From assembly GCF_019059575.1 (NCBI RefSeq), contig NW_024881864.1, forward strand, positions 444,001 to 508,000: 64,000 nucleotides of DNA, read 5' to 3'. The stretch comes from Amphibalanus amphitrite (lineage: Eukaryota; Arthropoda; Thecostraca; Balanomorpha; Balanidae). How positions within the stretch are numbered: position 1 is the first letter of the stretch; each line of letters starts with the position of its first letter. Below, one piece after another: positions 1 through 64,000 of the stretch. The translations under genes and the position numbers were made by a program. Under the pieces are notes generated by a model. That model saw nothing but the letters and a program-made list of their open reading frames with translations, did no database searches and was not told the DNA's origin.

Positions 1-854
1 AATGTTGATACTCTCTACGGCACCTACTGTATGATGGCATAGCGATGACGTCACACTCAAGCCAATCAGCGTTCAGAAGACAGACTCGTCGGATTGTGTC
101 AGATAAGCTGATTGGTTAAAGCTGAGCTGGTTGGAGCTGATTGGTAAAAAACCAAAGCCTCGCCGCGGGTGGCTGTATTGTCGGATAAGAACGCATTCCT
201 GGGATAAGGACGCATTCCTGGCGTATTTTCTTTTAAAATTGCCGATAACTACGAATGGAGGCCGAAATCGGCCGTAAGGAGGTAGACAGATAGGTTTTCG
301 GACACGGGCTACAAGATGGCTATCTCAGTTTCAATCCCCATGTTAAAGGTGGCCCTTTTCCTTTAATGCTCCAGTTAACGTTGCCTCATCATTCCTGACT
401 GCGTTGGTGTGAACGTTACAGGACGAGGATCACTCGGTGACTGCCCTCAAAGTGGAGACTGTAGACAGGTAGAGCAATCAATCGAAAATCTACCCAGAGC
501 ACCGGAAAAACCTGAGCTATATGTTCACTTATAAGTTCATGTTCACGCTTTCATCTCCGCACTTCATTCCGACTTGGGAATTACTCGGGCTGCACCGAAA
601 GCAAAGCACCTTCTTGTTCTGAAGTGCTAACAAATACATAACTGCAACTACGTATGACTATACTTCCTTCACCATAATACCACACATACGGGCGCTGGGC
701 AGCACACTATTAGGTACTTCTATCTAACACCTTAGAATCCTGCGTTATCTCCTCTTCCCCGCCGCACCGTGTGAAATCAGAAATGGATTGCCGGACGACT
801 GCCGTCAGTTTATCTGCACCGTACCCGGCCTGACCGTCTGCCCTCCCCCAGCAG
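1..854. other. Upstream or intronic DNA of troponin I
   Basis: No exon or RNA gene recognised. Only a short duplication around 190-225 (gataagNacgcattcctgg twice) stands out. The troponin I start codon and promoter should lie here or further upstream, but nothing identifies them. Confidence 0.4.
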
Positions 855-876
855 CTCGGAGGAGGAGGTGGACGAG
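855..876 (+). CDS. TnI (wupA): Troponin I acidic N-terminal exon, version A
   Basis: A 22-nt exon after ccccagcag and before gtaggc; it reads (x)SEEEVDE. It shares its first 13 nt with the exon at 1714-1750. Both need two bases of a codon from the preceding exon and both end in phase 0, so using both together would break the frame. An alternative acceptor three bases upstream (NAGNAG) is possible. Confidence 0.7.
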
Positions 877-3800
877 GTAGGCCGCGTGGCTCACCGCCGC
901 GTACTTTCACAGCACTGCCGCCTGCCTGGCTGACTTACTCCCCGCTTAGCCGCCATAACCGATTCACAGCCTGTGCCGCGCTGCCGCCTGACGCGTCTCG
1001 TCATACTGTGCCGCCTTACACATCTGTGAGGCGGCACAGCCTAACAGCTCGCAAACGGCGTTCGCGCGGGGACTGGGGGCTTGAGAGGGGGTGCCTGTTA
1101 TTTGTGCTGAAATGTGATGGAATAATATATATGTGCGTAGCCGCATCGTTGAGACTTGAGGAAATGTGTAAAAAAACTAAAACAATGTAATAATGAACAG
1201 TAGGTACATACATACCTACATAAAGATGCAACTTTTGCCTACCTAGTACATGAAGCATTACAACTCAACCCAACAGCACCTGCGGCTATGTGCATTATGA
1301 TATGCATCTATCACAATCATAATGCCATGATTTGTACGCCGTGTTTGTAGCGACAAGAGTGGACCATACTTCATAATATTTTACGTTGCTTGAAAGCCCC
1401 TACAATTTGAAATTCTTTTTTTCTAAAGGTCCCGGTTGATGAGGTTGACATGGTCCACTTTTTTCTCCATCCATGGTCCACTTTTTTCTCCATCCATAAT
1501 ATCACGATTTAATGCCGATGGGTGTCACTGGTCTGCTTCCCCCCCCCCCCCCCATCTCTCTGCGTCTCTGTGTATGGAAGCGCTGGACGCCGCCCGCCGC
1601 CCGTTATGCCGACACGCTAACGCCGCCCGTTATGCTGTGATGCCGCGTTACTAACTCCGCCCGTTATGCCGTTATGCCGCGTTGCTAACGCCGCCTGTTA
1701 TGCCGACTTGCAGCTCGGAGGAGGAGTCCGAGGAGGAGGACGAGGAGCAGGTAAACGTCACGTGCCGCCCGCCGCTGAGCGGCCCCGCGCGCCCCGTGCT
1801 CTGTAGTCGACGGGCTGCCACTCACAGACCAGTGACACGAACATCCCATAGTAGCCGTAACGCCGATATCTATCGTCTAACATCTATCACTGCCGGGCTT
1901 TCAGTTTGACAACTCAAACAGTACACTTTGGATTGCTTCTTATTTATTGGTCATATTATTATGCTCTCGTTCATCGGTGAAGAAATGCACTAAAATTTGA
2001 GCTCGCTAATAGGAAAGCTCCTTGCGTAGCTGTTATTTCAAATATTGACTCATCACTCATGCCACTAATGTCTCATGCGAATGTGGTTATTATCTTCCAA
2101 CACATAAGTTCAAACACGCTCAGATGTCTACTAGACTCCTCCATTTCCACATTAAACTCTACAGTCTAACTCTGGTCCGTAGCGGGTGGCAGCCCGGCCA
2201 TTTCGAATCGTATCAGGCTTCATCGATAGATCGTTCCGTTCAACTGGCGGTAGACAGACGGGACAACGAGACGCGTCCCGTTCCGAGACGTGACCGGTGT
2301 CCGCGTGCCGCGCTGCTGTTCCGAGTGTCGTCCCGCGCCCCGCGTGCAGTTCTAGTCAGCTGGGCGCGCCGCAGGGCCGCCGCCCGCCCGGCTGTGGCCG
2401 TATGTAGAGCGCGCCGTGCTGGTCGCTTGGTGTGCCGTCCGAGCGGGCCCGGCAAAGGTCCCGTCTGACACCGTCCGACTGTGCCGTTGCAGGCCCAGAG
2501 GGCAGCTGAGGCACGTAGGCGCTTACAGGCAGTAAGTGTGGTGTGAACTCCCACTAACAAAGCCCACTGACGCGGAATCCATCTGGTCCAGACAAAATTA
2601 TTTTATTGGTCTATAAAATACAGCCAGTCAAATTTATTACCAATCAGGAAAAATGGCGTTTCTGTCTGCGAACAGTTCATAGGCTAGATACAGTTGGCGT
2701 TTAAAAAAGGCGGCATTTCCCAAAGTTCATTTCGCCATGTTTTATATCATGCAACTCTTCTAGGTAAATGCTACCGTCTTTTGCAAATTACCGCAAATTT
2801 CTGCAAATTAAAACGTGTTTTTACCATCTTCTGCAAATTATTTTCTAGCATAGCAAAACATCATTAAGTTGAAATATGGTCGTTGTGAAGCATATACTTT
2901 CTGTACTTTTTCCTATGGAAGTTAAGCTGTGCATTATCATTGATGACTTTTTAACTAAACTATTTTCTCAAAATATTTCTAGCATCCAGATTCCAGTTCA
3001 GGTATGGGGCAAGGAATGTCTGTTTTAGCGTTCCCAGAATTAACATACATAGATCCCCAGTAGTATGGAACGTAGTGTGTCACCCTCGTGTTGTATATAG
3101 CATCCCATAGAAGATGTGCGACAGCTCCATGCCTTGCCTCGAGAAGTAACGTGTCACCCCAGTTGTGAGGTGTTATTTCCCCCATTCGGTTGGTGCCTGC
3201 TGATTATTTCTATGAAAGTATAGTCATTGCTTACAGTGAATAAGTGTTTAAAGATATGCCCTCCTTCGATATTCTCTTTCGTTAATGCTCTGTTACCATT
3301 ATTGCAACGTTGTTGATAAATGATAGCGGATAAAGGATAGCACTTTGCTATACTCATCTTTCATTTTGTTATATCTCCTTAAAAGCTATCGAATATCGAT
3401 GCATGCAAATGTGTAATTGCTGTCACAAATGTTAGGCAGATACGTAAAATTTTGCTTTAAAAAATCAACTAGACGATTTACCATTCTTTCGGGTTCTATT
3501 TTGATACAAATATAGTATTTCAGCATCATGATTATTTGTGTGGTAAATAGCCATATAAATAGAAGAACGTATCTAGTTAGAAATGCATGATAAACTGAGA
3601 TGCATTATTTTTGTAGCAGTGGCAGCCATTGAGAAATGTCGACACTCCTCGGGTTCACATTCCTTATATGGCTCAGACAGTTGATTGTATGCGTATTGAG
3701 TAGTTAGCCCCAACCCTCGTGACTAACAAAAACGTTTACAACGTTGTTCCGTGTATGCTAGGTTTAGTCAGGCATGTTAAGGGACACTGTACAGAACCGG

Positions 3801-6800
3801 TGCGTGTCTTGATGATTAAACATCACATATTGACACCTTTTCGATTGTTCAAAAATACAAAAACGAGCCCATCTGGCAAGCTCTCACATGCAAATGTCAT
3901 TTAACTTGAATCCATTCCATTTGCTTTTATGATAAAATGGTCATCTTGGAATGCATATTAAAAGAGAACAAACCAAAATTCAGGCTGTATTTGATAAATT
4001 ACAACATAAGATAACGAACCTAATGGAAAATTCGGCAAAAAAAAAAACAAAAAAAAACACGCTAGGGGAAAAGTCACCGAGCAGAGGACGTGTCGCACCT
4101 GCCCGCCGACCCGGCCGGCCGCCCGGGGACCTGTACCGCTGACACCGCCCGTCGGGACTGTATAGGCCGAGAAACAGAAGCGGGCAGAGGTCGACCGAAA
4201 GAAGGCCGAGGTCCGCAAACGCCTGGAGGAGACCGCCGCCGGCAAGAAGGCCAAGAAGGGGTTCATGACACCGGAGAGAAAGAAGAAACTGCGGGTAGGA
4301 TATTCCACCGAACAATCTATTCATTATATTTTAATTTTTCTAACTGATCTTACTTTTATTTAGCTTTAGCCGTTTGCATTTTATAAACATGGCCGGAAAT
4401 ATTACCTCTCGCCGTATAAATGGGCTCTGAAAAAGCTGCGACAAAAACAAAGCTTATTTGTACAACTTTCCCAAAAATTCTGTCCACAGTTTCATGCTAA
4501 AATCCCCATTGCAATCCAGTGAAATTCCGGAAACTTCAGAATGGCTTCTAACTATCATCGTCTTTGCAGCATTAAATACAATTTCATATTTGCCTCGGCA
4601 TAGCGTGCTATTCGATCTCTAAAATGCAGACTGCTTTCAGAGGCTTAATACTTAGGGGATGTTTAATTTACATTTCACGTCTGGCCAATCCAGTTCCTTA
4701 TCACACATTTCTTTCAATCTTCTTACATATGTATTCGTGCATTGCAAGATTTAGCTCGTAAACATTATCTTCTTATGACAGTGAAAATATGTTTTGAAGT
4801 ACAATACATCGTAAGCCACCTTTCCTGCAAAGGTGAGAAACAACCCTCTTACGGCGAGGGCTAATATCGGTGTGTATACGATCAAAATACTACAGATAGA
4901 CTAGAACACTTTGTACAATAGGCTACAGACCAACAGAGGCTTGGCTTTGTAGAAACGGTAGAGGCGTCATTCGTAGTCTGGATACATAGTGAAATTTAGT
5001 ATTATCGGTAAAAGCTAAGAATAGCATGGCATTTCAGCAGTCAATGAAGCATTAGGTGAAGTCACATTGATTTCAATGCATATGTGTTATGTCTCGCGAG
5101 CCGCCGGTGTGGGCGGCCGACCCTGTGCAGAGACCCGACCGCTCCCCGCCGGTTCTAGCTACTTCTGAGGAAAAAGGCTGCTGAGGAGCTGAAAAAGGAA
5201 CAGGAGATCAAGGCCGAGGAGCGGCGGCGCATCATCATCGAGAGGTGCGGCCAGAAAAAGAACCTGGACGACGCCAATGAAGGTAGGTACCGGCCGCCCT
5301 TAGTGGGCCAGGCATCAGCACCTACCCAGTACCTATTAGCACGAAATACCGCTCTCTCAGAAAGGTCATGCAGTTCTTCTCTGTCCCAAACGTGCACTTT
5401 GCACTCTGCTTTAAAAAGGTTTGATTTGACTGCAGTCAGCTACATGTAGTTCAAGCATCTATGAGTTGAATGCTGCAAATATGTATGAGCTTATCTAATA
5501 TCTTAACCCGCGCCCCGTAGGGCTACCGGCGGACCCTACCACCCGTAGGGGGGGGGGGGGCCGTTTCGGCCCCCCCCCCTAAGATCTCGGAAAGTTACCG
5601 GCCGATTTTCAAAATTCAAACGGCGTTAGCCCCACCCGGGAACTACCTTGTGACCAAATTTCATTGACCTAGGTCAAACCGATGACGTCACAGGTCAGGT
5701 CAAAGGTCAGATTTTCACCGTTCACAGGCAATTCAAGAAATGTGCTGTGAAAGCGAGTAAATTGGTAATTTATTGAAAACCATCGATGGTAAATTGTTCG
5801 TCAAACACATACTTTGCTATCTGAGGTCACTGATACCAGGTCAGGTCACAGCGAGGTCAGGTCACCGGGGGTCACAATATGAATGTGTCGTGTGATACAT
5901 GTTTTATGGTCCATTTTACATGACAAATGCGATTATGTGGGTTAGGCAGCCTTTGGGGCCAGCCTAGGTCACGTTTTTGTGAAGGTCAGGTCAAGGTCAG
6001 GTCAAATTATGTCAAATTTCAAAGTTGATATTTTTGCATAAAATGGGTATCGATTCGATGCAGCTCGTCACGGGGAGTCTAATGGTGGTCTTCGTTTTGC
6101 TCTACGAGTTCTAGAATTGCCAAAATTTGAGTTTGAAAATTTGACGTCATCATTTTTGAACAGTTTTTTCGCTATAACTTGGCCAAAAAACGAGGCATCG
6201 ATCTGAAATTTGGTATGTAGATAGAAGACGGTAGGCACTATCACATATATTCCGTTTTTTTTCGAAACTCAAAAAACTTTTTGGATTTTTTGGCGAATAT
6301 ATCCAAAAAAATGCTTTTTTGATTTTTGGGGGTCAAAACTCAAAAATTTCAAAAATTCGAGATAGCAGTTTTGTAGCCCTGTCAATTCTACACCTTTTAT
6401 GTCTTGATCATTTTTCTGTATCTTCAAAGCTGTAGTCCTGACAGGTCTTCTCGCGAAGGTCTTTTTTCGGTCGAAAATGACAGAACATGACGTCACTCTG
6501 ACGTCATTTGTGGCCAACCTATCATAGCCTCTGGAAAATTTTTGGTCACAATGTGTAAAATTGATGCCCAGAGGGGTCCTGAAAGTTTGGTGGCGATATC
6601 TCCAGCCGTTTAGGAGATATCGACCGAAAAGGACAGGGGGGGGCCGTTTCGGCCCCCCCCCCCTACGGGGCGCGGGTTAATTGGAATCCAACGCAGCAAT
6701 CCAGACCGTTCAATTTTTAGCAAGAAACTGTAACACTGCTAAACCAATTGCGTTCCACTGCATGACCGATTTGGTTGCAGGTTAAACTGAAGGTGTAATT

Positions 6801-9800
6801 TTAACGGAAAATACAACTTCAATGCGAGGAATGAGCAGGAATAAAGCTGCACTGAACGTCATGCTATTAAAAACCATGAAGACTGATTATTCCATGATGT
6901 CCTACATTACAATCACAGTAGCTGGCATGAACCAAGTAGACTTGAGCTGACTTCAACCCGGAGTAGTATAAGCTCGAATTTCGAGTAGGTAGCGTTGTAA
7001 ATATTGACTCAGAACTTGTAAACCTATCATAGACGATCTCTAGCTGAAATCTATATAGTCGAATGACCGCAGAATCCATTTTAGCGAATGTAGTTGCCAG
7101 ATTGGGTACATTTTGTAGAGAGCACATTAGAGGCAGAGAGATTGGGTGCAGAGAGACTAGAGAGCGAGGCCAATCACAAGCGGAGCGTATCCTAGAACTT
7201 CTTAACTTAAAACGCGTACTCAAAACTTTTTTAACACGGTCCGCTGTTCTCTGCGCCTGATCTCTCTGCCCCCCCCCCCCCCGCCTCCCAATCGTGTCCC
7301 GCCGTAGCCCCTGCCTGGTCCGCCCGCCCCGCCGTGTCGTGCCCCTCTGACGTGGCGCTGCACGTGTCCTGTTCGGTCGGTAGCTGTGGTCACCCAGGTG
7401 TGCCAGGCGTACCAGCAGCGTATCGAGGCGCTCGAGAGCAAGAAGTGGGATCTCGAGCAGGAGGTGGCGGAGAAGGATCACCAGGTTTGTCTCCCCCACT
7501 AACCGGCCCCAGTAGACGGTAGATGTTTAACGGCACGGTGGCCAACTCGCAAAGGCCTTCTCAACTGCTAACGGATGAAGAGGTAAAATGTTCGGTCTTT
7601 ACGTTGGTTGTGTTTAAGAATATTAAAAGATCTTTGACGTTTCATACTTATTTCTTCCATTAACTTTGATTCTACGGTCTTTCTAAATCGAAACGAAACG
7701 TCTGTCTTGTGTTGTTTCACAATGGGTGGAGACTTCCATTTCGCGTCTAGCTAAACGCGTCTAAGTCTTAGACGCGTCTAGCTGGACGGCGGCTGCATCT
7801 ATTTGGCGACGGCTAAATTTAGACGCGTCTAGCTTGGAAGTCTCCGTCCAACAGTTAGACGACAAGTTAGACGTCAACTTGGACGTCTGCTCAGTTGGAC
7901 GCCAGTTGGACGCCAGTGGAAATCTCCAACCAATGTATATAGCCCCATCTCATCATTTGGGCGAGTTTGGCTTGTCTAACCCGGCTGCGGCGCTCCGTCA
8001 TCCCTGGGCGCCGCTGTGTCTCAGCTAATGGTCTGCTCTCTCCCCCTCTCTCCTTTCTCGTTCAGCGGAGCTACAGACCATTTGTTATGAGTATCACCAG
8101 CACATTACACGTGTCGAAACTGATAAGTACGACGCCGAGTTTTGGGTGAAAATGAAAGACTATCAGGTAAATTTACTAACACATGTCTATCAAAAACGCC
8201 ACGGAACAGTTCCGTATAATACTTATAATATTAACGGTTAACAAAGGCCTAACTGTAGATTCGATAACCAATTCACGAAGGGACGGAGGATGGAAAACCC
8301 AAAGTCAAGTTTACAAAATCTCACACACTGAGCGGCGAGCGCACCGCTCAGAAACTTTGAGTGGACGGCATTTAACACCCCTTTCCGCCTTTTTAGACGA
8401 TCTTATAGCCATATGCAAGGACTATCATGACCGTGTGTACCTGTGCGAGTCTCAAAAGTGGGACCTGGAGCACGAGGTGCTGCGACTCGGTGTGGAGGTC
8501 AGTGTGCGCCGCGCTCGACACCGCTATAGACACACCGTTAGACACCAGCTAGCTGTCGGCCCCCCGAGTCCGGCGCGCATGTATGAAGTGGCGTGTGATG
8601 ACCCGACCCCCGACCTGCCCGACCGCACCCAACCTCTCCGGCCGCTTCGCACCGCTTACTAGAGGCGCCCGCTGGCGTATAGTTGGCGCAGTAGCTGAAG
8701 ATGAAAATGACAGCACATTGCCGACTAATTCCCTATTGGAACCCTTTTTCCAATGACAGTACCTGTTGCTTCTGCCAAAATAATGTAAAGCTTTTGTAAA
8801 AATATTGGTTTATTGCTTTTCCCATCAAAAACAAGATGCTAAGCTATCCACGAACGTGTTCAATTTCCGGTCATTTTCATCTGGACTGGTAGCGACCCTT
8901 GACCCGCTGACCGGCCGCGAAATGTGACCCGCGGCTGGGTCAGTGTCGGCTCCTGCCCTGACCACCGTCCTCGTCCTTCCCCGGCCGGCGCGGCCGCCGC
9001 CGTCACCGCGCTTCATACATGGGCGGCCGGCGCGCCGGGCCGGCAGTGGCTCCCTCCTCCGTCCCCTGTCGGTGACCCCGGTGACCTCTGCGGGACACCG
9101 GTCCCTGCCGGTGACCCCAGTGACCTCTGCGGGACATCGGCCCCTGTCGGTGACCTCTGCGGGACACCGGCCCCTGTCGGTGACCTCGGAGGGACACCGC
9201 CCCCGCCCGCCGCCCCCATACCGGCCCCTCAGTGGCTGAGACTCCACGGCTGCCAGCCACGCAACGGGTCCTCCACGAGCATGCGCACGGTAGATACAAA
9301 ACAATTCGCATCCCTACAGAATAGCTATCTAGTTAGAGCTTTTACACACAAATCCTAGCTGATTTGTACTTAGAGCCAACAGTATAGTTATTAGTCCGGA
9401 CCGTTTTGGGCAAAACCTCCCCTAGTTGTATGCATAGTAGAGCTCCCAAAGAGTGCTAGCTCAGTTCGTCAGTCCGTCTGAATTTGATAGAGCTAGACGT
9501 CGAAATGTAGCAGAGCTTCATAGTTTGTCCTGTTGACATTGGGTGGGCGACTGATATCGTCTCAGAAGTTGGCACCAGCAACAGTTGGCGCATATTGGAC
9601 ACATGTCTAAATGCTCAGCACACCGGCTTCGGACAGCCTTCATATGTAGCCACGGCACTCTCTGTATAAGAGCTACCGGAGCTACCAATAAGTTAAATTA
9701 CACCTCGCATCATAACATAATCAACTTATCTACAGGGTGTCCGGAAAGTCCTGGCGCTTCTTTTGGACGCCGTGTAACGCGCGCTGTGATTATTGGACAT

Positions 9801-12800
9801 TCAGCCAATCATCACAGACATGACCCCTCGTTGATTGCTCAGCCAGGGGTCGTGTAAATATGACCTTGAAATCGTTTTCAGTGATGGGTAGATGGGCGAA
9901 GATGCGCCTTGTCGCTGAATGCCTGCGCGCGGCGGCCGGGTGCGACTTGAACGAGGCGCGAGTTGCAGCGCGATGCGGCGTTTTTCGATGAATGGTTTAG
10001 CAGGTAAAGGTTTATTTCGACTCGGGAATTCCTTAAAAAATATCCTCAGACCGTTTCGAACGCGATATGGGAACGGAGCAGCATTTCAGCGCGGCAATCG
10101 AAGAAAGTGCGGGGTCTGATGGACAAAAATGTCCCATCATCTTCGTCAATGTCGAATAAATGAATAACAGGCTGGCCCACGAGGGGTTCCTGGACAGCCA
10201 CATCAACCCGAGGGTCAAGACGACATGCCCTAAGGGTCACTTCGCATTTCAACAGCACAGAGCACCCTCCAACAACGCCGCCGCCATTCAAGCTAAACTG
10301 ACAGAGGAGCTTGCCGGGCCAGATCACCGTGGCGAAATGAGATTAGGCCGCCTTATTCTCCTAACCTGACCCGCTCGACTAAGGCGTGCTACGCGTTTTG
10401 TAGAACAGGATCTAGGCCATTTCTCACCCCAACCTGGAGCCGCTGAAGACTCGCATCATGACAGCATGGGAGGACCTGGAAATGCCCCGCATCGTCAAAA
10501 CCCGCAGACGCTTCCTCCCCTACGTCGAGGCCGTCGTCGGCGCCGACGGTGGTTACATTGAATGAGCACGTAGCGGAAGCATGTGGCTTGGTGTCCCTGG
10601 TCATTGTTTTGATCCATTGATTAGTATCTATGAACCAATGGCATTTGTTTTAGAAAATGTTGAAAAGCGCCAGAACTATCCGGACACCCTGTACATTCTT
10701 GAAAACCTTATGTACCTATCAATTTCCTTTAAAAACGTACATTTTCAGTATGCAGAAAGGTAAGTAAAAAGTATGATAACAAATTATATCGAAAACTTTG
10801 TAACCTATCACCCATGATGTATGCCTAAACCACACTTCATCATGCATTAATCGTTAATGATAAACAATGTCATCAAAATTTTAAGCTAACAAATTATTAT
10901 AAGTTATGCTAAATAAGCCTCAGTCACATCATTTGGTTATAGCCGTTGCATCATGACGTGGAATCGTAACGGCATTATCCTCTGTTCACAGATCAACGAG
11001 CTGAACATTTCCGTCAACGACCTCCGGGGAAAATTGTGAGTCACGATACAAATGCAGCAGCATCTAAACAAACATTATATCAAACTGTTACAACTTAGGG
11101 GTTTGTAGCGACTTTGTAGCGTTGTAGACTTTGTAGACTTTGTAGCGCTGGGTGAGCGGCTGATGTCGCCTCAGAGTTTCCAACGTAGCTTTGTTCCCTG
11201 AAGACCGTGCCGGCTGAGAAAAAGCTAACTCAACAGCAGATCGTGATAAATCAAAGTGTGAAGTTTTCTCCCAGTTAGCGTCAATCGTCGATGATAACAT
11301 AAACACCACGACGTCGGCTCGGCTTTAAAGCCAGCTCCCGACAGATCGGCAGCTTATGAGCTGCCAACGAGCCCGGCGACTGGCAATTTGTATCTCCAAA
11401 GAGCGGAATCAACACAGCTGTCCCTCTCTGTTCCAGCATCAAGCCCACACTGAAGAAGGTGTCCAAATACGAGAACAAGTTCGCCAAGCTCCAGAAGAAG
11501 GCGGCTGAGTTCAACTTCCGCAACCAGTTGAAGCAGGTCAAGAAGAAGGAGTTCACCCTCGACGACGACGAAAAGGACGTAAGTCGGAAGCCGGTGGGAG
11601 GCACTGCCGAACGGATGACGGGGACAGTCCCAGAACGTAACTCTAGCTGCATTTCCAGAGAGTGACCCGGCATATCGCCGTCATTAGAGTAGTTCACCAT
11701 ACAAATATCTTCAGACTTCCTAAGCACGTTCCAGAATGGTCCCAGAATGTAGCTGCGTTCTAAGAAAATTGGTAATCCATTTCTGACACTAGAATAGTCC
11801 ACCATGTTACCTTTGCCTTTAGGTACTTAGAAATAGAAATAGATAGGTAGAGATGCCGACTTAGAAATAGATACTTGGAACCCGCCTACCTATGACCAGT
11901 TATAGACCTGTTAGTGTGTAGTCTAGCCAAAAGTGTGTCCCTTATAGCAAATATCGCATTTTCATGCGGTCTCCGGTCTGAGGTTCTGAAAAACAGTACC
12001 GTACCAGCGCCTGGCAGGGTCATCACCTCGATTACCAGCCGCAACTGCTCCAACAAGACGTGATCTCACGGCTAAAAATAGACGGATGACGCTGGCCCAG
12101 GTCCTTCCTCACGTCATTTGAGCTAAGTGCATCCCAAATTCACGGCGTCGCGGCTGTCCGGCTGATGGACGCAGTCCGGGCCATTCAGACTCTCGGACTG
12201 GAGACCGGAGCTGCTCGGCCCGCCGGCCGCCGGCCGCCGCGCTCGGTGATCTTGCATCACTGAGCGCCGATCGGCCGGTGGGTGTGCAGACCGCCCTTTA
12301 GACCGACCCGTAAATAGTGCGCTGCTCCGCCCGCCCACCCGCCTGTTGAGCCAGTGTACACAGTTTGGGCGCGGCCGGCGCGCCGCTTTCGGCCCGCTCG
12401 GGCGTCAGTGCCGAGCGGGCTCGAAATAGCGCTGGCTGGCGCCCAGCGGCGGCGGCTCCCGGCCGACCCGGTCCGCCGGCCGGGCGCTGAGCGGCAGCTC
12501 TGTTTTCAGGTCAAGGAGAAGGCCGAATGGCAGCAGAAGAAGGCTGTGTGAGCGTCCGCGCGCGTCCCGCCACCCTGTCCCCGCCGCGCCCGTCGTCCCG
12601 CGGCCCGCCGGCGCCGCCGTCTGGTGGCGCGGGCCGACCGGCCGTCCACTGCACGGGCCGACCGGCCGTCCCGTCCCGGCAGCGGTCGGTCCACTGCACC
12701 GGCCGCCGGCCGTTTCCACTGCGCCGGGCACTGCGCAGCTGCAGAGCACTGCGGCCGCCGTTTCCGCCCACTGCTCGGTCAATAGCGTAATTTTCTACTC

Positions 12801-14680
12801 GCATCGGTGCTCGTCGTCTGGCGAAATAAATATACGATAATTTTACGCGCACCGTAGTAAAAAACTGACAGCTTATGCATACATGCTGTAGACTTGACAA
12901 AAGTAAAGCAAGAAACAGGTCAGTTTTACCATATCTCTTGCAGCTAACAAGTGTTTTACTGTGAATAAAGCTAAATATTGCAACAGCTTGTAACAAACGA
13001 ATCGTGTAACGCCGTTACCTACCGATCGATATCTGTCGCTTTGGCCATCTTCTGGCTCATTTTAACAAATTTCAAAGTTTCCTTTTACGTTTGAGAAATT
13101 CAGTGAACTAACGACGTTAACAAACTGTTGAGCTATGCGCGATTTTTATCTTCAATTTCTTTTCGCAACTTTTGCGATGCTACAACGGCACAACCGAGCG
13201 CTTTCTAAGCGCCCGGTCGAGCATACCTACTGTCAACGATTTGCATGCTAACGGTTCCATACTATTGTGTGAGCAGGATCTCAATGCATGTCTCTACCCG
13301 TCCCATCAAATCTCACACCTCTCTTCTGTAAAATTAAAATCTTAAAAATCTCACACCTCTCTTCTGTTCTGAATGCAAGAAAGAATCAGTTCGATCAACT
13401 CGCAACGTAAATCCAATTGTATAACTTGTGGCAACTGCTATAGCAGGCCGGTCTCAATCTTAAACTCAGTTCAGCGCAGCAAGTTCCAGCCATGACGCTC
13501 TTTCTGTCCTGTGAATGTATCCACCTAACATGAGTGTGATTGTAGGCCGGTAAGCCCGAGTGGGCTCCGAAACACGACGAGGAAGGAGGCGAGGGCGGCG
13601 AAGGAGGAGAGGGAGAAGGGGGTGCCGAAAAGAAGGTGAGCCCGGGGGAGACAGCAGGTCCTCGGTCCCGTGACGGGCACCTCAGGGCGGGTGTAACGAA
13701 ACAGACCACATCTCCTCCGGCTAGTGATTTCAATATTGCCGGTGCTCGATTCGCAAACTTGACCGATTCAAATAAAACGTATATCTTGAAAAAACGTATA
13801 TCTCCGTTTCAGACAGGAATGAATAAGTTACAAAGTACCGTCCATCATACCGAGCGTCTGATACTGTCCCTGTCCCGTGTTATACGGTTTCCGAGAGCTC
13901 ATCGACCGCGTCTGTGTCCACAGGAAGGCGAGGAGGGCGCTGCGGAGTCGGCCCCTGCCGAAGGTAAGCATACCACGGAGTCACCGGGGACGTTACGTAA
14001 TTCAGCTCTGACGTCACTCGAGGCCGTGTCATTATTCGTCACCGTTCATCAGGCCACTATCGTCAATCTTCCTCACTTAATCAGTCATCACATGATTATC
14101 AGTTTCAATCAGCGCGGGCTTTATGTGTGTAATCATTAATTCAATGAAACATGACTGGGCTCTTGGCCACGCGAAGTGTTGATATGTTGATCAGTTTCCG
14201 TGGCGGCGCTGCGGTGACCTCTGCGAGGGTCCGCCGCCCGGCCGCCCGTTCTGGCGCCGGTAGCCATTTTCGTCGCCTGTCCTCCGCCGGATGACGCATT
14301 GCGCGCCCGCCCCAATTAGACGCCGCTGGACCGGCCGGGCCGCAAATAGCGTCCGGCCGTGCCAAGCGGACGCCGGCGCCGTCACCTGACGGCCACTGAC
14401 GGTGACGTCTGTCCGCCTGTCCCCAGCAGCGCCGGCCGCCGAGACCAGTGCCACCGACGGCGCCGCCCCGGCCGACGCGGCGCCCGCCGCCGACGCCCCG
14501 CCGGCAGACGCGCCCGCCGCCGACGCCGCGCCCGCTGAGGCGCCCGCGGAGGGGGCTCCGGCGGAGGCGGCGCCCGCGGAGGCAGCTCCCGCGGAGGAAG
14601 CCCCAGCAGAGTCGGCCCCAGCGGAGGCGGCTCCAGCGGAGGCGGCGCCCGCCGAAGCGCCAGCTCCCGCCGCTGAATAA
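855..14680 (+). CDS. TnI (wupA): Troponin I, alternatively spliced (5' end outside window)
   Basis: Inhibitory subunit of the troponin complex on muscle thin filaments; it blocks actin-myosin interaction until calcium binds troponin C. Exons read in the sequence: 855-876 or 1714-1750; 2493-2531; 4166-4294; 5159-5282; one of 7384-7484, 8066-8166 or 8397-8497; 10992-11035; 11437-11578; then either 12510-12551 (short end) or 13546-13635, 13924-13963 and 14427-14680 (long end). All junctions are GT-AG and all phases agree. Diagnostic segments are [50 protein letters not shown] and [14 protein letters not shown], the classic arthropod troponin I core. The exon with the initiator methionine was not found and should lie upstream. 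The symbol is by homology to Drosophila wupA. Family assignment is near certain; isoform usage is inferred. Confidence 0.96.
1448..1497 (+). repeat. Tandem duplication, ~24-bp unit
   Basis: The segment tggtccacttttttctcc plus catcca occurs twice in a row in the intron between the two acidic troponin I exons. It is a local duplication with no coding potential. Confidence 0.8.
1590..1706 (+). repeat. Degenerate GC-rich minisatellite before exon 1714
   Basis: Imperfect repeats built on cgcccgttatgccg and gctaacgccgcc fill the 100 bp upstream of the acidic exon at 1714 and run almost to its splice acceptor. The polypyrimidine tract there is short, so the repeat may weaken the acceptor; that effect is inferred. 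Confidence 0.7.
1714..1750 (+). CDS. TnI (wupA): Troponin I acidic N-terminal exon, version B
   Basis: A 37-nt exon between ttgcag and gtaaac reads (x)[12 protein letters not shown]. It joins in phase 0 to the exon at 2493. It is the longer alternative to the exon at 855-876, with the same entry and exit phase. Confidence 0.82.
2493..2531 (+). CDS. TnI (wupA): Troponin I exon [13 protein letters not shown]
   Basis: A 39-nt phase-0 exon between ccgttgcag and gtaagt. It encodes [13 protein letters not shown], a charged helical start of the troponin C/T-binding coiled region that runs straight into AEKQKRAEV of the next exon. Confidence 0.88.
2532..4165. other. Troponin I intron without recognised content
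   Basis: AT-rich intron. Short open frames occur on both strands but have no family resemblance, and I see no repeat structure with clear ends. Confidence 0.6.
4166..4294 (+). CDS. TnI (wupA): Troponin I exon with [14 protein letters not shown]
   Basis: A 129-nt phase-0 exon (43 residues) between tgtatag and gtagga. It begins [20 protein letters not shown] and ends [14 protein letters not shown], the most conserved N-terminal troponin I signature in arthropods, part of the troponin C-binding helix. Confidence 0.96.
4295..5158. other. Troponin I intron
   Basis: Ordinary AT-rich intron of about 0.86 kb. No repeats or exons recognised between the donor gtagga and the acceptor ttctag. Confidence 0.6.
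5159..5282 (+). CDS. TnI (wupA): Troponin I exon with [16 protein letters not shown]
   Basis: A 124-nt exon between ggttctag and gtaggt. It encodes [20 protein letters not shown] through [13 protein letters not shown] and ends one base into a codon. That phase matches all three 101-nt exons downstream. This is part of the coiled-coil that pairs with troponin T. Confidence 0.96.
5507..6676. mobile_element. TTAA-flanked MITE, piggyBac-like, with AGGTCA repeats
   Basis: A 1170-bp element flanked by TTAA on both sides (5503-5506, 6677-6680). Its terminal inverted repeats begin CCCGCGCCCCGTAGGG, followed inside by a G12 run and ccgtttcggcc in mirror image. TTAA target sites and ends starting with CCC are typical of piggyBac. 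It has no transposase. The interior is rich in AGGTCA/TGACCT hexamers, including a perfect direct repeat with one-base spacing at 5697-5709. Related copies lie at 25625 and 32859. Confidence 0.85.
7384..7484 (+). CDS. TnI (wupA): Troponin I mutually exclusive exon, version 1
   Basis: A 101-nt exon between cggtag and gtttgt. It encodes [20 protein letters not shown], then [13 protein letters not shown]. Entry and exit phases equal those of the exons at 8066 and 8397, so only one can be used per transcript. Drosophila wupA also has a set of alternative exons at this point. Confidence 0.93.
7722..7937. mobile_element. Small palindromic MITE with ACGCGT motifs
   Basis: About 215 bp bounded by inverted ends near TTGGGTGGAGACTTCCA and TGGAAATCTCCAACCAA. 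The interior repeats AGACGCGTCT and related TTAGACG/TGGACG units in both directions. It lies between alternative troponin I exons 1 and 2. Exact ends and target-site duplication are uncertain. Confidence 0.55.
8066..8166 (+). CDS. TnI (wupA): Troponin I mutually exclusive exon, version 2
   Basis: A 101-nt exon between tctcgttcag and gtaaat. It encodes [20 protein letters not shown], then [14 protein letters not shown]. It is homologous in length, phase and motif (C-x-x-Y ... E-x-x-K-x-D) to the exons at 7384 and 8397. Confidence 0.93.
8397..8497 (+). CDS. TnI (wupA): Troponin I mutually exclusive exon, version 3
   Basis: A 101-nt exon between cctttttag and gtcagt. It encodes [20 protein letters not shown], then [14 protein letters not shown]. 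Of the three versions it looks closest to the common insect form with ICxxYxxRxYxCExQKWDLE. Confidence 0.93.
9060..9210 (+). repeat. GC-rich minisatellite, ~30-bp unit
   Basis: About four to five imperfect units with core ggtgacctctgcgggacacc and cggcccctgtc. The open frames seen here on both strands come from the repeat, not from a gene. It lies in the troponin I intron. Confidence 0.85.
9733..10691 (+). mobile_element. Decayed mariner-type transposon
   Basis: A 959-bp element flanked by TA dinucleotides (9731-9732 and 10692-10693). Its 27-bp inverted ends start CAGGGTGTCCGGAAAGTCCT. Translation in shifting + frames gives mariner transposase fragments: [20 protein letters not shown] near 10190-10260, and [19 protein letters not shown] through [13 protein letters not shown] at about 10420-10565. 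Stops and frameshifts break it. The usual Gln-Gln-Asp in the second catalytic motif reads QQH, so the metal-binding Asp is lost. Dead copy in a troponin I intron. Confidence 0.9.
10992..11035 (+). CDS. TnI (wupA): Troponin I exon [14 protein letters not shown]
   Basis: A 44-nt exon between tgttcacag and gtgagt. It encodes [14 protein letters not shown] plus two bases of a Phe codon completed by the next exon. It corresponds to the conserved INDLNAQVNDLRGKF segment next to the inhibitory region. Confidence 0.95.
11437..11578 (+). CDS. TnI (wupA): Troponin I exon with inhibitory region
   Basis: A 142-nt exon between tgttccag and gtaagt. It encodes [34 protein letters not shown] and [13 protein letters not shown]. 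This is the actin-binding inhibitory and switch region, the best conserved part of the protein. It ends in phase 0 and can splice to either C-terminal module. Confidence 0.97.
11579..12509. other. Troponin I intron, GC-rich second half
   Basis: No exon recognised. From about 12,120 the base composition changes to strongly GC-rich up to the short C-terminal exon. Scattered open frames here look compositional. Confidence 0.5.
12510..12551 (+). CDS. TnI (wupA): Troponin I short alternative C-terminal exon
   Basis: After ctgttttcag, 42 nt encode [13 protein letters not shown] and a TGA stop, in phase 0 with the end of the exon at 11437. AATAAA sites follow at 12825 and 12964, so this can be a complete last exon. 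It gives a compact troponin I of the usual arthropod length. Confidence 0.85.
   Translation, partial: VKEKAEWQQKKAV
12825..12830 (+). terminator. Polyadenylation signal AATAAA, short troponin I form
   Basis: AATAAA 274 bp after the short-form stop; a second AATAAA follows at 12964-12969. Which one is used is unknown. Confidence 0.5.
13546..13635 (+). CDS. TnI (wupA): Troponin I long-form exon, Gly-Glu-rich
   Basis: A 90-nt phase-0 exon between gattgtag and gtgagc. It encodes [20 protein letters not shown] and [10 protein letters not shown]. The K-P-[ED]-W motif is the usual start of the arthropod troponin I tail; the Gly-Glu run is an added low-complexity linker. Confidence 0.88.
13924..13963 (+). 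CDS. TnI (wupA): Troponin I long-form exon [13 protein letters not shown]
   Basis: A 40-nt exon between gtccacag and gtaagc. It encodes [13 protein letters not shown] and one base of the next codon. Its acidic Ala/Pro composition leads into the terminal exon. Confidence 0.85.
14427..14680 (+). CDS. TnI (wupA): Troponin I terminal exon, Pro-Ala-Glu tail
   Basis: After tgtccccag, 254 nt encode about 84 residues of Ala, Pro, Glu and Asp. They start [20 protein letters not shown] and go on in [14 protein letters not shown]-type repeats to PAPAAE and TAA. The tail resembles the Pro-Ala-rich extensions of insect flight-muscle troponin H isoforms, which in some insects are part of troponin I. Tandem acceptors (ccccag, cag) would differ by one Ala. 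AATAAA overlaps the stop codon (14676-14681), and another lies at 15115. Confidence 0.9.
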
Positions 14681-15114
14681 ACCCGCCATCCGAGCTATAT
14701 CCAGCCTATCTTCGAAACACCCGCCTATATTCTTTCACTTCGCTTCTCTTCCGCTTACTGCTGCATTAATATTCTATTTGTTTCATTGCTATACGCCTTC
14801 TAAAGTTCTCACTTATAAGTATCGAATTTTTAGTTGTAGCGACCGCTCGAGTCTGTCCTTGGTTGCTCTTTATCCACTTACACGCCTGTCTATCCCCGCT
14901 GCGCTGGACTGGAGCAGATGTATCTATCTCCGCTGCGCTGTTCTCTATTTTCTCGTCTGTCTGTCTGTGAACTGTGCCAGATGACTTGTGTTAGACGGAC
15001 GCGAGCCGATCGCTCGTCCGTCGTCTCGTCGACTCCACGCAAACGGCCGCCCGCGCCGGGCCGCTCTCAGAACGAAATTGATTCATTTGTATTGAATCGC
15101 TGCAGTGAGTTGAC

Positions 15115-15120
15115 AATAAA
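15115..15120 (+). terminator. Polyadenylation signal AATAAA, long troponin I form
   Basis: AATAAA 435 bp beyond the long-form stop. It is a more plausible 3' end than the AATAAA overlapping the stop codon. Confidence 0.5.
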
Positions 15121-15199
15121 TATACGTATTGTAATCTGTTTTCCAGTCCCTGCCAGAATACAGACACCTTCGCAGGCATGAATTTCACTCGACGAGAAA

Positions 15200-17953
15200 G
15201 CAAACATTTGGAGTATGTTCTAGCCAGCCACCTGTTCTGTGATGCTCGTAGTTGCACTTTTATATCATTATATCATATCGTGATGATATTATATGATATC
15301 GTCTTTAGCATCCCAGTATCGAGAGGGAGAACACATCTTAGAGCGGCCCAGCAGACGCCTCTGTCGCTCTCCTGCCAAACGCGCCCGGTGCCGCGGCTGA
15401 CAGCTCTCGGCTATCGGGGAGGGGTGGGAGGCAGGCAGGCAGAGGGGGGTGGGGAAGGCAGAGGGGTGGGGAGGTGGGCCGGCGGCCAGCGGGCGGCTGG
15501 CGGAGCCCGCAGAGGGGCGGGGGAGGGGCGAGGGCGGTTCGATTTACAATCTCGGTGCCAGGCGAGGCCTGAGGGTGTGTTGAGCGAGCAGAGGTCAGCG
15601 ACAACGACGCAGGTGAAGTCCGATGTGGCCGACGCCCATTCTAGCCGAGACTAGTAAAGGGAGAGACATTGAAGAACCTCTCAGATGGTTTCCTATTCTT
15701 GTGATGATCGACTGAAAATCATTCCTTATCCTGTTTCGCCCTAGCTCTCCCCTTTATTTAAAGTATGTACATGAATAAGTTAAGTTCGGGGAGTAGACAT
15801 TACGGGAAAGGTCGAATATTAGACCCATTTTAGGCATAAGCATATTGAACGAATCAGGAAGCCCACATTCACGAGAAATATAATTCTTAAGAACTAGATG
15901 CCGTTGGCATTCAGCATTTGATCAAAACCCGAATGGAATGTCAGTACGCGTTAGTGACTCAAAAAATCAATGAAGTTAACAAAAATTACAAGAAGCGGCT
16001 GTAATGTTTGGTAGTATATTTGTCAAGTTACATCATAAACACAGTGCGAGGCGTAAGCATACAAAACGTCCTCGCTTCTGGTGCAGGCAGAGCAGATTAA
16101 CTTCATATCGTTGAACTCGACTACAAGCAGACAAAACGGGAACTAGGTTCAGAGCGCGTCCAGTCTTCCCAACCGGTGGCCAGCCACCTGCCATCTACAC
16201 ATACCACAGCCATACGTTTCTATGACCCGTCAGGCCAGTTCCTCAAAAGGCAGCTCGATGTTGCACACTGGATTATGCCAGCTCTCTTGAGAACCTCACA
16301 TTCAGAAAGCTGCGTGGCTAAACTGTCTATTTAATGCCAGCATTGTAGTTAGCAGGTGTATGCTATGAAACAATGGCAAAAGTTCATAAATAAGGCTCAA
16401 TACAACAAGGAACATACCTACAGGACAATATTATATATCTGCAATTGTACAACAGAGTCAAGTCATTATTACTGACCACCACGGCACCACATGTGCTCGA
16501 AGTGGGCTGAATCAACGGAAAGCTCAACAAATAACCAACAGTGACATGTTTTGTTTTCCAGAAGCGTGGAGAACGGTAAGCGCATGGTTAGCTATGCACA
16601 TTGATCATCGATTATTTGGACCGTGCCACTAGCTGACAAACCAACACGAGAAGGACTAAGTCTTTTATGCGAATACAATGGCATGTGCCGAAAACATTTT
16701 GATCTTTCTTAGGGAAAATGTAGGGGACGGAAGGAGGGATGATCCCCAACAAAAAAGTGAAAAGAGAGGTGACCTTTTTGATACTACCAACACTAGATAG
16801 TTTTTGTCAGTCAAGCAGTAACGACAGAACGTCAGACTGAGTCCGCTACCAACGATGTGGGCATCACTAAGTGTAGCAGAGATGTTAGCAGCAAAACAAC
16901 ATTCCTCGGTAACTGTGCGCGAAGTGCCAGCCACAGCGGTAGCGCTTAGCCAGCGACCTGGCACCAATCAATCTCGGCTGGTGCCAACAGGCAGTAATGT
17001 CGATGTGGCCACACAAACAACAAAACATTCAACTTCGTCAGTGGATAAAATTACCAGGGCGTAACCCACTTCAGTGTGACAGAGGAGAGCGGTCTAGCCT
17101 CCACCGGACGAACTTTTAATGATTGTCACCTTTGACGGTTTCAAAAGACTGCCACTTCCATGGGGAAAAGGAGCGACGCCTGACAGATAATCGTACAGAA
17201 TACCGTCCTATCATGTACCCACCACATGGTAGGTAAGTGTATGATACATCTAGCATGTGTGCACCACTGTAAGGCCGCATTAAGGACCATAAATAATGAA
17301 TTACAACGCTAACTACAGCAACTTGTTACAGAAAAATAGGATAAAACGTAATAAGAATAGGACAAACACCAGGTGAACAAACTCGCAGTGAGACCCTGTT
17401 ATCGACTAGACTGGCGGCGAGGAGAGTTCTAGGAGACTGTATACGCGGCCCCTGGCTCTACAGCAGCGGTCTCAACTGGGAACTGCGCTGCCGCTCACAC
17501 AATGAATAAACCCAGCGGCACGGATAAACTGAGGACCAGCCAACCACAACAACACCAGTCACCGAAAAGGCAGCTGTCGTCAATTCAGCCGCACACTGTG
17601 AGCCGCTCACATACCGTCACCCGCCCGATCGCTTACTAGCTCTCCGGTCTGGCAGTTTGGATAAAAGCTCCTCTACCGGACGCACCACAGCCTTTTCTGT
17701 CTCTCCTCCCATTCGCCTGCCTTTTTCATTCACGACACGAGTTGCGGCAGCCTGGCACGGGAGTACGAGGGTACTCGGTTGACTCACCAGACGTCGCCAC
17801 TGTCGGTGATTCGCAGATCTCGCAACCACCTACCGGCGGGGCTGCAGAGCGTCTTGAATTAGCTTCCGTGCTCCCGCCGTCGCCCCGTTCCCTTCTCCTT
17901 CCGGCCGGTTCACAGCGAAAGCAGCCCGCAATACTCCTGGGAAAATGGGATAG
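15200..17953. other. Intergenic DNA after troponin I
   Basis: No gene recognised. The G-rich stretch 15,415-15,540 (repeated gaggggtgggg) creates long frames that look compositional. A splice-flanked fragment aagcgtggagaacg at about 16,562 is too short to interpret. Confidence 0.5.
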
Positions 17954-18184
17954 CAGTTGGGCAAACTACGGGGAGGTAATCAAGAACTTGATTAATCAAG
18001 TTCATGATTATTTTATGCCCATATTTGGTCATGTTTGCAGCCCGTCACGAAAACGGCCGAATCTCGATTCAGGGTCTACGGAGATGCACGAAAATTTTAA
18101 GACGGATAGAGAAGAAGTCACTCTACAAGTGTAATCTTTGAATGATTCAAGTTGAAAATCGTGAGGCGGTAGATTGCAACCAAA

Positions 18185-18325
18185 ACGTAATCAACAACTT
18201 GATTACGAGGCGTCGTCCCGGGAGTCCGATGATCAACTTCTTGATTACGCAGCCAGCTGGCTAATCATGATCTTGATTTCGCATTCAGCTGGCTAATCAC
18301 GATTTTGATCGCGCTGATCGTGCTA
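18185..18325. repeat. Subterminal palindromic TTGATTA sites of the outer element
   Basis: Four imperfect palindromes of the type TAATCAa-n-cTTGATTA lie near 18191, 18232, 18264 and 18295. A fifth sits near the opposite end at 31625-31642. Such clusters are usual binding sites for a transposase; the role is inferred. Confidence 0.65.
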
Positions 18326-18980
18326 CTGGCGAGCGTTGAACGATGCAGCTAATTAAAAGATACAATGATAATGGTGTAGGTATATAATAGACAAAATCAG
18401 TCAGTTTTGGTGGGATGGAATTTATGTTGCAGTTAATGTTTCTCATGAATGACTTGACCGAGCCTGTTCAAATTTTGTGTGTGGCTGGAAGCGGATTAGC
18501 TATAAGCTTTGGACGAATCGGGGATAGGATATATTTGCACACGCGCACCTTATTTCTGTATCTCCGGAACGGCGTCACCGATTGTTTTTCAATTTTGGTG
18601 GGTGGCTAGAGACTCAATAGCTGTGTAAGCTTTAGACGAGTTAGGGATGTGGCACACACATGTGAACTTGTGCACGAGCACACCTCTTCTCGCGCTTGCT
18701 CGCTCACATTGCCGAACACGGAGCTGAAAAAAGACCGCCCCGAGCAAGAACACCGCTGTCCGCGATAAGCGGCCTGATCATAAGTCAGCTCAAATGATAA
18801 TCTGCATACGACCGTCGACCACATATATTGGACGAATAGCGTCACAACCCGGAGCCCGTGTAACCAAGCACAGATCAAAGATATATTTCAAGAAATGTGT
18901 ATTTATAGTCCTGCCGGTGGAAGGCTCAAAGAATTGGCAAACGCTTCCGACACCCCGCAGCGGCATGCTCTACGGGGATC

Positions 18981-19330
18981 TCACTCCACTTGCTTCACGG
19001 TCGCAATGGCCGCCGCTGATGGCGGCACATCGGCCTTCACCCCACCAAACACTTTGGTTCTCAGAAACCAATTCAGATTGACCACGTTTTTAGGAGTTTT
19101 GATGTTAAAAATCCAAAAGGTGGCCTGCCACAGCAGGAATGCTTGGTCTGGTGGCGCCGATACCACCTCCTGGGCCTCGACGAATACCGCGTCTTCCCCG
19201 CCCAGCTCTCCATTCACGATTATGGGATGGAAAGTTTTGCGGGCCTCCGTTGGCTTCCGTCGTCTCTTGGAGAATGCGCTGCAGGTTCTCCAGCTCATCC
19301 CCTGCAAAATGTTCATAACCAAATTATAGG
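18981..19330 (-). pseudogene. Uncharacterised gene fragment inside the outer element
   Basis: The minus strand reads KTFHPIIVNGELGGEDAVFV, EAQEVVSAPPDQAFLLWQAT and FWIFNIKTPKNVVNLNWFLR, ending ATVKQVE-stop. This looks like real coding sequence. It recalls a C-terminal domain in uncharacterised animal proteins where an acidic stretch and aromatic-rich helix precede a YP/TP motif. Upstream, an alternative frame reads GDELENLQRILQETTEAN, suggesting a frameshift or splice. I cannot name the family. It may be the 3' part of the outer element's own gene, cut in two by the Harbinger. Confidence 0.45.
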
Positions 19331-19400
19331 TACACTTCACATTGCGTGGGAGAAAATGGAGGAGAAAGAATAGGAGAGAAGGAGGGAAAGAGTAAAGTAA

Positions 19401-19402
<2 letters not shown>

Positions 19403-19466
<64 letters not shown>

Positions 19467-19562
19467 TAGAGGGAGAGAGGAGGGGAGGGGAGGGGAGAGA
19501 GGAGAGGAGAGGAGAGGAGAGGAGAGGAAGGAGAGGAGAGGAGAGGAAGGAGAGGGAGTGAG
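19403..19562 (+). repeat. (GA)n and (GGAGA)n microsatellite
   Basis: A (GA) run of about 60 bp at 19404-19462, followed by ggagaggaga-type repeats to 19560. The Ser/Leu/Pro-rich and Arg/Glu-rich frames on both strands are artefacts of this tract. Confidence 0.95.
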
Positions 19563-20096
19563 GAAGGAAGCAAGGAAAGATGGAAGGAAGAAATGATGGA
19601 GGAGAGGTAGGCGGATGTAACAAGGCGAACAAGACAAGACATGGACCTGAGGCCTCTTGCACCAAACTACCTAGCTAGGTAGAATCAGCAAAATACCTAC
19701 CTAGTAAAACTACCTGCGGCGGCAACTTCTCTTGCACCATTCTACCTACCTGTCCAGGTAAATTTGACAACTCGCGTTTTTAGGATTGGATGTTCGGCGG
19801 CCTGGGCAGGAAAAAGGTGCTAGAAAACGAACGGAAAAGAAAAAAAATTGTTTTGTTAAAACGTATTTTCAACCTTTACTAGCTTCCAATAATTATTTCG
19901 AATACATATATATCTTTATTCAATGAAAAGATTGAGTAAATTAAATTATAATGTGGTTGACGTTGCCATGGCAACAAAGTGGCGTATCTGACCGCTTGTT
20001 TCAAAACTACTCATCCTTCGCGTCCCTTGGTATTCATATGATAATTCTTAACTATTAATTCTCAATCGAACGAGCAAAAGATAAGTGCAAGCGGAG

Positions 20097-23000
20097 ATGA
20101 AGCGAATAATTGCGGAACAGAAAAAGCTTGAACTGTTTCAGCTCATCCGTGATGAACGCAAGGTAAGTGCGACTGCGCTATCCAAGATAGGAGTCGCGTT
20201 TATATAGCATTTTTGACGAGGCTCTAGCTCATTTATTTTGCGATAATTTCGATGCCGTGATCTTCGCATATTTAGAGGGTAGGCATAATTTTGTAAATTA
20301 CAATGCACCATTAGCATCCTTGGCAACATCACGGGTGGAGCTGTAACATTGCAACAATCCCTGTGTTCCTAAACGTGCTTGATGATATGATGTGTACCTA
20401 GGTATCCAAGCTCAGATAAAATTAAACAATTCCTTAATTTTTTCTTTGTTCGGGGGAGGCATTTAATGTGGGCAATTGAATTAAATGGTTCCAGTTCCTA
20501 TGTAGTGTACCGTCACTATTAAAAAAGAGCATGCAATTCTACATAGTTATGCATACGTACTAGACACAAATTTCAAGCAGCCTCATGGCTAATTTTATAT
20601 AGGTAGTAGACTCTGGTACCTACCAGAGATGCGAAGTCGATTAGTTTTCGGTGACTCAGACTCCGACTCCAGCTTTAAAAGCTCCGATTTCGACTCCGGG
20701 TGGCATTGTCAACTCCGACCGACTCCAACTCAGACAGACGCCGACTCCAAAGCCTTGCTAGGTTTGTGAAGTCGCTGGATTTCTTGTGACTCCGGCTCCA
20801 GTTTTTCCAAACGTATCCCGACTCAGACTCCGATCAGAACTGTCGACTCCGCCCGACTCCGACTCCGACTTACACCGCAGCCCTGGTAGGCACCATCACC
20901 ATATGCGTCTATACCTTTTATAGTGCATTCGTCCGTCTGGATAGTGCGTAGTATGTGGCCGGAAATGGAATAGATTTTCGCAAATTTGAATTCGCTTGAT
21001 AGACTTAACGCGTTAAAAATGAAATGCAAAACTGGGACAAAATGGCTAAATGTGGTCAACGCGACACGGGCTCGGTCCCTGCAAAAGATGGCACTTCCCC
21101 CCCCCCCCTGCTAAGGTGAAGAGGGCCTTGAGTCTTGAGACGAAATGGGCTATGAATGTCCGAGAAACAGATAGCTAGTTATGAATATGTAAGACACCTC
21201 TGTCTTCCACGCGCTCTGCCCGCGCCCGCGCGCCGACGCGCGACGGCTTCCCGCCACAGCCGGGAACACGATTTAGCCGTGCATCCTTCACGACTCTCTG
21301 CCGTGAAGGATGCATATTATACCTACACACAAATCGTAATTACTATTCTTAAATTATGCGTCGTCGAAATATCATCAAAATACAGCTTTTGAGGCCAGCT
21401 GCAATGCCCAAGTCAGGATGCTTATTTACTTGGAAAAGCTACTTTTCCAAATGTCAATTTTCCGACATCGATACGCAAATTGTAGTATCGATACGCAAAT
21501 TGTAGTCTGAACTCTATACGCAAATATAGAGCTGAAAGATTATCGTCATCACGAGTCCGGTTACATTGCAGCACACAGGAATTCATATAATACAAACACG
21601 AAAGACGCAAGATGTGGAGGGGGGAGTCAGAGATGGACGCGGGTGGATCAGAGACGAAATTAGAACCTTCGGAGGTTCTAAATCCGAAGGTTTACAAATG
21701 TTCGTCAAAAAATGTTCGTCATTTTCAAAGAGTCCTCGAATATCACTTCTTCGCAGGCTTCTGCGCCCGTAACATTTTTATTATGATAAATGTTACCATT
21801 AAAGTTTGTCATTTTTAAACTTCTCTAGGCCGAGGGAGCGACAACATTGCGTTGTAACTAGAGGAAACATTGGAGGAAAAGTTATTCCGATGCCAATAGA
21901 TTCTTGGATTACAAACTCATCGACCATGTTGTGCAGTTTAAGGCTAACTTTTAGTATCCTTCGAGCATTACAATTTGTTTGTTCTCCTACAAAGTAGACA
22001 AATCATTTGCAATGGTGAATCTCGGGAGGCGGAGTAGGTACTTATGATACCGGCTGTATCTGCTGAGTTTTGCCTGATTACCCACCCAACAGATATGGAA
22101 ATAAAGTGTGTCAACGTTCTCCTTTTCCAGACACTTTATGGAGAGTTTAAGGGCCCCAATGCCCGCTCGCGTAGGCTTCAAGAATGGGGTCGCATACGCG
22201 AGCGAGCCATTCAACTTGGCCTGATAAATGACGCAACATCGACGCAAAGCATGCTGCAGGGTGTTATAAAAAACACCCAAGACCGGACAAAAAGTGAGTA
22301 ACCATTGTTACCACCACTACGACATCGCAATTAAGCACACTGCAGTGCTAGCACAATGGCATTTAACCAAATAACGCACCTTATATCATATACGCAGACT
22401 TCAATTTTTTTAAGGCGTTAGTTCTTTAGAAACAGCTTTTGACGAACCGAGCCGCACATGTTTTGGTTGATATCCCCCACAGAGCAAATATTCACGCCGT
22501 ACACTTACCTCTGTTGCAGAAAAATTCCAGCAAAAGAACCAGTCGGGGGCAGGTGCAGTGGTCTGGACCCAGCTCGACGATACCGTCATGGATTGCGTGG
22601 GTATGTTACTTTCAGCCTTCAGATGTAACGGTACATAGTAGTGTTAAATATTTTTTATGCATTGTCTTTGGAGGGCTTAAACAAAAGATCAGACATGTCC
22701 GAGCTAAGCTCTTTTTCTCCTGTGTTAGTGTGTTAGAAGCTATCATGACAAAAAAAAAGAAAACCTTTGGGACGGCACCCCTTCCCAGACCCAAGGGATT
22801 AACATCGTAAGCGTGAGGCAAAAGGGCGCCAAGATCCGCTGTCTCTTACATCCCTTTGTTTTTTTTTTCACTCCGGCAGGCAGAGACAACTACCTGACGT
22901 CGTTTAAGGTTCCTGGCGGGATTACCTGGGGCCAGATGATGACGAATCAGCAAGAAGCCGGCCCAGAAACCGCACTGACAACCGCGGGAGAAACGTCATC

Positions 23001-23646
23001 AGCACCCAGTATCTACTTCACTACAGAAGACGGTCGGTTGATAGGGCTGGGCACGCCGCTCGCCCAGTCTCCGGCGACCAATGCGACCACGATAACCACC
23101 ACGGTCCTCTCGACCGTCCCCTCGACCAGGGCAGGCTCGTCAAACGCAACAACCCCTTCGACTGGTCCGCCCCAGGAAAGCGCCATGGCTCTCTCGTCCG
23201 GCAAGGCCTCGTCAGCTGACGCAGCCCCTTCGACTGTTCCGTCCCACTCCCAGGGGAGCGCCACGGCTCTCTCGACCGGCAAGGCCTCGTCAGCTGACCC
23301 AGCCCTCCCGACTGGAGCGTCCCAGGAGAGCGTCACGGCTCTCTCGACCGGCGAGGCCTCGTCAGCTGACGCAGCCCTCTCGATTGGTGCGTCCCAGGAG
23401 AGCGCCACGGCTCTCTCGACCGGCGAGGCCTCGTCAGCTGACGTGGCCCTCTCGACTAGAGCGTCCCAGGCATCGGAGAGAAACCGCGATGAGATTGAAG
23501 CGCGCCTCCAGCTCATCCGCTCAACGCCACTCTTCAGACGGACGCCGGAGGAGGTGACCCTGCTCCGCACCTACCTCAGCTTACAGATCCTGGAGGACAT
23601 GCTGCAGGGAGGAACTCCCACACCAACCCTGACATATGTGCTATGA
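20097..23646 (+). CDS. Harbinger Myb/SANT-like DNA-binding partner protein
   Basis: Four exons with correct phases: 20097-20162 (MKRIIAEQKKLELFQLIRDE), 22131-22293, 22520-22600 and 22880-23646, 358 residues in all. Residues 23-105 (LYGEFKGPNARSRRLQEWGR ... AVVWTQLDDTVMDCVGRDNY) fit the trihelix Myb/SANT-like domain of Harbinger partner proteins. In that family the partner helps the transposase enter the nucleus and bind the ends. Residues about 190-300 are four tandem Ser/Thr/Ala-rich repeats. The C-terminal RTPEEVTLLRTYLSLQILED region is probably helical. The start was chosen at the ATG of the first exon; the 2-kb first intron is unusually long for a transposon gene. Confidence 0.78.
20625..20885. 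repeat. GACTCC hexamer-rich repeat
   Basis: About 260 bp dominated by imperfect GACTCC/GACTCAGACTCC units, lying in the first intron of the Harbinger Myb-like gene. Similar tracts occur at 62225-62305 (both orientations) and, as ggagccggagccg, at 23650-23745. Confidence 0.75.
21281..21313. other. Perfect 12-bp stem hairpin
   Basis: GCATCCTTCACG and CGTGAAGGATGC are separated by a 9-base loop. It stands alone in an intron of the Harbinger Myb-like gene. Function unknown. Confidence 0.6.
23167..23460 (+). repeat. Four tandem ~72-bp coding repeats
   Basis: In-frame units of 24-26 codons within the Myb-like protein, consensus ASQESATALSTGxASSADAA. They are recent enough to share long exact stretches. 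A Ser/Thr-rich linker is the likely product. Confidence 0.9.
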
Positions 23647-24262
23647 GCAGGGCTGCGGAACCGCAGCTAGAGCTGGATCCGGAGCCGCCGGAGCCGGCAT
23701 CTTTTGCCCGGAGATGGAGGCGGAGCCGGAGCTGTCGAAGTTGGTGGCGACTCTGGCTAAATTTGTTTGTTTTGTTTTTAAGGAAAAAGTTAACTTAATT
23801 AGTTCGGTTTGACAGTCACGTGAATGAAATACGCCTCAAATATATTATTCCTTTCTTGTGAAGGAAATAAACCGTTTTAAGAAGTAATTAGTTTCAAGCT
23901 TCCTCTTCATGGTTCTGGCTTGGACTGAATCGTATGTCACATGAATTGTAAACGAACACCTAACCATTACACATGGTAGGTACAGAAGTTTCACTCAAAG
24001 GTCAAACATAAACACACTGTCAATCGCAAATACCTTACAAAAAGGCTAGCAACCATCAAACATGTTTTTATTTGCTGCTCTCCCTCTCCCTTTCGCTCCC
24101 TCTCCCGCTCGCTCCCTATACCCCTCGCTCCCTCTTCTCTCCCTATCCCCAAGCGTATACAAATACACAAACACTCAAGCACACGTACATAGCCATAGGC
24201 CACTGGCCATGAGTAGACGACTCTGCTGTCGCCTAGCTGCGGTTGGCCCGAGTATCGACCAG

Positions 24263-25419
24263 CTAATGGCGTACGAACAGCCGCACGAGGTCATTGCGGC
24301 GCACAAGACCCGCCCGCCTCTCGGCGCCTGCCGCCGGCAGCTCTGCCGCCCCGTCAGCTGGCTCCTGCACCATTCCTTCATCTTGCCTCAGTGGTCCGAG
24401 CCATTCGCCGAAGTCACCGCCCTTGATACACATATTGTGTAGGATAAAGCACGTGTGAATAACCGCCACGCAGCGGGCCACACTTTTCAGGCGCAGCCCG
24501 AACTCGAGCGCCCCGAACCGCATTTTCAAAACGCCGAAGGCGTTCTCCACCACCACACGAGTGCGCGCATGAGCGTTATTGTATGCGCGCTCCTCGGCGG
24601 TGGTGGGGTCTGCAATGGGCGTCATGAGCCAGGGTGACAGGCCGTAGCCACTGTCCCCCAGCATCATGGCGCCCATTACAGGATTTCCATTCCGGAAATA
24701 GTCGGGCAGCCCTGATGTCGCTAAAACTCGGGCGTCGTGCACCCGACCGCCACAATGCACGCTCAATGCAACGATTGAGCGGTCGGGTGCAGCGACAGCC
24801 ATCACATTGAGGGACGGGAAGCCTTTCCTATTGATATACGCCTCCCGCTGCTCTCGGGGGACGGTGAGGCGTACATGGGTGCCGTCGATGCACCCCACGA
24901 TGTCGGGCAGCCCGGCGACCTGTCGAAAGTCCTCCTTGAGACGTCCGAGAGCCGCCGGGTCGCTCGGCCAGGTGATGGCCCCTGGGCAGCGGTGGATTAT
25001 CGCATCCGTCACGCGGTGAATGGCGCGGCACACGGTGGCCTCGGAGACGCCGTGGCCGTCTCCCACCAGGCGCAGATACGCACCGGTAGCATAGAACCGC
25101 AGCGACACGAGCAGCTGCTGGCGAGGTGTCAGTGCCATATTTAAGCCCGTGTCGTGCGCCACCGTTCCGCTAATGAGGTCTTCCAGTGCAGTGGCGACCT
25201 CGACGCTGAGGCGGAAGTTTTCCCTAAAGAGAAACGGGATTTAAGGTTATATAAAGCTTTCGAATGAATACAATGACACTCTTGACATGCGGCATACAGG
25301 CACCCATGCACATTAAGTAGTCACCTGAATGTCGTTGGATGCAGTGCTCCCATGTTGATGCGCGGACGGAGCCTCCGCTGGCGGCGCTCCCGAGGCTCAA
25401 AATTGTCATCATCGGCCAT
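24263..25419 (-). CDS. PIF/Harbinger DDE transposase (HARBI1-like)
   Basis: Two exons on the minus strand, 25419-25325 and 25223-24263 (GT-AG intron, phases agree), give 351 residues with no stops. MADDDNFEPRERRQRRLRPR opens the protein. A helix-turn-helix (VSEATVCRAIHRV) lies near residues 90-105. The catalytic triad is visible: Asp145 in GCIDGTHV, Asp222 in MLGDSGYGL and Glu258 in VVVENAFGVLKMRF. HTCFILHNMC is also typical of the family. The product should cut and join the element ends together with the divergently placed Myb-like protein. It may still be active; alternatively it is a recently silenced copy. Confidence 0.93.
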
Positions 25420-27449
25420 AGTCAATCCGGCAATGCATAGGCGTTATCTGGAAGCAACATGCATAAGATGGTTTTGATCCGTGGTCGGCACCATTTAAAA
25501 GCATGGCTTGCGGACACAAGTGGGTACACCTACTCATCGCAATGTTTTTTTACGGCACATGTACGTCAGCAACTATGACTATGACAAAACTGCGTATCAC
25601 ACATGTAAGTAGGTAATTTAATCCTTAACCCGCGCATGACTGGGATATTTTCCATAACGCGAGTGGCTGGAGACGGGGGGGGGCGACTCTACAGATCCCC
25701 CTCCTTATCTCCGAAACTAGGTACTGGGCCGATCGTCAAAATTCAAACGGCCTCTGATAGCCCTGGTAAAACTGACGAGCGAAACCTTATTTCATTGACC
25801 TCGAGGAGTCAGAGGGGCCCTAGTGGTCAGATACAGACACTAGCAGTTATTCACAGGAGGCACCAGCCGCCAGGTGAAGGATCTTATCTGTCAGGCTGGT
25901 TTTTGGAGTGGTTTGGAGTGTTTTTTTTTTTAATTTTGAACATATGTTTTGGGTCTCCCCCCCCCTCTCTACAGGGGAGCGTACGAGACCGTCTTTATCT
26001 ATCTGCTAACGCTTTGGTCCGCGAATATAGAGGTCAACAATGCTGTGGCTCCCGAGTGCCCTTCTAGCGCGACACCTATATGAAATGTAGAGAGACATCT
26101 AACGGCTGTTCCCACTTCCCACTCCGCAGTGGAATGGCCATCGCCCGTCATAGGCGGATTCATGCGGGCCGTGGCCGAACATGACGGGACTAGCGACTAG
26201 CCCCTTCCATTAGAAATTAATTAGTTGCAGAAGGTGATATGTTTATAACAAAACGAGTGACTGAGGACGTTTTAGAGTGAAGCTGTTTATCTTAACAAAT
26301 TACAAAGAGTTTTGGCTTCTTTGGCCCCTGCCTGACGGCTGACTGACAACGCCACTGCATGAATATCGATAACAAAGTTGTTGCTCGTCAACAAATAAAA
26401 TTGAAATACATGTTACAAAAAAATATAAACAACTCAAAAACATGTGGCTTCTACCGGCAACATGAACATTGAAAATAGCACAAAATTTTAAATGCCTATT
26501 TATACAAGTTATTTGCTACATCGATAGCTTGGAAGAGTTCATTTCTCTATGACGGGGGGAAATAACGCGGTCTGGCGCAGTTAGCGCGCGAATTGTTGGG
26601 GTCCATTTCCACGTGGCGCGAGTCGAGGCCATTGAAGTTGAGAATCGGTATATTTGGTGGATTCAAGGGCATGTGTTACTGAATAAAATTTCCCCATGGC
26701 TGGGAAATTCACATCTGTGTATAAGGGTCACCAAAGCCATTTTTCGTGATTGACTGTGAGAAGGTAAGGTAAGGGAAGGGGAGATAATGGCAGCTCAAGC
26801 TGGAATGATACCTATGCATAGTGCACAAGTGATTCCAGGCAAAATTTAACATGGGCAAAGCTTCGTAAATCATATTACTGTTTTTAACCAGAAGAAATAA
26901 AACAAGTATCAGATGAAATCCCTCTGTTGCACCCTAGGCTAAGAATTAAATAAAAACCTGTATTTCACGACTCAAACCACGTCAACCTAGAAAAATGTTC
27001 ATAAAATACGTTCTTATAAGTGACTGCATTGGGTGGTGCTGAATTCCAGTTTAGTTGGTGCGAGCTAGAGCACATCAGTAACAAGTGCAGATTTATAAGT
27101 TCTGTAAAATTATTGATAGTGCTCCACAAGGCCACTTTCTTAAAAAGCCCTGTTGATGAAAATATAATTTTACTAGACAGTCATTCACATGGGTCCGAGA
27201 AATTGACCTGGGATCTGAATTATGTTCTTAAACTCTAATACCACTGATCTTGATCTCACCTACAATAGCATCACAATCATGTATCCAGTTACCTATATAA
27301 TTTGTTGATGGTTTCATTGGTATCATACATCATTACCTCTGTCGGTGCTCTCTTTTTGTGGCCATATAATCATAATGGGATCATTTGTGGCAATTTACAT
27401 TAGGTGTTTCAGGGATATTGTGTGATTACACAATACACATAGCAATTTA
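25420..27449. other. Harbinger interior with a truncated TTAA MITE at 25625
   Basis: No gene recognised. At 25625 TTAA is followed by CCCGCGCATGACTGGG, a G-run and a segment around 25735-25810 (caaaattcaaacggc, tttcattgacct) homologous to the left part of the MITE at 5507. The opposite end is missing, so this is a truncated third copy of that family. The rest is AT-rich. Confidence 0.6.
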
Positions 27450-27982
27450 CATAGGCGGCGGAATGGGGAGGCGGTGTTTCATTTTTCAGTCTTTTTGGTG
27501 GCAAATCACACCTAATGGGGAGAATATTTTCATCCCTAAAATATGAATGACCGACTTATATGAATGACATAATATGACAACCGAAATATGAATGACATCT
27601 CTGAAAAGAGTTGCATGTATTCCCAACAGCCAGTTCACATGTCACTTGACAGTGATGCACCCACATCCTTTTGTTCCACACCCTGTCAAGATCCTGACAT
27701 GAAATCCTGGTTTATCAGTTAGCATAAAAATTGGCATTACACCATTTTGCAAAAATACTGCAGTTACTTGCTTTCTTTTTTCTCATCCTAGGATTTTTTT
27801 CTTCATCGGCACACCCAACCAATATCCAATTTTAGAACACTGCGGGGAGGGCACCTGGGTACCGTGCCCCCCTTTGATTTTGGCATTTTAACATTAGCCC
27901 TATGGGCATTGCATGGAAAGAATGAGACCAAAAGTCAGCAGTACCCCCCCCCCCCCTAACTGAAGGTGTTCCGCCACTACTG
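27450..27982 (-). mobile_element. hAT-type MITE, copy 1
   Basis: A 533-bp element with ends CATAGGCGGCGGAA and TTCCGCCACTACTG. It is flanked by 8-bp duplications differing at one base (gcaattta at 27442, tcaattta at 27983). The interior segment ttggcattttaacattagcc matches, inverted, the copy at 62631-63151. No coding capacity. The 8-bp duplication and CA...TG ends suggest hAT mobilisation. Confidence 0.8.
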
Positions 27983-28330
27983 TCAATTTATAGTTTTGTG
28001 ATACTTAAGGACATCAAATCACACTGGAAAACCGCTTCACATTTTGCAAATGGTGGTAGAGCTTAAATCCTTGTGCGAACAGCTGTTATTGGCTTATGCT
28101 TTGGTTTGTTGTCAGATCTTATTAGATCATAGACGCAAGAAATAATTTTTGTGTGGGATCCAAATTCTGGTATGATCTTATCTTTTTGTTTTTAGATCCA
28201 CTGATGTAATTGATCTATCACATGCCTCCATGCACATATGATACTAAACTAACCTACCTAACAGCTACCGAATATCTTTGACGTGCCACTTGAGATGTAC
28301 TACCAGTATAACGCCTTTTGGGGCGACTAA

Positions 28331-29004
28331 CGGAGCGAGCGAGAGGGTGAGCCTTGCACGTGCGAAATTGCGAGGGGGTACCTCCAACTGACTTGTGCAC
28401 GGCACCCTACTAACTGGTCTCTAGCGATGTGCCAAATTTGGGTACAATCGGCCCAGCCGTTCTCGAGATCTGGAAGCGGCACCCTGCACGTGCGCACGTG
28501 CAAAATGGGTCCCAACTGACTTGTGCACGGCACCCTACTAACCGGTCCCTAACCGTGTACCAAATTTGAGCGCAATCGGTCCAGCCGTTCTCGAGATCTG
28601 GAAACGACCCCTGCACGTGCGCACGTGCAGCAGCACCCCAACTCTGGCACATGTATATGCAGTGCCTAGTGGGTGCCTACCTACATGCCAACTTTCAGCG
28701 CAATCGGCCAAGTAGTTACCGAGATATTGCAACAATTACAAAAGTGACACCTCTTCGTTTTGCACGTGGCACGTGCATAAGGGGTCACCCACATGCATCG
28801 GGAATAGTCCAATACTTGGTAGAAGGAATGAAGCTACCCTACAAAAATTACCGCATGTAAATCGGTCAAGTGGTTGCTGAGATATAAGCCTCGCAGAAGC
28901 GTGACCACGGCCGGCCGGCCGGCCGGCCGGCCGGCCGGCCGGTCGCTCATACTCAGAAATTTCCGTTAATCTAAGGAAAGACTACGCTCGCTTCGCTCGC
29001 TCCG
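28331..29004. mobile_element. TAA-flanked element with CACGTG tandem repeats
   Basis: A 674-bp element with inverted ends CGGAGCGAGCGA / TCGCTCGCTCCG and TAA on both sides, as in PIF/Harbinger target duplications. The interior is four degenerate tandem units of about 130 bp, each opening with gcacgtgcgcacgtgc-like palindromes and containing caatcggncnagnngttnncgagat. A (CCGG)n run lies at 28911-28942. It holds no gene. Confidence 0.72.
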
Positions 29005-29887
29005 TAATAATGGAAGATGAAATATCCAGTAATCTCAAATTAAAGTTTTCTTGAGAGCATAGAGCAGAAATTGTAATTTTTCTTTTTCAACATTGACTGT
29101 TTGATGTACCTCGGCTTTTGTCATATTTAGATGCCTCTCTTTATTTTGAAGAGCACATGAATTTTATTGTTTTGACCATGTCAATTAGTTTGCAAATGAT
29201 CCCTTAACCCAGCGAGTGTTGTCATTGTGACATTTTGATTTTGATAGAAAGACACCTATTTATTGTCAGCATTTGAAATGAAGAACATACACATTAAGGG
29301 AAGATTTTTTTGACTTTTCATTGCAATTCATTACAGAGAGCAAGCATTTTTAACAAAACATGATACCTAACGTACTCAATTTTCCTAGTGGGCTAATGCC
29401 ACAATTATCACCTTTAAATGCATATTTAAAAGCAATCAAACTCAGTCTCAAGCCTTCTACAGTGCATGGCAATTTTCTCAAGAATATTGATATTTATTAT
29501 GTGTTATTGGCTACGTCATGCATAGATGAAACATTACCAAGCAAGAGAAACATTTTGATATCATTATTTACACAATAGTTCATCTCACTCACCTTTTCAA
29601 TGTCTTCACTGTTGCGATGACTTCACTTTTACCTAAGCTTTTGCTAGTTATTTTGGAGGCCCGAATTTACCTTTAAAACGTCAAAATTTCCTCCGCGAGT
29701 ACTACTTTCCGGCTTTCGGTGCAAGAGGAAAACAGTCGGTCGGACTTTAACAATTGGTAAGTTCTCATGCCGCTCGGTAGAATTTCTAGGTAAATTTTCA
29801 CGGTAGCGTTTTTTGGTAGGTAGTTTGGTGCAAGAGAATTTAGGTAAAATCGGAATTTATCTAGGTAGGTAGTTTGGTGCAAGAGGC
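29005..29887. other. Right part of the Harbinger, non-coding
   Basis: AT-rich DNA without recognised genes, then (29,700-29,887) three inverted copies of the terminal motif ggtgcaagag. These are subterminal repeats of the Harbinger right end. Confidence 0.6.
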
Positions 29888-29888
29888 C

Positions 29889-30120
29889 TCGATGAGTTGG
29901 CGCAGGGCACTGATAGGTACTACATTTCGGCACATGATGTGAAAATAATGTATAATGCCTCAGACTCGGCAGTCTGGAAAATGTGGGTACAAATTACACA
30001 TGCATTAGTGAAGAAGTTTCTGCATTTAGATTACGATGATTTTTTTTTGAAAGCATTAGACAATGCCTGTATCTTGAAAAAGGATTAGATTGGGCTGTGT
30101 CAGGACAAAACTGGGGATGA
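29889..30120 (+). other. Possible coding relic of the outer element
   Basis: An open frame at 29897-30088 (YYISAHDVKIMYNASDSAVW through DNACILKKD, stop) borders the Harbinger right end. Its composition is protein-like but I recognise no family. Confidence 0.25.
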
Positions 30121-30187
30121 GTCATGTGAGCTCACAAAGTTCCAAAGTTGTGCCAGGCAACTTCATGAGATCACACTGAAGGAGCTC

Positions 30188-30416
30188 CAGCGAATTATTT
30201 TCAGCATGCCCAGCTTGAGTGTGCAAAATGTACACTGGACTGGACCACTGTAGTGTCTGAATGTGATGCACAAAACTGAACGTGACACACCAGCGACAAA
30301 TCCAGCGAATTATTTTCAGCATGCCCAGCTTGAGTGTGCAAAATGTACACTGGACTGGACCACTGTAGTGTCTGAACGTGATGCACAAAACTGAACGTGA
30401 CACACCAGCGACAAAA
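30188..30416. repeat. Tandem duplication, 114-bp unit
   Basis: Two nearly identical copies of ccagcgaattattttcagca... through acacaccagcgacaaa (30188-30300 and 30302-30416), differing by a base or so. A recent duplication in the outer element, just past the exon at 30460-30688 on the minus strand. Confidence 0.93.
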
Positions 30417-30459
30417 CAAAACACTACAACCATCTATTGCAAAAACAATTCATACATAC

Positions 30460-30688
30460 CTGCAGCTGTGTGTCCCTGCATCCTGGCCTGCTGTCTTGCA
30501 TGAGCGATGCACATAATACAAATGTAGCTGTACTTAGTCCGCTTAATTCCAAAGAAGTTCATCATATCATTTTTTGATTGAGCGTTCCTCAACGTAGGAC
30601 CATAGGTACCTTTATCATGAGCTTCCTGAACAATACTGTGGTGACAGCGACGCCCACTGCTACAGCGAGGAGGTGGTGCTTTGATGAG
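30460..30688 (-). CDS. Probable internal exon of the outer element's gene
   Basis: Open on the minus strand for 229 nt between a good acceptor (tttttccacag) and donor (gcag|gtatgt). It encodes LIKAPPPRCSSGRRCHHSIV, QEAHDKGTYGPTLRNAQSKN and DMMNFFGIKRTKYSYICIMC. Paired Cys/His (CSSGRRCHHS, CIMCIAH) suggest a metal-binding fold. Family not recognised. Its strand agrees with the fragment at 18981-19330, so both may belong to one gene split by the Harbinger insertion. Confidence 0.5.
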
Positions 30689-31620
30689 CTGTGGAAAAAC
30701 AGACACATTTGCAGTCACCACTTCTATTATTGTTCTATGAATCCATGACAAAGCCACTTAGAATGTAAGTATGAATAACCTAGCATAAGCCCAAATTTAA
30801 CTTTTCATTAAAAACTAAAAGATATATCCTATTGGTCCCTACTTGCACAGACAATTGACTGAATAAATGATATGGCCACACTACAAACTTCTGCACAACC
30901 TGCCAGGCCACAACATTTCTAGCTACTGTGGGCAGTTAAATGTGCCTCTCTAATCAACAATTGCCCCAAACAACAAACTATGCCTATTATTTACTTTAAG
31001 ATATACTATAACCATGTAAATAGCAATACACTTTGTAAATAATTAAAATATTATACCGCGGAAAGCATGCGCCATGATAGCCTACAAAATCATCATAAAT
31101 TCTATCGCGATATTTCAACATTTATACCGACGCACATGAACGTTGAGGCTATTCAAATTTACAAACATGATCTAAATTATTGAAAAAATGCTAATTTTAC
31201 CTATAAGAACCAAATTACCAATAATTCGGCGCTAATTTCCGGCCTCACCCACACACCGACAACACGACAAATGGCGGCGTGCTAACAGGCGACGGTGCCT
31301 TTTGGAAGAAATGTTTATTACGACCAATTTAAGACGTGTGTAAAATGAATGTCCAATTATTTATTTTTAAATTAGAAACGTAAAAATGCGGATAAAAGAA
31401 TAATATCCGCCTAAAAAGGGCTTTAAAAAATATCACTTTTCTGAAAAAGTTAGGCTAGCAGTTTATCTTTCGCCATATGAGCTAAAGTACATATCCCACT
31501 GCTACCGGTCCATATCATTTCGGGAGAATAGAATATTGCGTTTCACCTGGTAAAAAATCGTGTCGATATGGACATTATAACAATCGAAACGAAACACTTG
31601 AATAGTTCGGTGCACGAAAA
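30689..31620. other. Right part of the outer element, probable promoter side
   Basis: No further exon recognised. Around 31,225-31,280 the minus strand turns GC-rich with a gccgccattt segment, typical of a transcription start region. This would suit a minus-strand gene reading through 30688, but it is only suggestive. Confidence 0.35.
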
Positions 31621-31913
31621 GTAATCAAAATCTTGATTACAACTCCTTATATGGTCATGCCACGCCCTATTTTCATGACGTCATAATCATGAACTTGATT
31701 AATCAAGTTCGTGATTACCTCCCCGTAGTTTGCCCAACTGATAGAGTCAAATGATCAACTGATATAACGCTGATACCGCTGAACGAGAATCGTAAATGTT
31801 AGGATTTTTGTCTTCAGGCAAGAGATGGCGATAATGATGTCCCTTTACTGCGTTTATCTAGCCCACCCGTGAACCGCTACGGGCTCTTGGAAATACATAT
31901 ATTGCATAGCTAG

Positions 31914-31919
31914 TTTATT
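31914..31919 (-). terminator. Polyadenylation signal for CNOT7/8
   Basis: TTTATT on the plus strand is AATAAA on the minus strand, about 320 bp after the CNOT7/8 stop codon. Use is inferred from distance. Confidence 0.5.
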
Positions 31920-32237
31920 TTTGGAACGGGCTATGAGCCAAATACCATAACCCAGGCAACAAACAGGCTATCACGCCAATGTACGTATTCTCCACCCTTC
32001 ATTTTCCTTTGATTAGCCCGTTCATTTCTCTCTCCACCAGTGTGGGTTACCCATGCCCCCATCCCCCACGCCGCTACAAGAGCTAATAGCTGTTCGCGCA
32101 TCATCCAGTCACGGTTGCAATCTTCTCATCCGTCCCATGACCTACCAACGCTACGGGTACTACCTGCTCACCCGTCCCCACTATTACGGTTGCCCCCGTC
32201 CGCCCGCCGCTGACGGCAGTATCTGCTCACCTCCCGC

Positions 32238-32369
32238 CTAGCTGGAGCTGCTGGTGGCGGGCTCGCCGGCCGGCTCCTGCTGACCGCCGCCGTTCACCTG
32301 GTACGGCGTACCCAGGCCGTACAGGTGGCCGCCGTACTTGGCGTCGTCAATGTTGTCCTCAAAGAACAT
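32238..32369 (-). CDS. CNOT7: CNOT7/8 last exon
   Basis: 132 nt after gccgtcag encode [20 protein letters not shown], a poorly conserved tail rich in Gly, Gln and Ser, and TAG. Phase 0. Confidence 0.95.
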   Translation of the reverse strand: MFFEDNIDDAKYGGHLYGLGTPYQVNGGGQQEPAGEPATSSSS

Positions 32370-35300
32370 CTGACGGCGCACGGAGGGAGGGAGAGGACAG
32401 TCAGCGCTCTGTAGTGGCGATTGAACGAGAGCGAGGCGCGCTGGGAGCGAAATGTAGCTGGAAAACATAAACTGACTTATTGAGTTACCTATGTAACACA
32501 TATACTAGGCGGCAAAGGATAAGCTATGTCCCGTTCCAAACTAGTAGTGTGTGCGACTGACCTCCCTCATTTTGAAGAAGGCGGCGCCGGTGAGCAGGCT
32601 GTCACTGCCGGCCTGGTGCTGAGGGCCGACCCGCTCCAGCTCCAACTGCTCCGCCAGCTGCGGCAGGAAAAACGCTGTCAGACTCACAAAGCAGGGGCGA
32701 GAGGGGTCGCTGTCATGCTCCTACACAGTCGGTGTGCCGCGTATATACACACGACAGGCTGGGTGTCGCCCATACCGCCGCCACAGTCCCACACAGCACT
32801 GTACGTACACTCAGTGCACTACGTACACGTCCGGCGACTAGCGAGAAGGAAATCTTAACCCTCGCATGTGTGCGGCGTTTTCCAGCTTCTAATGTGTAGG
32901 GGGGGGGGGTCGGTTGGACCCCCCCCTTGCCGTTTGGCCCCTGATCGAGCTAGAGCTTCGCGGAAAAAACGAGCGTGTTGCCCGTGACGAGAGGAAGCCG
33001 ATGATACCCAATTTTAAGGTCCTAGGTCATTGGTTGACCTTCCAGGTCAGGTCAATGACCCAAAGTCGGGAAAATCGGGACCTATTAGAAAGTCGTAAAG
33101 TGTGGCTGCTAAGGGGTTTTTCGGGGTGCTGATCACGAATATCGTGTTAGTTTTGATCACAGATGATGTCTTAAAGCATTTAGACCAGGTCGGGTCAGGT
33201 CAGGTCAGGTCAATCAGTAGGCGTCGTGACGGGTATTCGTAGTACGTGTCAACCGCCTCTGACAGCTTCGTAACATGTTACGAAGGCACCAAAACTACTT
33301 CGTAAGTGTTCAAATGGTTGCTAAATTCGAATTCAGCTCCAAAAACTAGCCTGGAAACATGTAAAACACGAAAAAGTGAACCGAGGTCACCCGAGGTCAC
33401 CAAAGGTCAATGACCTGACCTGACCTTCAGGTGACCTTGACACCCACCCTAATGCATGGGAGCAACATCAAATCACATGTTTGAACGTTTGAAACCACGA
33501 AAAGCTTGCAAACGCGCGGCTAATGCGAGCCGACGTACGCCGAATCGCGATTCCGGCCAAACATGGTCTCGGAAAAGAGGTCACAGGTCAAAGGTCATTT
33601 GGGTCAGGGTCATGAAATTTTCAGGGTAGGTGTCAAATTGATCAATGCGAGGGTATTGAAAGTTTCGTCGCGATCGGCCGCTTTTTACACGAGTTTACGC
33701 GAAAAACCATGGGGGGGGGGGTCCATCCGACCCCCCTACACATGCGAGGGTTAAGAATGTTCATTACGTCCACACAGCCGTGCCGAGCCAGCTCATAGTT
33801 TCAACACTCACCAAGAGGCCTATAGGTCACAGTCCATCATATAGCATTTACTGACGGAGAAGTAACCCACCTCCTGTAGACCGCCTTTGAGGTTTTTGCA
33901 CGACTTCATCAGATACTTGACGTCATACATTGTGGGAAAGTACATCCGGAGCAGCTCAAAGAATTCCGACTCTTCTTTGGGCAGGTTCTGGTTGGTCAGT
34001 ATCTTCAGAAGGTAGCCGAAGTCGTAACCGCTGAAATACACAGTCGTTCCCAGTTATTGTCAAGAGCGAATTCTACTATCACGCATAGTGGAGAAAAACA
34101 TTTATCATATATCCCGCATTTTTGCCAATCACGAGCCTATAGAAATGCGCACAACACCGGCAACGCTCTGAAATAAGATTTCATCTGATCAAAAGAAATA
34201 TCCCTTTCTCACACCAGTGCATCCACGTCCACCTGTGGAAACAGATCTCCACATCACTATCTATCAATTTTGGCGTTCGCATCGTTTCGGGACTGTCACG
34301 GCGAGACCACGTGACACCGGCGCTTAGAGAGCTGGGATGGCCCACAGTCGATGAGATGGTGCATGAGCGGGACATCGCTGCCATATGTCGCCTTCTTAAC
34401 CCTGCATGTGGGGCTGAGGCACTGACTGGGCAGCTGATCCACCGAAGCGATGTCTCGGGCCGCCAAACTCGAGCGGTGGCCAACGGCCTGCTACAGCTAC
34501 CGAGAGTGAGGACCGAGTTTGCGCGGCGCAGCTTTACGTATCGCGCGATTTCCACATGGAACAATAGGTGATTTATGGTCGTGTGTTGTGTAGTGTATAT
34601 ACTTTTATTTGTGTTTTTAGTGTTATAGCATTTTGTTTTTATCTCCTTTTATGCATGTTTACAATGGTGTGCTCAAGGTCGTTTACCGGTTGTCATGTAT
34701 TTTACCTTTTATCTTGTGTGATTGACGTGCATGCCACAAAATCCATGCCAGTGGAGGCATCTAATAAACTATCTATCACCTCAATGGACGAAGCTCCCCT
34801 CCAGTCTCCCTAGGTGGTTCGTCATTTTTTAGAATGGAGATGCTATTGCTGAGCATATTTATTAGTATGTATATACTATATAAGAAATATTTTTAAATGT
34901 AGCCTGATGCTCATCATATATTAGTTAAGTTTTAAGCGAAATAGACAAAGAGAATAATAGTTCGACCACGGGTCATCATCAGATTCGAATAGGAAAATCC
35001 AATGAATGATTTTCAATGAATGAATGAATGATTTCGAATGATTTTCCTATTCGAATCTGATGATGACCCGTGGTCGAAATATTATTCTCTTTGTCTATTT
35101 CGCTTAAAACTTAACTAATATATGATGGGCATCAGGCTACATTAAAAAATATTTCTTATATACATGTCTCCCTAGGTGAGCAGATCTCCAACTCATCTCA
35201 GTGTACGAACTACGAAGCTCCCCTCCAGTATCCCTAGGTGAACCGAGTTCCCCAGACCCCAGCTCACCTGTGGAACGAGATCCACTTGACGTCGTCCATG

Positions 35301-38300
35301 AGTACCACGCCCGAGGTGGTGATGAGCTCGGCAAACTCAAACGGCTCGATGCCCTCGTCGTCGTGCACCGGGAATTGGATGCCCGACTTTTGCAGCAGCT
35401 CTATGCTCTCCTGTGCGTACATGTCCTCGCTGGGAACGGCAGCGCCGAACGGGTCAGCGGCGGCGAATGGCGGGAGGGGCTGAGGTCATGGATGATTAAA
35501 GTGACTAAAGAGGTTTCAACGTCAGCATATCGTTAGGTAGTAGGTACCTTGAGTTTCTATACTCGGATACAATTAAAAACTATCATTTGCTCTAAGAAAA
35601 ACAAAACTAGAATAAAAAAGTATTTGAAGCTCTTATCGCTTCCAAACACACATCACGACATCCGATATTTATTCCTAAACTCCATTCATTCATCGATTCA
35701 TATACCTCATTCATTTATAGATTTATAATTGACTGGGGAAAATCGGTCAAGTTCATCTGATTTGCCTTTTCACGTTTAGTAATAATCTTGTCAGTTCGTC
35801 TACCACAGTGGATGTCGGTGACGTACACGAGGTTGAATTTGAAGTTGAACTGCCAGGTGGTGATCGGCTGCGGCATGCGGCCCTGCTCGTCGAAGAAGGT
35901 GACGCCCAGCTGGATCATCTTCAGGTGGTCGACGTTACAGCGCCGCAGCTGGTACTCGTAGTCCTGCGCACTGCGGAACTCGCCTATCGGCCGCGCCACC
36001 ACACCGGGGAACTCCGTGTCCTGACGGGAGGGGGGGGGGGGGGCTCACAGTCGGCCGCGCCACCACACCGGGGAACTCCGTGTCCTGACGGTAGGGGGGG
36101 GGGGGGCTCACACTCGGCCGCGCCACCACACCGGGGAACTCGGTGTCCTGACGGGGAGGTAAGGAGGGGGGGGGGGGCTCACACTCGGCCGCGCCACCAC
36201 ACCGGGGAACTCCGTGTCCTGACGGGGAGGTAAGGGGGGGGGGGGGCTCACACTCGGCCGCGCCACCACACCGGGGAACTCCGTGTCCTGACGGGAGGGG
36301 GGGGGGGCTCACACTCGGCCGCGCCACCACACCGGGGAACTCCGTGTCCTGACGGGAGGGGGGGGGGGGCTCACACTCGGCCGCGCCACCACACCGGGGA
36401 ACTCCGTGTCCTGACGGGAGGGGGGGGGGGCTCACAGTCGGCCGCGCCACCACACCGGGGAACTCCGTGTCCTGACGGGAGGGGGGGGGGGGCTCACACT
36501 CGGCCGCGCCACCACGCCGGGGAACTCCGTGTCCTGACGGGGAGGGGGGAGGGGGGGGGGCTCACACTCGGCCGCGCCACCACACCGGGGAACTCCGTGT
36601 CCTGACGGGGAGGTAAGGGGGGGGGGGGCTCACACTCGGCCGCGCCACCACACCGGGGAACTCCGTGTCCTGACGGGGAGGTAAGGGGGGGGGGGCTCAC
36701 ACTCGGCCGCGCCACCACACCGGGGAACTCCGTGTCCTGACGGGAGGGGGGGGGGGCTCACACTCGGCCGCGCCACCACACCGGGGAACTCCGTGTCCTG
36801 ACGGGGAGGTAAGGGGGGGGGGGGGCTCACACTCGGCCGCGCCACCACACCGGGGAACTCCGTGTCCTGACGGGGAGGTAAGGGGGGGGGCTCACACTCG
36901 GCCGCGCCACCACACCGGGGAACTCCGTGTCCTGACGGGAGGGGGGGGGGGGGGCTCACACTCGGGGCCGCGCCACCACACCGGGGAACTCGGTGTCCTG
37001 ACGGGGAAAGAGGAACTCGAGACTCAGGGTGGGACCCACGGCACGGAGCGGCCACTCCACTGACCCTATAACGTCTGAAATGTTCAAGGTGAAGGCAGCG
37101 TATTTATTTAACCCTCTAATGCCCACACATAGTTCCACGGTTCCTAAAATTAGCACCTCATGACCTATGATTCATTTTGGGTCCCTTGTTCGAAATCTGA
37201 AGTCAAAAAATTTTTCGCAGTTCAAATTTCGGAAATAATTTGTGTATCAAATATGATACATTGGGCATTCCACTTGGTAATTTTTAGTGGTATCAGACCA
37301 CACAGAAGGAAGTGAAGACATAGATGAGAAGATATATGTTTTGAAAAATTTCAGAGATAAAAGCGGCAGTTAAAATGTGTAAAATGCAAACAAGAAATCC
37401 TTTACTGTGCGCCACTTATCAGAACATTTTCTTAATATTTCATTGGCATCCTACTTGTATCAAAATGCCCTTTCAGTCGGTACTAAGGGAACAACGCTAA
37501 TCATAGGCATCTTTTTACGAGTGCCTTCTATTCCTTTAATTTCCACGATACAGCGCGTTGCACTTGTGCATTTTTTCATAATTCAGACATGTGGGCCATG
37601 CTTCTCAAACGTGCATTATACATACTTGATACAAAAATGAAGACATTACGGTTGGTCGGTAGATGGTCGAAGTGAAGCAGTTCTGATGCAAAATGCTGGA
37701 CAGCCTGCCGACGGACCGGAATCAATGCCAAAGACGAATGTTGGTTTATCTTCACGATAGCCGGACAATCCCTGGTGACTGAAACTCTCAGCCTGTGAAT
37801 CGTCAGTTAGCACTTTGACTGGTCGTGCGGTCCTCATGTCATCGGCGTCAGTACAACAGCCGCGCACTGACCAGTGACCAGTGCAGTAACCGTTGTACGT
37901 GTCAGACAACAAAGGTACAGGTAACTGTGTACCGATCGGCAGGAACTTGCACAATGTTCATTGACCTCATATAAAGGTGAGCGTACGCAATGCCGCACTT
38001 TAACTTGTATTCTTATGGTCAGTGTCCATGTTTTAGTATAAATCCTATTTGTTCAGTGGCAATCAGCTACCATACTTGGCGGCATATGTCAATATACGAG
38101 TATGACAACAAATGACATACCTGGCAGTAAAAGTGTTTGCCAGGTGTCAGGCACCTGCTGGATCCTGGCAGCAGTGCATGGTTGCCTACTTCTTGGATAC
38201 GTAAATCAAAGGAACCACGTCCTTCGGTCTTGACGTCTGTCTTCATGGCGAGTCCGTTTAGCCAGCTTCCTCTGACGATGACGGTGTAGTTTTCCACTCC

Positions 38301-39801
38301 ACATTCAATCTCTTAATACTGGGATGAACGGAGGGGATTTGAATCGCAAACAAATTGTGAGTCGTTCTCCAGTATGAATGAAAAGAGCTGGCTGGCTGCT
38401 AATGCAAGTCTTCGGCCATGCCCAGCTAAGACATAGACCCACAAGACATAAGCCCGTCCACAAACCCTGTTGGAATATCGAAATTGTGCAAGAGACCGCT
38501 GAATCCTCCTTTCCCAAACATACATAGTCAAGTCTCAATTTTTGGTTTCGCAAGCATAAATGCTTGCACGGATGATCGTCCCTTGAAATCAACAAGCCTG
38601 TCATCGATGGCATGTCATTCCTAACGTGGTTTTAGAAGATATGGTCTGCTAGTGTCCTGCAGATCAAAAAGTTCACTGTTATCATCATCAAACAGTTGGA
38701 AAACCAGATTCCTATGAGCGTTAGAAAAGTCGAGATGTATGAGGCATGTAAGGCCACTCATGGGCAGCTAGATGTTAGGTGATTGACAAGGATGAGAGGC
38801 GGCATAAGCGTACGAATATCGTTATGAAATATCGAGTCTGGAGCGAAATAGAGTTATCTGACGCCAGAGGTGCGAACTTCACAAAGTTATGCATCTTGTA
38901 CCATCGTCATTTTCAATGACTCACAGGCCATTGCAATGCTTATCACCTGAGAAAACTTATGGTATTGGCACACCGTATGTTGCAGCGGCGAAAATTTCAT
39001 AGAAAATATTGGAGTGCTATGCCCACTGTATCATATCTAGTATCCCCCAAATTAGGGGTCCATATCTTTGACCCTGAAATAGCTGCGATGTATTGCAACA
39101 TACTGTGATAAATGCTGGACATTTGTCTCACAGTATACCAAGTTTCTTTCAAAATAACTATTTTTTTGTTTTTCAAATGCTAAAATTTACACTTGCATCT
39201 CAAATAGCTTTTCAGCAAAGGACAAACTGACCCTCTTCAAAATCACCTGGTGGGAAACTGAGAAATCATTACTTAAAAATTTTGCCACCAGGTGGTTGCC
39301 AAGACGTACCACTTCTGATACAGCAGGGGTTTCAACAATTTTCGCCTTCAGGATTAGCACGCGAATTTTCTGCAAATTGACTTACAGATATGATACCGGG
39401 GGCACTAGAGGGTTAAGCCGTTCAGAATGTCGTCATTAGCCTCTCAAAATTTAAACGTCCCGAAATCTCCGATTCTTTAGGCTTCTGATTTGATTGCAAG
39501 GTGATTACCTTGCCTTCCATAGCTCAAAAGGGTCTCACGATCGAACTACCACTTCCATAAGTCCCGCTCCCGATCAATTACCGCACGCTCCACTCTATTG
39601 GACTCACCATGGCGACATACTTGTACGTCTGCGCCACCTTCCTGATGTTGTCAAACTCGCGGTCCAGGTTGTAGGCCCACACCTCGCGGATGCCGCACTC
39701 CTCGTTACTGGGCGTCGGCTGGACCGGTGTGTGGGAGCCGGCCGGCCACGAGGAGCCCGCCTGCGCGCCGCCCGTCGGCCAGCCGCCCGTCGACTCGGAC
39801 G
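32238..39801 (-). CDS. CNOT7: CCR4-NOT deadenylase subunit CNOT7/8 (Pop2/Caf1)
   Basis: DEDD-family 3'-5' exoribonuclease that shortens mRNA poly(A) tails within the CCR4-NOT complex. Minus-strand exons: 39801-39608, 36020-35827, 35429-35268, 34030-33871, 32657-32562 and 32369-32238; every junction is GT-AG and in phase. All four catalytic acidic residues are present: D and E in DTEFPGVV, D in GYDFGYLLK and D in [59 protein letters not shown] and [20 protein letters not shown] are near-identical to animal CNOT7/8. The C-terminus ends in a short Gly/Gln/Ser tail. The initiator Met is not identified; the first exon seen carries an extra Gly/Ser/Pro stretch before EECGIREVW. The intron at 36,021-39,607 holds the minisatellite array and a decayed piggyBac. 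Confidence 0.97.
32562..32657 (-). CDS. CNOT7: CNOT7/8 exon with [11 protein letters not shown]
   Basis: 96 nt ([20 protein letters not shown] ... FFKMRE), phase 0, acceptor ctgccgcag, donor gtcagt. It carries the last catalytic Asp and the nearby His of the DEDD nuclease. Confidence 0.95.
32859..33750. mobile_element. TTAA-flanked MITE, piggyBac-like, with AGGTCA repeats
   Basis: An 892-bp element between TTAA sites (32855-32858, 33751-33754) with inverted ends CCCTCGCATGTGTG / CACATGCGAGGG and mirrored G/C runs. It has at least a dozen AGGTCA hexamers in both orientations, with clusters at 33190-33215 and 33380-33440 and a perfect one-base-spaced direct repeat at 33585-33597. It is related to the element at 5507-6676. 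It has no coding capacity and lies in a CNOT7/8 intron. Confidence 0.86.
33871..34030 (-). CDS. CNOT7: CNOT7/8 exon with GYDFGYLLK
   Basis: 160 nt between tatttcag and gtgggt. It encodes [20 protein letters not shown] through [13 protein letters not shown], including the third catalytic acidic residue. Confidence 0.96.
34300..34830 (+). mobile_element. LINE 3' fragment
   Basis: A plus-strand frame reads [20 protein letters not shown] through [20 protein letters not shown] and WNNR. This is the conserved C-terminal end of a CR1/Jockey-type reverse transcriptase ORF, with the rest lost. Position of the 5' break is approximate. It lies in a CNOT7/8 intron, antisense to the gene. Confidence 0.7.
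34878..35162. mobile_element. Near-perfect palindromic MITE, 285 bp
   Basis: Two arms of about 130 bp, from tataagaaatatttttaaatg to its mirror at 35,135-35,160, meet at a (AATG)n centre near 35,030. The RNA would fold into one long hairpin. It lies in a CNOT7/8 intron. No clear target duplication. Confidence 0.8.
35268..35429 (-). CDS. CNOT7: CNOT7/8 exon [19 protein letters not shown]
   Basis: 162 nt between gttcccag and gtgagc. It encodes [20 protein letters not shown] through DDVKWISFH and part of a Ser codon. Confidence 0.95.
35827..36020 (-). CDS. CNOT7: CNOT7/8 exon with [15 protein letters not shown]
   Basis: 194 nt between cccgtcag and gtacgt. It encodes [20 protein letters not shown] through WQFNFKFNL plus two bases. 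It carries the first two catalytic acids (D, E of DTE). Its 5' first 33 nt and acceptor are the source of the 15-copy array at 36021-37010. Confidence 0.96.
36021..37010 (-). repeat. Minisatellite of 15 duplicated CNOT7 splice acceptors/micro-exons
   Basis: Fifteen extra tandem units of about 60-70 bp lie directly upstream, in gene direction, of the true DTE exon. Each unit on the minus strand has a C8-C14 tract, an acceptor tcag, 36 nt reading [12 protein letters not shown] (or ...PT), and the donor-like GTGAGC. Unit ends fall near 36082, 36145, 36214, 36283, 36346, 36405, 36465, 36529, 36599, 36666, 36732, 36794, 36860, 36928 and 36995, counted by eye (error a few bases). Variation is mainly G-run length and a ggaggtaag insert. 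It clearly arose by duplication of the intron-exon junction. Confidence 0.95.
37112..39412 (-). mobile_element. Decayed piggyBac-type transposon
   Basis: A 2301-bp element between TTAA sites (37108-37111, 39413-39416). Its ends are CCCTCTAATGCCC and GGGCACTAGAGGG. The minus strand near 38,580-38,520 reads [20 protein letters not shown] and KPKIE, resembling the piggyBac DE-x-x-x-x-[FY]KGRSS motif. Later frames (38,290-38,070 and 37,950-37,650) are broken fragments. Stops interrupt the gene, so it is inactive. It lies in the CNOT7/8 intron next to the minisatellite. Confidence 0.78.
39608..39801 (-). CDS. CNOT7: CNOT7/8 first visible exon
   Basis: About 194 nt between tacctccag and gtgagt, ending in phase 0 with [27 protein letters not shown] is conserved; the preceding [20 protein letters not shown] stretch is not. 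The 5' limit is uncertain because the frame stays open a little further upstream. Confidence 0.88.
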
Positions 39802-40900
39802 CTGGAGGTACACACAGGCGGTGACTGGTGGGGCAGGACGGCAGCGAGAGACCAGATGGTGGGGATCACTGACCCGACTAAAACGTGACAATATCGGTAG
39901 TGGCCGGAACGCGGGCACAGTTTTTGTTCAGGAAACTTGCGATGCTATTTTCAACATCATGGTCACAACCTACCTGCCAGCACAGCAAATATCAACCTAC
40001 CTACTGATTCAATTACTGGAGGAAAAAAAACTTTTGAAAATGTCTCAGTACCTCATCAAGGCGTTAGTTATTTTGTAGTCATTAAAATAGCAGCAAGAAT
40101 TATCACAGGTAAAGCAAGCATCTTTTCATCCATGCTTTTCCATTCAAACAGTATAGTGCAATCATTCCTCACCATTTCCATTTTGCATGGTCATCTCAAT
40201 CTAATCCAGAAGTAACCTGAAAAACAGAAATGTCAAGAATTCATAGTGATATTGTAAATGCACATTGCAAATGTATATGTAAAGATATGTTTATATCTTT
40301 GAATGTCAAACCACAGTCTAAATGTATGCTTGCATGATAGCTTTCAGCCTCCACAAAAACAAATAATATGAACATCACCATGTATACTCTCACATAACTA
40401 GACCTAATCCAACATATCTCAACATCCGATTTATATTCTTGTTATGTATTATTACTGCCAAGGTTAGTTCTAGCATTGAAGAACTGGCATGTCTTGCGTT
40501 TCCAGGTTCCTCTTCTCCCTCCCTACACCTGTCCTGTAAGGCTGGGAAGTGGAGGAACCCCATAAGGTGAGCAAGGTGAGTAAACTTCGGCATTTCTACT
40601 AGAGTACAGAGTTGTTTTTAAATAATGTGAGCCAAATTGATCATTATCCCCAGTATGGAAGCCTCAGGAATGTTCTGACATCACATAGTAAGCTTCTTGT
40701 TTGCCTCTGATATCACAGTTTAATTTCTTTAGCGCTGAAGAAGTTGGTTATCACCCTGAAGTGTCCCTGACTGAAAGATACATTGTCCTGGGAATTGTGG
40801 ATCTTGTTTGAAGTGGGCTAGTGGGGATTTCCAGCCTGGCTGATGTGGGCTGGTGCAGCTTTGTTATCCAGACTAGTGGTTGGTGTGGCTTGTAACTTCA
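39802..40900. other. AT-rich DNA upstream of CNOT7/8 exon
   Basis: No first CNOT7/8 exon or promoter could be recognised. Nothing else was identified. Confidence 0.45.
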
Positions 40901-42648
40901 GTCACAATGCACAATGTACCTACTGAACCACTATTTCCACAGCATCTTCACATCTGAAGACCCGGCCCTGCCAACACCACCACCTGCCTTCACGGGTCCC
41001 TCGCTAGACACCATAGACGTTAGCCCAAGGGCGGTCAGAGACAAGCTGCTGAAGCTCAAACCCGACAGCTCCCCAGGACCAGATGGATTGCACCCAAGGA
41101 TACTGCGTGAGACGGCGACCATTATGGCTGAACACTGGGCACAGCTCTTCCGCCACTCCCTGGCCAGTGCTACCCTACCCACCGACTGGTGCAAGGACGA
41201 CATAGTCCCCATCTTCAAGAAGGGTCCTAAGCGCTACCCGGCCAACTACAGACCCGTAACACTGACTGCTGTTCCTTGCAAAGTTTTCGAATCATTGATC
41301 CGTGACCAGATGATGGAGTACCTGACCTCTACTGAGCAGCTAAGCAGTAAGCAGCATGGGTTCAGACGGAAGAAGTCCTGTGTCACTCAACTTCTTGAGA
41401 CCCTGGACGATTGGACTCGCGATCTCGACGAAGGTAAACCTGTCGACGCCCTGTACCTCGATTTTAGCAAGGCTTTTAACTCGGTGCCCCACCAGCGACT
41501 ACTGCTCAAGCTACACTCGTACGGCATCAAGGGCCAACTCCTGGAATGGCTGAGGGCCTTTCTGATTGATCGGCAGCAGCGCGTAACCGTCAATGGTACG
41601 AAATCAGAGTGGGTATCTGTCACCAGTGGAGTGCCTCAGGGAACCGTGTTGGGGCCCCTCTTGTTCCTGGTGTACATAAATGACTTACCTGACCACGTGT
41701 CGTCGACCATCAAGATGTTTGCCGACGACGCGAAGATGTACAGAAGTGTCAGCCAGGTTTCAGACGCCCAAACACTCCAGAGAGACCTGGATGCACTCAT
41801 TGAGTGGTCGGATCGTTGGCAACTCCCCTTCAATCGCGCTAAATGCGTTTCCCTGCACTTGGGTCGCCAAGACGACAGGCAGGGGTATCACATGGGAGGC
41901 ACCGAGCTCGTACAAGTTTTGGTGGAGAAGGATCTGGGGGTGCAGATGGACCACCAGCTGAAATTCCGAGAGCAAGCGGCGGCCGCCATCTCCAAGGCTT
42001 CTCACATCCTAGCAGTCATTCGGCGATCCTTCTGCGTCATCGACGAAACCACGTTGCCACTGCTCTTCCGGACAATGGTCCGCCCCCATCTGGAGTATGC
42101 CAACGCGGTCTGGGGGCCATTCAACAGAGCGGACCAGAAGCGGATTGAAAGGGTCCAAAGGAGAGCCACAAAGCTCGTCGCCAGCATCCGCGAACTCCCC
42201 TACGAGGCGAGGCTCCAGACACTTAACCTGCCGTCTCTCTACTACCGTCGTCGCCGCGGCGATATGATAACGGTCTACCAAGTGCTCCACGGGGGAGTTG
42301 ACGTTGACGCGTCCAAGTTCTTTACGCGAGCAGCGACGTCCCGGACCCGTGGACACACATGGAAGCTTTCCAAGTCCAGGACCAACTCCAGAGTCAGACG
42401 AAACGCGTTCAGCGTGAGAGTCGTGAACGACTGGAATTCGCTGCCATCGACTGTTGTTGATGCGCCTTCAGTCGACTCATTCAAGGCCAGGCTCGACAGT
42501 CACTGGGCACGCTTCATGCACATGACTCACCCATACGACTGAAACACCACACAATACAGACAAACAGCTCGACAAGACCGGATCCCAGAGGCCAAGTGGC
42601 CTTTCTAAATTCCGCGATTTATAAGTATAAGTAAGTAAGTATAAGTGC
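40900..42648 (+). mobile_element. 5'-truncated LINE retrotransposon
   Basis: Contains an open reverse transcriptase (40914-42542), then a short 3' UTR ending in ataagtaagtaagtataag. The endonuclease part is absent, as expected from incomplete reverse transcription. The frame is uninterrupted, so the insertion is young. Clade (CR1/Jockey group) is inferred from protein style and the short microsatellite 3' end. Confidence 0.88.
40914..42542 (+). CDS. LINE reverse transcriptase (partial ORF2)
   Basis: 542 residues without stops. Successive motifs of non-LTR reverse transcriptases are visible: KPDSSPGPDGLHPRIL (about 60), NYRPVTLTAVPCKVFE (about 115), KQHGFRRKKSC, ALYLDFSKAFNSVPHQRLL (about 180), GVPQGTVLGPLLFLVYINDL (about 240) and the catalytic FADDAKMY (about 270). 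The C-terminal FSVRVVNDWNSLPSTVVDAP is also typical. The ATG is internal to the original ORF, so the protein lacks the endonuclease domain and could not retrotranspose by itself. Confidence 0.93.
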   Translation: MYLLNHYFHSIFTSEDPALPTPPPAFTGPSLDTIDVSPRAVRDKLLKLKPDSSPGPDGLHPRILRETATIMAEHWAQLFRHSLASATLPTDWCKDDIVPIFKKGPKRYPANYRPVTLTAVPCKVFESLIRDQMMEYLTSTEQLSSKQHGFRRKKSCVTQLLETLDDWTRDLDEGKPVDALYLDFSKAFNSVPHQRLLLKLHSYGIKGQLLEWLRAFLIDRQQRVTVNGTKSEWVSVTSGVPQGTVLGPLLFLVYINDLPDHVSSTIKMFADDAKMYRSVSQVSDAQTLQRDLDALIEWSDRWQLPFNRAKCVSLHLGRQDDRQGYHMGGTELVQVLVEKDLGVQMDHQLKFREQAAAAISKASHILAVIRRSFCVIDETTLPLLFRTMVRPHLEYANAVWGPFNRADQKRIERVQRRATKLVASIRELPYEARLQTLNLPSLYYRRRRGDMITVYQVLHGGVDVDASKFFTRAATSRTRGHTWKLSKSRTNSRVRRNAFSVRVVNDWNSLPSTVVDAPSVDSFKARLDSHWARFMHMTHPYD

Positions 42649-43929
42649 CAACAGATCAAGATAATTTCCGCGACAAAGGATGCAAAAAAATAAGGTGAAA
42701 ACAGTGACAGTAGGTACCTACCACGCTATATTTCCTTTGTCACGCCTCGTCTATACGTGGTCTATACCACGTCCGACCACAGAGACCACGAGGAACACAG
42801 AGAAACATGTGAATTGCAAAAACGCAATGGGTGCTTTTTGTTTTTATTTTATTTGCGCCACTCTTGTAATAATCGCGCCATTATGAAAAAGGAAACCGCT
42901 ACCAATTTTTAACAGCTTCGTTTTCATCATTTTTTGTCGTTATTTTATCACCACAAAACTAGGAATTTTAATTTTCAGTTGACTTTAAATCTATTTTTAT
43001 AAGTGATATCAAGCCGGAATCAAATTTATAGGGAAACGTTGATATTGATATCTTTTCGATCCCACTCATTTCTTTATTATTTCCTCTGAAATACGCAAAT
43101 GACTACACCAACAAAGTAAATTTTTAATCTCATTTACAAAAAGAAAATAAGTTTCCTATCAGTTTCAGTCCATCTCAAATGAAATGCACCCGATTTTGAT
43201 AAGAATCTTGCTTGCTCAGTAAAATGTCCCGGATGAGGCTCCGACAGATGGTGCTGGAATCGCAATCAGATGGTGGACTGCGCGCGTTGGCGTGCGAGTT
43301 GGGCGCTGGGCGGGGGAGAGATAGGGGGTTCGCTGATTGTTTTTATCGTCAATTTTACCATTCCTCACAGTTTCTTTCGTTTTAAGTGTGAGAAGAAGCA
43401 TTATTTCATAGGGTCGGATGATGCTGTAGAAGGTATGTCTTTTTGGTTGCATAAATTATTGATTTCACTTCGCTCTTGATGTGAATTGACAGATCTGTCC
43501 TGATGGTTTATCATGACAGATACAACGTGTAGCAAGCTACGAAATACGAAACAACGTATTCTTTTTTTTATGATTCTGAAAATTAATTTGAGTATTTTTT
43601 GAACTTTTTCATTAAACTATCATTCAGGGGCAATGGGTATCTTAATCCTTGCTGCAATCCGATCATGCATCACAGCCCACTGTCCCCACTCCCCAAGACA
43701 GCATTCCAATCTTAATTAATGGTGTAGCATGCATTATAAGCTTGCTTGGCTTTAAACCAGCTGACTTGATTTTCTATATATGTTCCCCAACTAAGCATCT
43801 TGTAGAAGAAATGTGCCACTTTCACTTGATTTGAGGTTACGATGTATGATAGGTTGGCACCTATTGTATTATTTGTATGTCAATGCGGATGGATTGATAT
43901 GTAGATCAGTAGGTACCTAATGTCCCTTT
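42649..43929. other. Intergenic DNA
   Basis: No gene recognised. A GC-richer island at 43,225-43,330 has an open frame (MSRMRLRQMVLESQ...) followed by a splice-like fragment ending gaag|gtatgt at 43,432. I could not connect it to a known protein; it might be a 5' exon of the bromodomain gene. Confidence 0.35.
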
Positions 43930-44165
43930 CAGTTTATTTATTTATTTATTATTTATTTATTTCACAGTTCGCTACCCATCCACGGACACCGTGGCTATTC
44001 CGGGTAGTACGTCAGCAGTACACAAGGTTACACAGGGAGTAGCACACATACCACATTCGGTGACAAACCATGCTCCGTTCACTACACGATGCACTATGTG
44101 ACCTGAGCGCTCAGCAGGTACCGGCGCAGCTCCGACTTGAAGCGGGGCAGGCCTAGCTCACGTAT
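43930..44165 (-). mobile_element. LINE 3' end
   Basis: The minus strand reads LGLPRFKSELRRYLLSAQVT and stop, the usual last residues of a LINE reverse transcriptase ORF, then a 3' UTR ending in an (AATA)n tail (ttatttattt at 43931-43966 on the plus strand). Strongly 5' truncated. Confidence 0.7.
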
Positions 44166-45000
44166 ATCACGTTTAACAGCTTTACCAGTGCAGAATAACT
44201 ATTGGTATGGTTATCTATTATTTTTATCAGTTTTGGGACAGCTTGGTTATCAGATAATATTTGTTGGTAAAATTGATTGATTCAAGAGAACAAATTTACA
44301 AGAAAGCTGCATATTTCATTAATTTGTTTACCATATCTCTTGAGTAAGTTTCAATTGGCTTTGGAACCATATCAGGAATCTCATTTTAAACATCAGCAAA
44401 CTTTGTGGTAACAGCTTTTAGACCATGCCAACATAGATATCAGTCATTTTATGCATCAGGAAGTGGAACTGAATAGGTAACTCAGAATGAATTGTTTCCC
44501 TGGTATAGCTGGATAGTATTAGTACTCCAAATACATGTTGAACAACATTAACTGTTTATTGTTATGCACAAAGTTGTGTCTTCTTACCTGGTGTCTTCTA
44601 TTGTTATGCACAAAGCTGTGTTTTCTATTTTTATGCACAAAGTCATGTCTTTCCTATAAGGAAGAATTGAGAAGAACTTGAAATTTCCAAATCTCATCTT
44701 TTTGTGGAATTGATGGCTATGTTGATATCTTGCTGGCTTTATATTTGGCATCTCAATTCTTATTCAGTAAATACAATTTTCCTTTACTTAGATTTATAAT
44801 GTAGATAAATAGGGCTATTATGTCAGTAGCTAATGTGTTTGTGTTTGGTAAAGATAATGTGAACATTGTTATGGGAAACTTGATATTTCTGCACTGCAAC
44901 TAATATAGGCAGTTTGATGGCTATCAGCTCAGGACATGTGGTGTTGTGTCATATGAATGTTTGGTCTATTAGGCTGAACTGTTTCTGGCTCTAGGCTGCT

Positions 45001-45855
45001 AGCTCAGTCGGGGGAGGTTTGGTCAATCGTTGTCATTTTTAGCACGTGCTATTTTTGTCACACGTGCTAAAAATGACAACGATTCTGCTATTTTTGACAA
45101 CGATGAGGCCGATTTCACTCCTCAGCGAGGAAATGAAGATTTTGGAAAGATAAACACTGATTTTGGAAAAGAAGTGCTGCCACCTGGTGCAAGACGAAGA
45201 ATCCACCTTTAATATGCCTGTTATTTGTATGGTAGTTTGTTTTGTGGCCTGAAGTTGGAACTTAAAATTGAAGCATCCGAAAATGATCGATATTGATCGA
45301 AAACATGATGTTGATGAAAAAAATAATATTTTAAGTTGAGAGAGGAGGCCATTTTATCCAGATGCAGTAGTTTACTTCTTGAAATTATTTTTGCTAATGA
45401 CGGCTGCTAATTATCCCTCATTACATGGCAGTCGTCGTAAGCAAAAATAATTTCAAGAAGTAAACCACCGCATCTGGATAAAATGGCCTCCTCTCTCAAC
45501 TTAACATATTATTTTTTTCATCAACATCATGATTTCGATCAATATCGATCATTTTCGGATGCTTCAATTTAAAGTTCCAACTTCGGGCCACAAAAAAGGG
45601 TATACTTCAACGTTGGACTACCATACAAACAACGGCCATATTAAAGCTGGTTTCTTCTTCTTGCACCAGGTGGCAGCACTTCTTTTCCAAAATCAGTGCT
45701 TGTATTTCCAAAATCGTGATTTCCTCGCTGAGGAGTGAAATCGGCTTCATCGTTGCTAAAAATAGCTGATAGCGTTGTCATTTTTAGCACATGGTTGCCA
45801 AAAATGGCATGTGCTAAAAATGACAACCATTGACCAAACCTCCCCCAACTGAGCT
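45001..45855. mobile_element. 855-bp palindromic foldback element
   Basis: Arms of about 400 bp from AGCTCAGTCGGGGGAGGTTT (45001) and its inverted copy (to 45855) meet near 45,415. Within each arm smaller inverted repeats of gtcatttttagcacgtgc occur. The open frame DEADFTPQRGNEDFGKINTD and its mirror on the other strand come from the two arms and are not evidence of a gene. The arms match closely, so the palindrome is recent or maintained. Confidence 0.85.
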
Positions 45856-46211
45856 TTAGTGAATGAATGCACAGCACCTCTGCCATGTCAAACATGGCAG
45901 AATTAATAATAGGTAATTGCATTTATTGCAGCTTTATTGCAATGTGACCTTATGCATGAGCAACTATGAGTGTTGTTGAATTAATTTTTATTTGAATTGT
46001 TTTGTGGCATATCTCACCACACTTAACTTGATATGCAATTGATGATTTATACAGTGTTAATTGTTTTTATGATAGCAATTCAGTTGAACTTTGTTTGCTA
46101 AGTAAATGATGAAATTGGGAAAGGATCATGGATTGGTGGGACCAGAGCTGCAATAGTTCACTGTCGGTAATGCCCAGCGAACGCTGTGTTTCAGTGCTCT
46201 GACTGGCAGCC

Positions 46212-46999
46212 ATGGGTCCCCGCCGGCGCCCGCTGCGGCCTCCGGTGAAGCGCGAGAGCACCGTCTCCCAGTCGGTGGCGGCGGCGGCCGAGAAGGCGGC
46301 GGACGGCTCCGCGCCGGCGGCCGACGCGCGCCGGACGCGGCGCCACTCGGGCCGCGGAGAGTCGCCGGCGCCGCCCTCCTCGCCGGCCGGCCGGGGCCGC
46401 GGCCGGGCCGCCGGCCAGACGTCGCCGTCCCCGGGCTCGGCCAGGAGGGAGGAGCCGGCCGGCGGCGCCGCCACCCGCTCTCCGCCCGCGGCGGCCGGCA
46501 GGGCCCGGGGACGGCCGCCCAGGAAGGCGTCGCCTTCGCCTTCCACCTCGCCTCCTGCCGCCGGCAAACCGCGCGGCCGGCCAGGCAGGAAGCCGTCTCA
46601 GTCGCCATCAGTCTCCCCCGCAGCGTCCACGGGCAAACCGCGCGGCCGGCCGGCCAGGAAGCCCTCGCAGTCGCCCTCCGTCTCCCCTGCCGCGCCAGCC
46701 GCCAAATCGCGGGGTCGGCCGCCCAAGAAGGCGGCGCATCAGAGCCCGGCGTCCTCGTCAGCCGCCGCGGAGACCGCTGACGCTGATGGTGCCGCGATGG
46801 AGGAATCTCCCGCCGCCGTCGAGCCCGCGGCGTCCGGCGCCAAGAAGTCGAGGAGTCCGCGGCGCTCGGACCCGGCGGCCACCGGCTCCCATAAGGCCGG
46901 GAAGCGAGGACGGGAGGAGCCGGAGCAGAGGGAGGAGCCGGCGCCCAAACGGCCGCGGCGCGCCAAGGGCCGCACCGCCGCAGACGCTGACGAGGATGA
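46212..46999 (+). CDS. CECR2: CECR2-like exon 1, AT-hooks
   Basis: 788 nt ending gatga|gtgagt. Arg/Pro/Ala/Ser-rich with three near-identical AT-hook blocks (GKPRGRPGRKPSQ, GKPRGRPARKPSQ, AKSRGRPPKKAAH) separated by SPSVSPAA-type linkers, apparently from internal duplication. AT-hooks bind the minor groove of AT-rich DNA. Confidence 0.82.
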
Positions 47000-49900
47000 G
47001 TGAGTGGGGCGACTCCTAAAATGAATGATCGATAGTAGTTTACTTGTAGTTTTTAATTTTACTTTGTTCGTGTTGTATTATGTTGATTTTGGGCTCTCAG
47101 TTTTTGTTTCGAGTGAAGCATGATTACTTTCAGATACGTTACTTTAGTTATGGTGTCGGTAAGTTTGCCATCATTCGTTTTTGGTGTTGGATGGTTGTGA
47201 ACGTCTCCAGTGACCTGATCGTCTTTCACTGCCCACAGGTTCATTCGTCAGGCGATAGCACTGATAGCGGCCCAGGAGAAGAAGGAGCAGGGTGGCACCG
47301 GTCGACGGGGGCGGCCGCGCGGGTCGCGGGGCGGCGCGGCCGACTCCCCGACTCCCGACCACTCGCCCTCGCCCGCCGCTGCCGAGCCGCCGCCCAGCTC
47401 CGCTAAAAAGGCTGCGAGGAAGGCCTCGCCGGCGACACCTGCCCCAGTCGCCACTGCTAAGGCTACAAAGGCGTCCAAAAAGACGCCCGTCCCATCCAAG
47501 GCAGCGCTCAAGAACTCAGACTCTTCATCCTCAAAGTCGTCACAAAAGTCTCCTTCATCTGCTAGATCATTAGACAAACCCTCATCTTCCACAAAATCAT
47601 CTGAAAAGACGCCATCATCATCAAAATCATCACAAAAGACTCCCGCCACCAAGGCGTCCCGGAAGGCGTCCCCGGCGTCTGCCGGCGGCCGCTCGTCCCC
47701 GGTGGGCAGCGTCTCGTCTCCGCGGCGCTCGGCCTCGCCGGCTGCCGGCGGCGGCAGCGCGCCGCGGCGGCCCGGCCGGCCCAGGAAGTCGGCTCACCTC
47801 TCTGACGAGGACGAGTACACGCCGTCGGGAGGCCGGAAGAAGGCGGCGGCCGGGACCCCGCGACCGGCCGGCCGGCGCGCCAGCGCCGCTGACGACGAGC
47901 CCGATCGGAAGGCACCGCCGCTCAACGGATCGGCCAACAAGATACGCAGCTCGGCAATGTGAGTAAAGAATGGGGTAGATTTCTTCCTTCCATTTGGGTG
48001 CGGTTTGGTAAGCAAGGATCTGCGGGCATTGTTACTGCAGTGCTTTGATTGGGCTAGTTAACTAACAAGGAATGTTGGCAGGACTACCTATGATTAAATA
48101 TACATATGGCATGCAGTGAAGTTCTAGTGCTGTCCTGTTAAGTTCGTCAGCACGATGTTTATGTCTGCGCTCAAACCCCACGCTCTAGTACCCTGCGCTG
48201 CCTGCTCACCCTCCGCCCTCCATTTCGTCCGCAGAGTGTTACAGACAGACGAGGAGCTGCGCGTGGGCATGTACAAGGTGCTGGAGGCGGTCAAAGCGCA
48301 CGAGGAGGCCTGGCCGTTCCAGGACCCGGTCGAGGAGGAGTACGCGCCTAATTACTACGCCGTCATCCGCCGGCCGATGGACCTAAACAAGCTGGAGAGC
48401 AGGCTGGATGCCGGTGTGTACCAGACCAGGCAGCAGTTCGAGGCCGACTTCAAACTGATTGTCGACAACTGCAAACTCTACAACGGCCTGGAGAACGGTG
48501 AGACCGAGGATGTCGGCGGAGGGCGGGACGGGCTTCCGTCGGAGGTCAATGAAAAGGTTCTGACACTCTCCACCTTGGGGATATGTTCAACGTCGAAATT
48601 ATGAATGTCGAAATCGAAATTAAGCTCATCTCTTTATTTCAATTCAGCAATATTCATGTCAAGATTTATTACTTTGTACCGTTTTCTGCTCGCTAATTGT
48701 CCAATTGTCTGCCTACCATTGACGCCGCTGGTTTGCATGCATCATTTCAGAGTACACGGAGATGGTGATGAACATCGAGGCGGCGTTCCACAAGGCGTGC
48801 CACAAGTTCCTTGACACGGGCGACGACGACGAGGAGGAGATTCTGATCGACGTGTCGCAGGTGACGCCCGGCTCGGCGCGCCGGTCGGCCGCCCGCCCCG
48901 CCGCCGGCTCGGCAGGGTCCACCGGGCGGCGGCGCGGCCGGGGCGCCAAGGCCGCCGCGACCGGCAGGGGTCGCAAAAAGTCCGCCGCGGCCGCCGAGAT
49001 CGACTACAGTGACGACGAGCTGCTGGCCTCGCCCAGGTCGAAGCCGCCCTCCAAGGAGGACACGGAGAAGATGTTCGATAACCTGCTGAAGACGCCGCCG
49101 TCGCCGGTCAAGTCCCCTCCGCCGGCGGGGGCGCGGTCCGCCGCGCGGGCCCCCGAGACCGTGATCGGCCCCGTGAAGGCGATCCCGAGCGGTCGCGGCC
49201 GGCGGCGGCAGCTGGCCAGGAAGCCGCCCCGGCAGCTGCCGCCGCCGCCGCCGCCGCGGCCCGCCAGTCAGGCCTCCGAGGGCGACGCGTACACGTTCAG
49301 AGAGGAGTCGGAGGAGGAGCCGACGGTACGCCGGCCGCCGCGACGCCCGCTGAGGGCCTCGCCGCCGCCGCGCACACCGCCGCCCACCGCCCCCGCCCCC
49401 GCCCCCGCCCCCGCCCCGGCCGTGTCAGCGTCCTCTGACGAGAGCGACGGCGGCTCCCCGAAAAAGGCCATCGCCCAGGGCCGGATATTCGCGGCCAAGA
49501 TGCGGCGCCGGCGGCTGGCGGCGGCCGAGAGGGAGGAGCGGAACTCGTCCCGCGAGGCCGCCGACAGGGAGTCGGAGAAAACCGCCGAGGAGTCCGGCTC
49601 CGGCGCCGAGCGGCCCGACCGCGAGCTCAGGAGGAAGAGCGAAAAGAGGTCGCGGACGGACAGCAGGGAGAAGAAGAGCAGCAAGAAGAAGAAACGGAAA
49701 CGGCGAGAGCGGGAGAGGCGGGAGAGTGAGCGGCGCGCGGCCGACTCGGCCAAGGTGAGCCGCGGCTGCTGCGGATGGGGCTGAATCTGTCAGAATGAAG
49801 CAATTCTGACCGCTCTAGATTGAATGTTATTTGAATTACGATTTATGGTTTTGATCTATTTTGAGTTAAGTTATCATCCTAGGATTGAAAGTTACAGTAG

Positions 49901-52900
49901 GGACTATCTTTTTTTTTTGGCATGCCGATTAATTGTCTTCCAAGCGATGCTGCTAAACTCAGGCGTCATAATTACTTTCTAAAATAGTTTTCTGTTATTG
50001 TACTAACATGTCTAAATCTTATTTGTCGCTCTATCTACTGAGCAACAGAAAAACAACTTATCCTGTAGCAGTGTTGCACGCAAACGCCTATGCATATTGC
50101 CCTTTCCGTTTCTGTGTCTTAGCTAGTATTATGTATGTCGTTTGTTCAGCATCATCAGTGCGGAGCTTTATCTCTTCAAGCAGCACTAGCCCCGTAGCTT
50201 CGGTCTAGTTATACATTCACCGGCTCAATGTCGTCCAGCTGTTGGCCCGGACTGGTCTGACGGCTGCTCCCTGTGCCGGCAGGACTCTCCGGCGTCGGGC
50301 GCGGCCGAGGGTCCGGCGGAGGCCCGCTCTCGCTCGCCGTCCCCCCTGCCGGGCTCCGGGTCGGACAGTGACGACAGTGCCATCTGGCGGCAGCCGCCGG
50401 CCGTCGATCCGGCGCTCAGCCGACCGTCGCCGGCGCCGGCGCCCCGACCGACCGTCGACTCGCGCGGCCCGCGCGCCAAGCCGCTCTTCAGCAGCCGCTG
50501 CATCTCCAAGGAGGAGAGTGCCAAGCTGGGCCAGCTGATCTCGCGGGTGCGGGACAGTCGCGGCAGCGGCACCACGCTGCTGGCCGGCCGGCCCGGCCTC
50601 ACCATGGGCAAGGTGCTCGGCAGCCGCGGCGAGTACCAGGAGCCGGAGCGAACCGGCGAGGAGCTCTGGGAGGAGATGGTCGGCAAACGGCTCAAGGCCG
50701 AACCCGTGCTGCCCGAGCGGCGCGACGACGAGCCGCCGAAGCTGATCGTCGAGCCAGAGGTGGGCAGCGAGCTGCCCGTGCTCAAAAAGTCGGCCACGCC
50801 CAACCTGAGCGCCTGGTTCCACGCGTTCCGCTCTCAGGCGGCTCCGGAACCGCCGGCGGCACCCTCGGTGGCGCGCGTGAAGCGGCCGCCGCCGCCGGAG
50901 CAGAAGAAACGCGCCGAGTCGGAGCCACGGAAGGTGGCGCCCACACCGCCGGCCACTCCCGCCTCCGCTGCGGCTCCGGTCCCCACCTCCTCCCCCGCCC
51001 CCGCTCCTCCTGCGGCGTCTGCCCCTGCCCCCGCTCCGGCCGTGACGCGGGCCCCGGCGGACGCCCCGCAGCCCCCTCCGGCGCCGGCGGTCCCTCAGCC
51101 GAGCTCCCAGGCGTCCCAGCCGCCGCCAGCAGCAGCGCCGAACGCCGCTCAATCCCCCGCCAAACCTCCGGCCGCGCCGGCAGCCAAGCCTGCCTCCCCG
51201 GCGCGGCCGCGCTGGCGACGCGCCGCCTCGCCGCCGCCGGCGCCGCCACAGCCGGACGCTGATCCGTACGAGTACGACGACGACGAACTGGAGAAGGTGC
51301 GGCTGCAGGTGAAGGCGCGCGAGAGCCAGCGGCTGGAGCCGGCCGCCGGCGGCCGCTCGCCCTTCTACGTCACCAGCTCGGAGAGCGAGAAGTCGCCGCT
51401 GACGCCGGCCGGCGGCATCGTGTCGCCGGCGGAGGCGGCGCAGCGCTCGCCGGCCTTCTCGCCGCAGCACGCGCCTGCCGTGGACACAGCTCGGCTGGTG
51501 GGCGCCGCCAAGCCCGGCTTCTATCAGGACGTGGCCGCCAAGACGGCCAGTCCGGACAAGTCTCCGCGCGCGCGGCCCGGCTCGGTGGCCAGCGTGTCCT
51601 CGCCGGCGGAGGCGCGCGGCAGCCCGCCGCGCGGTCCGGCCAGCCCCCAGGTGGCGGGCCCGGCGGCCCGGCAGACGGAGCCGCTGTCCTCCCCGGCGGC
51701 CCGGCCCGGCGCCAGCCCCGGCGGCGGCTCTCTGCGGTCACCGCCTGGCACCTCAGTGAGTCAGACTCCGCCGTCCGGACCGCGGGCCGGACAGGCGGCC
51801 CCGCAGGCCTCCGTGTCCAGTCCGGCGCCGGCGGTGTCCCGGCCGGGAGCGACCACGGCCAGCCCGGCCTCCGCCACCGACCTGTCCAGTCCCAGCGGGT
51901 CTGTGGAGCGGCCGGCACCCGCCGTGGGCAGTCCGAGCGGGCCGCCGCCGCCGGCCGGCCGGCCCGCTGCTGAGGTACCCGCCGCTCCCCCGGCCCCGGC
52001 TGCCACCCCGGCCGGCCAGACTCCGGCGCAGGACGAGCGGCCCGGCTATCCGCTGAAGAAGCGCGTGCCGCAGGAGCCGCCGCCTGCTCCGCCGCCGCCG
52101 CCGCAGCAGCAGGCGCAGCGTCAGTCGCCGCCGCCGGGCCCTCCGCCGCCGCAGTACCCCGCGCCGGCGGCCGGCCAGCTGCCCGGCAACCTGGCGCACC
52201 TGTCCCAGCTGGTCACCCGCCTGCCGCAGCAGCAGCAGCAGCAGCAGGCGGCTGAACAGCAGCAGCAGCAGGCCGCCGAGCAGCAGCAGCAAGCGGCGCT
52301 GCAGCAGCAGAAGGTAATGCAACAGAAGCTGCAGCTGGAGCAGCAGGTGAAACTGCTCGAACAGAAACAAAAAATGAAAATGGCTGAGCAGCAGAGCGAA
52401 AAAGAAAGAATGCAACAGGAGCAACAGCAACAACAACAGCAGCAACAGCAACAACTACAGCAGCAACAGCAGCAACAACGACAACAGCAACAGCAGCAAA
52501 TGCAACAGCAAATGCAACAAATGCAACAGCAGCAAATGCAACAACAAATGCAACAACGTCAACAGCAGCAGAGGCAACAGCAGATCCAGCAAATGCAACA
52601 GATGCAGCAACAACAACAACAGCAACAGCAGCAACAACAGCAGCAGCAGCAGCAACAACAACAACAACAACAGCAGCAGCAGCAGCAGCAGCAGCGGCTG
52701 TCTGGTGAGCAGTCTGACGTGCAGGACTCTGTTCCTTCGTCCATGCCGTCCGCCCAGATCCCCTGGGGAGACAGCTCCGTGTCCTACTACAAACAGATGG
52801 CCAGTCCGCACATGCAGCTGTACCACCAGCAACAGCAGTCGATGAAAGCATTCCAGCAGCAGCAAGCTCAGCAGGCTCAGCAGCAGCAGCAGCAGCAGTC

Positions 52901-53438
52901 GGCGCCGCCGCAGCAGCAGGCGGCGGCCGGTCGGCAGGACGGCGCGGCGCGGCCCTCGCTGGCGCCCGTCTCCTCTGCGGCCGTCTCGTCGGCCAGCGGC
53001 GGTCTGAACCTGAGCGGCCTCATGTCGGGCGGCGGCTACGGCGCGCTGGGGCTCGGCGCCGCCGGCTTCCAGTCGCACGCGCTGGGCGGCGGCGCCGGCT
53101 ACCCGTACCTGCTGGGCCAGGCGCGCTCGCCGCAGCCGGCGCACCAGAACCCGGCGGGCGGCGGGCCGGCGCGCGGCGGCGGCTCGCCGGCCGGCCAGCC
53201 GGCGCCGCTGCTGACGCCGCCGTTCGGCGGGCGCGGCCACCCGCTGAGCTCGGACAGCCCGCTGGCCTCGTACCAGCAGTACTACCGGCAGCAGGAGCTG
53301 CTGCGCCAGCACCAGGCCGGCGCCGCTATGATGGGCCTGATGGGCGCGGCGGCCGGCGGCTATCCGCCCGGCTACCCGCTCTCGTCGCTGCGCCAGCCGT
53401 TCCAGCCGCCGGGCGTGACCCGCAGCCCGTTCTTCTGA
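46212..53438 (+). CDS. CECR2: Bromodomain/AT-hook/polyQ chromatin protein, CECR2-like (dikar)
   Basis: Five exons (46212-46999, 47239-47958, 48235-48497, 48751-49754, 50283-53438), all GT-AG and in phase, give 1976 residues. The start has a strong Kozak context (gcagccATGg) after a possible UTR acceptor at 46194. Residues 1-262 carry AT-hooks with RGRP cores (RGRPPRK, RGRPGRKPS, RGRPARKPS, RGRPPKK). Residues about 505-620 form a bromodomain with WPFQDPVEEEYAPNYY, RRPMDLNKLESRL and the acetyl-lysine-binding Asn in NCKLYNG. Then come basic and Pro-rich regions, KLGQLISRVRDSRGSGTTLL, a glutamine tract (about 1570-1728) and a Gly/Pro-rich end. CECR2 is a subunit of ISWI remodelling complexes. The bromodomain resembles CECR2 more than other families. 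No DDT domain is seen, so further 5' exons may exist. Confidence 0.85.
47239..47958 (+). CDS. CECR2: CECR2-like exon 2, low complexity
   Basis: 720 nt starting FIRQAIALIAAQEKKEQGGT. Lys/Ser/Pro-rich repeats (SSKSSQKSPSS, KSSEKTPSS) and AT-hook-like PRRPGRPRKSAH follow. The donor aat|gtgagt leads to the bromodomain exon. Confidence 0.82.
48235..48497 (+). CDS. CECR2: CECR2-like exon 3, most of the bromodomain
   Basis: 263 nt between gtccgcag and gtgaga. It encodes VLQTDEELRVGMYKVLEAVK through DNCKLYNGLEN: helix Z, the WPF shelf, the ZA loop and helices A-B ending at the acetyl-lysine-binding Asn. Confidence 0.93.
48751..49754 (+). CDS. CECR2: CECR2-like exon 4, end of bromodomain and basic region
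   Basis: 1004 nt after catttcag. It encodes EYTEMVMNIEAAFHKACHKF (bromodomain helix C), an acidic DDDEEEILIDVS, then Arg/Lys/Pro-rich sequence ending in a run of RKSEKRSRTDS/KKSSKKKKRKRRERE, a likely nuclear localisation signal. Confidence 0.92.
50283..53438 (+). CDS. CECR2: CECR2-like exon 5, polyglutamine and Pro/Gly-rich
   Basis: 3156 nt after gtgccggcag, in phase 0 with exon 4. It contains SKEESAKLGQLISRVRDSRG, TLLAGRPGLTMGKVLGSRGE and TPNLSAWFHAFRSQ, ordered patches that may be conserved. A long Pro/Ala/Ser region and the glutamine tract follow; it ends GVTRSPFF and TGA. The large antisense frames (poly-Leu, poly-Val, poly-Cys) are shadows of this exon. Confidence 0.9.
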   Translation, partial: DSPASGAAEGPAEARSRSPSPLPGSGSDSDDSAIWRQPPAVDPALSRPSPAPAPRPTVDSRGPRAKPLFSSRCISKEESAKLGQLISRVRDSRGSGTTLLAGRPGLTMGKVLGSRGEYQEPERTGEELWEEMVGKRLKAEPVLPERRDDEPPKLIVEPEVGSELPVLKKSATPNLSAWFHAFRSQAAPEPPAAPSVARVKRPPPPEQKKRAESEPRKVAPTPPATPASAAAPVPTSSPAPAPPAASAPAPAPAVTRAPADAPQPPPAPAVPQPSSQASQPPPAAAPNAAQSPAKPPAAPAAKPASPARPRWRRAASPPPAPPQPDADPYEYDDDELEKVRLQVKARESQRLEPAAGGRSPFYVTSSESEKSPLTPAGGIVSPAEAAQRSPAFSPQHAPAVDTARLVGAAKPGFYQDVAAKTASPDKSPRARPGSVASVSSPAEARGSPPRGPASPQVAGPAARQTEPLSSPAARPGASPGGGSLRSPPGTSVSQTPPSGPRAGQAAPQASVSSPAPAVSRPGATTASPASATDLSSPSGSVERPAPAVGSPSGPPPPAGRPAAEVPAAPPAPAATPAGQTPAQDERPGYPLKKRVPQEPPPAPPPPPQQQAQRQSPPPGPPPPQYPAPAAGQLPGNLAHLSQLVTRLPQQQQQQQAAEQQQQQAAEQQQQAALQQQKVMQQKLQLEQQVKLLEQKQKMKMAEQQSEKERMQQEQQQQQQQQQQQLQQQQQQQRQQQQQQMQQQMQQMQQQQMQQQMQQRQQQQRQQQIQQMQQMQQQQQQQQQQQQQQQQQQQQQQQQQQQQQQRLSGEQSDVQDSVPSSMPSAQIPWGDSSVSYYKQMASPHMQLYHQQQQSMKAFQQQQAQQAQQQQQQQSAPPQQQAAAGRQDGAARPSLAPVSSAAVSSASGGLNLSGLMSGGGYGALGLGAAGFQSHALGGGAGYPYLLGQARSPQPAHQNPAGGGPARGGGSPAGQPAPLLTPPFGGRGHPLSSDSPLASYQQYYRQQELLRQHQAGAAMMGLMGAAAGGYPPGYPLSSLRQPFQPPGVTRSPFF
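52218..52695 (+). repeat. Imperfect CAG/CAA repeat encoding polyglutamine
   Basis: About 480 bp of CAG/CAA codons, with blocks interrupted by Met, Arg, Lys, Leu and Glu. The longest pure glutamine run lies at about 52,608-52,694. Mixed CAA/CAG codons should limit slippage, so the glutamine tract looks selected at the protein level. A second, shorter Q-rich block lies at 52,825-52,925. Confidence 0.95.
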
Positions 53439-54696
53439 GCGCCGGCCGGCAGCTGTGATAGCCCGCCACGGACGGGATGCAATCGGGGTGCCTCTCGGCG
53501 CCCGCGGGAGGGGAGGGAGGGGATCAGAGCTGTTTGGTATTGTCCTGTGCACCCTTTTAGATCTGCCTGTACCGCCGAGAGACCCGGGACGACGGGCCGA
53601 TGACGTCACTCTGCCACTAACCGAGCTGACGTCAGGAGCCCGCTTTGGAACTCGCCTCGCTGAGTTGCGTAGGCGCGCGCTACCACTCGCCGGGCCGCCC
53701 CAGCGCGGCCCCTGTACAAAGGCTGCATTTTACTCCGCTTGTATATTTTAGGTGCTTGCGCCATGTCTGAAACGTACGCTTCATTTTTGGTGTCAGTCAC
53801 GGTGGCGCGCTACTGGCGTCCGACCCACTCATCGGCGGTCGGCCGCCGCGCCCGTCGTGATTCATTGTTATTGTCGTGCGCCGGCGCGACAGAGCTGTTT
53901 ATTGGTTGACCCATGTCATCGTGCTTCAGATCGGTTGGTGTAGGTACTCGGCGTGGTGTGGGAGGTCGGGTGGTGCGTGTTTTGTACGCAGTGTCGTGTG
54001 GCGAGCGCCCGTGGTAATAACATTGTGGAAGTGGTGCAGCCGACCTGTTTCAATGTCTGAGGTGTTTGGAACCGTGACCGAGAGGCCGTGACAGATTGTT
54101 CGTGATCTCAGCGGAGTCAGTGAAAATCCTTGGGCAAATGTGAATCACAGGGTTATATAATCGTTCGGGAAGTCGACCGACAGTGTACGATGTGTGGCAG
54201 CTAACAACACAGCACGATCAACGAGTATAACATATATTGTCTATGACAGCTAGTAGCACATACATAATCACAGATGGTTGGCGGTCGCTCGCAGCTCCGC
54301 CGCCCGACCCGCCGCGGCCGGCTGGAGTCCTTCCCCCGCGTCCGCGGCCCACGGCTCAGCACAACAAACAACGCGCGGACCCGAGAGAAGCGCCGCGTAT
54401 CACGGCTGGCGCTGTCCGACGACATATTGCCTCCACAGTCCTAGAGTAATACCTTCTGATGATTAAATTAAAAAACAACCTCCCTACCGCCGCGCACCAC
54501 AGCATGAGTTGACCACTCGGGGAAAGTACGTCAGAGGAGCGGCCGCGCCGCCCCCTGCCGGCCGGTCAGGGCGGAGCCCCGGGGCTGGCCGGCGGCGGCG
54601 CGGCGCGGCGCTCGTCTTTCTTTGGTGTGGGTGAGGCCGGGCGGCGGCGGCCCGCGCCCCGGTCGGTATCACAGACGAAGGACGCGTTGGCCGCCC
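53439..54696. other. 3' region between convergent genes
   Basis: Holds the 3' UTR of the bromodomain gene (ATTAAA at 54462-54467 is a candidate signal) and probably the 3' UTR of the TMTC-like gene on the other strand. No other gene seen. Confidence 0.5.
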
Positions 54697-54771
54697 TCAT
54701 CGCCGGCGGCTGCCGCCCTTCCGGCTCTTTGAGAACAGGTGGCGCAGCTTCTGCAGGTTCGTCTTGGTGAT
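54697..54771 (-). CDS. TMTC-like last exon
   Basis: 75 nt after ccgcggcag, encoding ITKTNLQKLRHLFSKSRKGG, SRRR and TGA. The position fits the C-terminal helix of TMTC proteins. Confidence 0.72.
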   Translation of the reverse strand: MTKTNLQKLRHLFSKSRKGGSRRR

Positions 54772-57189
54772 CTGCCGCGGACAGAACGGGGGGTCAGCTG
54801 GGCGCAGTATCGGGACGGGTGACAGGACAGTCGCTACGTGTGCAGCGGACGGTACTGGGCGCGGTCAGCCGGGCCCAGTGCCGCGGACGGAACGGGGGGT
54901 CGGCTGGGTTCGGTGCCAGGGACGGAAGGCAGGACTGAGGACAGTCACTGAGTCGGCGGACCTGAGGGGCGATGTTAGCAAGGAAGACGTTTCACCTGAC
55001 GCAGCCTGCCTTCGAGCAGCAGCCAAACATCAATACTGCACGACGCTCATCAATTACTAGATCTAATTCAGGCCCTGAGTCATCCTAAGCCAGATACTCG
55101 GTGCAGTCACCCTCTGGAGACTGAGCCATTTCTTCTTCCCGGTTACGGTCGGGGGATGGGGTGAGTCGCAATGCCCCGAGAGGGGGCGAGGACTACCGAG
55201 TTGAGGGGAGGGGGCATTGAGCTCGTATTGTGCCCACTGCAGGAAGAATGGCTGAGCAATGAACATGTATCCACCGTTTCCCGCCCTGGGGAGGGGTGGG
55301 CGGCCGTTGAACCATAGTTACCTGTTCGTCGGGTCGGATGCGCAGCGCGGCCAGGTACGACTGTTCGGCCTCCTCCAGCTTCCCGTTCACGTGCAGCATC
55401 GCGCCCAGGTTCATATGACTGGTGGCCTCCTGTGGAGAGACACGGCGACACCCTCGGTCATTATATGAACCATCGAGGCCTCACCACTGACTTATGGGGG
55501 ACGGCGACCTTCCGTTACCGACCAGAACGAGCTGACTGAACAAATCGGCAGCCAAATTTAGACGGTCAGGGTAATGTTAAACACATTGAGCTGGTCACGA
55601 ACGGGACATCGGACGTACGAAGCCCGTAAACATGAGGGGCATTTAGACACTCTGACAGGACTCGCGTGACAAAACACGAGCTCGGCACACGCGGACTATA
55701 ATCCGGGCTGATAGTTCTAGATGGGGCTGGGTACGCGGCAGCCCGGCCGGACGTCGGCCCGCGCCAGGACAGTTTGTTGGAAGTCTGGGAGCAGGCGGCG
55801 GACCGCGGGACGAGCCTAACATTGATCTGGAGCCGGACGGATCTCAGCACTCGTCAGGTTACCGGAGATCAAGGATTTACAGGGTGCGTCATAAGTTCTG
55901 GTACACTTTTTCTTTTATTAATAAAAAGAGTTACAACAGGTTTACAGAGTTGAGTATTTCAGTAGAGGATCTCTATGAAGTTAAGTCAAAACACGTGTAA
56001 TATCATGAAAAAAAAAATATTTACTAGCTGAGCCTTAATGAAACAAATGGTAACTGAACGTCCGACAGCTAAGTGCACACCATGGCGCCTTTCTCCCCAA
56101 CAAAGGAAGTTCGCGGGGCCATCGTCTGCATGAAGATGGCGGATATCTCGGTAGCAAAGATATGTCGCGCGCTTCGCTGCACGCGGAATCTTGTATATCG
56201 GACGTGGACCCGGTACCAGGAGACCCAGAGTACCGGAGACCGATTCCGTTCCGGCCGCCCCCGGTCCGGAGGAGCTTGAGAGCGCTTTCCTTCCGTATGT
56301 GGCGCTGTGCAGCGTTGAGGGAGTGAACGTGCTTCTTGCGGAGGCTTTTCACGCGGATATCCTTAGAAATGAGTCTGCGCATGGAACGCTCGGACACATT
56401 AAGGTCCCGGGCCATTTGGCGCATGGGACACTCGGGGTTGCGGACAATCCGGCTGCGAACCGCGGCTTTCAGCTGAGGCGTGTGGGCGGACCGGGGGCAG
56501 CCGGAACAGAATCGGTCTCCGGTACTCTGGGTCTCCACTACCAGGAGACTCTCCTGGTACCGGGTCCACATCCGATACACACGATTCCGCGTGCAGCGAA
56601 GCGTGCGACATATCTTTGCTACCGAGATATCCGCCATCTTCATGCAGACGATGGCCCCGCGAACTTTCTTTGTTAGGGAGAAAGGCGGCATGGTGTGCAC
56701 TTAGCTGTCGGGCGGTCAGTTACCATTTGTTTAATTAAGGCTCATCAAGTTAATATTTTTTCATGATATCACACATGCTTTGACTTAACTTCATAAAGAT
56801 CCTCTACTGAAATACTCAACTCTGTAAACCTGTTGTAACTCTTTTTATTACTAAAAGAAAAAGTGTACCAGAACTTATGACGCACCCTGTAGTTATTGAC
56901 CACGATGCGATCCTCGTATTGGGGCGGAGCCGGGCGGACATCACTATTGGACAGTTGGTACGGAGGTCGGGGAGAGGACCGCGGGCGGCGGACCGCGGGG
57001 CGACTCTCACATTGGGCCGGAGCCGGACGGCGATCCGGTAGTAGTGTTCGGCCTCCTCGTTGCGCGCCGCCTGGCGGAGAATGTTGGCAGCGTTGAACAC
57101 CATCTCGTACTCGTGCGGCGCTAGTTCGGCCGCCCGCCGGTAGATGTCAGCAGCCTCCTGCGGCCGGTCGGCATCGGCCAGGAACTGAC
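54697..57189 (-). CDS. TMTC-like TPR protein, last three exons
   Basis: Minus-strand exons 57189-57011, 55429-55322 and 54771-54697 join in phase. They encode GQFLADADRPQEAADIYRRA and FNAANILRQAARNEEAEHYY (two TPR units), SHMNLGAMLHVNGKLEEAEQ and SYLAALRIRPDEQ (a third), and ITKTNLQKLRHLFSKSRKGG with a basic end and TGA. The final TPR followed by [IT]xxNLxKLxxLx and a Lys/Arg tail resembles the C-terminus of TMTC proteins (TMTC2 best). These are ER multi-pass proteins acting in O-mannosylation of cadherins and similar proteins. The membrane part and start lie outside the window, so this is a partial gene; another TPR family cannot be excluded. Confidence 0.75.
55322..55429 (-). CDS. TMTC-like exon, last TPR
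   Basis: 108 nt between ctccacag and gtaact, phase 0, encoding EATSHMNLGAMLHVNGKLEE and AEQSYLAALRIRPDEQ. A textbook TPR (NLGxxLxxxGKxxEAExxYxxAL). Confidence 0.88.
55880..56889. mobile_element. Foldback mariner-type element, head-to-head
   Basis: A 1010-bp element between TA dinucleotides (55878-55879, 56890-56891) whose ends start CAGGGTGCGTCATAAGTTCT. Both arms, nearly 400 bp each, encode the same N-terminal part of a mariner-type transposase. The + strand (56073-56279) reads MADISVAKICRALRCTRNLV; the - strand (56700 downward) reads MADISVAKICRTLRCTRNRV, then MRQMARDLNVSERSMRRLIS (second helix-turn-helix). The catalytic domain is missing. It lies in an intron of the TMTC-like gene. Confidence 0.92.
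57011..57189 (-). CDS. TMTC-like exon with two TPR units
   Basis: 179 nt between cgccgacag and gtgaga, starting two bases into a codon. It encodes QFLADADRPQEAADIYRRAA through HYYRIAVRLRPN. It shows two TPR helix pairs. Confidence 0.88.
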
Positions 57190-57281
57190 CTGTCGGCGAA
57201 CGGAGGAGAAACAGTCAGCCCGGATAGGCGAGAGCCTCAAACTTATGATTGTTGTTCAATGATCCGGATAACATATGTCAC

Positions 57282-57603
57282 ACCGTTCCGTGCTCCTATC
57301 CTCAGGATACTGAAATCCTGCTCCCCAACACCCCAGCCCCCTCCGGGCTGGACAGGCAACTTTATCTCATGCGGGCTGCTCCCTTGGAGCGGCACCGCTG
57401 CTCCCGAGGGAGCTGCACCCCGTAGCCGGGTGCAGAGAGTGCTCAGGGGGCTGGTCGGCCTGTCCATTTGGACGGGCTCAGCCCCGGCGACTCTCTAGGG
57501 TGCCTGCCCAGACCAATGTCTCCCCCTAATTCCTATCATCCTTCCGGCTCTGCAATGGTCTTGTCGACCGAAAGGGCCTAACCCCCCCCCCCAAAAAAAA
57601 AAA
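57282..57603 (+). mobile_element. Retroposed LINE-type 3' end with poly(A)
   Basis: A 322-bp insertion ending in a poly(A) run (57592-57603). It is flanked by a perfect 12-bp direct repeat AACATATGTCAC (57270-57281 and 57604-57615). The body has a short GC-rich end and a 3' UTR-like part (caatggtcttgtcgaccgaa). Poly(A) plus the duplication show target-primed reverse transcription. No reverse transcriptase remains, so the family is not assigned. Confidence 0.85.
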
Positions 57604-57615
57604 AACATATGTCAC

Positions 57616-60600
57616 TTGGAAGTCAGCTGCAACGGTCACTTAATGCCTTGTCCCTTATGGGGCTCCGTCCGTGCGGGTGTACCTATACAGTAGGTACCTA
57701 CCTAAGCACGGGACAGCAACAGACGACAGAAGCCCTTTTCGCCGAACCCTTAACACCTGGAATCTGAAACGGATATCTTACTAGGCAAACGGGCAATTTC
57801 TGGAGACGCTGAGCGGCTAGTGACGTCACGCCACTCCCGGTGGAAGCTGACCCGGAGATACCCCCCCCCCCGCCCCCTGCACGGCTCACCGTACTAATTA
57901 TAGAGGAGGGCCACAGCCGGCCCGCCCGCCCGCCATTGTATTCAGATGATACGGCTGTTTTGCATCACATCTACAATCAACATGACACGTTTATGATGTG
58001 GTTAAATGCAGTAGGTATACGGCGGCAGCAGCAGGGTCTGGCAGGGTCGGCTACCGGGCATGACCCCTGGATAGGATGTCATTAATCGCTGAGGACTGAC
58101 GAGAGAACGATTGTAAGAACTGAGGATGTCGCTGCTGACGGAGGATCGATTAAAATCGTCAAAACTTCACGGCCACATACCTACACGCGTTTTACCCACT
58201 GCTACCTAGAAAGGCTCAGCTATTTCGTATCTCGATATCTTTCAATCTCGTTTTTACTGGAAATGTCAACCACCTCAAGCTCCAATTCAATGTCGCCTTC
58301 CTATGCCCTAGAATAGTTACCATCTTGCTACCCTCAAGTCTGGCAGCGTCCCCCACTGTGACCCTCATCTTCACCAGAGACGTCCCCTCGCCGCACTCCT
58401 CCGCTCTGGAACGGTTTCTCGCTGTCGATCGGCGTCCAGAGAGAAGCATGGTGTGATGGTCAGCAGTCAGTGTCAGACCGCTCTGACCCTAATCAACTGA
58501 CCCTGCCGGTCCGCCGATCTCTCAGTTCCACTGTCCACTCGTCATACAACGTCCACTCGTCGTCCACCGTCCACTCGTCGTCCACCGTCCCCTTGTCGTC
58601 CACCGTTTCTTGGCTCCAAGGGTTACAGATGCCTACCACTTGTATGGCCGACATTGCTCACTTTTTGACACTTGCCGCTGTGTTAAGAATACATAATGTC
58701 AATGGACCGGCTGATTGTCAGAAACCTCGGCGCCTCATCAGCCGTTGGCTGCTTGCGCTCACCACAGCCGGGACGCTGCGTCACGGCAGACAGCGGCGTC
58801 ACGTCACATTGACGGTATCTGGTGCGTCACACGTCACCCGTCGGTGATGTCACGTCACTGTCGATGACGTCAGTCTCGGCGTCACCGCTTAAATACATCA
58901 GCACTCTGCACGGTGGCGGCGGGCCATTCCTCTCCCTCCGGTGGGGACAGTTTCGGAGCGGCCGGCGCGACGGGGCCCACCCAGGAGCGCCGTGTCGCCC
59001 TCACAGCCCGCGAGCAGCGTTCAGCGCCGAGCGCGCCGAGCAGTCACGTGGCACCATTGTTGTCGCTCGTCCCAAGACAGCAGCACAGACGGGAGACGGG
59101 CAGGACACGACGGAGGGCTCAACCTACTATATAAATAGACGGCCCTGTGACCTTATGAAGCGCAGCGTTGTGTTATACATTTATCCCGGTACTGCAGTTA
59201 TCTACCAGATACCCATGGTTTAAATTGCTGCCACGACCGTTTACTGGTGTGCATCTGTGTTTTAAACGGATGTTAGAATGCCACAGCTCTCCCTATTAAT
59301 TGGTACGTTTATATTTTATTTGGCTGTTTTCCTGATGTTCAAACATTGCTGCATGCTCGTATACGACATGTGCAATTGAGCGAAAACGTCCACACATTAC
59401 TTTAGCTTTCACCAGTTTGCCGAATTGGTGCGAATCGCCAAACAGTTTGCCGCAATGGAGTAAACTGCCATCGCGAGTTTCGCATACCGGTACTGAGGCG
59501 ATACTTATGCGAATTCAGTATCATCTTATGTTACCCTGACCACACCATCTGAACTCCAGCCACCCCTCTCTCCCCGGCGCGGCGGTCGGTGACAGCCTGT
59601 CCACCGGCCGGCGCGGCGGTCGGCAGCATCAGCCATTTGCCACCAATTAACAACACGGACGGATAAACCAGTTGGCGACACGTCCCACCGACGTCGGCGT
59701 GTTTTCCCGAGCGGCGACAGGTCCGCTGCAGACCGGAGTCGGTCGACCAGCCGCAAATGAAGCGCCCACGCACCCCCTCCCGTCTCACCGCGACTTTATC
59801 TGCTTCATTATTTACGGCTTCCCGGCGTAACGCATATGTCGCCCATCCAAACGAGGCGCAATTTCGGGAGACGGGACGGACGAATGACAGGTGCCGTGTT
59901 CGTAAGTGATTCGGGACATGCCTGAGCTGCTGTTCTGGTGACACCGCTTCCCTGGCTGCCCTGCTGAGAGCTAAGTACCACGTTTACGGCGGCGACTAGA
60001 CAGGTTGCTCCCAGTTTCTGCAAGCTGCTGCGTTTGAGGTCTGTCTTCATTTACCGAAACCGGTCAAATGCCGGTCTTGGTGCCTGGCGCGGCATTGGTG
60101 TTCTTTTTCTTCTCATTTTTCATCCTATACACGCTTGAAGTATGCATATGTGTGAGGAAGGGAATGTTATAAAAATTGCTCTTCATTAGACGTCTTCACA
60201 TTTTTGAGCGACATTTTTCCAACCGTTGTCACGAGCGGTATACATCTGATAAATTGTAGATAGTTTATGGCCCATCAGATAAATGCACCGGCTAAGATGG
60301 ATATTTCAAAGTTACATACTATTTTAGGGACTGCGAAAAATAATGTCCATACGATAAGAATGGATAGATAACAAAAACAATGAGAAATGATTTTGCATGA
60401 TAATAACTTTCATGATAATACCGTGCGAATAAACAAATTTTGAATTGCCGACTTTTCGACTGTCCCAGAAAAAAGATGTTTTTATAGTGCCCGGACCACA
60501 TTTGGCAAACGTTTATTGAGTCTTTTAGGAGTCACGGCATCACGTAAACGCAGATCCGATCCGTGCGGAGTGGAGCCTGTCTCAACTCTCGACTGAGTTC

Positions 60601-62630
60601 TCGTGCGGTGTCCGTGGTGACAGCGGCGGACACGGGACACCCGGTGGGCGGGACGGCCGGGCCAGACGACCCGCCCGCCGCTGCGCCCGTCATTACAGTC
60701 CGAGCTGTCTGTCCCAGGCCGCCGGCGGCACGACTTTCCTCACGGATGTGGCCGCCGCTCAGCGATGGTAAACACATACAGCTGGACAGACGCCCAGTGC
60801 TCTGCCTGTCACGAATCGGACGGCGCCATGAAATTAGATACGTGGAGGTAGAATGCATTTTTGCGGTTAGGCTTTCGCTTAGGATATTTATGAGGTCTGC
60901 AATGCACTTTATTGTTCCTTTACCGATTTCAGAATGTCATGCGGTTATACCATGTCTTGAAGACTGAAGCAAACAAACGCCATCGTATCAAACTGTGATT
61001 TATTCTGATAAGTTTAAAAACACCGACTTCCCCATTAATATCGATTTACACAGGAATGATCATTTAGCGGAACAAATATGTATAATTACAGAGGCTCTGT
61101 CCCTCGTTTTATCCTTTCGTTGGTAGATCGAGCTGCGCGTCATACTCGCTGAACGCTGCATTCTGCAGTTAGTGCTAAGTGCCAGGATAAATGCTGACAA
61201 AATATGCTAGAAACTAAGAAATATGAAAAACTATTTGCTTTATTCCCTGCACCTAGTGTAAAAGTAAACACTTTATTGTCATTTTTTCCATTTAGGTATA
61301 CCATATGCAAATAAAGGCAAGTTCATATTTTCGTTAAAGTCAGATATTTACCGGAGAAAATTGATCCCAATGTCCTTCTCCTTAACGAATGCTCGGATAA
61401 ACACCTAGCCGAAAAGAAATAAAGAGACAATGGGTCCAATTGGTTGCACTTTCTTCCCTGACGTAGTTAACTATAAGAACACATACCTATGTATGTATGT
61501 AATGGCGCATACAATCGGCGCCCTGTCCACAAGATCAGCCAACATCAGCGGATAACTTAGGTATCACAATTCAGTTGTTTCATGCACCTCCCGAAACTGG
61601 CCGTAGGCCGCCAGTTACTGACCTCTTTCGGAGCATCTCACAAATATTTTCGATTGGACTCAAAATTAAACTATTCCCATGCCGTTCGCATCCTACAAAA
61701 CCAAGAAAAAAAAATGTTGCCTGTATCACTATTGTGTCTAAAGATGGACGATTTCGATCTCTAAAGTGGAGCAACTCCATGCCAGAACTTAGGTTAGGTA
61801 CTTTTGGGCTTACAGTAGCTTTGGTTTCCAAAATAGACATGCTAATGGCCATTCAGTTCAGGCATCCAATCCTTACTATGCTAGAATGTTATTGCAGTGG
61901 TATTATGTGTAAACGGTCGTGTTCGGGGCATCTCGTGAAATCGAACTGTGGTATGTACCGTGGCTCATAATGCCCCACACTTTTATTTTCGACGGGTGCC
62001 TGACCGTCTCCGCTACTTGTATTGTACCTTAGATTGCAAATACATATACTTAGCAAATAATATGCAGAACTATAAGCAGATTCTAGCGCAGCTGTTGTCT
62101 TTTGATTTCTCGCTGAAAACGCTCGTCTTAAACAGAAATATTCCCATAGCTTCGACAAAATCTGGTTTAGAAAGATCAACGAGCGTAACATTTTCAAGCA
62201 CAGGTGTATGCCATGACTTTGAGCCATGCCGACCCGGAGTCGGAGTTGGTAAGATTTTGGCGACTCCGACTCCAACTCCGACTCCGCCTCCGACTCCAAC
62301 TGTTCTACAGACCGTATGCCCAAATTAGGTACATTTTTTTTCGAAGATAGTGGTAAAGAGTGAACTGCTCTTTTGCAGCTAACCATAATTTGTCGTTAAG
62401 TTATACATAGTGTGCAGGTGCTCGGCAGTAAGGTTATCTGTTGCTCTTGGTGGCTTCACTCGCTGATAAAATTGAGTTCACTCTTAGCTGCTTGCGGATG
62501 AGCTGCGGGAGCTCACCATAAAGATTAAAGAACCATACCCGGTCACGAAGTTCGGAACTGGGCTCGATTTACCCTTGCCTTCTTATTAGTGGCTTGAGAT
62601 AAAAACGGAAAAGGAATGACTATTCGCTGA
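57616..62630. other. Intron of the TMTC-like gene or intergenic DNA
   Basis: No exon recognised on either strand. Contains an 18-bp minisatellite (gtccactcgtcgtccacc, 58527-58607) and a GACTCC tract (62225-62305). Frames such as those near 58,900-59,150 and 60,560-60,850 are GC-driven and show no domain. Confidence 0.5.
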
Positions 62631-63151
62631 CAGTAGCGGCGGAACACCTTCAATTAAGGGGGGGGGGGGGCACGCCAACTTTTTTTTTATAAATTTAGTC
62701 CGAACCTTTTGATGGGAAGGATTCACAAGGACAGAACCACCGCTAAGCGAAGCTTGTTGCGATGACTCTGCCCTCCACCCTCTGATCGCGCAATTCCAGT
62801 TCTATGGCAGAATTTAGAGTCCAAAGTTTAACGTGCGCACATAGCCGCGCACGGCCGGTCCCCTCACTGACTTCGCCTGGCTACGGCCTGCCACCAACCG
62901 CAACCATACCTGTCAGGAGGCCCATAAATGCCAAGCGCACGTCGCGCTTCGAACCCGGACTGTTGTAACCGGGAACGCGTGCTCTCACCACGCGGAGTCC
63001 AACGCTCTACCAACTGAGCTACGGGACCGGCTAAGACAAACTTTTGGTCCCATTCTTTCCATGCAAAGCCCATAGGGCTAATGTTAAAATGCCAAAATCA
63101 AAGTGGGGCACGGTGCCCCGGTACGTTACCCTCCCCGTTCCGCCGCCTATG
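62631..63151 (+). mobile_element. hAT-type MITE, copy 2
   Basis: Ends CAGTAGCGGCGGAAC and GTTCCGCCGCCTATG, flanked by a perfect 8-bp duplication TTCGCTGA (62623-62630 and 63152-63159). It shares ends and interior (aatgttaaaatgccaaaatc) with the copy at 27450-27982. It is interrupted by a SINE at about 62,681-63,037. Confidence 0.88.
62681..63037 (-). mobile_element. tRNA-derived SINE inserted in the hAT-type MITE
   Basis: On the minus strand it begins at about 63,035 with a tRNA-like head: an A-box TAGCTCAGTTGG and, about 70 bp later, a B-box GGGTTCGAAGC. It runs about 350 bp to an A-rich tail (poly-T on the plus strand at 62,681-62,690). AACTTTT flanks both sides as a target duplication. 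The acceptor stem does not close, so it is not a functional tRNA gene. The sister MITE at 27,450 shows the uninterrupted site. Confidence 0.82.
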
Positions 63152-63171
63152 TTCGCTGACCTATAGGTTAA

Positions 63172-63638
63172 AGGGACCCTCCCACCTTCAAAAAAGTTAA
63201 TGAATTGGCATGAAAGTGATGTCGCTCGGTTCAGAAAGAGCAAAAACGAATATCTACCAAATTTCATCGAAAAATAATCGCCGGTTTTCAAGATATTAGA
63301 CTTTTACTTTTGTTTACTTTTTGGGATCTCCGCTGTTCCTAGCGACTTTATTTGAAAGTGCGGCATTTGTTGCGCGCAAAGCAGCATATACCACCGCGTG
63401 CTACAAAACGTTTTAGTCAAACATTTAACGGACGTTCGAAAGCCTGATGACGTCATCAGATTCCCGTAATGGTTAAGAGATAGGGACCACGCTGGTCCCA
63501 CCCTGCAAGTAAAGGGAAGAAATTTCTTGAACACCATAAAGCTGCGGGGGTTGCGACCAGGATAAATGGTGGTTTCTGAGCCTGGCCGCAAACTTGGCTA
63601 TCTCAACTCAAAACTAATGTTAAGGTGGGAGGGTCCCT
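63172..63638. mobile_element. TTAA-flanked MITE, 467 bp
   Basis: Inverted ends AGGGACCCTCCCACCTT / AAGGTGGGAGGGTCCCT, with TTAA on each side (63168-63171, 63639-63642). No coding capacity. The first bases differ from the CCC-starting elements at 5507, 32859 and 37112, so it belongs to another TTAA family (piggyBac or Kolobok type). Confidence 0.85.
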
Positions 63639-63642
63639 TTAA

Positions 63643-64000
63643 AGCAGGTTGACGATTGACTCGGGTCGTGACCAGTCATCGATACCACACGGTCTTCAAG
63701 ATCAATAGCTAGGAGAAGTTTTATAAATGATTGATGGCCGTAATAAGGAGTTGGACATAATAGCAGGTGTTTTTAACGAAAAGAGCTAAATATTCCGTCA
63801 ATTCTAGGGGCATAACTGAGTCCGAAAGAGTCCCAGATGCAAGGACTTTTTCGGACTTTTCGCTACCGTCCCAATGGCACGTGCCGTGTTGTAAGCACCA
63901 TTTTTAGCGATGGAAGCGTCCAGTCGGTGACATCACCTGCACGCTCTGAGGCGTGCCATGGCATCACTTGACGATAAAAATTGCGACGGAACTGCATGCG
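63643..64000. other. Window end, nothing recognised
   Basis: No gene, repeat or RNA recognised. Confidence 0.5.

Follow-up and report, generated by a model that had tools for sequence, protein, structure and literature searches.

The window analysed here is a 64,000-nucleotide stretch of the Amphibalanus amphitrite genome whose minus strand carries an intact CNOT7-like gene with an array of short repeats between intron 1 and exon 2. The gene has seven coding exons in total; the exon with the start codon is counted separately, so that "exon 1" below is the second coding exon. Two references are used throughout: P0001, an A. amphitrite protein named CCR4-NOT transcription complex subunit 7-like, and C1725, a contig of the same assembly on which the locus is found a second time in collinear form, there with a single exon 2 and zero array units. 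The features, in window coordinates, are as follows.

40173..40194, minus strand: first coding exon, with the start codon (MTMQNGN) and donor GTGAGG; from comparison with P0001
39608..39801, minus strand: exon 1, the second coding exon, ending ...YKYVAM, donor GTGAGT; from comparison with P0001
37108..39416, no strand given: transposable element of about 2.3 kb in intron 1 of the window copy, with TTAA at each end (CCCTCTAGTGCCC / GGGCATTAGAGGG)
36021..36997, minus strand: array comprising 15 extra units, each a repeat of the first part of exon 2 and then an intron end with a C tract; from core matches
36960..36997, minus strand: unit 1, the 5'-most, with a 38-nt, out-of-frame exon-like piece (CGGCCCCGAGT); from core matches
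36049..36931, minus strand: units 2-15, with exon-like 36-nt in-frame pieces and GTGAGC after each; from core matches
35827..36020, minus strand: true exon 2, 194 nt, ending ...FNLV, donor GTACGT; single, and unchanged in C1725
35268..35429, minus strand: exon 3; from reading of the window exons
33871..34030, minus strand: exon 4; from reading of the window exons
32562..32657, minus strand: exon 5; from reading of the window exons
32238..32369, minus strand: exon 6, including the stop codon; from reading of the window exons
32599..36020, no strand given: 3.4-kb tract almost the same as in C1725 (2 substitutions, 3 homopolymer indels); from comparison of the copies

The seven coding exons of the window give a complete protein of 319 amino acids that differs at one residue from P0001; the contig with the P0001 annotation has 118853 bases, the same size as the array-free C1725. 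Similarity to CNOT7 extends over the full length of the protein: the PDB entry 4gmj_B, which we take to be human CNOT7, matches with an E value of 2.6e-133 (query residues 8-269 of 282). Together with the name of P0001, this match bears out the assignment to CNOT7/8 made in the original prediction, and judged by its sequence the gene is a member of the CNOT7/CNOT8 (CAF1) deadenylases. The window gene was recovered by protein search, which also found an A. amphitrite paralogue, P0002, that is 90% identical; P0002 is listed on a 1.45-Mb contig, and the last exons of its gene, the only ones located, lie at the end of contig C681 and the start of contig C1225, at contig ends in both cases. A search of the genome with the Pfam CAF1 profile produced 16 match rows with neither the window gene nor C1725 among them, and the open reading frames at these matches presumably belong to PARN- or TOE1-like proteins. 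A guessed coding pattern produced 7 matches, all unrelated, against 8 for its control pattern.

The array directly abuts the start of exon 2 (36020), and the 16 matches to CAG plus the core correspond to the 15 extra units and the true exon 2. Each unit had been described as a C tract, an acceptor, exactly 36 in-frame nucleotides and a GTGAGC donor. This anatomy holds for 14 of the 15 units (units 2-15), which are preceded by a C-tract spacer with the acceptor CGTCAG and of which 12 share one 12-residue reading and 2 have another. It does not hold for unit 1, where the exon-like piece has 38 nt and is out of frame and where an ordinary mixed pyrimidine tract (TTCCTCTTTCCCC), presumed to be the ancestral intron-1 acceptor, takes the place of the C tract. 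The CAG acceptor and the predicted GTGAGC are present in every unit, unit 1 included. The C tract that follows GTGAGC ranges from C8 to C13 (C9-C14 with the last C of GTGAGC included), although exact lengths may be sequencing-consensus errors. The units are 61-71 bp long and vary by point changes and by several spacer types; substitutions between them are so few that the preservation of GTGAGC in 15/15 units says nothing on selection.

Two familiar arrangements that the array might be taken for do not describe it. A tandem exon duplication would comprise the whole exon with both splice sites, whereas each unit repeats the first 32-34 of the 194 nt of exon 2. A cluster of micro-exons would have spliceable introns between its units, and here the gap from a donor to the next acceptor is 25-35 nt, which agrees with the expectation that adjacent units are not usable together. 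The 32-nt core, searched with up to 3 mismatches, occurs in at least 17 places in the 807.55-Mb assembly (genome-wide core counts being lower bounds), 16 of them at the array locus and 1 on C1725, while the reversed control pattern has 0 matches on either strand of the same assembly; the array is thus not a product of chance. A dispersed-repeat origin was considered and rejected since the core was found only at these two loci. Elsewhere in the window, at 30186-30415, lie two 115-bp tandem copies that are 99% alike and apparently non-coding.

The copy on C1725 matches the window copy of exon 2 at 194/194 nt. In the region of exon 1, 423 of 446 aligned bases are identical (92% by BLAST, gaps counted), and the collinearity continues further upstream: about 11 kb from exon 2, a 2.56-kb stretch with a bromodomain gene aligns at 92% along 2547 of the 2561 query bases. 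The gene at window 47220-49780 is, we assume, bromodomain-like; the contig pair C1411/C1380 carries weaker relatives, which may reflect a duplicate. The collinearity leads us to regard C1725 as the other allele; a recent duplication is the alternative. Further contig pairs of this sort are found in the assembly, and excerpts of a report on another A. amphitrite draft (PMC8270832) speak of high heterozygosity and of contigs that may in part be allelic. With 16 cores in one assembled copy and 1 in the other, the predicted variation in copy number is present.

Both copies also carry insertions in intron 1. The 2.3-kb element of the window copy has inverted ends (CCCTCTAGTGCCC), and the corresponding site of C1725 is a single TTAA; at least 47 match rows, its own included, were obtained for this element in the genome at 89-100% identity (40 of 163 candidates scored). 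In C1725, a 4.9-kb insertion lies 27 nt before the acceptor of exon 2 (L033, about 4458-9340) with a 13-bp target-site duplication, AGTATGAGTTCCT, that is common to both flanks (CCGAGTATGAGTTCCT on the left, AGTATGAGTTCCTCCACTCCCCGCCAG and then GACACGG on the right). A long open frame that looks like a reverse transcriptase runs antisense to the CNOT7-like gene within this insertion, which is presumably of the LINE-like type.

The array-free copy offers a view of how the array may have started. With the insertion discounted, the intron end of C1725 reads CCGAGTATGAGTTCCT...ACTCCCCGCCAG, with 30 nt from CCGA to the exon, and exon 2 has 30 nt and then CCGATAGG. The junction within the unit, GCGCGG-CCGA-GTGTGAG, passes from exon to intron at the common CCGA. 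Comparison of the two copies strongly suggests that, as a first step, 60 bp made up of the final 30 nt of intron 1 and the opening 30 nt of exon 2 were duplicated in tandem, the breakpoints lying at the 4-bp microhomology CCGA. The 11-mer CCGAGTGTGAG agrees with the C1725 intron at 10 of 11 bases at the place that such an origin would require (30 nt before the acceptor, insertion discounted); a match of at least 10/11 anywhere in 302 bp arose in 84 of 20000 Markov shuffles. The predicted unit size is 60 bp, and the shortest observed units have 61-62 bp. The window copy's own flank of unit 1, CCTGAGTCTCGAGTTCC, which is presumably pre-duplication sequence, resembles the unit less than the C1725 flank does, so the duplicated sequence was closer to C1725 at that spot.

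A unit duplicated in this way would contain the acceptor together with the start of exon 2 and the intron piece GAGTATGAG, the last of which would have become the donor-like GAGTGTGAGC. The donor-like GTGAGC is thus most likely the old intron piece (GAGTATGAG) altered by two substitutions, A to G and T to C. The original prediction had treated this motif as the mark of a micro-exon, a role that it loses here because the motif is explained by intron sequence within the duplication. The variation among units points to slippage or unequal exchange as a second step that would have raised the number of extra units to 15 and lengthened the C tract. The 3.4-kb tract that is nearly identical between the copies stops exactly at the array, and its surroundings diverge by about 5-10%: identity is 90% just downstream, where 449 of 498 aligned bases agree from 31740 on, and 95% upstream. 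This tract may reflect allelic conversion beside the minisatellite or a haplotype switch in the assembly.

What the splicing machinery would make of 15 additional acceptors can be approached by considering the products. If a decoy served as alternative acceptor and the array stayed in the transcript, a premature stop would follow in 15/15 cases; for unit 1, the first acceptor of the series, the stop comes after 13 codons. If a single unit were included as a cassette, the frame would be kept for 14/15 units. The possible introns from a unit to exon 2 are 91-939 nt long for units 1-14 and 28 nt for unit 15, and those between units that skip one are 87-104 nt. On vertebrate frequencies, the decoy acceptors score 4.78-7.07, the true acceptor 6.41, that of C1725 5.13 and the gene's four other scored acceptors -5.82 to 3.01. 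The decoy donors score 1.33, while four true donors reach 3.56-7.23 and the donor of exon 2 has -0.45; these scores are rough, come from vertebrate rather than barnacle frequencies and rate several true sites poorly. Since decoy and true acceptors score alike, acceptor strength cannot explain a choice of the last acceptor. We infer that exon 1 is normally joined to this last acceptor (36020) through exon definition: only the last acceptor would lead into an exon of ordinary size, whereas each decoy has a weak donor 36-38 nt downstream and would form an exon too small for ordinary exon definition. The array would then leave with intron 1, and the effect on the protein would be small or nil.

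We consider it likely that the array is a minisatellite that caught a splice junction, of the kind called "mirage" in amphioxus, and that it is normally spliced out with intron 1; the array itself is probably inert. Beside a splice-site lottery, which stays a conjecture, the original prediction had allowed for an inert minisatellite including the junction as its plain alternative, and this alternative is now the best-supported reading. It has to be weighed against a splicing decoy, in which some transcripts take a decoy acceptor, run into a stop and decay, so that the deadenylase dose follows the length of the array. The stop behind every one of the 15 decoy acceptors, their vertebrate-based scores similar to that of the true one, the absence of the array from the other assembled copy and the paralogue P0002, which at 90% identity could buffer a loss, speak for such a decoy. 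Comparable amphioxus arrays are, however, reported without splicing disturbance in the excerpted texts of PMC3087553 and PMC3902484, and there is no sign of selection for the array, and we regard this role as unlikely. Somewhat less likely still is a heritable, length-tunable brake made by a young splice-junction minisatellite, where each unit would be an equally strong decoy ending in a stop, the allelic array length would set the output of the CNOT7-like gene and conversion at the edge would reshuffle it.

It is also conceivable, though quite improbable, that one unit or several non-adjacent units are included as a 36-nt micro-exon, with the remaining array serving as a new intron and 12 residues added that repeat the catalytic D and E. 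The frame is kept in 14/15 single inclusions, the intron sizes (91-939 nt between exon 2 and units 1-14, 87-104 nt with one unit skipped) would permit it, and an intron of the potato RdRp gene was gained through a tandem duplication across the boundary of intron 1 and exon 2 (PMC4974935, in excerpt); this gain takes some weight from the inert mirage and lends it to the micro-exon. On the other side, the decoy donors are weak (1.33 against 3.56-7.23 for 4/5 scored true donors, with -0.45 for the exon-2 donor), the intron after unit 15 would have only 28 nt, exon definition is poor at a size of 36 nt and the fold would probably suffer from 12 repeated residues beside the catalytic strand. Moreover, no form with the insert stood out among the best 120 of 7752 proteins, whose clustering at 90% could hide one, and P0001 and P0002, the two of these entries that are named for A. 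amphitrite, are without it. A designed array of micro-exons was rejected, as the donor motif is duplicated intron and the gaps are too short. An assembly artefact is very improbable. C-rich repeats are prone to error, a published A. amphitrite draft, possibly another assembly, came from two pooled individuals according to excerpts of PMC8270832, and one amphioxus mirage was apparently misassembled in a draft (PMC3087553, in part); against this, the units are set apart by point changes and by spacers of several types, the array of less than 1 kb fits one long read and the junction of the units makes mechanistic sense. The mirage reading, in which the array is removed with intron 1, is the one followed below.

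The barnacle locus, which has an array-free counterpart within one assembly, shows a possible start of such an array: 60 bp duplicated at a microhomology of 4 bp. The locus further provides a natural test of a spliceosome facing 15 decoy acceptors of similar strength, which could be followed through allelic RNA in one animal. If the brake were true, allelic array length would set the amount of a core mRNA-decay enzyme that is made.

Multiplied splice sites have precedents. Turri et al. (1995) reportedly describe a human minisatellite that gives an interferon-induced transcript multiple splice donors. Judged by the title of that work, splice sites of one kind are multiplied inside a gene in both cases, but the human minisatellite supplies donors, whereas the repeated, potentially functional site in the barnacle is the acceptor. 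The human gene is said to be 6-16/IFI6. The minisatellite of PMC3039753 was dropped as a parallel because, in the excerpts of that paper, it concerns a transcription start and not a repeated splice boundary. In a literature search that mostly covered sources outside the subscription literature, mirage-type arrays were recognised only in amphioxus and a single boundary duplication in potato. The original prediction knew of no described case, a claim overtaken by these two (PMC3087553, PMC3902484 and PMC4974935, each as excerpted). In the potato RdRp gene, one tandem duplication across the boundary of intron 1 and exon 2 produced a new intron, so copies of a boundary are not always ignored by splicing. 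The same type of boundary was duplicated there as in the barnacle, with splice signals from the parental junction; however, a single duplication gave potato a new intron, while the many barnacle copies, with neighbour gaps of 25-35 nt, offer a candidate intron at most (PMC4974935, in excerpt).

The amphioxus mirages are the closest relatives. In the excerpts of PMC3087553, they are minisatellite-like duplications of intron-exon boundaries with many copies carrying AG/GT signals, and they occur in Adh3, in the globins BflGb6 and BflGb9 and in troponin C, with similar repeats in PGBD5 (PMC3902484, likewise in part). Their units measure 10-72 bp in Adh3 and 150-160 bp in the globins; the BflGb6 mirage combines the 3' end of an intron with the 5' part of the next exon and has 6 units in one haplotype and 3 in another (PMC3087553, excerpted). 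Despite the mirages, splicing seems to be regular, to judge from Adh3 data and globin RT-PCR (PMC3087553, same excerpts), and the repeats of Adh, troponin C and PGBD5 are said, in the excerpt of PMC3902484, to yield no aberrant mRNA or to leave splicing without interference. The barnacle units likewise cross an intron-exon boundary, carry AG/GT and differ in number between collinear copies, which by collinearity would be alleles; in its sequence the array has the structural features of a mirage, and this kind of structure is already known. The differences are that the barnacle is an arthropod and amphioxus a cephalochordate, and that the barnacle has 15 extra units in one copy against none in the other, long C tracts and a birth by duplication at a 4-bp microhomology that can be inferred from the other copy.
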